Assembly: GCA_030840295.1 (NCBI GenBank)
Contig: JAVEET010000174.1
Span: forward strand, 1 to 33,475
Direction: 5' to 3'
DNA: 33,475 nucleotides
From: Pseudonocardiales bacterium
GTDB taxonomy: Bacteria > Actinomycetota > Actinomycetes > Mycobacteriales > Jatrophihabitantaceae
Numbering within the stretch: the first letter of the stretch is position 1; every line of letters starts with the position of its first letter. A model generated the notes under the pieces. The model saw only the letters and a list, made by a program, of their open reading frames with translations, did no database searches and had not been told where the DNA came from. Of the stretch, positions 1 through 33,475 are shown one piece after another. Position numbers and translations under genes: made by a program.

Positions 1-662
1 ATGGCCAGTGTGTTCGGCCCGTACTGCCCGGTGCCGACCGGGAAGAAGCCGCGGGCGTGCATCTGGTCCTGGAATCGCTTGATCGTGGAATTCCAGTCCC
101 CGTAGTGGAACCACCGCGCTCCGGGGAAGGCCGGGATCGATGAAGAGCCTCCCGGCCCGGCGACCGAGCCGGGAACGCTTATGTCACTGATGCGTCCAGA
201 GCGCGCGTCACCGTCTTCGCGAAGTCCCAGGATGGTCGCGCACTGCCACGGCTGCCAGCCCCGCTCGCGGTAGAGGATGAGGGCGCGAGCGTCCTGTTCA
301 CCTACGGAGGCGCTACTGGGGTAGCCGGTGCCCCCGACGCTCCGCCAGGTAGCAAGGTCGAATTGATAGGCGCCGTAATGCCCGTTGCCCGTGTTGATCG
401 AATAGTTGTTGCTCGACTCGCACTGGCGCAGCCGCAACCAGGCGTTGGCCGAGGGGTCTGCCGATGCCGCACCGATAGGCAGCATCGCGATCGTGGCAAC
501 ACCGCCCGTCGCAAGCGCGATCGCCCCGGCCCCCCAGCGCTTCGCCCGCCGGCTTCGCGGGCGAACCTCAGCTGGCCGAAGGTGCTCCGGTTCGATCTCC
601 GTCGGTTCTGCCCAGCTTCCGAAAAATGACAATCCGAGACCCGTACCCGGTCCAATAGTCAT
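1..662 (-). CDS. Secreted Rpf-like transglycosylase with C-terminal peptidoglycan-binding-like region (partial, runs off left edge)
   Basis: The frame is open from an ATG at 662 to the window edge, 220 codons, with the 3' end missing. A GAAGGGA ribosome site lies about 10 nt upstream. Residues 1-42 are a hydrophilic lead with basic residues (RRAKR). A hydrophobic signal segment follows and ends at about GAASA, giving a likely cleavage before DPSANAWL. The next 75 or so residues match the resuscitation-promoting-factor fold: RLRQCESSNNYSIN, the TGNGHYGAYQF turn and a conserved ATWRSVGG. Glu82 in CESSNN sits where Rpf proteins have their catalytic acid. Further on, IKRFQDQMHARGFFPVG and GQYGPNT resemble a PG_binding_1 repeat. 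Rpf enzymes cleave glycan strands of peptidoglycan and promote growth resumption. The family assignment is firm. The C-terminal domain is an inference because only its beginning is visible. Confidence 0.85.
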   Translation of the reverse strand, partial: MTIGPGTGLGLSFFGSWAEPTEIEPEHLRPAEVRPRSRRAKRWGAGAIALATGGVATIAMLPIGAASADPSANAWLRLRQCESSNNYSINTGNGHYGAYQFDLATWRSVGGTGYPSSASVGEQDARALILYRERGWQPWQCATILGLREDGDARSGRISDISVPGSVAGPGGSSSIPAFPGARWFHYGDWNSTIKRFQDQMHARGFFPVGTGQYGPNTLA

Positions 663-734
663 CGGCCATGTCCCTTCACAGCAGTTCGCGCCTTTGTCAC
701 TCTGATCGCCGTTGCCGGGGACAGGGTCACGTAA

Positions 735-1076
735 CCGACGGCCTCACTGCCGTCCCATTGGCAACTACCGTCACACGAGACACATCACCAGCGCAAGTCC
801 GCCGTCGGACGTTGGGCAACGGTGCCCGACCGGTCAGACGAGCAGATCGGGGCTTTCACCACACGGTCTTCACGCTCGAGGGTGGACAGCTATTCGGCCT
901 GCACACCCACCCGCAAGTCGCTACCGACGACTTCCACGAGCATCGCACTGGCCTGGACCACGTCGCGTTCTTCGCTCCATCCGCCTGGCGCAGCCACCTC
1001 CCGCTGCCGAGGCTCGGGTCCAGAGGGTGGCTCTAATGACCTCGGCGTGCACGGCGGCGTTGGGCCATCGTCGCGA
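735..1076 (+). pseudogene. Decayed VOC (glyoxalase/dioxygenase superfamily) gene
   Basis: This 370-bp stretch between two minus-strand genes carries no intact gene. On the plus strand one frame reads VPLATTVTRD, then FHHTVFTLEGGQLFGLHTHP, then EHRTGLDHVAF. This is the typical strand-helix pattern of a small VOC protein, in the right order. After LDHVAF the frame degenerates and stops at 1034-1036. The expected continuation appears in a different frame as NDLGVHGGV (about 1034-1060). No start codon with a ribosome site precedes the homology. I read it as a frameshifted remnant. The sites of lesion are inferred from family memory, not from an alignment. Confidence 0.5.
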
Positions 1077-1233
1077 CCGTTGCGTCGGCGCGATTCAGCA
1101 GGCCTGTGAGGCGCGAGTTCGGGTTCTGCCTGGTAGCGCGAGCGGCCGCCCGGCGCAACACCAATCGAGCCACCGGCAGCGCGACGGCGAGTGCCAGCCA
1201 GGTCCGAAGGCGGGTCGACAGCAACATCCACAT
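1033..1233 (-). CDS. Small membrane-associated hypothetical protein, 66 aa
   Basis: This is a short ORF with a good ribosome site (GAGGAG, 7 nt before the ATG at 1233) and a sensible composition. It has a hydrophobic stretch at about residues 11-25 (TWLALAVALPVARLVL), then a strongly basic tail with many Arg residues and a C-terminal RRRARRGH. This suggests a single membrane anchor with a cationic cytoplasmic tail. Its 3' end overlaps the VOC remnant on the opposite strand. I do not recognise a named family and assign no function. The main support is the ribosome site and the membrane-anchor pattern, so it could still be spurious. Confidence 0.5.
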   Translation of the reverse strand: MWMLLSTRLRTWLALAVALPVARLVLRRAAARATRQNPNSRLTGLLNRADATVATMAQRRRARRGH

Positions 1234-1347
1234 GTGATATCTCCTCTTCGAGCCTGCGCGACTTCCTTCTCGGCGAGCTTACTGTTCTCGTCAGTGGCGG
1301 TAGGGCCGGTATTCCGCTCTTCAATGAAGCAGGGTAGACACTGAACG

Positions 1348-2268
1348 ATGGTCCTTGGCACCGAGCCGGGCGGGGACCCGAGCGCAGAAACTCGGCAGCG
1401 CGGCCGGCTCGTCGTCCTCGGCTCAGCGAATGTCGACCTGGTGCTCGGCGTCCGCGCGCTGCCGTCGCCGGGAGAGACGGTGATGGGTGGTGTGCCGAGT
1501 CGCGGCTTCGGCGGCAAGGGTGCGAATCAGGCCGTCGCCGCTGCCCGCGACGGGGGTCTCGTATCCTTCATCGGGGCAGTCGGCGGTGACGCCGACGGTC
1601 ACGCAATCGCGCGCCAGCTGACTCGCGAGCGCATCGACGTGTCGCGGCTTCGTCGTCTCGGCCATGCCACCACCGGCTTGGCCGTCGTGATCGTGGCGGG
1701 CGACGGTGAAAACTCGATCGTCGTCGTGCCCGGGGCCAATGCTGAGCTGACCCGGCTCTCCCAAGACGACCTGGACTGCGTAGCGGGAGCAGCGGTCCTC
1801 TTGTTGCAGTTGGAAACGCCGCTAGCCGCGGCGAGTGCAGCGGCGCGCGCGGCTCGCGGGTTGGTCATCCTCAACGCCGCGCCGGCCATGCAGCTGCCCG
1901 ACGAGCTGCTGTCAGCGGTCGACGTGCTGGTCGTCAATGAATCCGAGGCGGCGGCGCAGCCGGCTGCGGTGGCTCAGGTCCCGGTAGTCGTGACTACCCT
2001 CGGCGCCGATGGAGTCCTGCTCCACCGGGACGGCTTGCCAGACCTGCATGTGCCGGGCCGCGCCGTGGCAGCTGTGGACACCACCGGAGCCGGCGACACC
2101 TTCTGCGGCGTGCTGGCGGCCACACTCGCGTCAGGCCGGCCATGGCCGACCGCGCTGCACCGAGCCAATGCGGCGGCGTCGCTGTCCGTTCAGCGCCGAG
2201 GCGCGCAGAACTCGCTGCCGACAGCTGCCGAGATCGACATTGCCCTTAGCCACGCTGCAGATCAGTGA
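1348..2268 (+). CDS. PfkB-family carbohydrate kinase, ribokinase-like
   Basis: The product is 306 aa, the usual length for a ribokinase. About 20 N-terminal residues precede the first strand, LVVLGSANVDLVLGV, with the substrate-loop Asn-Val-Asp. The first PfkB signature follows as GGKGANQAVAAAR. The second is DTTGAGDTFCG, in which Asp250 of GAGD is the expected catalytic base and the Gly residues form the anion hole. The enzyme should phosphorylate a sugar or nucleoside hydroxyl using ATP in the cytosol. Ribose is the default guess but no substrate is shown by context. It is convergent with the Nit1C operon, and its last 23 nt overlap the 3' end of the glycosyltransferase gene. No strong ribosome site is seen before the ATG. 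Confidence 0.85.
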   Translation: MVLGTEPGGDPSAETRQRGRLVVLGSANVDLVLGVRALPSPGETVMGGVPSRGFGGKGANQAVAAARDGGLVSFIGAVGGDADGHAIARQLTRERIDVSRLRRLGHATTGLAVVIVAGDGENSIVVVPGANAELTRLSQDDLDCVAGAAVLLLQLETPLAAASAAARAARGLVILNAAPAMQLPDELLSAVDVLVVNESEAAAQPAAVAQVPVVVTTLGADGVLLHRDGLPDLHVPGRAVAAVDTTGAGDTFCGVLAATLASGRPWPTALHRANAAASLSVQRRGAQNSLPTAAEIDIALSHAADQ

Positions 2269-3340
2269 CGCGGTTGTAGAACCTGAGGTGCGCCGCTGCC
2301 GAGTCTTGCCAGCTGTAGCGGGCGGCCAGCGTACGGGCGTCCGCGAGCTGCCCGGTAGGCGGTGCGTTGATGGCGGCGAGCAGGGCGTCCGCGATGCCCG
2401 ACCGGGTGTTGGCGAAGGCCGCGGCGCCGGTATAGATCTCTCTGAGCACGGGCAGGTCTCGCATCACCACCGGGGTGCCGGCGGCCATGGCCTCCATAGC
2501 CGCTAAGCCGAATCCTTCCTTGATGGAGGGGAATGCGAAGACGGCGGCCTGTGCAACCAGCGCCGGCAACCTGTCATTGGCGACAGTGCCCAGGACGGTC
2601 ATCCGCACGCCCAGTTCGTCGGCTCGGTGAAAGACCTGCTGCCGGTAGTCGCGGTAGTCGAAGAGGGTTTCTCCACCGGCGATGACCAGATCGACGTCCG
2701 GTCGATCGCGCTGCAGGCCGGCCATCGCCTCGATCAGGTCGGTGGTGCCCTTGCGGGGTTCTATGCCACCGACGGCCAGGACGTAGGTACCGAGCTGATC
2801 GGCCCAGTCACGGCGGCCCTGATGGTCGGTCGCCGCTTGCGCGAAGCGGTCGGAGTCGACGCCGTTGGGTATCACCTCTGCCCGGAGGCCCCAACCGTCC
2901 GCGACCTCAGTGGCGACGGCGGCTGATACGCAGATGTGCGCGTACGGGCGCACGATGGCGCGCTCGTGGCAGGCAGCCAGTTCGGGCGTGGTGAAGTTGT
3001 CGAGGTGGTGGATGGTGCGGATGCACCGCGGGACGGCGTTGGCGCTGATGCAGTCCTGCGCGTGCACGATGTCGTATCCGGATGGGTCGAACGCTTCCGC
3101 GAGCCGCTGGATGGATCGCACGATGCGGGTACCGACCTCTTCGCCCTCGATCTCCGGCAGCGGCACCAGCCGCAGTCCGACGCGCGGATCGACCGGCCGG
3201 AAGAAGGTGCTGTCCCCGCCTCGGGCCAGGCTCCACACGTCGACCTGGTGGCCGGCGGCCGCCAGCGCTTCGGCGACGGCGAGGGTGTGCACGACCCCGC
3301 CGCGTGGCCGCGTCGAGTAAGTGAGCTGCGCGATACGCAT
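2246..3340 (-). CDS. GT4 glycosyltransferase, MSMEG_0565-like, last gene of the Nit1C operon
   Basis: The product is 364 aa from the ATG at 3340, where MRIAQLTYSTRPRGGVVHT begins a GT-B N-terminal Rossmann domain with the glycine-rich donor loop. The C-terminal half shows the GT4 pattern: YVLAVGGIEPRKG, then EGFGLAAMEAMAAGTPV with the E-x7-E donor-binding pair. It should transfer a sugar from an activated donor to an unknown acceptor. It starts 1 nt after the stop of the upstream nitrilase-like gene, so it is co-transcribed with the Nit1C genes. A glycosyltransferase of this kind (MSMEG_0565 family) accompanies the cluster in mycobacteria. Its role there is unknown. A fusion start further upstream in the same frame is possible but would run through the neighbouring gene. 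Confidence 0.8.
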   Translation of the reverse strand: MRIAQLTYSTRPRGGVVHTLAVAEALAAAGHQVDVWSLARGGDSTFFRPVDPRVGLRLVPLPEIEGEEVGTRIVRSIQRLAEAFDPSGYDIVHAQDCISANAVPRCIRTIHHLDNFTTPELAACHERAIVRPYAHICVSAAVATEVADGWGLRAEVIPNGVDSDRFAQAATDHQGRRDWADQLGTYVLAVGGIEPRKGTTDLIEAMAGLQRDRPDVDLVIAGGETLFDYRDYRQQVFHRADELGVRMTVLGTVANDRLPALVAQAAVFAFPSIKEGFGLAAMEAMAAGTPVVMRDLPVLREIYTGAAAFANTRSGIADALLAAINAPPTGQLADARTLAARYSWQDSAAAHLRFYNRVTDLQRG

Positions 3341-3341
3341 A

Positions 3342-4187
3342 TCAGGCTTGGGCTTTGTCGAGGTAGAGCTCGGGTCGTCGTTCGGTGAGATGGTGCAGCA
3401 CCAACCGGGCGCGGTCGACCTCGGCCTCGACGTCGACCTCGGCGACGGCCAGTCCCGCTTTGGCCCAGGTGCGGGCAAGTACCTCGCCGCCGGGACCGAC
3501 GACCTTGGACTGGCCGAGGAAGCGGAGGCCGCCGGTCGTGCCGGTCTGGTTGGCCGAGACCCACACCACCTGGTTTTCCGCGGCGCGGGCGCAGTCATAG
3601 AGGTCGAACAGCCGCGATTGACGGTCCTTGGGTAGCCGATCTGCTCGGCCCGTAATGCTCGCCGGCCAGGCGGACAGGCAGGCAATGATCCTGGCGCCGC
3701 CGAGGGCCAGCGTGCGTGCAGCTTCGGGAAAGGTCTTGTCGTAGTCGATCAGCATGCCCATCCGACCGATCGGTGTGTCGAAGGCGTCGAGCCGGTCGCC
3801 TGCGGAGTAGACCAGCGCCTCACCTGGCGGCTGGTGCACCTTTCGGTACCGGCCCAGCACGCCGTCTCCATGCACGCACACTGCCGAGTTCCAGCGGCGA
3901 GCGCCCTGGCGTTCGCTGTAACCGAAGCAGACGATCATGTCGCCGGCCAACCCGATGATGCGCCGGATCTCGAGCGAGTCGGGCGCAATTGCGGGCGGTA
4001 GCGCGCCGGGATCAGGTGAGCGCAGATCCGCGAGGTATCCGCCCAATGCGGCGTCCGGCAACACCAGTAGCCGGGCGTCCACCTTCCGCGCAGCCTCGAT
4101 GATCATGCCGATGCGGTCTACCGAGCGGGGGAGGTCCCGCCCGAAGTGTGCCGATGCGGCCGCGATACGCAGTGGCCCGCTGATCAC
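3342..4187 (-). CDS. Nitrilase-superfamily pseudoenzyme lacking catalytic Glu and Cys
   Basis: The product is 281 aa from a GTG at 4187 that overlaps the upstream stop codon as GTGA. It aligns throughout with the nitrilase encoded 1.2 kb upstream: HFGRDL near the N terminus, LPDAALGGYL, RKVHQPPGE, GRMGMLIDYDKTFPEAAR, WVSANQTGT and ELYLDKAQ near the end. The nitrilase triad is Glu-Lys-Cys. Here the positions read Asp45, Lys116 and Asp148, so only the lysine is kept. The fold is intact and the frame is undamaged, so this is not a decaying gene. It is probably a duplicated, non-hydrolytic partner or ligand-binding protein. It may form hetero-oligomers with the active paralogue, since nitrilases assemble into spirals. 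That last point is inference. Confidence 0.85.
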   Translation of the reverse strand: MISGPLRIAAASAHFGRDLPRSVDRIGMIIEAARKVDARLLVLPDAALGGYLADLRSPDPGALPPAIAPDSLEIRRIIGLAGDMIVCFGYSERQGARRWNSAVCVHGDGVLGRYRKVHQPPGEALVYSAGDRLDAFDTPIGRMGMLIDYDKTFPEAARTLALGGARIIACLSAWPASITGRADRLPKDRQSRLFDLYDCARAAENQVVWVSANQTGTTGGLRFLGQSKVVGPGGEVLARTWAKAGLAVAEVDVEAEVDRARLVLHHLTERRPELYLDKAQA

Positions 4188-5443
4188 CGGGCGGCACTCG
4201 CGGCAAGCTTGCCACTGTGCTCACGGGCCCGAAGCTGGGCAGCGAGGTAGCCGGCGTCGACTTCGATACCGGCGAACCTGCCGGAGCCCCAAGTGTGCAA
4301 CCACGGCAACCCGATGAAATAGAGACCCGGGACGGCGGTGACGCCGCGCAGCTGCTGCGGATGCCCGGCACCGTCGAAGACTCCGGCGTGCAGCCAGCGG
4401 TAGTCGCGGCTGAAGCCGGTCGCCCACACCACGGCCGCCAACTCACCGACCGGTAGGCGCGAGCCACGGTAGGCCGCCGGGCGCCACACCGGCCGGTACC
4501 GGGACGGCTCAATGGCCGACCGGATGGCGTTCCTGGCGATGTGATCATCGATCATCTGATTGATGCCGTTGTACACCGCGTCGGCGGCGTCGAGGCTCTG
4601 CTCGAGATCGTTGGCGAAGACCAGTTCGCTGCCAGCGATGTCTCGTAGGTGGCCGTGCAATGTCATGCCGGCGATCGCGAATGCGCGCAGGTCGATGTCG
4701 CGGCCGCCACCGCGTCCGGTGACGTAGTGGTTCGTCTTGTCCTGGCTGCGTTCCTCGACAGGTTTGTCGGTGACCGGTTTGGCGTAGTGGCCGGTGTCGT
4801 GCAGCCAGGCGATGACGTCTCGGCCGCGATACCGGCGGGCGAAGCGTGGGGCGTTACCGACGGCCAGGTGCACGTCGCGACCGGCGAGCAGCAGGTCCTC
4901 GGCGATCTGCGCGCCGGACTGCCCGGTGCCGACCACGAGCACCGGACCGCCAGGTAGCTGCTGCGGGTTCTTGTATTGGGAGGAGTGCAACTGCAGTACC
5001 TGCTGGGGAAGCCGTTCGGCCATCCGCGGGATGGAGGGATCGTGGTATCCGCCGGTGGCGACGACGACCTGCTCGGCGCGGATGGAACCTTCCGCGGTGG
5101 TCACATCGAAACCGTCGCCGTCCGCTGCGGGCCTCAGCGAAGTGACTGTGGTGTGTTCACGGACGGGCGGGTCGAAACTGGCGACGTAGCCGGCGAGCCA
5201 GTCGGTGAGCTCCGTAGCGACCATGAACCCGTCCGGGTCCGGCCCGTCGTAGCTGTAGCCGGGCAACCGGCACTGCCAGTTCGGGGTCACCAGGCAGAAG
5301 CTGTCCCAGCGGGCATCACGCCAGGAATGCAGGAGGGTGTCGCGTTCGAGTACGACGTGCTCGATGCCATCGCGCGTGAGGTGCCAGCTCACCGCGAGGC
5401 CGGCGTGTCCGCCGCCGATGATGACGACCGGGATCCGTTCCAT
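4184..5443 (-). CDS. Flavin-dependent monooxygenase/oxidoreductase, MSMEG_0569-like (Nit1C)
   Basis: The product is 419 aa. The ATG at 5443 shares one base with the stop of the upstream nitrilase (TGATG). It begins VVIIGGGHAGLAVSWHL, the FAD-binding Rossmann GxGxxG variant. A second dinucleotide site follows as VLVVGTGQSGAQIAEDL, typical of class B flavoprotein monooxygenases that use NADPH. VVWATGFSRDY matches the C-terminal ATG motif of that group. The C-terminal part has GLPWLHTWGSGRFAGI, conserved in members of this cluster from memory. It is expected to oxygenate an organic substrate, with FAD regenerated by NAD(P)H. The physiological substrate in Nit1C clusters is not established. Position and family both support membership of the operon. 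Confidence 0.85.
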   Translation of the reverse strand: MERIPVVIIGGGHAGLAVSWHLTRDGIEHVVLERDTLLHSWRDARWDSFCLVTPNWQCRLPGYSYDGPDPDGFMVATELTDWLAGYVASFDPPVREHTTVTSLRPAADGDGFDVTTAEGSIRAEQVVVATGGYHDPSIPRMAERLPQQVLQLHSSQYKNPQQLPGGPVLVVGTGQSGAQIAEDLLLAGRDVHLAVGNAPRFARRYRGRDVIAWLHDTGHYAKPVTDKPVEERSQDKTNHYVTGRGGGRDIDLRAFAIAGMTLHGHLRDIAGSELVFANDLEQSLDAADAVYNGINQMIDDHIARNAIRSAIEPSRYRPVWRPAAYRGSRLPVGELAAVVWATGFSRDYRWLHAGVFDGAGHPQQLRGVTAVPGLYFIGLPWLHTWGSGRFAGIEVDAGYLAAQLRAREHSGKLAASAAR

Positions 5444-6276
5444 CAGCTGTGCGCCTGGCTCAGATAAGCGGCTGGGCGTCGGTCGCGGAGGTGGAACATT
5501 CCGCCTCGCGCCGCGTGCAGCATCCGCTCGAGGTCGACGCTGGCGACTGCCATGCCCGGCGAAGTACCAGTACTGGCGAGCACATCCCCACCGCAATCGA
5601 CGATCTTTGCGCTGGCCACGAACCGCATCGTTCCGAAGGTGCCGGACTGGTTGGCCGATACCCAGAGCACCTGATTCTCCAGCGCGCGTGCCCGGTCGTA
5701 GAGATCGAACCGACGGGTCCACCGATCGTCGGCCAGGTCTGGGCTCGGGTTCGTTCGCGCGGCCGGCCAGGCCGACATGCAACAGATGATGTCGGCACCG
5801 TCCAGCGCCAGCGCCCGGGCGGATTCGGGAAACGCCTTGTCGTAACAGATCATCATCCCCAGCCGCCCGACCGGCGAGTCGAAGGCGTCGAAGCTGTCGC
5901 CGGCCGCGTAGGAGACACCCTCGCCGAGTGGTTGGTGCACCTTGCGGTGCACGCCGAGTAGTCCGTCGCCGGTCAGCGCGATCGCTGTGTTGTACCGGAT
6001 AGCGTTGTCGGCTTCGCAGATCCCAGCCGTGACGACGAGGTCACCGGCCAGTGCGGTCAGCCGCTTGACCTCGGGGCCGTCGATGTCGAGTGCCGGTGGC
6101 AGTGAGGCCGGGCCGCCATTCAGGGTTGACAGGTACCCGCCGAGCGTCGCCTCAGGCAGGACGACCAGCTCGGCGCCCCGGCTGCGGGCCTGGTCGAGCA
6201 GTTCTTCGATTCGGGCGAAGGCCGCGTCCAGGTCACGGCCGAAGTTGGCCGCGACCGCCGCCACGGTGATGGGCAT
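5443..6276 (-). CDS. Nitrilase, Nit1C type (Sll0784-like)
   Basis: The product is 277 aa. The start chosen is the ATG at 6276, preceded by AAGGAG at good spacing; an in-frame ATG at 6309 would overlap the upstream stop as ATGA but has a poorer context. The full catalytic triad is present: Glu42 in VVLPEATLGGY, Lys112 in HRKVHQP and Cys144 in GMMICYDKAFPE. Other family features are YNTAIAL and WVSANQSGTFG. Nitrilases convert R-CN to the acid and ammonia through a thioimidate on the cysteine. The Nit1C enzyme is the core member of a cluster linked to cyanide assimilation and nitrogen starvation. Compare it with the triad-less paralogue two genes downstream. Confidence 0.92.
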   Translation of the reverse strand: MPITVAAVAANFGRDLDAAFARIEELLDQARSRGAELVVLPEATLGGYLSTLNGGPASLPPALDIDGPEVKRLTALAGDLVVTAGICEADNAIRYNTAIALTGDGLLGVHRKVHQPLGEGVSYAAGDSFDAFDSPVGRLGMMICYDKAFPESARALALDGADIICCMSAWPAARTNPSPDLADDRWTRRFDLYDRARALENQVLWVSANQSGTFGTMRFVASAKIVDCGGDVLASTGTSPGMAVASVDLERMLHAARGGMFHLRDRRPAAYLSQAHS

Positions 6277-6305
6277 GCCAGTTCTCCTTCGAACATCAAC
6301 GGAAT

Positions 6306-7697
6306 TCATGCGGTGCCGAGACCGGTGACGGCACCATTGATCGCGGGCGTGAGTTCACCGTCGGGCCAGCGCAACGCGACACCAGCGCCGGCAACAAGTT
6401 CACCGCATACCGCGCTGGTTGCCGGACCCGGAGGTGGCAGCGACGCGCCGGGGTGGTCGGTAGTGAGCATGGCAAAGCCCGGGAAACAGGCAAGCCAGTC
6501 AGCGGTGCTGGCCGCAGCCGGTGTCGGCACCGCGGCGATGTCGAGCACCGCACCGCAGCCACTGGCCTCCGCGAGCATGCCGAGCGTTCCGACGGTGCCG
6601 GCCATGCTCACGTCCTTCGCGGCGGCGGGAGCGGTCGCGGCGACGAGGCCGAGCATGGACCGCAGGTGCTCACCGGACCGGGTCGTGGTGGAGTCCCACT
6701 GGCGTCCGGTGTGTCCATGCCGCCACCCGCCGCCGAGATCGGCCGTGAGCGTGACAGCGTGGCCGGGGCGGCCGCCGCCGGCGGGGACCGGACGCTCGGT
6801 TCGTCCCAAAGCCGTCACGCTCAGCGCGGCGGGGACCCCGAACTGGGTATGCCCACCTACTACCGGCACTTGGTACGCCTCGCTTGCCGCGCGTAGCCCA
6901 GCGAGGATGCGGGCAGCGAAGGATGCGTCACGCGCCGCCACCGAGTCCAGGAGCGCCACCGGGTGGGCGCCCATGGCGCAGAGATCGTTGAGGTTCACCA
7001 ATACCCCGCACCAACCTGCCCATTCCGGGTCGCGTTCCACCAGAGACGGGACGATCGCGTCACAAGCAGCGACCAGATCGCTTCCCGGCACCGGGACGCC
7101 GTCGTCACCGACGAAGCCCGGGCCACCGAGGTGCAGGCCCGCCAGCAGCGCGCCGAGTGGCGCCTTCGTCGCCTGGGCCTGGCCTGCAAAGCGCTCAATC
7201 GGCCACCGCATCTGGAGGTGCGCCGTCCCGGCGACCGCGACCGGGCTCAGCCGCTGCCAACCGAGCCGCCGAAACAGCGGTTCGTTGGCGGCCTGGACGG
7301 AGGCTTCGAGCCTGAGCACACCGCGCTGCTCGGCGTGGGCACAGGCAGCGCGCACCAACGCCGGCCCGATCCCCCCGTGGCGGCGGGCATCCCGCGAAAC
7401 AGCGAGGCGGCTGCCGGTCCACCAGCCGATATCCTGGCCCAGCGTTGCGACTGGCGCCAGCCGGACTCCGCCGAGGATCGTGCCGTCGTCCGCGCGGGCG
7501 ACCAGCACCACGGTGCGTGGATCGTCGTCGGTGTCATCCAGGTCGCTGCCAGAAAATAGTGCCTGCTCATCGACAAAGACGTCGCGCCGCAGCCGCCGGT
7601 ACGCCTCGACCGTGGCCGGGTCGTCGGCGACCTCGATCGTCCAGGCCGGCGCGGCGAGGGTCGCGGCGCCCAGCAGACATGCTCCGAGGGCGTGCAT
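6306..7697 (-). CDS. Fused GNAT acetyltransferase and AIR-synthase-like protein (MSMEG_0567-like, Nit1C)
   Basis: The product is 463 aa; the ATG at 7697 overlaps the radical SAM stop by one base. Residues 20-170 are a GNAT domain: AYRRLRRDVFVDEQ, then SRLAVSRDARRHGGIGPALVRAAC, the acetyl-CoA pyrophosphate loop, and EPLFRRLGWQ. Residues 175-460 resemble AIR synthase/ThiL ATP-binding proteins: GDDGVPVPGSDLVAACD, then VNLNDLCAMGAHPVALLD with a likely metal-binding Asp, VVGGHTQFG, and a long GTVGTLGMLAEASGCG region. In cyanobacteria these are two adjacent genes (sll0786 and sll0787 types). Here they are one polypeptide, as in the mycobacterial form. The reaction is unknown. ATP-dependent activation plus acyl transfer is an inference from the folds. 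Confidence 0.82.
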   Translation of the reverse strand: MHALGACLLGAATLAAPAWTIEVADDPATVEAYRRLRRDVFVDEQALFSGSDLDDTDDDPRTVVLVARADDGTILGGVRLAPVATLGQDIGWWTGSRLAVSRDARRHGGIGPALVRAACAHAEQRGVLRLEASVQAANEPLFRRLGWQRLSPVAVAGTAHLQMRWPIERFAGQAQATKAPLGALLAGLHLGGPGFVGDDGVPVPGSDLVAACDAIVPSLVERDPEWAGWCGVLVNLNDLCAMGAHPVALLDSVAARDASFAARILAGLRAASEAYQVPVVGGHTQFGVPAALSVTALGRTERPVPAGGGRPGHAVTLTADLGGGWRHGHTGRQWDSTTTRSGEHLRSMLGLVAATAPAAAKDVSMAGTVGTLGMLAEASGCGAVLDIAAVPTPAAASTADWLACFPGFAMLTTDHPGASLPPPGPATSAVCGELVAGAGVALRWPDGELTPAINGAVTGLGTA

Positions 7698-8788
7698 CAG
7701 GCGCCCACCGCGCTGAGCACCCCGCACGCGCCGCAGGCGGCGCACCCGGCTTGTTGGTCGGCACCGACCATGCCGGCCGCGCGCAGCAATTCCGCGACCC
7801 GTCCACTGACATCGGCGAGCAGCGCCGCGTCCGGGCCGATGGCGCCGTCCTGGGCAGCGAGGGTGGCGGTCATCGGCCGGAAGGGCACCACGAAGGGATA
7901 GACGCCGCGGGCGATCAACCCGGCCGCTCCCGCCACGAGTTCGTCGGGGTCCTCGCCGAGACCGAGCAGCAGGTAGGTGGAGACCCGGTTGCGGCCGAAG
8001 ACTCGTACCGCCTCGTCCCAGGCCGCCTCGTACTGGCTCAGCGGCACACTGGCCTTGCCGGGCATCCAGCGTCGTCGGACCTCGTCGTCAAGGGACTCGA
8101 CGTGGATGCCGATCGCCACCGCTCCCGCTTCGCGCAACAACCTGATCGCGTCGAGGTCGGCGGGCGCCGGTGGCTCGCACTGCACTTGAATGGGCAGGCC
8201 GGGGACCGCTTGCAACACGGCACGCGCACTGCGGGCGAGCACTCGTGCTCCGCGGTCGGGCCCGGCGGTGGTGCCCGTGGTCATCACCATCTGCCGGATT
8301 CCGTCGAGGCGGACCGCGGCTTCAGCGACCTCGGCGAGCTGGGCGGGTGTCTTGGCTGCGACCGTCGAGCCCGCGCGTAACGACTCCTCGATGGTGCAGA
8401 AACGGCACCGGTCGGCCTCGTCGTAGCGGATACAGGTTTGTACCACGGTGGTGGCGAGCACGTCCGCGCCGTGCAAGCGGGCGATGTGCTCGTAGGGCAC
8501 CCCGTCGGCGGTGCTCAGGTCGTAGAAACGGGGCCGCGCCACCGTACGCACAGGCAGTCCGACCGGTTCGTCACCGAGCCACATCTGTCCGTCGCGCAGG
8601 CTGTACGGGCTCGCTGGGTTGATCGGCAGTGTCGCATTGCCGCCACCGATCACCAGATGCCCGTCGTCGCTCGGCCCGGCGCCACCGCGCCGGTACACCG
8701 GCGCGGCGACCCGGACGCCCGTGACGGCCAACTTGCTCCGCAGTCCGATGGTGTCACCCAGCGGTACGTGGCGGTTCGTGACCGACAT
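7697..8788 (-). CDS. Radical SAM protein, MSMEG_0568/Sll0785-like (Nit1C)
   Basis: The product is 363 aa. The ATG at 8788 has a strong AGGAGG site and lies 13 nt after the upstream stop. The iron-sulfur cluster motif is atypical: Cys119, Cys128 and Cys131 in QTCIRYDEADRCRFC, a CX8CX2C arrangement instead of the usual CX3CX2C. The wide spacing is a feature I recall for this family. The barrel continues with MVMTTGTTAGPDRG and YLLLGLGEDPDEL. Three more cysteines lie near the C terminus in GCAACGACG and could ligate a second cluster or a metal. It should use a 5'-deoxyadenosyl radical. The product made by the Nit1C system is not known. Confidence 0.87.
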   Translation of the reverse strand: MSVTNRHVPLGDTIGLRSKLAVTGVRVAAPVYRRGGAGPSDDGHLVIGGGNATLPINPASPYSLRDGQMWLGDEPVGLPVRTVARPRFYDLSTADGVPYEHIARLHGADVLATTVVQTCIRYDEADRCRFCTIEESLRAGSTVAAKTPAQLAEVAEAAVRLDGIRQMVMTTGTTAGPDRGARVLARSARAVLQAVPGLPIQVQCEPPAPADLDAIRLLREAGAVAIGIHVESLDDEVRRRWMPGKASVPLSQYEAAWDEAVRVFGRNRVSTYLLLGLGEDPDELVAGAAGLIARGVYPFVVPFRPMTATLAAQDGAIGPDAALLADVSGRVAELLRAAGMVGADQQAGCAACGACGVLSAVGA

Positions 8789-8801
8789 GAGGCCTCCTCG
8801 C

Positions 8802-9338
8802 TCAGACCATGTAGGTGGAGTTGATGATCGCGCCCTTGCGGGCATAGTGGATCACCGCATCCTGTACGTCGAGCGGGTGCGCGGGGATGACGCCGGCAAT
8901 GAGGTCTTCCTCTCGTGCACCGTGCAGCGCGAGGCCGAAGCGACAGCAGTAGACGGTCCCGCCCTCGCCGATGAACGCTTCGAGAGCGGCGTTGATGTTC
9001 GTCTCTCCGGGGAACGCGGCGTCACCGGTAGTGGGGAAACCCCGGTTGGCGATGCAGTTGATCGAGCCGGGTCCGTAGAAGTAGATGGCCGACTCGAAGC
9101 CCTTACGCAACGCTCTGGTCGCCTGCAACACCGCTACGAATGACACCGACGATTCGTGAGCGATGCCGTGCACGAGGGTGAAGTAGGACTCGCCGTTCAC
9201 CGCCTGGTAGTCGGGGAAAATCTTCGTGCTGCCGTAGATGTTGCTCCCCTTTGGCAACGAGGGGTGCGGGATCTCGGCCAGGCTCTTGGCGATATTGGCC
9301 GCGAGCAGGTCCTCGGGTACTGCTTCGACTGCGGTCAT
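8802..9338 (-). CDS. MSMEG_0572/Sll0783-family nitrogen-starvation protein (Nit1C)
   Basis: The product is 178 aa with a ribosome site AAGGAG before the ATG at 9338. The sequence shows PKGSNIYGSTKIFPDY, HESSVSFVAVLQATRAL, YFYGPGSINCIANRGFP and GGTVYCCRFGLALHG. I recognise these as the conserved core of the protein that opens Nit1C clusters, called Sll0783 in Synechocystis. There the gene is strongly induced on nitrogen starvation and its loss affects polyhydroxybutyrate build-up. The Cys-Cys and Cys-containing loops resemble DsrE-like folds, but I cannot prove that from sequence alone. No signal peptide or membrane segment is present. It is the second gene of the operon, 34 nt after the amidohydrolase stop. 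Confidence 0.85.
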   Translation of the reverse strand: MTAVEAVPEDLLAANIAKSLAEIPHPSLPKGSNIYGSTKIFPDYQAVNGESYFTLVHGIAHESSVSFVAVLQATRALRKGFESAIYFYGPGSINCIANRGFPTTGDAAFPGETNINAALEAFIGEGGTVYCCRFGLALHGAREEDLIAGVIPAHPLDVQDAVIHYARKGAIINSTYMV

Positions 9339-9372
9339 TGTGGATTCTCCTTAGGCGTTGGTGGACGAACGG

Positions 9373-10215
9373 TCAGTTGTAGAGATGCGTGAAGTTTTCC
9401 TCGAACACGTGGCGAGCGAGTTCGCCGTCACCGGCAGCGGCCTGCAGTCGGGCGAACTCACCGGCATGGTCACCCCAGGGCTCGTCGCTGGCGAACAGCA
9501 CCCGGTCGTGGCCGATGCCGCGCCGCTCGATCTCGGCCGCGAGCCAGCGTGGGGCGAAGCCGATTGCCCAACTGGTGTCGGTGTAAACGCGCTTACCCGC
9601 CGCGATCCAGTCGAAGAAACGGCCGCCGATGAGTTTGATGTGGCCACTCATGCCACCGCCGAGATGGACGAGGTGGATCTTGGTGTCGTCCCCGTAACGC
9701 TCGACGAGCTGGCCGATTTGGTCGATGTCGCTCGCGGCGCCGGGCGAGGTGTGCACGTGCACGATCAGGTCGTGCTCCCTGGCCGTGGCAAAGATGGCGT
9801 CCAGTTGCGGGGCGCAGGTCTCGTCGTCGACGGACCCGCCGAGCAGGAAGCTGATTTTTAGCGCCCGGACGCCCGGTTCGCCGGCCAGTGTGAGCGCGGC
9901 GGCGGTGAGCGCGGCGTCCTGAGCCCGGGGTGATACGAAGATACCGGCCCGGATCCGCTCGTGCTTGGTCGCCGCTTCGAGTACCAGTTCGTTGAGCGCG
10001 AAGCTGGCCGAGACCTGAGGGACGCCGTAGTTGGGGATTACCAGCGCCCGCTCGGTGCCCGCCCGATCGAGGTCAGCGATGAGCTCGGCGACGCTCTCCC
10101 GGGCACCGATGTCGGGGTGCACCGGTGCGCCGCCGTAGAACGGGTACGCCGGCAGCACACCGAGGTGCCGGTGTGCATCACATGTCGCGCCCTTCACCGG
10201 GTCGCCCGCTCGCAT
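9373..10215 (-). CDS. Amidohydrolase_2-type metal-dependent hydrolase, first gene of the Nit1C operon
   Basis: The product is 280 aa. An HxH metal motif occurs at His15/His17 (CDAHRHLG). It is followed by LIVHVHTSPGA, KIHLVHLGGGMSG and LFASDEPWG, whose Asp is the usual catalytic base. These mark a PF04909-type TIM-barrel hydrolase or decarboxylase with one metal ion. The start is uncertain: the ATG at 10215 has no clear ribosome site, and an in-frame GTG at 10197 would still keep the HxH. Its presence at the head of the nitrilase operon suggests it processes an amide, lactone or carboxylate related to the nitrile pathway, which is inference. A perfect palindrome sits just upstream of the start. 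It is unrelated in detail to the second amidohydrolase at 16868-17710. Confidence 0.8.
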   Translation of the reverse strand: MRAGDPVKGATCDAHRHLGVLPAYPFYGGAPVHPDIGARESVAELIADLDRAGTERALVIPNYGVPQVSASFALNELVLEAATKHERIRAGIFVSPRAQDAALTAAALTLAGEPGVRALKISFLLGGSVDDETCAPQLDAIFATAREHDLIVHVHTSPGAASDIDQIGQLVERYGDDTKIHLVHLGGGMSGHIKLIGGRFFDWIAAGKRVYTDTSWAIGFAPRWLAAEIERRGIGHDRVLFASDEPWGDHAGEFARLQAAAGDGELARHVFEENFTHLYN

Positions 10216-10223
10216 CCAGCGTT

Positions 10224-10233
10224 TGTCATGACA
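10224..10233. promoter_or_regulatory. Perfect 10-bp palindrome TGTCATGACA upstream of the Nit1C operon
   Basis: The sequence TGTCATGACA lies 9 bp before the ATG of the first Nit1C-operon gene, inside a longer TTGTCATGACAT core. The position and dyad symmetry suit a repressor operator. The regulator is unknown, and no regulator gene lies in this operon. Confidence 0.35.
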
Positions 10234-10601
10234 TCGAGTAAGCCGGGCGCAAGTGTCGTCGCGGTTACGACCGGAACAAGCCGGCGTTTCTGCCTGCCCC
10301 GTCGTACGGACGGATAATTGCGGCCTTTGACTGTTTCAATCGCCGAGAAAGGCCTGTAGTTACCGGGGGTTCCAGCTCAGGCGCCCTGCGGCATGGGCGG
10401 TTTCGCCGAAGGAAACGCCCACCGCCGTTAACGGCTACGAAACGATCGCCGGACGGAGCGTGAGTGCTGCGGAGGCAGCTTCCGCTCCGCAACTCGCGCC
10501 GCCGGCGCTGGGGCCCCCGTCCGGTCCAGCGGCGGGTTTGGCCGCCGAAGGATTTTACGTCGCGGAAATCGGGAACTCTTGACGACCACCCTCGGATGCT
10601 G

Positions 10602-10638
10602 TTTTCATTGAGAGGTAATCATTTTCGCTGAATGAAAA
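10602..10638. promoter_or_regulatory. AT-rich inverted repeat TTTTCATT-N21-AATGAAAA before the ABC operon (candidate operator)
   Basis: Two perfect 8-bp arms lie about 40-80 bp before the binding-protein start, in otherwise GC-rich DNA. A TTGACG at 10579-10584 could be a -35 element, but no good -10 is obvious. The IclR-type regulator encoded in the same operon is the natural candidate to bind here. That link is inference. Confidence 0.4.
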
Positions 10639-10678
10639 TTGGGTGAAGGCCGCCGAGCAACTTGGGTGCCTCGAGGAG

Positions 10679-12244
10679 ATGGGAGTTGCTTTGATCAGGA
10701 CGAAGGTAACTGCCGCGATCGCAGCGGCAGCAACGGTGTGTGGTTTAGCCGCGTGCGGGGGCTCGACGCCACAGCCGACGGCCAAGGCGACGGGGACGGG
10801 CACGGCCAAGGTCGGTGGGGTAATGACCATCGGCAGCGCGACCGGTATCGACCTGCTGAACCCGGTGCTGCAGACCACCGCGTGGGACCAGGTGCTGTTC
10901 AGCCTCCTGTGGAACGGTTTGGTGACGACCGGCAAGGACGGCAAACTGCAGCCCGACCTCGCATCGTCGTGGTCGGCATCCGCCGATCAGAAAAGCTGGA
11001 CATTTCAGCTTCGGCCAGGCGTGAAGTTCTCAAACGGCAAGGCGCTCACCCCGGCCGACGTGGCCTCGACCCTGGCCTACTACCAGAACCCGAACACCGC
11101 CACCGAGCAAAAGAACAACGTGGCCCAGATCGCCGCCGTCAAGCCCAGCGGCAGCAACGCGGTCGTCTTCACGCTCAAGGCTCCCAACGCGGTGTTCCCG
11201 AATTCGATCAGTCGGCTGAAGATCGTCGACATGGCGGCGCTCTCGGGCATGGAGAAGAATCCCGCTGTTACCGGGCCGTTCAAAGTCAAGGAGTTCGTCG
11301 CCGACGATCACCTGACGCTGGTACGCAACCCGAGCTACTTCGGTTCGCCGGCGAAGCTGGACAGCATCAAGATCGTGAAGGCACCTGACTCGTCCGCTGC
11401 CTTGACCGCCCTGCAATCCGGTGACCTTGACGCCCTGTGGTCGGTTCCGCTTTCCCAGGTCGCCGCAATCCAGGCCAACCCCAAACTCGCTGCGGTGAAG
11501 CCGTCGGTCATCGGGCAGTACGTAAGCTGGGAGGTTGACACCACCCAGGCGCCGTTCAACAACGTCAAGGCCCGCCAGGCGTTGGCTTACGCGATCGATC
11601 AGAAGTCGATCCTGTCCGCGGCTTACTCCGGGCAGGGAAGCGTCTCGACCACCAACGATCCGTTGGCCAACAACAATCCGAACTACGGCGGCAACCTCAC
11701 TGACTACACCTACAACTTGGACAAGGCCAAAGCGCTTTTCGCGCAGGCCGGTGTCAACGCGGGTAGCACACTTACCTGGTGGGGCGTCGCCAACCAGTAC
11801 CCTGAGTGGAACATCAGCGCCCAGATCCTTCAGGCCAGCCTGAAGAAGATCGGCATCAACCTCAAGATCCAGAACACCGACATCTCATCGTGGCCGTCCA
11901 GGTTCTACCCCGCTGGAAAGTCCTTTCCAGGGCTGATCATCCCGAACTTCCAGTCCTACACCTCCGATGCTTCCGATGAATTCCAATTCATGCTGCACGG
12001 GCGCTGCGAGTGCAACTGGAACAACGACCAGTTCGACGCGTTGTACAAGAACGCCCTGGCCACAGCCGATCCCACAGCGCAGAAGGCCTTGTGGCAGAAG
12101 GCTCAGGAACTGATCAACCAGCAGGCACCGATCTTCGTGCCGGTGCAGTTCGCCACGGTCACAGCGACCAAGAGTTCGGTGGTGGGCCTGTGGGTGGACA
12201 GCGCTGGCAACCCTCACCTGGAGGATGCCGGCTTCACCGGATAA
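10679..12244 (+). CDS. ABC transporter solute-binding lipoprotein, peptide/oligosaccharide type (SBP_bac_5)
   Basis: The product is 521 aa from the ATG at 10679. A TTG at 10691, better spaced from the GAGGAG/GGGAG stretch, is an alternative, and an in-frame GTG at 10643 is less likely. The N terminus is basic then hydrophobic and ends in the lipobox GLAAC (Cys26), so the protein should be lipid-anchored outside the membrane. The mature part follows the family-5 pattern: GGVMTIGSATGIDLLNP, LASSWSASADQKSWTFQLR, GVKFSNGKALTPADV and ARQALAYAIDQKSIL. Family-5 proteins bind peptides, opines, nickel or oligosaccharides. The operon content favours a sugar derivative. It is the first gene of the catabolic operon. 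Confidence 0.88.
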   Translation: MGVALIRTKVTAAIAAAATVCGLAACGGSTPQPTAKATGTGTAKVGGVMTIGSATGIDLLNPVLQTTAWDQVLFSLLWNGLVTTGKDGKLQPDLASSWSASADQKSWTFQLRPGVKFSNGKALTPADVASTLAYYQNPNTATEQKNNVAQIAAVKPSGSNAVVFTLKAPNAVFPNSISRLKIVDMAALSGMEKNPAVTGPFKVKEFVADDHLTLVRNPSYFGSPAKLDSIKIVKAPDSSAALTALQSGDLDALWSVPLSQVAAIQANPKLAAVKPSVIGQYVSWEVDTTQAPFNNVKARQALAYAIDQKSILSAAYSGQGSVSTTNDPLANNNPNYGGNLTDYTYNLDKAKALFAQAGVNAGSTLTWWGVANQYPEWNISAQILQASLKKIGINLKIQNTDISSWPSRFYPAGKSFPGLIIPNFQSYTSDASDEFQFMLHGRCECNWNNDQFDALYKNALATADPTAQKALWQKAQELINQQAPIFVPVQFATVTATKSSVVGLWVDSAGNPHLEDAGFTG

Positions 12245-12284
12245 GACCAGCCATGATGCCGTTTCGAGTCAAGCGAGGTGGGAA

Positions 12285-13238
12285 ATGCAGTTCGTCATCA
12301 AGCGAGTCGTGATCAGCGCGATTCTCCTCGTCGCCACCTCGGTGCTGATCTTCGCCATCCTGCGTGCTCTGCCGGGCGACCCGGTGGCCGCCCGGCTGGG
12401 TACGGCCCAGGGGGTGAATCAGGCGATGATCGATCGTTTGCGCAGCAGCGCTGGGCTCGATCGTCCCTTGGTGAGCCAGTATTTCTCCTGGGTGACAGGC
12501 ATGGCGCACGGCAACCTGGGACGGTCCTACTTCACCGACCGGCCGGTCAGCTCCATGATCCTGTCGGCCCTGGGCCCGACGTTGGAGCTGACCGTCCTGG
12601 GCGTGGCACTGTCGATTCTGGTGGCTGTGCCCGCCGCTATGGCCGCCGCCCGCCGGCCTCGCGGCTGGTTGGACCGCTCCATCACCGCGATCGCCTCGGC
12701 GGGCATGGCGTTTCCGCCGTTCGTGGCAGGGATCCTGCTCATCATCGTCTTCAGCATCACCGTGCACTGGTTCCCGGCCCGCGGCTTCATCCCGCTCACT
12801 CAGGATCCGGTGCAGAACCTCCGCTCGATGATCCTGCCGTCAATATCCCTGGCCGCTGGAGCAGCGCCGCTCATCCTGCGATACCTGAGGAGCGAGCTCG
12901 TCACCGCCCTCGATTCCGATTATGTCCGCACCGCGGCGGGCAAGGGCGCGCCGGAGCGTCGCGTGATGCTTCGGCACGCCCTGCCCAACGCCGCGCTGCC
13001 CAGCCTTACCATGATCGGGCTGATCACCGGTTACACCCTGGGCGGCAGCGTGGTCGTCGAGTACGTCTTCGGGTTCTCCGGACTGGGCGCGTTGTCGGTG
13101 CAAGCGGCCTTCCGCCGAGACTATGCGGTACTGCAGTCGGTGGTGCTGCTGATAAGCGCACTGTTCATCCTCGTCTCGCTCACCGTCGATCTGCTCGGCT
13201 GGTGGCTGGACCCACGAACAAGGGGGCATCGTGGCTGA
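12285..13238 (+). CDS. ABC transporter permease, DppB type
   Basis: The product is 317 aa. The ATG at 12285 is chosen because GAGGTGGG lies upstream; an in-frame ATG further 5' would overlap the binding-protein gene. It starts with the DppB N-terminal helix (IKRVVISAILLVATSVLIF) and the periplasmic segment ALPGDPVAARLG. Six hydrophobic segments can be traced. The EAA loop is RTAAGKGAPERRVMLRHALP, which docks with the ATPases, and GGSVVVEYVFGFSGLG is the typical C-terminal signature. It overlaps the next permease gene by 8 nt and should form a heterodimeric channel with it. Confidence 0.9.
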   Translation: MQFVIKRVVISAILLVATSVLIFAILRALPGDPVAARLGTAQGVNQAMIDRLRSSAGLDRPLVSQYFSWVTGMAHGNLGRSYFTDRPVSSMILSALGPTLELTVLGVALSILVAVPAAMAAARRPRGWLDRSITAIASAGMAFPPFVAGILLIIVFSITVHWFPARGFIPLTQDPVQNLRSMILPSISLAAGAAPLILRYLRSELVTALDSDYVRTAAGKGAPERRVMLRHALPNAALPSLTMIGLITGYTLGGSVVVEYVFGFSGLGALSVQAAFRRDYAVLQSVVLLISALFILVSLTVDLLGWWLDPRTRGHRG

Positions 13239-14091
13239 GTCAGGAACGATCTCCGTGGCGACCGCGGCTCGGCGGCGCCGGGTGACCTTACGGATACCGC
13301 CGATCAGCGTGCTGTTGCTGCTGATCATCGTGTTGATGTGTGTCTTCGCGCCGCTGGTCACCCCCTTCGGGCCGAACGATGTCGACCCGGCGCATCCGTT
13401 CGCGGCAGCGGGCGGACAGCACTGGCTGGGTACCGATGAACTGGGACGCGACCTGCTGACCAGGCTCCTATACGGAGGGCGGCTCTCGCTCACGGTCTGC
13501 GCTGGCAGCGTCGTGATCGCGTTCTTCATCGGGACGATCTGGGGAGTGTGCGCGGCGGAGCGGCGCGGCTTCGTCGAGGAAATCCTGATGCGGACCGCGG
13601 ATGTGACGATGGCTATCCCACAGATCCTGTTCGCCCTGGTGTGCGTGGCAGCCTTCGGTGCCTCGCTGCTTTCTCTGACGGTCATCACCGGGCTGCTGCT
13701 TGCACCCACCTCGGCACGGATGGCCCGAAGCGTCACGATCCAGGAGACGTCGTTGGACTACTACTCCGCCGGTATCGCCTACGGTGCAGGCAAGATCCGG
13801 CTGCTGACCCGTGAGGTCTTCCCCAATATCCTGCCGGCATTGGCCGGCCAGGCGGTGATCAACGCCGCCAGCGCGATGATCCTGGAAGCCAGCCTGAGTT
13901 TTGTCGGCCTCGGCGTGCAGCCTCCGCAGATGTCCTGGGGCGTACTGCTGCAACAGGGTTACGGCTTCCTCTACAACGATCCGACCTATGCTGTCGCTCC
14001 GGCCGTGCTGATCCTCGTCACCGTCTTCTGTCTGAATCTCGCGGCGAACCGGCTAGGCAGCACCCGACACCGGAAGGTCGTGCGCCCATGA
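13231..14091 (+). CDS. ABC transporter permease, DppC type
   Basis: The product is 286 aa from a GTG at 13231. It carries the DppC N-terminal pattern, with a basic lead, a first membrane helix and then a periplasmic loop with HWLGTDELGRDLLTRLLYGG, the hallmark of this permease class. Later come IPQILFALVCVAAFG, the coupling loop DYYSAGIAYGAGKIRLLTRE and LEASLSFVGLGVQPPQMSWG. It pairs with the upstream DppB-type subunit. The stop overlaps the next start as ATGA, so translation is coupled to the ATPase genes. Confidence 0.9.
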   Translation: MAESGTISVATAARRRRVTLRIPPISVLLLLIIVLMCVFAPLVTPFGPNDVDPAHPFAAAGGQHWLGTDELGRDLLTRLLYGGRLSLTVCAGSVVIAFFIGTIWGVCAAERRGFVEEILMRTADVTMAIPQILFALVCVAAFGASLLSLTVITGLLLAPTSARMARSVTIQETSLDYYSAGIAYGAGKIRLLTREVFPNILPALAGQAVINAASAMILEASLSFVGLGVQPPQMSWGVLLQQGYGFLYNDPTYAVAPAVLILVTVFCLNLAANRLGSTRHRKVVRP

Positions 14092-15131
14092 CCGCCCCAG
14101 TCCTCGACGTCCGTGACCTCCAGGTGGCCATCGGTACGACGCCGGTTGTTCGCGGGGTCAGTTTCCAGCTCGCGCCGGGTGAGCGGCTCGGGCTCGTCGG
14201 CGAGTCAGGTTCGGGAAAATCGCTGACTGCATTGTCGATCATGGGCCTGAACCGCGATCCGATCCGGGTATCCGGCGGTCAGGTGATGCTCGGCGGCACG
14301 GACCTGCTCAGGCTCAGCCGCGCCGAGCTCGACCGGGTTCGCGGTGCCCGCATATCGATGATCTATCAGGATCCCGCCTCATCGCTGAATCCGCTGATGA
14401 CAGTGGGCGCCCAGATCGTCGAGGCTATCAACCTGCACGACAAGGTTGAGCGCGGGCAGGCCCGTGCGCGAGCTGCGGACCTGCTGGGCGACGTCGGTGT
14501 CCCGAATCCGCGGCAGCGGCTGGACGCCTACCCGCACGAGTTCTCCGGTGGCATGCGGCAGCGGGTGATGATCGCGATCGCATTGGCCTGTCAGCCCGAG
14601 GTGCTGCTGTGCGACGAGCCGACCACTGCCCTCGACGTGACGACCCAGTCGTTGGTCATCAACCTGATCGACCGGCTGTGCAGCGAGCGCGGTGTCGCCA
14701 CCGTGCTGATCACCCATGATCTGGGTGTGGCCGCCGGATTCTGCGACAACATCGCGGTGATGTATGCCGGCCAGCTCGTCGAGCAAAGCTCTACTAGCAC
14801 CTTGTTCGCCAGCGCCAGACATCCGTACAGTCACGCACTGATGTCGGCGACGGTGGACCTCGGCGTCGATGTGACCAGTGCGTTGCCCGCGATTGCCGGG
14901 CAGCCGCCGTTGCCGGGTGCAATCCCGCAGGGCTGCAGTTTCCGCCCGCGGTGCCCTCGGGCGGTCGAGGCCTGCGCCGACCAGCCGATCGAGCTGCTAC
15001 CACTCGACGGGGCACTCGTGCGCTGTATCCGGCCGATAACCCACCACCCAGGCTCCGGCACGCATCCCGGCACAGCGCGTGACGCCACTGTCGGCCCGCC
15101 GACCGAGCAGGAGAGGGTTCCCAATGCCTGA
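14088..15131 (+). CDS. ABC transporter ATP-binding protein, DppD/OppD type
   Basis: The product is 347 aa. It has Walker A GESGSGKS at about residue 40, the Q-loop in YQDPASSLNP, the ABC signature FSGGMRQRV, Walker B VLLCDEPTTALD and the H-loop ITHDLG. The C-terminal tail has the oligopeptide-transporter extension with conserved cysteines (CSFRPRCPRAVEAC), which in some DppD/OppD proteins holds an iron-sulfur cluster. It supplies one of the two ATP sites of the importer. It is co-translated with its neighbours through 4-nt and 8-nt overlaps. Confidence 0.9.
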   Translation: MTAPVLDVRDLQVAIGTTPVVRGVSFQLAPGERLGLVGESGSGKSLTALSIMGLNRDPIRVSGGQVMLGGTDLLRLSRAELDRVRGARISMIYQDPASSLNPLMTVGAQIVEAINLHDKVERGQARARAADLLGDVGVPNPRQRLDAYPHEFSGGMRQRVMIAIALACQPEVLLCDEPTTALDVTTQSLVINLIDRLCSERGVATVLITHDLGVAAGFCDNIAVMYAGQLVEQSSTSTLFASARHPYSHALMSATVDLGVDVTSALPAIAGQPPLPGAIPQGCSFRPRCPRAVEACADQPIELLPLDGALVRCIRPITHHPGSGTHPGTARDATVGPPTEQERVPNA

Positions 15132-16110
15132 GGCAGCATTGCTATCGGTCAAGGATCTGGTCAAGGTCTTCCCGAGCCGCGAGGGCAAGGAACTTCGCGC
15201 CGTGGACGGTGTGTCCATCGACGTGCGCCGGGGAAGCACCTTCGGGCTGGTCGGCGAGTCCGGGTCCGGAAAGTCCACGCTCAGCCGGTGCATCTTGCGG
15301 CTGCTTCGCCCAGATGCGGGCACCGTGTCATTCGACGGCCAGGACATGGCATCGATGTCGGCCGCTCGGGTGCGACGGCTCCGCTCGAGAATCCAGGTGG
15401 TGTTCCAGGACCCGCACGGCTCGCTCAACCGGAGCAAGACCGTTTCCGACATCGTCGGCGCACCACTGGCTGCTCACCGGTCCGGAAACCGGGCGGCGCG
15501 TTCGGCTCGGGTTGCCGAACTGCTGGATCTCGTTCAGCTGCCGGCGGCCATGACGGCCCGCAAGCCGCGTGAACTGTCCGGCGGACAGGCCCAGCGGGTG
15601 GCGATCGCCAGGGCCCTGGCATTGAACCCGGACTTCGTGGTCCTGGACGAGGCCGTCTCGGCGCTGGATGTCTCGGTGCGCGCTCAGATCCTCAACCTGC
15701 TCCGCGAGTTGCAGGGTGAACTCGGCCTGACGTACCTGTTCATCTCCCACGATCTTGGGGTCGTCCGTTACATTTCCCAGGACATCGCGGTGATGTACCG
15801 CGGTCGGATCATCGAGGTCGGTCCGCGGGAGCAGTTGTTCGCCGCGCCGCAGCACCCGTACACCCGGTTGCTGCTCGATGCCGTGCCGATCGCCGACCCG
15901 AGCCGTCAACGGACCCGGATGCGATTGCTGGGCGAGCAGACTGGCGCCGACGACAGGCCTGACCTCCCCGACGATGCCGGCTGCCGGTTCCGCAGCAGAT
16001 GCCCGGTCGGGGCCGATCGGGAGCGGTGCGCTACGGAGGACCCGCGATTGGAGCCGCACGCCGAAGGCGGCACACTTGCCGCGTGCCACTACGCCGGGGA
16101 GATCTCATGA
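15124..16110 (+). CDS. ABC transporter ATP-binding protein, DppF/OppF type
   Basis: The product is 328 aa from the ATG at 15124, which follows an AGGAGAGGG ribosome site and overlaps the DppD-type gene by 8 nt. Motifs are Walker A GESGSGKST, Q-loop FQDPHGSLN, signature LSGGQAQRV, Walker B VVLDEAVSALD and H-loop ISHDLG. The C-terminal CRFRSRCPVGADRERC is the oligopeptide-transporter cysteine extension. It completes the five-gene importer (binding protein, two permeases, two ATPases). Its stop overlaps the regulator start as ATGA. Confidence 0.9.
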   Translation: MPEAALLSVKDLVKVFPSREGKELRAVDGVSIDVRRGSTFGLVGESGSGKSTLSRCILRLLRPDAGTVSFDGQDMASMSAARVRRLRSRIQVVFQDPHGSLNRSKTVSDIVGAPLAAHRSGNRAARSARVAELLDLVQLPAAMTARKPRELSGGQAQRVAIARALALNPDFVVLDEAVSALDVSVRAQILNLLRELQGELGLTYLFISHDLGVVRYISQDIAVMYRGRIIEVGPREQLFAAPQHPYTRLLLDAVPIADPSRQRTRMRLLGEQTGADDRPDLPDDAGCRFRSRCPVGADRERCATEDPRLEPHAEGGTLAACHYAGEIS

Positions 16111-16871
16111 GCAGTCCTGCGCCGATACGACTGAGCGACCGGCTGATCGCGGTGATCGAATCGTTCCTGACCAGCCCGCGGCAGACGCTGTCGCAGGTGT
16201 CGGCCGCGTGCGGCATGGAGCCGTCCACGGCGACGCGCTACCTGCGGCAGCTGGTCGAACACGGCTGGCTGGAGCGGGATCCCCAGTTGCGCACGTACAG
16301 CCTTGGCGTGCGCATGGTGGAGATCGGCCAGGCGGCCCGCACCGCGCGCCCGTTGCGACGGACCATCCTTCCATACATGCAGGACCTCGTCGCGAAGTTC
16401 GACGAGACCATCAATCTGGCTGTCCACCAGTCCGGCGCGGTGGTCATCATCGAGGCGCTGGAGAGCGGCCGCTCGATCCGGCGGGGTGCCACTATCGGTG
16501 ACCGTGATGACTGGTTCGTCTCCAGCCTCGGCAAATCTATTCTGGCGCACCTGCCGCAGTCGCGGGTGCTGGAATTGTTCAGTAACCATCCGCCGGCGAG
16601 GCGAACCCCGAACACCCTGACCGACGAGAAGTCGGTCCTGGCCGACCTGGACGCGGTGCGGGTTCGCGGCTACGCACTCGACGACGAGGAATCCGAGATC
16701 GGCCTGAAGTGCGTAGGGGTTCCGTTGCGTGACCACCATGGCAAGTTCAGCCACGCGCTGAGCATCAGCGGCCCGACGGTTCGGATGAACGAGCGGCTGG
16801 ACGAGATCACAGCCGCGCTGACGTCGGTGGCTGACGCGGCTGGGCGTGGCCATGATGAGGTTGTCTCGTGA
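16107..16871 (+). CDS. IclR-family transcriptional regulator
   Basis: The product is 254 aa. A winged helix-turn-helix spans residues 8-70 (TLSQVSAACGMEPSTATRYL as the HTH, then GWLERDPQLRTYSLGVRM as the wing). The effector domain follows with INLAVHQSGAVVIIEALES, SSLGKSILAHLP and IGLKCVGVPLRDHHG, typical of IclR proteins that sense small carboxylates or sugar acids. It is embedded in the operon between the ATPase and the amidohydrolase genes, with ATGA and GTGA junctions. It therefore most likely autoregulates the operon, with the substrate or a sugar-acid intermediate as ligand (inference). Confidence 0.9.
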   Translation: MSSPAPIRLSDRLIAVIESFLTSPRQTLSQVSAACGMEPSTATRYLRQLVEHGWLERDPQLRTYSLGVRMVEIGQAARTARPLRRTILPYMQDLVAKFDETINLAVHQSGAVVIIEALESGRSIRRGATIGDRDDWFVSSLGKSILAHLPQSRVLELFSNHPPARRTPNTLTDEKSVLADLDAVRVRGYALDDEESEIGLKCVGVPLRDHHGKFSHALSISGPTVRMNERLDEITAALTSVADAAGRGHDEVVS

Positions 16872-17710
16872 CTCTGGCCAGGGTGGACGTGCACACTCAT
16901 CTCGGTCAGCACGGAACGCACGTATGCGCGCCCCTGGCCGAGGATGAGATCAGGGCTTGGGGAAAGGTCAGCTGGGACGTCACGCCTGACCAGCACGCTG
17001 AAGCGGCGCGGTCGGCGGACACGTCCATTGTGCTTGCGTTCGACGCCGAGCCGGTGGGCGTAGTGGTACCGAATTCCTACGTCGCCGAGCAGGTGGCCGG
17101 CCGGCCGGAACTGATCGGTTTTGCCAGCGTGAACCCGATGCGGCCGAATGCCGTCCAGTTGTTGGAGGAGGCCATTGAGCAACTTGGCCTGCGGGGTCTC
17201 AAACTCGGCCCGACGTACCAGCACTTCCACCCGCACGACAAGAAGTGTCTGGACCTGCTCGCGGTGGCCGATGAGCACCGCATCCCCGTCATCTGGCACC
17301 AGGGCACCACGTTCACCCCGTCGGCCATCGCCGAATACGCGCGCCCGTTGCAGCTCGACCTCGTTGCGCGGACCTTTCCGCAGCTACGGATGTGGATCGC
17401 TCACTTCGGGCACCCTTGGGCCGACGAGGCGCTGAGCGTGATTCGCAGGCACGAACATTTCTTCATCGACGCGTCTGCTCTGGATACCCGGCCGTGGCAG
17501 CTTGCCCAGGCCCTGGCGAGTGCGAAGGAGTACCGCGTACTCGATCGAGTTCTGTTCGGCAGCGACTATCCTTTCTCGACGGTCGAACGCACCGCCGCCG
17601 GGCTCCACGAGGCCGCCGGGATGTGCCGCAAGATCGGTATCGCCGACGTCACGGAGGCCGACGTCGATCAGATCTGTCAGCGCGACTCGCTGAGCCTGCT
17701 TGGCCTGTAG
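16868..17710 (+). CDS. Amidohydrolase_2-family hydrolase, possible lactonase
   Basis: The product is 280 aa from a GTG that overlaps the iclR stop as GTGA. It has HxH at His9/His11 (VDVHTHLG), then GLRGLKLGPTYQHFHPHD, IPVIWHQGTTF, WIAHFGHPWADE and LFGSDYPFS, the metal and acid positions of a PF04909 TIM barrel. Relatives include sugar lactonases (L-fuconolactone and L-rhamnonolactone hydrolases) and decarboxylases. The neighbourhood favours a lactonase or hydrolase acting on the imported compound. It is the last gene before a 143-bp gap inside the operon. Confidence 0.8.
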   Translation: MTLARVDVHTHLGQHGTHVCAPLAEDEIRAWGKVSWDVTPDQHAEAARSADTSIVLAFDAEPVGVVVPNSYVAEQVAGRPELIGFASVNPMRPNAVQLLEEAIEQLGLRGLKLGPTYQHFHPHDKKCLDLLAVADEHRIPVIWHQGTTFTPSAIAEYARPLQLDLVARTFPQLRMWIAHFGHPWADEALSVIRRHEHFFIDASALDTRPWQLAQALASAKEYRVLDRVLFGSDYPFSTVERTAAGLHEAAGMCRKIGIADVTEADVDQICQRDSLSLLGL

Positions 17711-17774
17711 CCAGACCCATATCACCCATCAAGGGACCGTTTCGGCGGTTCAGTCCGCGATTTCAGGAGGATCA

Positions 17775-17858
17775 GTGCTGTCCCACCTCAGCAGCGTCGT
17801 CGCATCAGTTGACGCCGCGCAAGGTCTGCCCGCTCGAGGATCGGAGGCGGGGCAGTGA
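17775..17858 (+). CDS. Possible 27-aa leader ORF coupled to the AraD-like gene
   Basis: A GTG at 17775 follows a perfect AGGAGG (17765-17770, spacing only 4 nt). The 27 codons run in frame to a TGA whose bases overlap the GTG of the next gene as GTGA, the same junction type seen between confirmed genes of this operon. The peptide begins MLSHLSSVVASVD and ends EAGQ, with no membrane segment or runs of one amino acid. It may serve to couple translation, act as a leader or be a small protein. Short ORFs arise by chance, so support rests on the ribosome site plus the exact overlap. Confidence 0.4.
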   Translation: MLSHLSSVVASVDAAQGLPARGSEAGQ

Positions 17859-18763
17859 GCGATCAGCCGGTAGCCGGCGTGCTCGCGGTGTTCCAGACCC
17901 CGTTCGACCAGCAGGGCAGGATCGATCGGGCGGTGATGGAAACCCAGTTCGACTGGTTGTTCGCCAACGGCGCCGATGGTGTCGTTTTCGCGATGGTGTC
18001 CGAGGTGCTGCGGCTGTCGTCGGAGGAGCGCGACGAGATGACCGCTCTGACCTGCAAGCTGGCCGCCAACCGGGGCGCGGCTGTGGTCAGCGTCGGGGCG
18101 GAGTCCACCGCGGTGGCGATCAGGTACGCCAGGCACGCTCAGGATTGCGGCGCCAGCGCGGTGATGGCCACGCCACCCGGGCTGCACCGCGTCGACGACG
18201 ACGAACTGGTCCGCTATTTCATGGACATTGCCGGCTGCGTCGACGTTCCACTGATCGTGCAGGACGCCAGCGGTTACGTCGGCACCCCGTTGTCCATAGC
18301 GCTGCAGGCCAAGTTGCATTCCGAACTCGGTGACCGGATCATGTTCAAGCCCGAGGCACCACCGATCGGTCCACGCCTCACCCAGCTGCTGGAACGCACC
18401 GGCGGCCGGGCTCGGGTATTCGAAGGCACCGGCGGCCTGTACCTGATCGACAGCTTCCGCCGCGGAGTAGTCGGAACCATGCCCGCGGGAGACCTCGTGT
18501 GGGCGTTGGCCCCACTGTGGCAGGCGCTGAGCCGTGGTGATTACGCGCGCGCGTACCGGATCGCCGGACCACTGGCGCTGATGGTCTCGCTGCAGACCAG
18601 CCTCGACAGCTTCGTCGCGATCGAGAAGCATCTGCTGGTGAAGCAGGGCGTGTTCCCTAGCAGCGCCATGCGCGGGCCGGTCGGCGACGGACTGGACCAG
18701 CAGACCCGGGAGGAGATCGAGCGGCTGATGGAGCTCCTCCGATCGGCGGTCGAGCATGCCTGA
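17855..18763 (+). CDS. DapA-superfamily lyase, closest by motif to L-2-keto-3-deoxyarabonate dehydratase (AraD)
   Basis: The product is 302 aa from the GTG at 17855 with GGAGGCGGGG upstream. The TIM-barrel signatures are FAMVSEVLRLSSEERDE, VSVGAESTAVAIRYA, VMATPPGLHRV, VPLIVQDASG and MFKPEAPP, where Lys165 is the Schiff-base lysine. The usual Tyr-Asn-x-Pro motif of dihydrodipicolinate synthases is replaced by Gln-Asp-Ala (136-138). I recall this QDA pattern from L-KDA dehydratase (AraD). That enzyme makes alpha-ketoglutarate semialdehyde from 2-keto-3-deoxy-pentonate. A keto-deoxy sugar acid is thus the likely substrate. A retro-aldolase activity is the alternative. Lysine biosynthesis is unlikely given the context. 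Confidence 0.75.
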   Translation: MSDQPVAGVLAVFQTPFDQQGRIDRAVMETQFDWLFANGADGVVFAMVSEVLRLSSEERDEMTALTCKLAANRGAAVVSVGAESTAVAIRYARHAQDCGASAVMATPPGLHRVDDDELVRYFMDIAGCVDVPLIVQDASGYVGTPLSIALQAKLHSELGDRIMFKPEAPPIGPRLTQLLERTGGRARVFEGTGGLYLIDSFRRGVVGTMPAGDLVWALAPLWQALSRGDYARAYRIAGPLALMVSLQTSLDSFVAIEKHLLVKQGVFPSSAMRGPVGDGLDQQTREEIERLMELLRSAVEHA

Positions 18764-19523
18764 GCAGACCGCGATCGTGGTCGGCGCCGGCGGCACTATC
18801 GGCGGCGCATCCGCCCGCGCGCTTGCCGCCGACCGGGACGCGGTGTTGTGCGTGGATCTTGACCTGCAGCGGGCAGAGCGCACGGCCACAGCGATCCGCG
18901 CGACCGGCACCTCGGCGTCTGCATTTCAGGCCGACGCCGAGTCCGCCGACTTTGCCACGTTGGTCAGCGGCGCGGTTGCCGCCGACAGCGAGGTGACAGC
19001 GGTTGTCCACGCGGTCGCCTATGAGGAGCACGTGCCGTCGGAGCAGGCGAGCCTGTCGAGCCTGCAACGCAGTTTTGCCGTTGGTCCACTGGCCGCCTTC
19101 GCCCTGTTCCGAGAACTGCTGACTGCCGGCCACCTCGTCCGAGGCTCCGCCCTGACCGCCATCGGCTCCCTGCACGCGAGCCAACCGTTCGCCAACTGCC
19201 TGGCCTACAACGCCGCGCACGGCGCCCTGGCGCAGGTGGTTCGCACACTCGCGCACGAGTGGGCGGACCGGGGGATCCGGGTGAACGCTGTCGTGCCGGG
19301 TTGGATCCGAACCGACGCGGAGGTCACCTTCTACGGCGAAGAGTTCCTTGACCGAGCCGCGGGCGATCTTCCACTGGGACGCTTCGGGACGGCAGAGGAC
19401 ATCGCGGCGTCAGTGCAATTCCTGTCCTCAGAACATGCCAGCTACATCTCCGGCAGTTTCCTCACCGTCGATGGTGCATTGTCGGTATCGCTGGCCCGCC
19501 TCACCCAGGAGAGTGACACGTGA
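18756..19523 (+). CDS. SDR-family protein lacking the catalytic lysine
   Basis: The product is 255 aa with an 8-nt overlap with the AraD-like gene. It has a Rossmann start AIVVGAGGTIGGASARAL, an acidic residue at the end of strand 2 (VDLD), and the C-terminal VNAVVPGWIRTD and SGSFLTVDGALSV typical of classical SDRs. Ser138 and Tyr151 are in place. The YxxxK motif, however, reads YNAAH, so the lysine is His155, and the usual helix-4 asparagine is also absent (SFAVGP). NAD(P) binding is likely. Ordinary dehydrogenase chemistry is doubtful, or proceeds with a changed proton relay. By context it would act on a sugar, or may be a regulatory or epimerase-like variant. Confidence 0.8.
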   Translation: MPEQTAIVVGAGGTIGGASARALAADRDAVLCVDLDLQRAERTATAIRATGTSASAFQADAESADFATLVSGAVAADSEVTAVVHAVAYEEHVPSEQASLSSLQRSFAVGPLAAFALFRELLTAGHLVRGSALTAIGSLHASQPFANCLAYNAAHGALAQVVRTLAHEWADRGIRVNAVVPGWIRTDAEVTFYGEEFLDRAAGDLPLGRFGTAEDIAASVQFLSSEHASYISGSFLTVDGALSVSLARLTQESDT

Positions 19524-20281
19524 ACGTCGTCTGCATCTTCGCCCACCAGGACGACGAGATGCGGTGCCTGGGAACCCTGCAGCGATTGGCCGAGGCGGGT
19601 CACAGCATCAGCTTCGTGTGCGTCACCAACGGCAACAAAGGCCTTCCTTTCGAACAGGCCGGCAGTTCCGAGCAACGGGACAACAGCGAGCGCGCGGCTC
19701 AGGTCAGAGAGGCCGAAATGCGGACCGTGGCCGGTCATTTCGATGGCAGCTATGAATGCCTCGGCTACGACGACGGTGTTCTGTTCGACGGTCCCGAGCT
19801 CAGGAACAAGCTGATTGCGGTGCTCCGTCGGCTCGACGCGGAGTTGGTGTTCACGCACTGGACCTCGGAGTACAACGATGATCACGTGGTGACCGCCAAG
19901 GCGGTAACCGACGCCGCCCTCTTCACGAACCTCGCCTCCTTCGTCCCGCAGACGCCGCCGCTGGAGAGTGTGCCGCGGATCTTCTACGTCAACCCCGGTG
20001 ACGGTTACGGCTTCGAGGCCACTCACTTCGTCGCGTTGTCGGACCTGCACGTCCAGCGCAAGGCGGAGCTGATCCGGTGTCACGCCAGCCAGATGGAGGT
20101 CATGCGGCAGCTACGCGGGCATGACTACGCCGACGAAATGGCCGACGAGGACCGGCGTCAAGGCGCGCGGCTGATGGTGGCTGCGGCAGAGTCCTTCCGC
20201 CCGTGCCTGGCCGAGCGCAGGATCGGTTGGCCATCGGACCTTCCGGGGGAACTGCCGGCGGCCACGGTGAACCCGGCATGA
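19520..20281 (+). CDS. PIG-L/LmbE-family zinc-dependent deacetylase
   Basis: The product is 253 aa with a GTGA overlap with the SDR gene. The family motif AHPDDE appears as AHQDDE (residues 8-13, metal ligands His9 and Asp12, Asp11 as base). The third ligand is His122 in EYNDDHVVT. The region FVCVTNGNKG is the conserved second strand. The family removes N-acyl groups from GlcNAc-type sugars, as in mycothiol biosynthesis (MshB), GPI anchors and antibiotics. Within a sugar-catabolic operon it suggests that the imported compound, or an intermediate, carries an N-acetyl group. The C-terminal end keeps the ATHF segment and a helix with HASQMEVM, as in MshB-like proteins. Confidence 0.85.
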   Translation: MNVVCIFAHQDDEMRCLGTLQRLAEAGHSISFVCVTNGNKGLPFEQAGSSEQRDNSERAAQVREAEMRTVAGHFDGSYECLGYDDGVLFDGPELRNKLIAVLRRLDAELVFTHWTSEYNDDHVVTAKAVTDAALFTNLASFVPQTPPLESVPRIFYVNPGDGYGFEATHFVALSDLHVQRKAELIRCHASQMEVMRQLRGHDYADEMADEDRRQGARLMVAAAESFRPCLAERRIGWPSDLPGELPAATVNPA

Positions 20282-21468
20282 GGATCGTCGATGTTTCTCC
20301 CTTCTTGCTCAAGGGAGACGAGACCTACGGTTCGCACACGGGTGCCGCTGAGGCGACCGACCAGGGCGATTGGCTGCTCCTCGTCCGGGTGCTGACAGAC
20401 GATGGCGTCGAGGGCTGGTCGGACGTGGAGACGCTCGGTCCGGTGGCGGCCCGCGTAATCAGCGGCGCCGGGATGGGCGCCATGGGTTTTCGCACCCTTC
20501 GCGACGAACTGATCGGCAAGGACCCGCTCGATGTCGAGCGGCTGTGGGACGAGCTCTACCTGGCAACCGCCTACTACGGCCGGCGGGGCGTGGCCATGCA
20601 TTGCATTTCCGCGGTGGACAACTGTTTATGGTCGATTCGGGCCCAGGTGGCCGGAGTCGACCTCGCCACTGCGCTCGGCGGGCGTCATCGGGACCGGATA
20701 CCCGCTTACGCCTCTACCCTGTTCCGTCAGACGCCTGAGGAGAATGCAGCAGCCGCCGGCCGCTATGTCGAGCTGGGATTCGGTGGGGTCAAGTTCGGCT
20801 GGGGCGGTTTCGGGATCGACTCCGTGTTGGACCGGGAGAATCTTGCGGCGATCCGAGACGTGCTCGGACCGCAGCGAGCCATGATGACCGACCCCGGGTG
20901 GTACATCGTCGACGGCGACCGTCCCCGGGCCCGAACGCGGCAGGAGACCCGGCAAATGCTCGATGTGCTTGCCGGCTTCGATCCCTACTGGGTCGAGGAT
21001 TTCATCCACCCCGAAACCCCAGCCGAATACGCCCGGTTCAAGGACGAGTTCCCCCAGTTGCGATTCGCGGCGGGCGAGCAGTTGGCCACGACCTGGGACT
21101 TCGAGCGGTTGATCGCCGAGGGACGAATCGATGTCATCCAACCCGATCTGTCCCGCTGCGGAGGCCTGACGATCGCGCGGCAGATCACGGCGAGTTCGAT
21201 CGCCGGCGGCCAGGAGATCGTCACCCATTCCTGGCTATCCGATCTCCTGCATGCCTACAGCCTGCACTACCTGGCTACCTTGATTGAGGCACCCTGGGTC
21301 GAATTCAACGTCGCCCAGAGTGCCTTGAGCAGGGGGGTGGTGAAGTCGCGGATGAGCCTGGACGCCGATGGCATGGTGGCCGTGCCGACCGGTCCAGGCC
21401 TCGGAGTCGAGGTGGACGGGGTGTTCGTCCGGCGGGCGGCAGCCCGGGCCACCGAGGCGGGTTCGTGA
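20278..21468 (+). CDS. Enolase-superfamily (mandelate racemase-like) sugar-acid dehydratase
   Basis: The product is 396 aa, the usual length, from an ATG overlapping the upstream stop as ATGA. The metal ligands are Asp205 (MMTDPGWYIVD), Glu240 (YWVEDFIHPE) and Glu267 (RFAAGEQLA). His317 (VTHSWLSD), with Asp290 nearby in IQPDLSRCGG, forms the C-terminal general base dyad. At the end of the second barrel strand the motif is VKFGWGGFG, in which Lys172 is retained but the second Lys of the common KxK is replaced. Members dehydrate aldonic or uronic acids to 2-keto-3-deoxy acids. This step links the lactonase and the kinase/aldolase genes beside it. The exact sugar acid cannot be read from the sequence. 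Confidence 0.87.
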   Translation: MRIVDVSPFLLKGDETYGSHTGAAEATDQGDWLLLVRVLTDDGVEGWSDVETLGPVAARVISGAGMGAMGFRTLRDELIGKDPLDVERLWDELYLATAYYGRRGVAMHCISAVDNCLWSIRAQVAGVDLATALGGRHRDRIPAYASTLFRQTPEENAAAAGRYVELGFGGVKFGWGGFGIDSVLDRENLAAIRDVLGPQRAMMTDPGWYIVDGDRPRARTRQETRQMLDVLAGFDPYWVEDFIHPETPAEYARFKDEFPQLRFAAGEQLATTWDFERLIAEGRIDVIQPDLSRCGGLTIARQITASSIAGGQEIVTHSWLSDLLHAYSLHYLATLIEAPWVEFNVAQSALSRGVVKSRMSLDADGMVAVPTGPGLGVEVDGVFVRRAAARATEAGS

Positions 21469-22430
21469 ACGCTGACCAGCGTGAACCGATGAGCGTCGAG
21501 GTCTTCACGGCGGGCGAGGCGATGGCGCTCCTGCTCGCCGAGGATCGGCAGCCGTTACGCCGGGCTGACCGGTTTCTCCGCAGTATCGCCGGTTCTGAAA
21601 GTAATGTGGCCATCGGGCTGGCCAGACTGGGCCATCGGGTGGCCTACTGCGGCCGGGTCGGCGTCGACGCGCCCGGTGGTTGGGTACGCGACGCACTGCA
21701 GGCCGAATCTATCGACACCAGCGGCCTGCTGAGCGACCCCGTCCGGTCCACCGGACTGATCCTGCGAGACTCCCCGGCCAGCCGACCGATCTCGGTCAGC
21801 TACTACCGGCGTGATAGCGCCGGCGCCGCACTCGGGCTGTCCGATGTCCGGCCGGAGGTGATTGCCGGGGCGAGCGTCGTGTTCCTGTCCGGGATCACCG
21901 TGATGTTGTCAGACAGCTCCGAGCAATTCGTGGCCCGAGTGCTGGACATCGCCGCTGAGGCGGGTGTGCCGGTCGTCTTCGATCCGAACGTACGTCTGCG
22001 GCTGGCGAACCGACAGGAATGGCGCACCAGACTGGGTCGATACCTCGACCGAGTAGACACGCTGCTGATCGGGAACGACGAGCTGACGCTGCTTGATCTG
22101 CCTGACGACCCGGCCCGGCTGTTGACGGCACGCCGGACGACGGTCGTGGTCAAGCGGGGTGCGAGCGGTGCCACCGCGTGCACATCGGCAGGCACGGTGC
22201 ACGTGCCGGGACGCAAGGTCGAGGCGCTGGACCCGATCGGCGCCGGCGATGCATTCTGCGCCGGATGGATATCGGCCTTTCTGCGTAAGTGCACGGTGCA
22301 GGAGTCGCTACGCGAGGCAGCGGCGGTCGCCTCGCTCGTCGTGGCCACCCTGACCGACACCGCGGGTGCGCCGTCAGCTGTGGAGAGAGACTGGGCACTA
22401 CAAGAGAATGGATCCGACGTTGACCGATGA
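21465..22430 (+). CDS. PfkB-family kinase, 2-keto-3-deoxygluconate kinase type
   Basis: The product is 321 aa. The start taken is the GTG at 21465 that overlaps the upstream stop as GTGA; an internal ATG at 21489 begins MSVEVFTAGEAM and is also plausible. Features are GSESNVAIGLARLG (substrate side), VFDPNVRLRLA (the DxNxR motif common in KDG kinases), VVVKRGASGATA and DPIGAGDAFCAGW with catalytic base Asp262. It should phosphorylate a 2-keto-3-deoxy acid at its terminal hydroxyl. The neighbouring dehydratase and aldolase make the KDG-kinase role strong by context. Confidence 0.85.
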   Translation: MNADQREPMSVEVFTAGEAMALLLAEDRQPLRRADRFLRSIAGSESNVAIGLARLGHRVAYCGRVGVDAPGGWVRDALQAESIDTSGLLSDPVRSTGLILRDSPASRPISVSYYRRDSAGAALGLSDVRPEVIAGASVVFLSGITVMLSDSSEQFVARVLDIAAEAGVPVVFDPNVRLRLANRQEWRTRLGRYLDRVDTLLIGNDELTLLDLPDDPARLLTARRTTVVVKRGASGATACTSAGTVHVPGRKVEALDPIGAGDAFCAGWISAFLRKCTVQESLREAAAVASLVVATLTDTAGAPSAVERDWALQENGSDVDR

Positions 22431-23058
22431 CCGATTCCGTACCGAGTTTCTCCAGACGTTGCAGGCCGAACGGGTGATCGGCATCCTGCGCACCCGCGAC
22501 GCGCAGGAAGCGGTGTCGACCGGTAAACGGCTCATCGGTGCTGGTATCCGGGTGCTGGAAGTGTCGCTGAACACGCCCGGCGCCCTGGACGCCATCGCCG
22601 AGCTCGCGGCAACCTCGGACGAATCTCAGGTCCTCGTCGGGGCCGGCACGGTGCTCGATGCCGCATCGGTTGCGCTGGCCGGTGCCGCCGGAGCCAAGTT
22701 TTACGTGTCCCCGGTGCTCGATGAGCAGGCGATCGCAGCCGCCGCCGAGCTGGGGATGGCGGCGCTGCCGGGCTGCGCGACACCGACGGAGATGCTGCGG
22801 GCGCACGCTTGCGGAGCCGCGGGGATCAAGGTTTTCCCGGCCACCGTGTGGAGTCCCGACGGGCTTGCGAACGTCTTGCGAGCCATGCCGTTCCTGCACC
22901 TGATACCGACCGGCGGGGTCGATGCCGATAGCGCCGCAGCGTGGCTGGATGCAGGTGCAACGGCGCTCGGCATCGGTTCCAGCCTCAGCGCCTCCGTGGA
23001 CAGCGTCACCGAGCTACATCGGGCGATATCTGCGTTCCGGACGGTAGGGGAGTCGTGA
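22408..23058 (+). CDS. eda: KDPG/KHG-type aldolase (class I)
   Basis: The product is 216 aa from the ATG at 22408, which lies inside the end of the kinase gene. Motifs are RVLEVSLNTP with Glu51, VGAGTVLD, PGCATPTEML and IKVFPATVW with the Schiff-base Lys141. These match bacterial KDPG aldolases, which split 2-keto-3-deoxy-6-phospho sugar acids into pyruvate and an aldehyde phosphate. It completes an Entner-Doudoroff-like exit for the pathway. GTGA overlap with the lactonase gene. The phosphorylated substrate could be the gluco or galacto form; the sequence does not decide this. Confidence 0.88.
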   Translation: MDPTLTDDRFRTEFLQTLQAERVIGILRTRDAQEAVSTGKRLIGAGIRVLEVSLNTPGALDAIAELAATSDESQVLVGAGTVLDAASVALAGAAGAKFYVSPVLDEQAIAAAAELGMAALPGCATPTEMLRAHACGAAGIKVFPATVWSPDGLANVLRAMPFLHLIPTGGVDADSAAAWLDAGATALGIGSSLSASVDSVTELHRAISAFRTVGES

Positions 23059-23909
23059 TCGCCACCGAGCAGATCACCGAGACGATCGCTCATCACGGTG
23101 AAGGCCCGGTGTGGAATCACGATGAGAAAACCCTTTACTGGGTGGACATGCTGGCCGGGGACGTCCTGGAACTCGGCCGCGACGGGTCGATATCCCGCCA
23201 CCATGTCGGCACGGTCGCAGCGGCCCTGCGGCCACGTCGAGACGGCGGCATGGTGATCGCGACCGAGCGCGGCTTCGCACTCGTCGAGCCGGGCTGGTCC
23301 GGTCTACGGAGCTTGCCGGACGTGTTCGGCGACCCGGCGGTCCGGATGAACGACGGGGGTTGTGACCTGCAGGGCCGCTTCTACTGCGGAACGATGGCCT
23401 ATGAGGGGACCGACGGCGCGGGCACGTTGTTCCGGCTCGACCCCGATGGGTCGACGCACACGGTCCTCACTGATCTCACCGTTTCGAACGGGTTGGCCTG
23501 GAGCTCCGACGGATTGCTGGCGTACTACGTAGACAGCGCCACCCAGCGGATCGACGTCTTCGATTTTGATCCGGTGACTGCGGCGTTCAGCGACCGCCGC
23601 CCGGTGGTCACCATCGACCCCGAGTTGGGCAGTCCGGACGGCCTTACCCTCGATGTCGATGGCGGTATCTGGGTAGCGCTGTGGGACGGGTCCGCTGTGC
23701 ACCGCTATTCCCCGGCGGGCGCGCTGGACGAGGTGATCGAGCTGCCGACCTCGCGCGTCACGGCCTGTACCTTCGGCGGTCCGCAGTTGGACGAGCTGTA
23801 CATCACGACCTCGGCGCTCGGGCTGGCAGGTCGTGAGGCGGTGGCCGGTGCGCTGTTCCGTGCGGTTCCTGGCGTACGCGGCACCGCACCTGCGTGCTTC
23901 GCAGGCTGA
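23055..23909 (+). CDS. SMP-30/gluconolactonase-family lactonase
   Basis: The product is 284 aa from the GTG at 23055 (GTGA overlap). The six-bladed propeller signatures are HHGEGPVWNHDEKTLYWVD with metal ligand Glu16, VRMNDGGCDLQGRFYCGTM, SNGLAWSSDG with an Asn ligand and GSPDGLTLDVDGGIWVALW with an Asp ligand. The family hydrolyses aldonolactones with one divalent metal ion. It would supply the sugar acid to the enolase-superfamily dehydratase. It is the last gene of the operon. Its stop is 15 nt from the converging SnoaL-like gene. Confidence 0.9.
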   Translation: MIATEQITETIAHHGEGPVWNHDEKTLYWVDMLAGDVLELGRDGSISRHHVGTVAAALRPRRDGGMVIATERGFALVEPGWSGLRSLPDVFGDPAVRMNDGGCDLQGRFYCGTMAYEGTDGAGTLFRLDPDGSTHTVLTDLTVSNGLAWSSDGLLAYYVDSATQRIDVFDFDPVTAAFSDRRPVVTIDPELGSPDGLTLDVDGGIWVALWDGSAVHRYSPAGALDEVIELPTSRVTACTFGGPQLDELYITTSALGLAGREAVAGALFRAVPGVRGTAPACFAG

Positions 23910-23924
23910 GGACCAGCGCGCGGT

Positions 23925-24341
23925 CTACTGCTCAGGGGCGCTGATCACGCCGATCTGGACAAGGAATGGGAACATGCCCTGCTCTGCCCAATGCTCGACA
24001 GCCTGCCCGTCCCGTAGCCGTCCTATGTTTGCGCTCACTGTCTCAAATGACTTGCCGGTGGCGGGAAAGCCGAGGCCGTCGCCGGTATGTGTGCCGGTTG
24101 TTCGAACGAGCCAGGCGACCTGATCCCCATCGACGATGATGTTCGTTACCTCGCAGTGGACGTCCGGAACGGCCGACCGCCATCTGGACACGATGCTCTT
24201 GAACGCCTCCCTGCCACGGAGATCGCCCATCGGACCGTGATCCAGGTAGTCCTCGGCGAACAGTTCGTCGACGACGTCGAGTTTGCCGTTGTTGATGACC
24301 TCGTCGAACATGCGCTGCAGGATGGCCGTTGGATCAGTCAT
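23925..24341 (-). CDS. SnoaL-like NTF2-fold protein
   Basis: The product is 138 aa from the ATG at 24341. The pattern is that of the SnoaL/ester cyclase group: a first helix LQRMFDEVINNGKLDVVDELFAE cut by small residues, YLDHGPMGDLRGREAFK, VHCEVTNIIVDGDQVAWLV and AEQGMFPFL. This is a small cone-shaped fold that binds hydrophobic or polyketide-like ligands. Many members have no known activity. It stands alone between the catabolic operon and panD and is divergent from panD across 189 bp. No function can be assigned beyond the fold. Confidence 0.75.
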   Translation of the reverse strand: MTDPTAILQRMFDEVINNGKLDVVDELFAEDYLDHGPMGDLRGREAFKSIVSRWRSAVPDVHCEVTNIIVDGDQVAWLVRTTGTHTGDGLGFPATGKSFETVSANIGRLRDGQAVEHWAEQGMFPFLVQIGVISAPEQ

Positions 24342-24530
24342 GATCTTGTCTCGGGCCTCTTTCCGGCGAACGAATTCACAGGGACGGCCTAGACGATAGT
24401 CCTCGGCGAACTGGGCAACAAGGCCCCGAAACGGTCCAACCGATGGACAAAGGTGCGCACCTGACCGTCCTCCGCATGGTGTCGCCCACAGTTTCTGGCT
24501 GATCGAGGGCGTGGTTCTTACCGTTGTCCG

Positions 24531-24929
24531 ATGACGGTCTATCGCACGATGTTGAAATCCAAGATCCACCGGGCAACGGTCACGCACGCCGACGTGGACT
24601 ACGTCGGCTCGGTGACCATCGACCGCGATCTGATGGACGCGGCAGACCTGCTGCCGGGCGAGCTCGTGCACGTTGTCGACGTCACCAACGGCGCACGGCT
24701 CGAGACATACGTGATCGAAGGTGAACGGGGCAGCGGGGTCGTCGGGATAAACGGCGCGGCCGCGCATCTGGTCTTTCCGGACGACCTCGTGATCATCATC
24801 AGTTATGTTTCGCTGGCCGACACCGAGGCGCGTTCCTACCGCCCCCGCGTGGTGTTCGTCGACAGCGCGAACCGTGCACATGAGCTGCACGATGACCTCG
24901 CCGCTCCCGGCCGGTTGCCAGCGATCTGA
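24531..24929 (+). CDS. panD: Aspartate 1-decarboxylase proenzyme
   Basis: The product is 132 aa. [20 protein letters not shown] followed by SVTI is diagnostic. The Gly26-Ser27 bond is the self-cleavage site that yields the pyruvoyl cofactor, two residues later than in most PanD because of a slightly longer N terminus. Downstream, Lys9, Asn in [12 protein letters not shown] and GINGAAAHL are conserved. It makes beta-alanine for pantothenate and CoA. There is no clear ribosome site before the ATG, so the mRNA may be leaderless or weakly translated. It is separated here from panB and panC, which are not in the window. Confidence 0.93.
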
Positions 24930-24992
24930 CCGAGGCACATCCGTAGGGCGGCCTTCGGCATTGCTGTAGTTGTGGCGAACGCTAAACCACCG

Positions 24993-25020
24993 TTGACATA
25001 TGTCTATATGAGTATACGAT
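24993..25020 (+). promoter_or_regulatory. Promoter of the ArsR-SRPBCC operon, probably leaderless transcript
   Basis: A -35 TTGACA at 24993-24998 and a -10 TACGAT at 25015-25020 are 16 bp apart. The A of the start codon lies 7 bp after the -10, where transcription should begin, and no ribosome site exists. The spacer is AT-rich and carries an imperfect dyad around CTATATGAG, a possible autorepressor site. Confidence 0.55.
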
Positions 25021-25026
25021 TCGCCC

Positions 25027-25383
25027 ATGGCCAGGGCAGCGACGACGACAGATGCGTTCAATGCAGTCGCCGAGCCTCGGCGGCGGCAGATCTTGGATGT
25101 GCTGGCTGCCGGGGAACGACCAGTGAACGACCTGGTCGCGCAGCTCGGTCTGGCCCAGCCGCTGGTGTCCAAGCACCTCAGGGTGCTGAGGCAAGTAGGG
25201 CTGGTCGAGGTGCGTGAGGAAGGTCGGCAGCGGTTATACCGGCTCAACGGCCATCCGCTCAAGCCCATCCACGACTGGGTGAAGAACTACGAGCGGTCGT
25301 GGTCGCAGCGCTTCGACAGGCTGGATGCCGTCTTGGCGGAACTCAAGGAGAAGGAGCAGGCAGATGAAAGTAGGAACGAGTAG
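25027..25383 (+). CDS. ArsR-family (SmtB/ArsR) transcriptional regulator
   Basis: The product is 118 aa. The winged helix-turn-helix is clear: FNAVAEPRRRQILDVLAAG, then VNDLVAQLGLAQPLVSKHL as the recognition helix region, and RLYRLNG as the wing. It has no metal-binding CxC motif, so this is the non-metal subgroup that is usually paired with an AHSA1-type protein. The downstream gene starts 20 nt before its stop. The pair very probably forms an autoregulated operon. The signal is unknown. Confidence 0.9.
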   Translation: MARAATTTDAFNAVAEPRRRQILDVLAAGERPVNDLVAQLGLAQPLVSKHLRVLRQVGLVEVREEGRQRLYRLNGHPLKPIHDWVKNYERSWSQRFDRLDAVLAELKEKEQADESRNE

Positions 25384-25855
25384 CGGCTCGGCAGTGGTGA
25401 CACTCCCGACGGACACCCAGATCTTGATCACGCGGGAGTTCGCCGCGCCCAAACACCTGGTTTATCAGGCGTGGACCACTCCCGAACTGATCAAGCGCTG
25501 GTGGAGCGGAGACCGCGGCGAGGTGACGATCGCCGAGGTCGACCTGCGCGTCGGTGGCACCTGGCGTTACGCCATGGCGGCGAACGGTGGGTTCGAGGTG
25601 GCCTTCCACGGCGAGTACCTGGAGATCGTGGAGAACGAGCGCATCGTCTCGACCGAGATCTACGAAGGCATGCCCGGCGAGGAAGGCGCGGTGACCACCG
25701 CGATCTTCTCCGAGGGCGACGGGCGAACAACCCTCACACTTCTCATGGAGCTTCCCAGCCGGGAGGTGCGTGACGTGGTCATCGACTCCGGCATGGAAGG
25801 CGGGATGCAGGAAGCGCTGGACCACCTCGAGCAGATCGCGGCTTCCCGCGCTTGA
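25364..25855 (+). CDS. SRPBCC (AHSA1/START-like) ligand-binding protein
   Basis: The product is 163 aa from the ATG at 25364, preceded by AAGGAG. It shows the AHSA1 pattern: ILITREFAAPKHLVYQAWT, PELIKRWW, GGTWRYAMAANG, then RIVSTEIYEGM and a C-terminal helix GMEGGMQEALDHLEQI. This fold forms a deep hydrophobic pocket and lacks a universal activity. It overlaps the ArsR gene and converges on mftD with a gap of 6 bp. A functional link to mycofactocin is not supported by orientation. Confidence 0.88.
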   Translation: MKVGTSSGSAVVTLPTDTQILITREFAAPKHLVYQAWTTPELIKRWWSGDRGEVTIAEVDLRVGGTWRYAMAANGGFEVAFHGEYLEIVENERIVSTEIYEGMPGEEGAVTTAIFSEGDGRTTLTLLMELPSREVRDVVIDSGMEGGMQEALDHLEQIAASRA

Positions 25856-25861
25856 TGATGC

Positions 25862-27055
25862 TCAGCTGTCGCGGGATGCCGGCATCACGCCGAGCGCGCG
25901 AGGGAATGCAGCTGGTATCACGAGATCATCAGGGCTGAGTTCGGCGATGGCGGAGCGGCCGAGGCCGAGGAGGGCGGAGTCGATACCGCCGCGGAGAATG
26001 TCGAGCACGTTCGTTACGCCGGCCTGGCCATTGGCGGCCAAGCCCCAGAGGTAGGCGCGGCCGATCATGACCGCCCTGGCGCCGAGAGCAACGGCCTTCA
26101 CAACGTCGCTGCCGCGCCGGACGCCCCCATCAAGCAGGATCTCGAGCTGATCACCGACGGCCCCGGCGATAGCGGGGAGCGCCCGGATCGGCGCAGGTGT
26201 GCCGTCGAGGTTGTTTCCGCCATGGTTGGAGACCGAGATGGCGGTGACGCCGGCGTCCACGGCGCGCTTGGCGTCATCGACCCGCATGATGCCCTTGAGC
26301 ATGAACTCCCCGCCCCACTGTTCGGCCAGCCAGGCGACATCCTCCCATGTGGGTAAGGCCGATTGCATCCACTGCCCGTACGCGCCGAAGAAGGTGAGCG
26401 GGTCCTCTCCGGGCGCCACCATGTTCGGCACCGTCAGATCCGGGATCCGCCCGGTCTTGGCGAAGGCGAGCAGCCACCGAGGATGCCGCAGGCCCTCGGG
26501 AGCGAACCGGATCAGCTCCCGGAGGTCGATCTTGTCGGGGATGTGCGGGCTCCCCCAGTCCCGGCCGTGGGAGAAGGACCAGTCCAGGGTGATGATCAGA
26601 CCGACCGCGCCGCCGGCCTTGGCCCTTTCGGTCCGGGCCAGCATGTCGTCGCGGTTGCCGATCCAGTAGCTCTGGAAGAAGGTCTGCGGGTTCGCTGCGA
26701 CCACCTCCGTAAGCGGCTTGCTGGCAAACGAGCTCAATCCCATGGCGGTGCCGCGAGCGGCGGCGGCGCGGGCGACTGCGACTTCGCCGTCAGGGTGAAC
26801 GGCCTGGACACCGGTGGGCGAGATGATGACGGGCATCGAGATCGGCTGACCCATGACGGTGGTGGCCAGATCGCGCTTGGACGACAGGCCGACGGCGTGC
26901 GGGGCGAAGCCCAGTTCGTCGAAGGCGGTGAGGTTTTCGCTCAGTGTCAGGCCCTTCTCGCTGCCGGCGATCAGGGCACCGTAGACGGACTTGGGTAGCC
27001 GTTTCTTCGCGCGTCGCTGCGCCTCTGCGACGGTTTCGAACCAGGCGGTTGCCAT
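25862..27055 (-). CDS. mftD: Mycofactocin maturation FMN-dependent dehydrogenase MftD
   Basis: The product is 397 aa with AAAGG before the ATG at 27055, 12 nt after the mftF stop. It is an alpha-hydroxyacid-oxidase-type TIM barrel: SMPVIISPTGVQAVHPDGE (FMN phosphate side), GLSSFASKPL, FFQSYWIGN, IMRVDDAKRAVDAGVTAISV, SNHGGNNLDGTPAP and ILLDGGVRRGSDVVKA. MftD oxidatively deaminates AHDP, the valine-tyrosine-derived intermediate, to premycofactocin, giving the redox-active dicarbonyl. In the classical order mftD follows mftC. Here it is at the far end of the operon after mftF. The identity is very secure. Confidence 0.93.
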   Translation of the reverse strand: MATAWFETVAEAQRRAKKRLPKSVYGALIAGSEKGLTLSENLTAFDELGFAPHAVGLSSKRDLATTVMGQPISMPVIISPTGVQAVHPDGEVAVARAAAARGTAMGLSSFASKPLTEVVAANPQTFFQSYWIGNRDDMLARTERAKAGGAVGLIITLDWSFSHGRDWGSPHIPDKIDLRELIRFAPEGLRHPRWLLAFAKTGRIPDLTVPNMVAPGEDPLTFFGAYGQWMQSALPTWEDVAWLAEQWGGEFMLKGIMRVDDAKRAVDAGVTAISVSNHGGNNLDGTPAPIRALPAIAGAVGDQLEILLDGGVRRGSDVVKAVALGARAVMIGRAYLWGLAANGQAGVTNVLDILRGGIDSALLGLGRSAIAELSPDDLVIPAAFPRALGVMPASRDS

Positions 27056-27067
27056 GATGATGCCTTT

Positions 27068-28696
27068 CTAAAGGTAAAAGCGGATCCGGGCGAGCAGTGG
27101 TGCCAGAGGTTGCCGTCGGGATTTAACCCGGTCGCGAAGGGTGTCGACACGTAGCGGGCGCCAGACCAGGCGGGGGCGCAACGGCAGCATGGTGCCTTCG
27201 CGCAGCGCTCCGGCCCACACCCCGGCGCCGTAGCTGATGTCATCGGCACACTGGGCCAGCAGGAACCGCGCCGGGTCCAGCTGCGGCCGCCGTTTTGCCC
27301 AGGTGGCCAAGGGCGGGCCGAACAGCAGGGACGCGGCGGCGCCCCGGCGACCCCAGCGGCGGGTGCGGGTACGGCCCCCTGGTTTCACCAGAGCGGTAAG
27401 GAGGAACGGGGAGCCGAACTGAGTCAGGTAGCGTCCCAGGCCGAGCCAGGTCTGGTTGCTGGCCGTGGCCATGGCGGGCACCACCCCGCGCGCCGGGATG
27501 TTCGCGCGCTGCAAGCTTGCGCGCATGCTGAGCACGGACCCGGCGAAGCCCACGGCAGCCACGGCCGGGCGGCGCCCGAGCAGTGCGGTCACGGTGAGGG
27601 TCGGCCAGGGGTGCAGGGCCAACGGAGCCATGGCCTCGGGGTGGCGCGCGGCCAGCGGCGCGGCCGACGTCCCGTAGCGGAACCGCCTGGCCAGTAACGC
27701 CCGCCAGGTCTCCGGCTCCTGGTGGCCGACCTCGACCGACGGATCATAGCGGATTCGCCAATCAGCGTCGTGCAATCGCCAGATCAGGTCGACGTCCTCA
27801 CCGACTCGCAGGGACTCATCGAACGGTGCGGTTCCGAGGGAGACCAGGGCTGCCCGCCGGACCAGCAATGCGGCGGTGGGAACGTAGGACACCCGCCCGG
27901 ACGCAAGGACCCGGGCCTCGCGAGGACCGAGGTCGAGGCTTCCGTTGGCTTCGGTGAACCGGCTGGCCAGACTCTTAGGGGCCGAACCGGGATGCGCCTG
28001 GGCGGGATGAGTCGGCGCAGATTGAGTCGGCCCAGATCGAGCCGGCCCAGATTGAGCCGGCCCAGATCGAGCTGGCCCAGATTGAGCCGGCGCGGATTGA
28101 GCTGGCGCAGCGGCGACGATCCTGGGTGCGACGGCAGCTACCAGCGGGTCGGCGAAATGTGCCGCGAGTCCGGAGATCCAGTCCGGGCCCGGGATGCAGT
28201 CACTGTCGAGCAGAGCCACGAATTCGCTGGTGCTGAAGGCCAAACCGGTGTTACGGGCCGCCCCCGGACCTCCGTTGTCAGGCCGCGACAGCAGGATGGC
28301 TCCGTGAGCTCGGACGACCTCGGCCACCGCTTGTGGATCGCGAGACGCGTCGTCGACGATGACAACCGGGTACCGCCGCCCGAGTGCCGTAAGGCATCGA
28401 TCGAGCAGGCGTGCCCGATCGCGGACCGGGATGAGCACAGTGACGTCGAGCGGCGCGGTCCGCGCGGGTGGCCTGGGATGGGCGACATTGGCGTCGGTGA
28501 GTTTGCGGGCCAGAGCGCCGGCCGCCGGCGTGGAAATGCTGCCGGCGCGGAGTTCGGCCAGAGCCGGGCGTCCGGCCGCGGAGATGCGCATGATCCGCGC
28601 CGGCGAGCCACCGAACAGCACCGAGTCGTCCAGGTCCTTGGTGTCGGGATCGAATTCGATGGAGAACCCGATCGGAAGCGGCGCCACGGAATTCAT
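27068..28696 (-). CDS. mftF: Mycofactocin glycosyltransferase MftF with a repeat insertion
   Basis: The product is 542 aa, longer than the roughly 470 aa I expect for this family. Residues 8-80 form the PqqD-like N-terminal part typical of MftF (LPIGFSIEFDPD, SVLFGGSPARIMRIS). A GT2 domain follows: VTVLIPVRDRA, VIVDDAS, GGPGAARNTGLA and LLDSDCIPGPDWI with the DxD-type metal site. A low-complexity insertion of Ala/Gln/Arg-Ser-Gly-Pro pentads occupies about residues 195-236. The domain then resumes at RFTEANGSLDLG and VGEDVDLIWRLHD. MftF adds beta-1,4-linked glucose units to premycofactocin. The ATGA overlap with the SDR gene indicates coupled translation. Confidence 0.9.
   Translation of the reverse strand: MNSVAPLPIGFSIEFDPDTKDLDDSVLFGGSPARIMRISAAGRPALAELRAGSISTPAAGALARKLTDANVAHPRPPARTAPLDVTVLIPVRDRARLLDRCLTALGRRYPVVIVDDASRDPQAVAEVVRAHGAILLSRPDNGGPGAARNTGLAFSTSEFVALLDSDCIPGPDWISGLAAHFADPLVAAVAPRIVAAAPAQSAPAQSGPARSGPAQSGPARSGPTQSAPTHPAQAHPGSAPKSLASRFTEANGSLDLGPREARVLASGRVSYVPTAALLVRRAALVSLGTAPFDESLRVGEDVDLIWRLHDADWRIRYDPSVEVGHQEPETWRALLARRFRYGTSAAPLAARHPEAMAPLALHPWPTLTVTALLGRRPAVAAVGFAGSVLSMRASLQRANIPARGVVPAMATASNQTWLGLGRYLTQFGSPFLLTALVKPGGRTRTRRWGRRGAAASLLFGPPLATWAKRRPQLDPARFLLAQCADDISYGAGVWAGALREGTMLPLRPRLVWRPLRVDTLRDRVKSRRQPLAPLLARIRFYL
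28006..28110 (-). repeat. Seven tandem 15-bp units inside mftF
   Basis: Seven consecutive units of the type ATTGAGCCGGCCCAG (plus-strand reading) vary at a few positions and keep the reading frame. They encode pentapeptides such as AQSGP and ARSGP. The array sits in a presumed surface loop of the glycosyltransferase and accounts for about half of its extra length. Confidence 0.9.
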
Positions 28697-29517
28697 AACG
28701 CGAGGCCGCCGTCGACCGGCACGATCGCTCCCGTCATACCGCTGCTTAGCCTAGAGGCGAGGAACGTCAGCACAGCGGCGATCTCGGACGCTTCTAGCAG
28801 TCGCTGAAAGGGTTGCTGGACGGCGAAGGCGGCCGCTGCGGGGAGATCGTAGAGCCGGGCGCTCTCCGCCAGGATGGCCGTGTCGGTGGAACCGGGGCTG
28901 ACCGCATTGGCCGTGATTCCGGAATCGCCGAGTTCGACGGCCAGCGCGCGGATGAGCCCCGCCACCCCGGCCTTGGCGGCGCAATACGCGGCCAGCATCG
29001 GCAGGCCCTGGGTTGCGGCAGCGGACGCCACCGCCAGAAATCGTCCGCTACGCGGCGCCGGACGCCGCAGCAGCGCCGGAACCGCAACCCGGGCGAGGTT
29101 CAGCACGCCACCGAGGTCGACCTCGAGCACCGTCCGTTCCCGCTCCACCGGCACCTCCCACAGTGGGGCGCCGCCGGCGATTACTCCGGCGACGGCCAGG
29201 GCGGCGTCGAGCCCACCCCATTGCTGTTCGGCTTCGGTTACCGCGGCTTGTAGGGCGGCCAGGTCCCGGACATCGGCCTGGTAGGACCGCACCCGGCCCG
29301 TGCTGCCGGAGCGACGGTTACCCTCACGGACCACCTCGGAGAGCTCGTTCCCGGTGCCCATCGAGTATTCGAGGGCGGGGTCGTCGGTGGCGGCGTCCAC
29401 CGCGAGCACGCACCAACCCTCTGACGCGAGCGCCAGAACTGTGGCGGCGCCGATGCCGCGAGCGGCGCCGGTCACCAGGGCTACCCGTCCGTTCTCGGCA
29501 TCCGCCGCGGAGCTCAC
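28693..29517 (-). CDS. Mycofactocin-dependent SDR-family oxidoreductase
   Basis: The product is 274 aa from the GTG at 29517 that overlaps the mftE stop as GTGA. It shows the Rossmann motif ALVTGAARGIGAATVLALA, then an insertion after strand 2 (TDDPALEYSMGTGNELSEVV). This insertion is characteristic of SDRs that hold NAD(H) tightly and depend on mycofactocin to recycle it. The catalytic Ser lies in VASAAATQG, with Tyr and Lys in YCAAK. AVSPGSTDT and MTGAIVPVDGGLAL are C-terminal family features. The likely substrate is an alcohol or carbonyl compound of unknown identity. Being embedded between mftE and mftF, it is the cofactor's most obvious client in this window. Confidence 0.9.
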   Translation of the reverse strand: MSSAADAENGRVALVTGAARGIGAATVLALASEGWCVLAVDAATDDPALEYSMGTGNELSEVVREGNRRSGSTGRVRSYQADVRDLAALQAAVTEAEQQWGGLDAALAVAGVIAGGAPLWEVPVERERTVLEVDLGGVLNLARVAVPALLRRPAPRSGRFLAVASAAATQGLPMLAAYCAAKAGVAGLIRALAVELGDSGITANAVSPGSTDTAILAESARLYDLPAAAAFAVQQPFQRLLEASEIAAVLTFLASRLSSGMTGAIVPVDGGLAL

Positions 29518-30224
29518 CGCAACACCGGCAGGCACCAGGTGGCCACCTCGTCGATCAATCGTGCGGCGAGCACGTCGAGCAGCCTGCGTCCGGCCGCTGC
29601 GGTCGCATGGGTAGGGTCGCCGAGCACGCCGGTCTCGGTGACCGCGCGGACGCCGCCCGAGCGCAGCAACGGCCAGGTTTCGGCCAGCGACCGGACATCA
29701 CCGCGCACGGCGCGATCCAGCTGCACCAGTTCGGGCGCCAGGTCGAGCATCATGGACGTTTCCGGGTGGCCGGCGTGCGGATCGCCCTCCCACCGTGGCA
29801 GATACAGCAGCACGTCGCGGGACTCAGCGCGCAGGGTGCGAACCGCTGCGGTCACCGCCTCGGTATTGCCGCCATGGGCCGAGACGAACACCAGATGTTC
29901 GAAGGTATCGGTTGCCGACCGGCCCAGTTCCAGAACGATCAGCTCCACCGCGACCCGCCCAATCGACAATGTCCCGGCAAAGCCGGCATGTTCTCCACTG
30001 GAACCATAGGCCAGCGGCGGTGCGATGATCACATCCGCTCGGGACTCGCCCAGTCGGCGACACAGCGCCAACGCGACATCGGTGTCGGTGGACAACGGCA
30101 GATGCGCGCCGTGTTGTTCGGTCGACCCGAGGGGGACGGCGAGGATGGCGCCGCCCGCCGCCCGCCGGCCGACCTCCGGAGAGGTCAGTTCGGCGAGCAG
30201 CACGGCGGGGGACTGAGCGGGCAC
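29514..30224 (-). CDS. mftE: Mycofactocin peptidase MftE (creatininase family)
   Basis: The product is 236 aa. The start is taken as the GTG at 30224, 4 nt after the mftC stop; a GTG at 30203 is the alternative. The creatininase-fold metal ligands are visible in ILAVPLGSTEQHGAHLPLST (Glu, His and the following Asp in DTDVA), FVSAHGGNTEAV and GHPETSMML. MftE cleaves the MftC-modified precursor and releases AHDP, the C-terminal Val-Tyr cross-linked unit. It follows mftC directly, where mftD would be expected. No clear ribosome site is visible, so translation is probably coupled to mftC. Confidence 0.92.
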   Translation of the reverse strand: MPAQSPAVLLAELTSPEVGRRAAGGAILAVPLGSTEQHGAHLPLSTDTDVALALCRRLGESRADVIIAPPLAYGSSGEHAGFAGTLSIGRVAVELIVLELGRSATDTFEHLVFVSAHGGNTEAVTAAVRTLRAESRDVLLYLPRWEGDPHAGHPETSMMLDLAPELVQLDRAVRGDVRSLAETWPLLRSGGVRAVTETGVLGDPTHATAAAGRRLLDVLAARLIDEVATWCLPVLR

Positions 30225-30228
30225 GCCG

Positions 30229-31452
30229 CTAGCTGCTTTGTTCGGCCGGTACGAAGTCGGCCAGTGGGTTCTCGTTGCAGGCGCTGACCGGTGCGCGGGT
30301 TTCGGTACGCGGCCGACCCAGGGTGATCGGTACCGAGCGCGATCCCGATGTACTGCGTCGGGAGTGATCCAGCGAGGGTCTCGGCGCGCTGCCAACCGCA
30401 ACACCGGCCAGAGCCAGTTCCCCGTGGCCTTTGACGCATTCGGGATCGGGGCCATCGAGGGGGAGGCCGGTGAAAAACTTGGCCGCCATGCAGCCTCCGC
30501 GGCAGGCGTCGAACGCCGAGCAGGAGTTGCAGGCACCGCCGGTCTGTGGCCGGCGCAGATCGGTGAACAGCTCCGAGTGTTGCCAGACTTCCTGAAATCC
30601 GCCGGGCGAGCGGACGTTGCCGGCCAGGAAGGTGTCGTGGATGGCGAACGGGCAGGCATAGACATCTCCCACCGGGTCGATCAGGCAGACCACCCGCCCC
30701 GCCCCGCACAGGTTCAGCCCGGGCAAGGCGTCGCCGAACGCCGCCAGGTGGAAGAAGGAATCACCGGTGAGCACCCCTTCGCCGTTGGCGACCAACCAGT
30801 CATAGAGCACCCGTTGTTGCTGCGCGGTCGGGTGTAGCTCGTCCCAGACATCCGCGCCTCGGCCGGACGGCCGTAGCCGCGTTATCCGCAGTTGGGCGTT
30901 GAACCGGTCGGCGATCGCCTTGAAGGCATCGAGCTGGTCGACGTTCTGTCTGGTCATCACGACTGAGATCTTGAATCCGGCAAAGCCGGCGTCGGCCAGG
31001 TTCTGCATGGCGCGTAAGGCGGTTTCATAGGATCCGCTGCCCCGGACAGCGTCATTGATCTCCGCGGTCGCGCCGTCGAGCGAGATCTGGACATCGACGT
31101 AGTCGCTGGCCGCGAGCCTTCGGGCGACCTCGGGGCTCAACTTGATGCCGTTGGTGGAGAACTTCACCCCCACGTTGTGGGCAGTGGCGTAGTCGACCAA
31201 ATCCCAGAAGTCCGAGCGGACGGTCGGTTCACCACCGCCGATGTTGACGTAGAAAACCTGCATCTTTTCGAGTTCGTCGATGATGGCCTTGCATTCGGCC
31301 GTCGTCAACTCGGCGGGATCGCGTCGGCCCGAGCTGGACAGGCAATGTACGCAAGACAGGTTGCAGGCGTAGGTCAATTCCCAGGTCAGGCAGATAGGCG
31401 CATCCAGTCCGAGCTGAAATTGTTCGACCAAGGGCAGGGTCGTCGCCGTCAT
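30229..31452 (-). CDS. mftC: Mycofactocin radical SAM maturase MftC
   Basis: The product is 407 aa with an ATGA overlap with mftB. The radical SAM cluster motif is Cys30, Cys34 and Cys37 in YACNLSCVHC. GGGEPTVR and VQISLDGAT are standard barrel motifs. The C-terminal SPASM region carries CGAGRVVCLIDPVGDVYACP and CNSCSAFDACRGGC for two auxiliary clusters. A tail ending ENPLADFVPAEQSS is typical of MftC. The enzyme decarboxylates the C-terminal tyrosine of MftA and then forms a carbon-carbon bond with the preceding valine, with the help of MftB. Every key residue appears intact. Confidence 0.95.
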   Translation of the reverse strand: MTATTLPLVEQFQLGLDAPICLTWELTYACNLSCVHCLSSSGRRDPAELTTAECKAIIDELEKMQVFYVNIGGGEPTVRSDFWDLVDYATAHNVGVKFSTNGIKLSPEVARRLAASDYVDVQISLDGATAEINDAVRGSGSYETALRAMQNLADAGFAGFKISVVMTRQNVDQLDAFKAIADRFNAQLRITRLRPSGRGADVWDELHPTAQQQRVLYDWLVANGEGVLTGDSFFHLAAFGDALPGLNLCGAGRVVCLIDPVGDVYACPFAIHDTFLAGNVRSPGGFQEVWQHSELFTDLRRPQTGGACNSCSAFDACRGGCMAAKFFTGLPLDGPDPECVKGHGELALAGVAVGSAPRPSLDHSRRSTSGSRSVPITLGRPRTETRAPVSACNENPLADFVPAEQSS

Positions 31453-31745
31453 GCTGCTCCTCGCTCAGTGATCATGTTCGATGTCGCCAGCGTCGCCAAC
31501 GCGCTGCGGTAACTGGACAACTCGGCGGCTTGGACCCCGGCGTGCAGACACGCCGCACGGGCGCTGGGCTGGGCATCCAGCGACTTGACGACCGCGAGCA
31601 GGGCGGGGTTCTTGAGGAAGGAAAGCCGCCTCGTCCCGAAGTGGTACAGCAGGGCGCCGAATCGTTCCGGACGGATGGACACCTGGGAGTGCAGACTCCA
31701 TGCGGCGTCGAGATCGAATGGTGGCGCCGGAGGGCTAGTAGACAC
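31449..31745 (-). CDS. mftB: Mycofactocin precursor-binding chaperone MftB
   Basis: The product is 98 aa from a GTG at 31745 that lies 11 nt inside the end of mftA. It has the RRE/PqqD-like fold pattern: AWSLHSQVSIRPERFGALLY, then FGTRRLSFLKNPALLAVVKS and a C-terminal helix SYRSALATLATSNMI. MftB binds the MftA leader and presents it to MftC. Its frame ends in an ATGA overlap with mftC, in keeping with stoichiometric expression of the two partners. Confidence 0.93.
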   Translation of the reverse strand: MSTSPPAPPFDLDAAWSLHSQVSIRPERFGALLYHFGTRRLSFLKNPALLAVVKSLDAQPSARAACLHAGVQAAELSSYRSALATLATSNMITERGAA

Positions 31746-31869
31746 CGCACATGCCGTCGATCGAGACCTCCTCGACGAGCGACTCCTCGACCAGCGATTC
31801 CTCGACCAGCAACTCCTCGGCCGGAACTGCGGTCGGGTGGTCGGTCACCTCGATGGCTGCGTCGGGCAT
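31735..31869 (-). CDS. mftA: Mycofactocin precursor peptide MftA
   Basis: The product is 44 aa from the ATG at 31869, with GGAGG 8 nt upstream. It ends in IDGMCGVY, the invariant end of mycofactocin precursors. The last two residues, Val43 and Tyr44, become the cofactor. The acidic leader holds an expanded repeat, LVEESLVEESLVEEV, where most precursors I recall have one or two LVEE units. A longer in-frame reading to 31947 exists but the ribosome site argues against it. mftB begins within the last codons, so the two are co-translated. Confidence 0.95.
   Translation of the reverse strand: MPDAAIEVTDHPTAVPAEELLVEESLVEESLVEEVSIDGMCGVY
31768..31812 (-). repeat. Three tandem 15-bp units in the mftA leader
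   Basis: Three near-identical 15-bp units (CTCCTCGACCAGCGA on the plus strand) encode repeated SLVEE pentapeptides in the leader that MftB and MftC recognise. A fourth, more diverged unit follows at 31813-31827. Confidence 0.85.
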
Positions 31870-31936
31870 GGTGGAAACCTCCGGGTCGGAAGGAAACGCC
31901 GGGCATATTTGGCACAGCGTGTCGAATAGCCAGTAC

Positions 31937-31957
31937 GTTAACGTCACCGGGTGACAA
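31937..31957. promoter_or_regulatory. Overlapping palindromes between mftA and the mftR remnant (candidate MftR operator)
   Basis: ACGTTAACGT (31937-31946) is a perfect palindrome. GTCACC-G-GGTGAC (31945-31957) is a perfect 6+1+6 dyad that overlaps it. They lie about 70-90 bp before mftA and directly next to the remains of the divergent regulator gene, where a TetR-type autorepressor would bind. Confidence 0.45.
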
Positions 31958-31989
31958 AAACAAGACCCTGGCAGAGCTGAGTCTGAGAA

Positions 31990-32257
31990 TCGAGGCAGAG
32001 TCCGCTCGCCGGCGGGAGCAGCGCACGACGCGGTCGCCGGCGACGAACCTTCTTCCGTTACTTCGACTCGAAATCCGAGTGCTGTGGAGTGCCTTCGAGC
32101 ACGAGGACGTCGCCGAGCTGCGCACCCGGATGAACCTGATCAGCTCGGTCGCTGCCCTGACAGCCAGCGCCACCATCCACTATGACGCCTGGGAGCGAGC
32201 AGTCGCGGAATTCGTGGCCCGAGGCACCGGCTTGGCGGCCGATTCCCCTTACCCGCT
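31990..32257 (+). pseudogene. mftR: Degenerate, frameshifted mftR (TetR-type mycofactocin regulator)
   Basis: In its usual place, divergent from mftA, this stretch reads RRRTFFRYFDSKSE in one frame (32035-32079), the end of a TetR helix-turn-helix. It continues in another frame as VLWSAF, then VAELRTRMNLISSV, then YDAWERAVAEFVARGTGLA, which I recognise as the MftR effector domain. A GAG-GTG junction has become GAGTG at 32077-32081, so one base is missing. Upstream of TFFRYF no start codon leads into a full HTH, and the frame has stops. Downstream, homology ends near 32257 where the opposite-strand gene stops, so about 45 C-terminal residues are absent. The gene is therefore broken at three places. 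An unusual sequencing error could explain the frameshift but not the missing ends. Confidence 0.75.
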
Positions 32258-33020
32258 AGCTGAAGAATGCGTCGTCGCCGGGCAAATCGCCATGCAATTC
32301 CAGCAGGTCCATGGCCTTGTCACCGACAACGCTGAACAGGATCGACCCGCGACTGACCCGGGTGGTGCCATTGCGCGTCGCGCTGATCTGGTGCACCGCC
32401 GTGACGTGACCGAGCGCATCACCGTGAACGTCGATGAGATCGGCGCGGAATGTCCCGTCGGTCAGCTCGGCCAGTTTGCCGTAGTAGCCGAGCACGGAAT
32501 CTGCACCCTTGTAGGTACCGGCCAGCGGCCCGTTGCCGGGTACGTGTTGGACCACGTCCGCGGCGAGGATCGTCCGAAGGGTGTCCATGTCGTGGGCGTT
32601 GAAGGCCTGGTAGCCCCTGCGCACCAGCATCATTGCCGGATCGTTGGGCTCGGAGATGCCACTGGCGCGGGCGTAACGGGTTGCGTCCGGGGAGTAGTCA
32701 ACCATTTCGCACGCCACGTCGCCCAGCACCCAGGCGTCATGCCCGGGCGGCAGGTCGAACAGGTCACCGGCGCTGATATCGGTCTCGGACCCGTCTTCGA
32801 GTCTGACCCGCATCGTGCCGGCCAGGACGTAACCGAGGTGCCGGGTCTGACAAGACTCGGTGCCGGCAATGGGTGCTACGTCGGTGGACCACCGCCAACC
32901 CGGTTCGAATACCCCCCTCATCAGGGTCAAACCGCCTGCGCTGGCCAGCTTGGCGTGGCCGTGTGCGGCGAACGGCCGCATCTCGCCGTCCCGCTCGAGG
33001 TTGCTAATCATGACGTCCAT
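32256..33020 (-). CDS. Cupin-SnoaL two-domain protein
   Basis: The product is 254 aa. The start chosen is the ATG at 33020, which has AAGGGG upstream; an in-frame ATG at 33062 lacks one. The N-terminal 125 residues form a cupin barrel: GVFEPGWRWSTDVAPIAG, RHLGYVLAGTMRVRLEDG and ISAGDLFDLPPGHDAWVLGD, with the metal-binding His/Glu set only partly present. The C-terminal 120 residues form a SnoaL-type NTF2 fold: VRRGYQAFNAHDMDTLRTIL, VVQHVPGNGPLAGTYKG and a final FSVVGDKAMDLLELHGD. It may bind and isomerise or sequester a small molecule. Function unknown. It converges on the mftR remnant. Confidence 0.8.
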   Translation of the reverse strand: MDVMISNLERDGEMRPFAAHGHAKLASAGGLTLMRGVFEPGWRWSTDVAPIAGTESCQTRHLGYVLAGTMRVRLEDGSETDISAGDLFDLPPGHDAWVLGDVACEMVDYSPDATRYARASGISEPNDPAMMLVRRGYQAFNAHDMDTLRTILAADVVQHVPGNGPLAGTYKGADSVLGYYGKLAELTDGTFRADLIDVHGDALGHVTAVHQISATRNGTTRVSRGSILFSVVGDKAMDLLELHGDLPGDDAFFS

Positions 33021-33207
33021 TTGACTGCCCCTTACCGGCTCCAGCCGGGTGCCGAGATGCATCCGGCTGCTCGTCAGCTTGGCACCCGCTGACCTGGCTG
33101 GCCAGGGGAGGAATGGGGTACTCGACGCACGTTTCCCCTTCGGTTGCGATGCCGCTGAAACCAGTTGTACGAGTAACCCCCGTTTGCGAGGTGTCAGAGC
33201 GCCGGCA

Positions 33208-33475
33208 TCATGAGTCGAAGTCGACGGTGACGGTATCGGTCACCGGCAACGACCGGCAGGTAAGGACGTAGCCGGCTGCCACCTCGTCCGGTTCCAGGGC
33301 ATAGTTGCGCCGCATGTGGACCTGGCCCTGGGTGACCAGCGCGCGACAGGTGCCGCAGACTCCGCCCTTGCAGGCGAAGGGCAAATCCGGCCGGATCCGG
33401 GGCCGACAGAACCGGATCAGCCGAGGCCCGCAGCCCGTCGAAAAGTGCGAGCCGGAACGTCGAGAAGATCAGCAG
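33208..33475 (-). CDS. paaE: 3' end of a paaE-like reductase, 2Fe-2S domain (partial, possibly frameshifted)
   Basis: The stop at 33208-33210 ends a frame reading RPDLPFACKGGVCGTCRA, then MRRNYALEPDEVAAGYVLTC and VTVDFDS. This is the plant-type ferredoxin domain at the C terminus of the phenylacetyl-CoA epoxygenase reductase. The four cluster cysteines CxxxxCxxC...C are all present. Upstream of about 33400 this frame no longer fits the family and hits a stop at 33472. Another frame is open to the edge and reads ADPVLSA just before, which could be the expected strand. A single-base indel near 33395-33405 is therefore likely, real or technical. The rest of the gene lies outside the window. Confidence 0.7.

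Follow-up and report, generated by a model that had tools for sequence, protein, structure and literature searches.

The closest described counterpart of the protein analyzed here is MftF of M. smegmatis (MSMEG_1426; TIGR03965), a 470-aa glycosyltransferase credited with the beta-1,4-glucose chain on the redox cofactor mycofactocin (available part of PMC7491314). Cellulose synthase BcsA, also a GT2 enzyme, has the same GT-A fold and makes a beta-1,4-glucan, the kind of product credited to M. smegmatis MftF (available part of PMC7491314). E. coli BcsA lacks an insert at the place matching the one described below. To our knowledge, the channel and PilZ parts of BcsA are not shared with MftF. Pentapeptide-repeat proteins (Pfam PF00805) are built on the unit A(N/D)LXX. 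Coding VNTR-like arrays and low-complexity regions of prokaryotic proteins consist of in-frame head-to-tail units, with predicted disorder and a copy number that varies among relatives. General papers on intragenic repeats include PMC6821194 and PMC6868369. Among the mycofactocin papers surveyed, no title or abstract describes inserts in MftF; the nearest paper deals with mycofactocin-associated dehydrogenases and, in its available part, contains the word "insertion" 21 times (PMC5264612).

We analyzed a stretch of 33,475 nucleotides from a Pseudonocardiales bacterium (contig JAVEET010000174.1, assembly GCA_030840295.1), referred to below as the window. It carries a mycofactocin operon on one strand, in the order mftA, mftB, mftC, mftE, SDR gene, mftF and mftD, and the gene set from mftA to mftF is complete:

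31735-31869, minus strand: mftA, 44-aa precursor with LVEES-type 15-bp units at 31768-31819
31449-31745, minus strand: mftB, GTG start assumed (TIGR03967, 108.3 bits, cut-off 33)
30229-31452, minus strand: mftC, radical SAM maturase (TIGR03962, 658.2 bits)
29514-30197, minus strand: mftE, matched part through to the stop (TIGR03964, 272.3 bits)
28693-29535, minus strand: mycofactocin-coupled SDR (TIGR04504, 350 bits)
27068-28696, minus strand: mftF, mycofactocin glycosyltransferase, 542 aa (TIGR03965, PF00535 and PF13641)
25862-27055, minus strand: mftD, pre-mycofactocin synthase, downstream of mftF (TIGR03966, 703.8 bits)

The mftF product scored 354 bits against TIGR03965 (cut-off 280) and shares its family, operon context and catalytic motifs with M. 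smegmatis MftF. The first-pass annotation had mftF at the far end of the operon from mftA, a position that mftD in fact occupies. The SDR stop and the mftF start overlap by four bases (28693-28696), which suggests translational coupling, and an overlap of the same kind joins mftB and mftC (31449-31452). The same contig also carries, at 2246-9338 on the minus strand, a cluster of MSMEG_0565, 0567, 0568, 0569 and 0572 family proteins, whose members are a glycosyltransferase, a GNAT-AIRS fusion, a radical SAM protein, a flavin oxidoreductase and a nitrogen-starvation protein.

MftF had been called unusually long, and it is: the window protein exceeds that of M. smegmatis by 72 residues, about 40 of which belong to a repeat insert after the VAPRI strand that the M. 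smegmatis enzyme does not have. In all likelihood the insert is a repeat expansion of an ordinary kind that the enzyme tolerates, and not a new mechanism. The features of mftF that bear on this are as follows:

28199-28207, minus strand: intact DSD (DxD) motif at residues 164-166; neither D164 nor D166 varies in an alignment of 20 MftFs
28121-28123, minus strand: Arg192, just before the insert; conserved in at least 90% of the 20 MftFs and aligned to E. coli BcsA H390 (R. sphaeroides His276)
27968-28108, minus strand: full extent of the insert, tail included (residues 197-243), in the window and in a sister species (alignment and comparison with the sister locus L009)
27989-28108, minus strand: array of eight 15-bp units in codon phase, seven of them clear and the eighth degenerate, encoding (A/G)P(A/T)(Q/R/H)(S/P)
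27926-27940, minus strand: SLDLG motif, residues 253-257, just after the insert; aligned to E. coli BcsA TLFYG (R. sphaeroides Phe301/Tyr302)
27794-27802, minus strand: intact GED motif at residues 299-301, which includes the presumed catalytic base; neither E300 nor D301 varies in the 20 MftFs

TRF reported the array at 28008-28110 (period 15, 6.9 copies, 86% matches, score 136), the top score among six arrays in the window. Seven 15-bp units had been noted at 28006-28110; there are seven clear units and a worn eighth. Between 28108 and 27989, in the direction of the gene, the units translate in frame as APAQS, APAQS, GPARS, GPAQS, GPARS, GPTQS and APTHP, followed by the degenerate AQAHP; they stand head to tail, their period is a multiple of three and the frame is open. 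Shuffling the codons of the entire mftF gene (1000 times, maximum 68) or those of the insert alone (1000 times, maximum 81) never gave a score of 136, nor did any of 200 second-order Markov copies of the window (maximum 72). We concluded that the array is not a product of chance. No other copy of the unit was found in its own genome at up to two mismatches, and at three mismatches there were five matches outside mftF compared with seven for a reversed-pattern control; origin from a dispersed repeat was therefore rejected. With the pentapeptide-repeat proteins the insert has only the five-residue period in common: it is Pro-rich and predicted to be coil, and MftF gave no match to PF00805 at E 1e-5, the four families matched all being GT2.

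The sister locus, from a Pseudonocardiales MAG (G006, contig C388, JAVEEN010000298.1), encodes an MftF 92% identical to that of the window. Both proteins carry the insert at the same residue, with 47 aa in the window and 37 aa in the sister, or eight and six repeat units, respectively (both genomes are draft assemblies, and the array length could be off). The change in repeat number that had been proposed is thus borne out between species. The flanks differ at 27/588 and 51/900 bases. Divergence between units is 3.0 and 2.9 per 15 bases within each species, compared with 5.4 between species, and the last two units and the tail of the two arrays align as orthologues. The likeness of units within a species, together with the difference in copy number, indicates copy-number change and homogenization after the split; the units were multiplied and homogenized separately in the two species. 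The hydrophilic Pro/Ala/Ser-rich stretch itself is common to both and absent from the other relatives examined, and was presumably gained once, in their common ancestor. Like coding VNTR-like arrays, the mftF array has in-frame head-to-tail units, a varying copy number and predicted disorder; unlike typical ones, it lies in the middle of a catalytic domain, and its variation is seen here between species.

Could such an array be an assembly or sequencing artefact? The genome is a draft of 375 contigs, repeats misassemble easily, and in a further genome of the family the mftF loop coincides with two contig ends. An artefact is nevertheless very improbable: the separate sister assembly has an in-frame array of its own at the same residue, the units bear distinct substitutions, the frame is open and the array is just ~120 bases long.

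To estimate constraint, we calculated NG86 dN/dS ratios. The flanks gave 0.22 and 0.19, the units within the two arrays 0.90 and 0.71, and the orthologous tail 1.2 (a short stretch with few sites). The array is under relaxed constraint relative to its flanks. A ratio of 0.55 between the arrays is below 1 and counts against a neutral reading, although the units so compared are not one-to-one orthologues. Relaxed constraint inside the insert would also fit a decaying pseudogene that tolerates junk; the chance of this is extremely slim, given the low dN/dS of the flanks, the intact catalytic motifs, the complete gene set from mftA to mftF and the open sister orthologue. D115, D116, D164, D166, E300 and D301, which make up the GT2 motifs DD, DxD and ED, are invariant across the 20 aligned MftFs. 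The window MftF appears to be a working enzyme, presumably still oligo-glucosylating mycofactocin.

Next, we examined the link with mftA. The shared period that had been noticed is real, both arrays having 15-bp units (mftA, 31768-31819, 3.5 copies) within the same operon, and a single dedicated slippage process that makes the two arrays co-vary could be read into it. We sampled 557,603 bases from 60 of the 375 contigs and counted non-overlapping arrays with a score of at least 50. Among the 85 arrays found, periods divisible by three accounted for 58, and 15 bp, the commonest period, for 17. In-frame arrays are thus common in this genome, as an ordinary expansion would have it, and an equal period in mftA and mftF is weak evidence of a common process. 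Against this use of the sample, the period is frequent in two other genomes without ranking first: 11/85 arrays in G022, after 12 bp with 14/85, and 6/48 in G029, after 30 and 18 bp with 7 each. Array density was 15.2 per 100 kb in this genome and 21.2 and 12.0 in the other two. Few arrays in the sample score as high as that of mftF (4/85 with at least 136), which tells against an ordinary expansion. MftA is 44 aa long in both sisters, whose mftF inserts are 10 aa apart in length. The mftA and mftF arrays also differ in unit sequence, and that of mftF has no near copy elsewhere in the genome. MftA was found by motif in 9 of 20 loci scanned, and in 5 of the 7 MftAs outside the two sisters the leader units are spaced exactly five residues apart, which indicates that the 15-bp period belongs to the leader. 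The proposal of a common slippage process thus fails on the commonness of the period and the equal mftA lengths, and a dedicated process is hardly credible.

We then placed the insert in the GT2 fold. In the alignment of the 20 MftFs it follows the strand VAAVAPRI and precedes ASRFTEANGSLDLG, between the DxD (164-166) and GED (299-301) motifs, both intact. PF00535 matches as far as residue 195 and PF13641 over residues 85-340, so that the Ala/Gln/Arg-Ser-Gly/Ala-Pro linker does lie inside the GT2 domain, as first described. Its flexible, Pro-rich character agrees with the AlphaFold model of the domain alone (mean pLDDT 72), in which residues 200-239 are all predicted coil with pLDDT 33-36, compared with block means of 83-97 over the first 110 residues. 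The model of the whole protein (mean pLDDT 53) is weak outside the GT-A core, and low pLDDT of the insert there is unspecific; the contrast comes from the domain-only model. The disorder prediction was built on 8-sequence alignments.

The surroundings of the insert were compared with those in BcsA. The fold match to E. coli BcsA (9fnn_A) gave Z 22.4 and rmsd 2.7 over 233 aligned residues, and the MftF profile matched E. coli BcsA with a probability of 77% and E 2e-5, pairing R192 with H390 and D255/L256 with F415/Y416. R. sphaeroides numbers (available part of PMC4849487) follow from the E. coli ones by an offset of 114 that holds alike at FFCG, TED and QxxRW. In simulation, R. sphaeroides BcsA His276, Phe301 and Tyr302 make contact with the glucan end (available part of PMC4849487). 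By alignment, the insert would join two acceptor-side segments. Of the donor or acceptor site near which the loop had been suggested to lie, the acceptor side is plausible by the profile alignment with cellulose synthase.

How unusual is the loop? From 145 loci with an MftF-like ORF, 123 remained after removal of rows below 200 bits and contained duplicates, and 121 distinct MftFs, complete in the loop, after removal of two half genes from G015. In this set, which is non-random (top-scoring loci plus rows added for looking odd), the loop from VAPRI to SLDLG measured 22-25 aa in 105 MftFs, 11 in 6, at least 27 in 10 and at least 42 in 5. The window loop of 64 aa (54 in the sister) is ~40 aa above the usual length. 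Eight internal inserts of at least 15 aa were counted in the 123 aligned MftFs, and five of them sit at this loop. The six 11-residue loops (L101-L105 and L112; family f9, genus g39) are without the ARYE stretch. Viral scans for further GT2 relatives added one useful locus, L118, and little beyond.

Among 397 genomes drawn evenly from the order, 207 had a match to MftF at 1e-40. In the matches listed, G266 alone had a single match of clearly greater length; its locus L093 carries another insert, of 35 residues and located in the C-terminal half of the protein. Where the best match of a listed genome was split, the cause was a loop insert in G000, G006, G156 and G176 and a contig break in G015. 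The window's own family gave MftF matches at 1e-40 in 9 of the 24 genomes searched. Of these nine, G006 and the window genome carry the insert, G015 has a break at the loop, and no loop insert was found in the other six, which include the same-genus G005, source of the third MftF found in the genus. In G015 the break lies between two contigs (C58 and C298; loci L047 and L048) that reach the loop from opposite sides and show no overlap; a repeat at the loop may have broken the assembly there.

Besides being shortened in one genus, this loop carries unrelated inserts in another family. Of that family, G156 has three perfect copies of a 27-bp unit, and G176 and G402 have Pro/Arg/Trp-rich inserts; the amino-acid sequences are unrelated between lineages. 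In a tree of 42 hand-chosen rows (44 were named, two being absent from the deduplicated set; 10 of the 39 inner branches were drawn open), an expanded label, set at a loop of at least 31 residues and so taking in L271 (31 aa), requires at least four changes when placed on all 42 rows, or one when the 8 expanded rows are set against the two "short" rows alone. Three unexpanded rows share a starred clade with G156. In the insert of L261 (G402) there is a perfect palindrome of 28 bases, along with a W(P/A)RRPL(Q/G)GW unit in duplicate. At up to one mismatch, the palindrome core occurs at four sites in G402 (mftF among them) and at one in G176 outside its mftF, and was not found in G000, G156 or G343 (control, 0). 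These counts are above the control, yet the sites are too few for a dispersed family, and the palindrome was rejected as a mobile element.

Recurrent expansion at one site between acceptor-aligned segments could mean that the loop is functional and not merely permissive. Its length would then tune glucan chain length, acceptor capture or the docking of MftD or another partner. The position between R192 and SLDLG, aligned to the glucan-contacting His276 and Phe301/Tyr302 of BcsA, and the expansions in several lineages are in line with this. In M. smegmatis without mftF, PMFT and PMFTH2, which are aglycons, were abolished as well; as possible reasons the authors discuss a complex or a glycosylation that has to precede the MftD step (available part of PMC7491314). 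On the other side stand the relaxed dN/dS of the array, the lack of relationship between inserts of different lineages and the loop of 22-25 aa in 105 of 121 MftFs. On balance we regard a functional loop as unlikely. Its more specific form, in which repeat expansions gained more than once between glucan-holding segments make a length-adjustable lid that sets the mycofactocin sugar-chain length, or the partner, species by species, is decidedly improbable. An effect of the insert on glycoform length is possible.

We concluded that the array is probably an in-frame repeat expansion whose turnover is nearly neutral, in a loop that tolerates changes of length and belongs to an MftF that is otherwise normal and working. 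New copies would arise by replication slippage or unequal recombination, a unit length that is a multiple of three would keep the reading frame, and a disordered surface spacer loop would tolerate extra copies with little or no effect on catalysis. As the commonest site of large inserts in the MftF set (5/8), the loop is a natural place to test the control of sugar-chain length. If it is idle, it may serve as a handy insertion site for tags; if it matters, a natural length series already exists.
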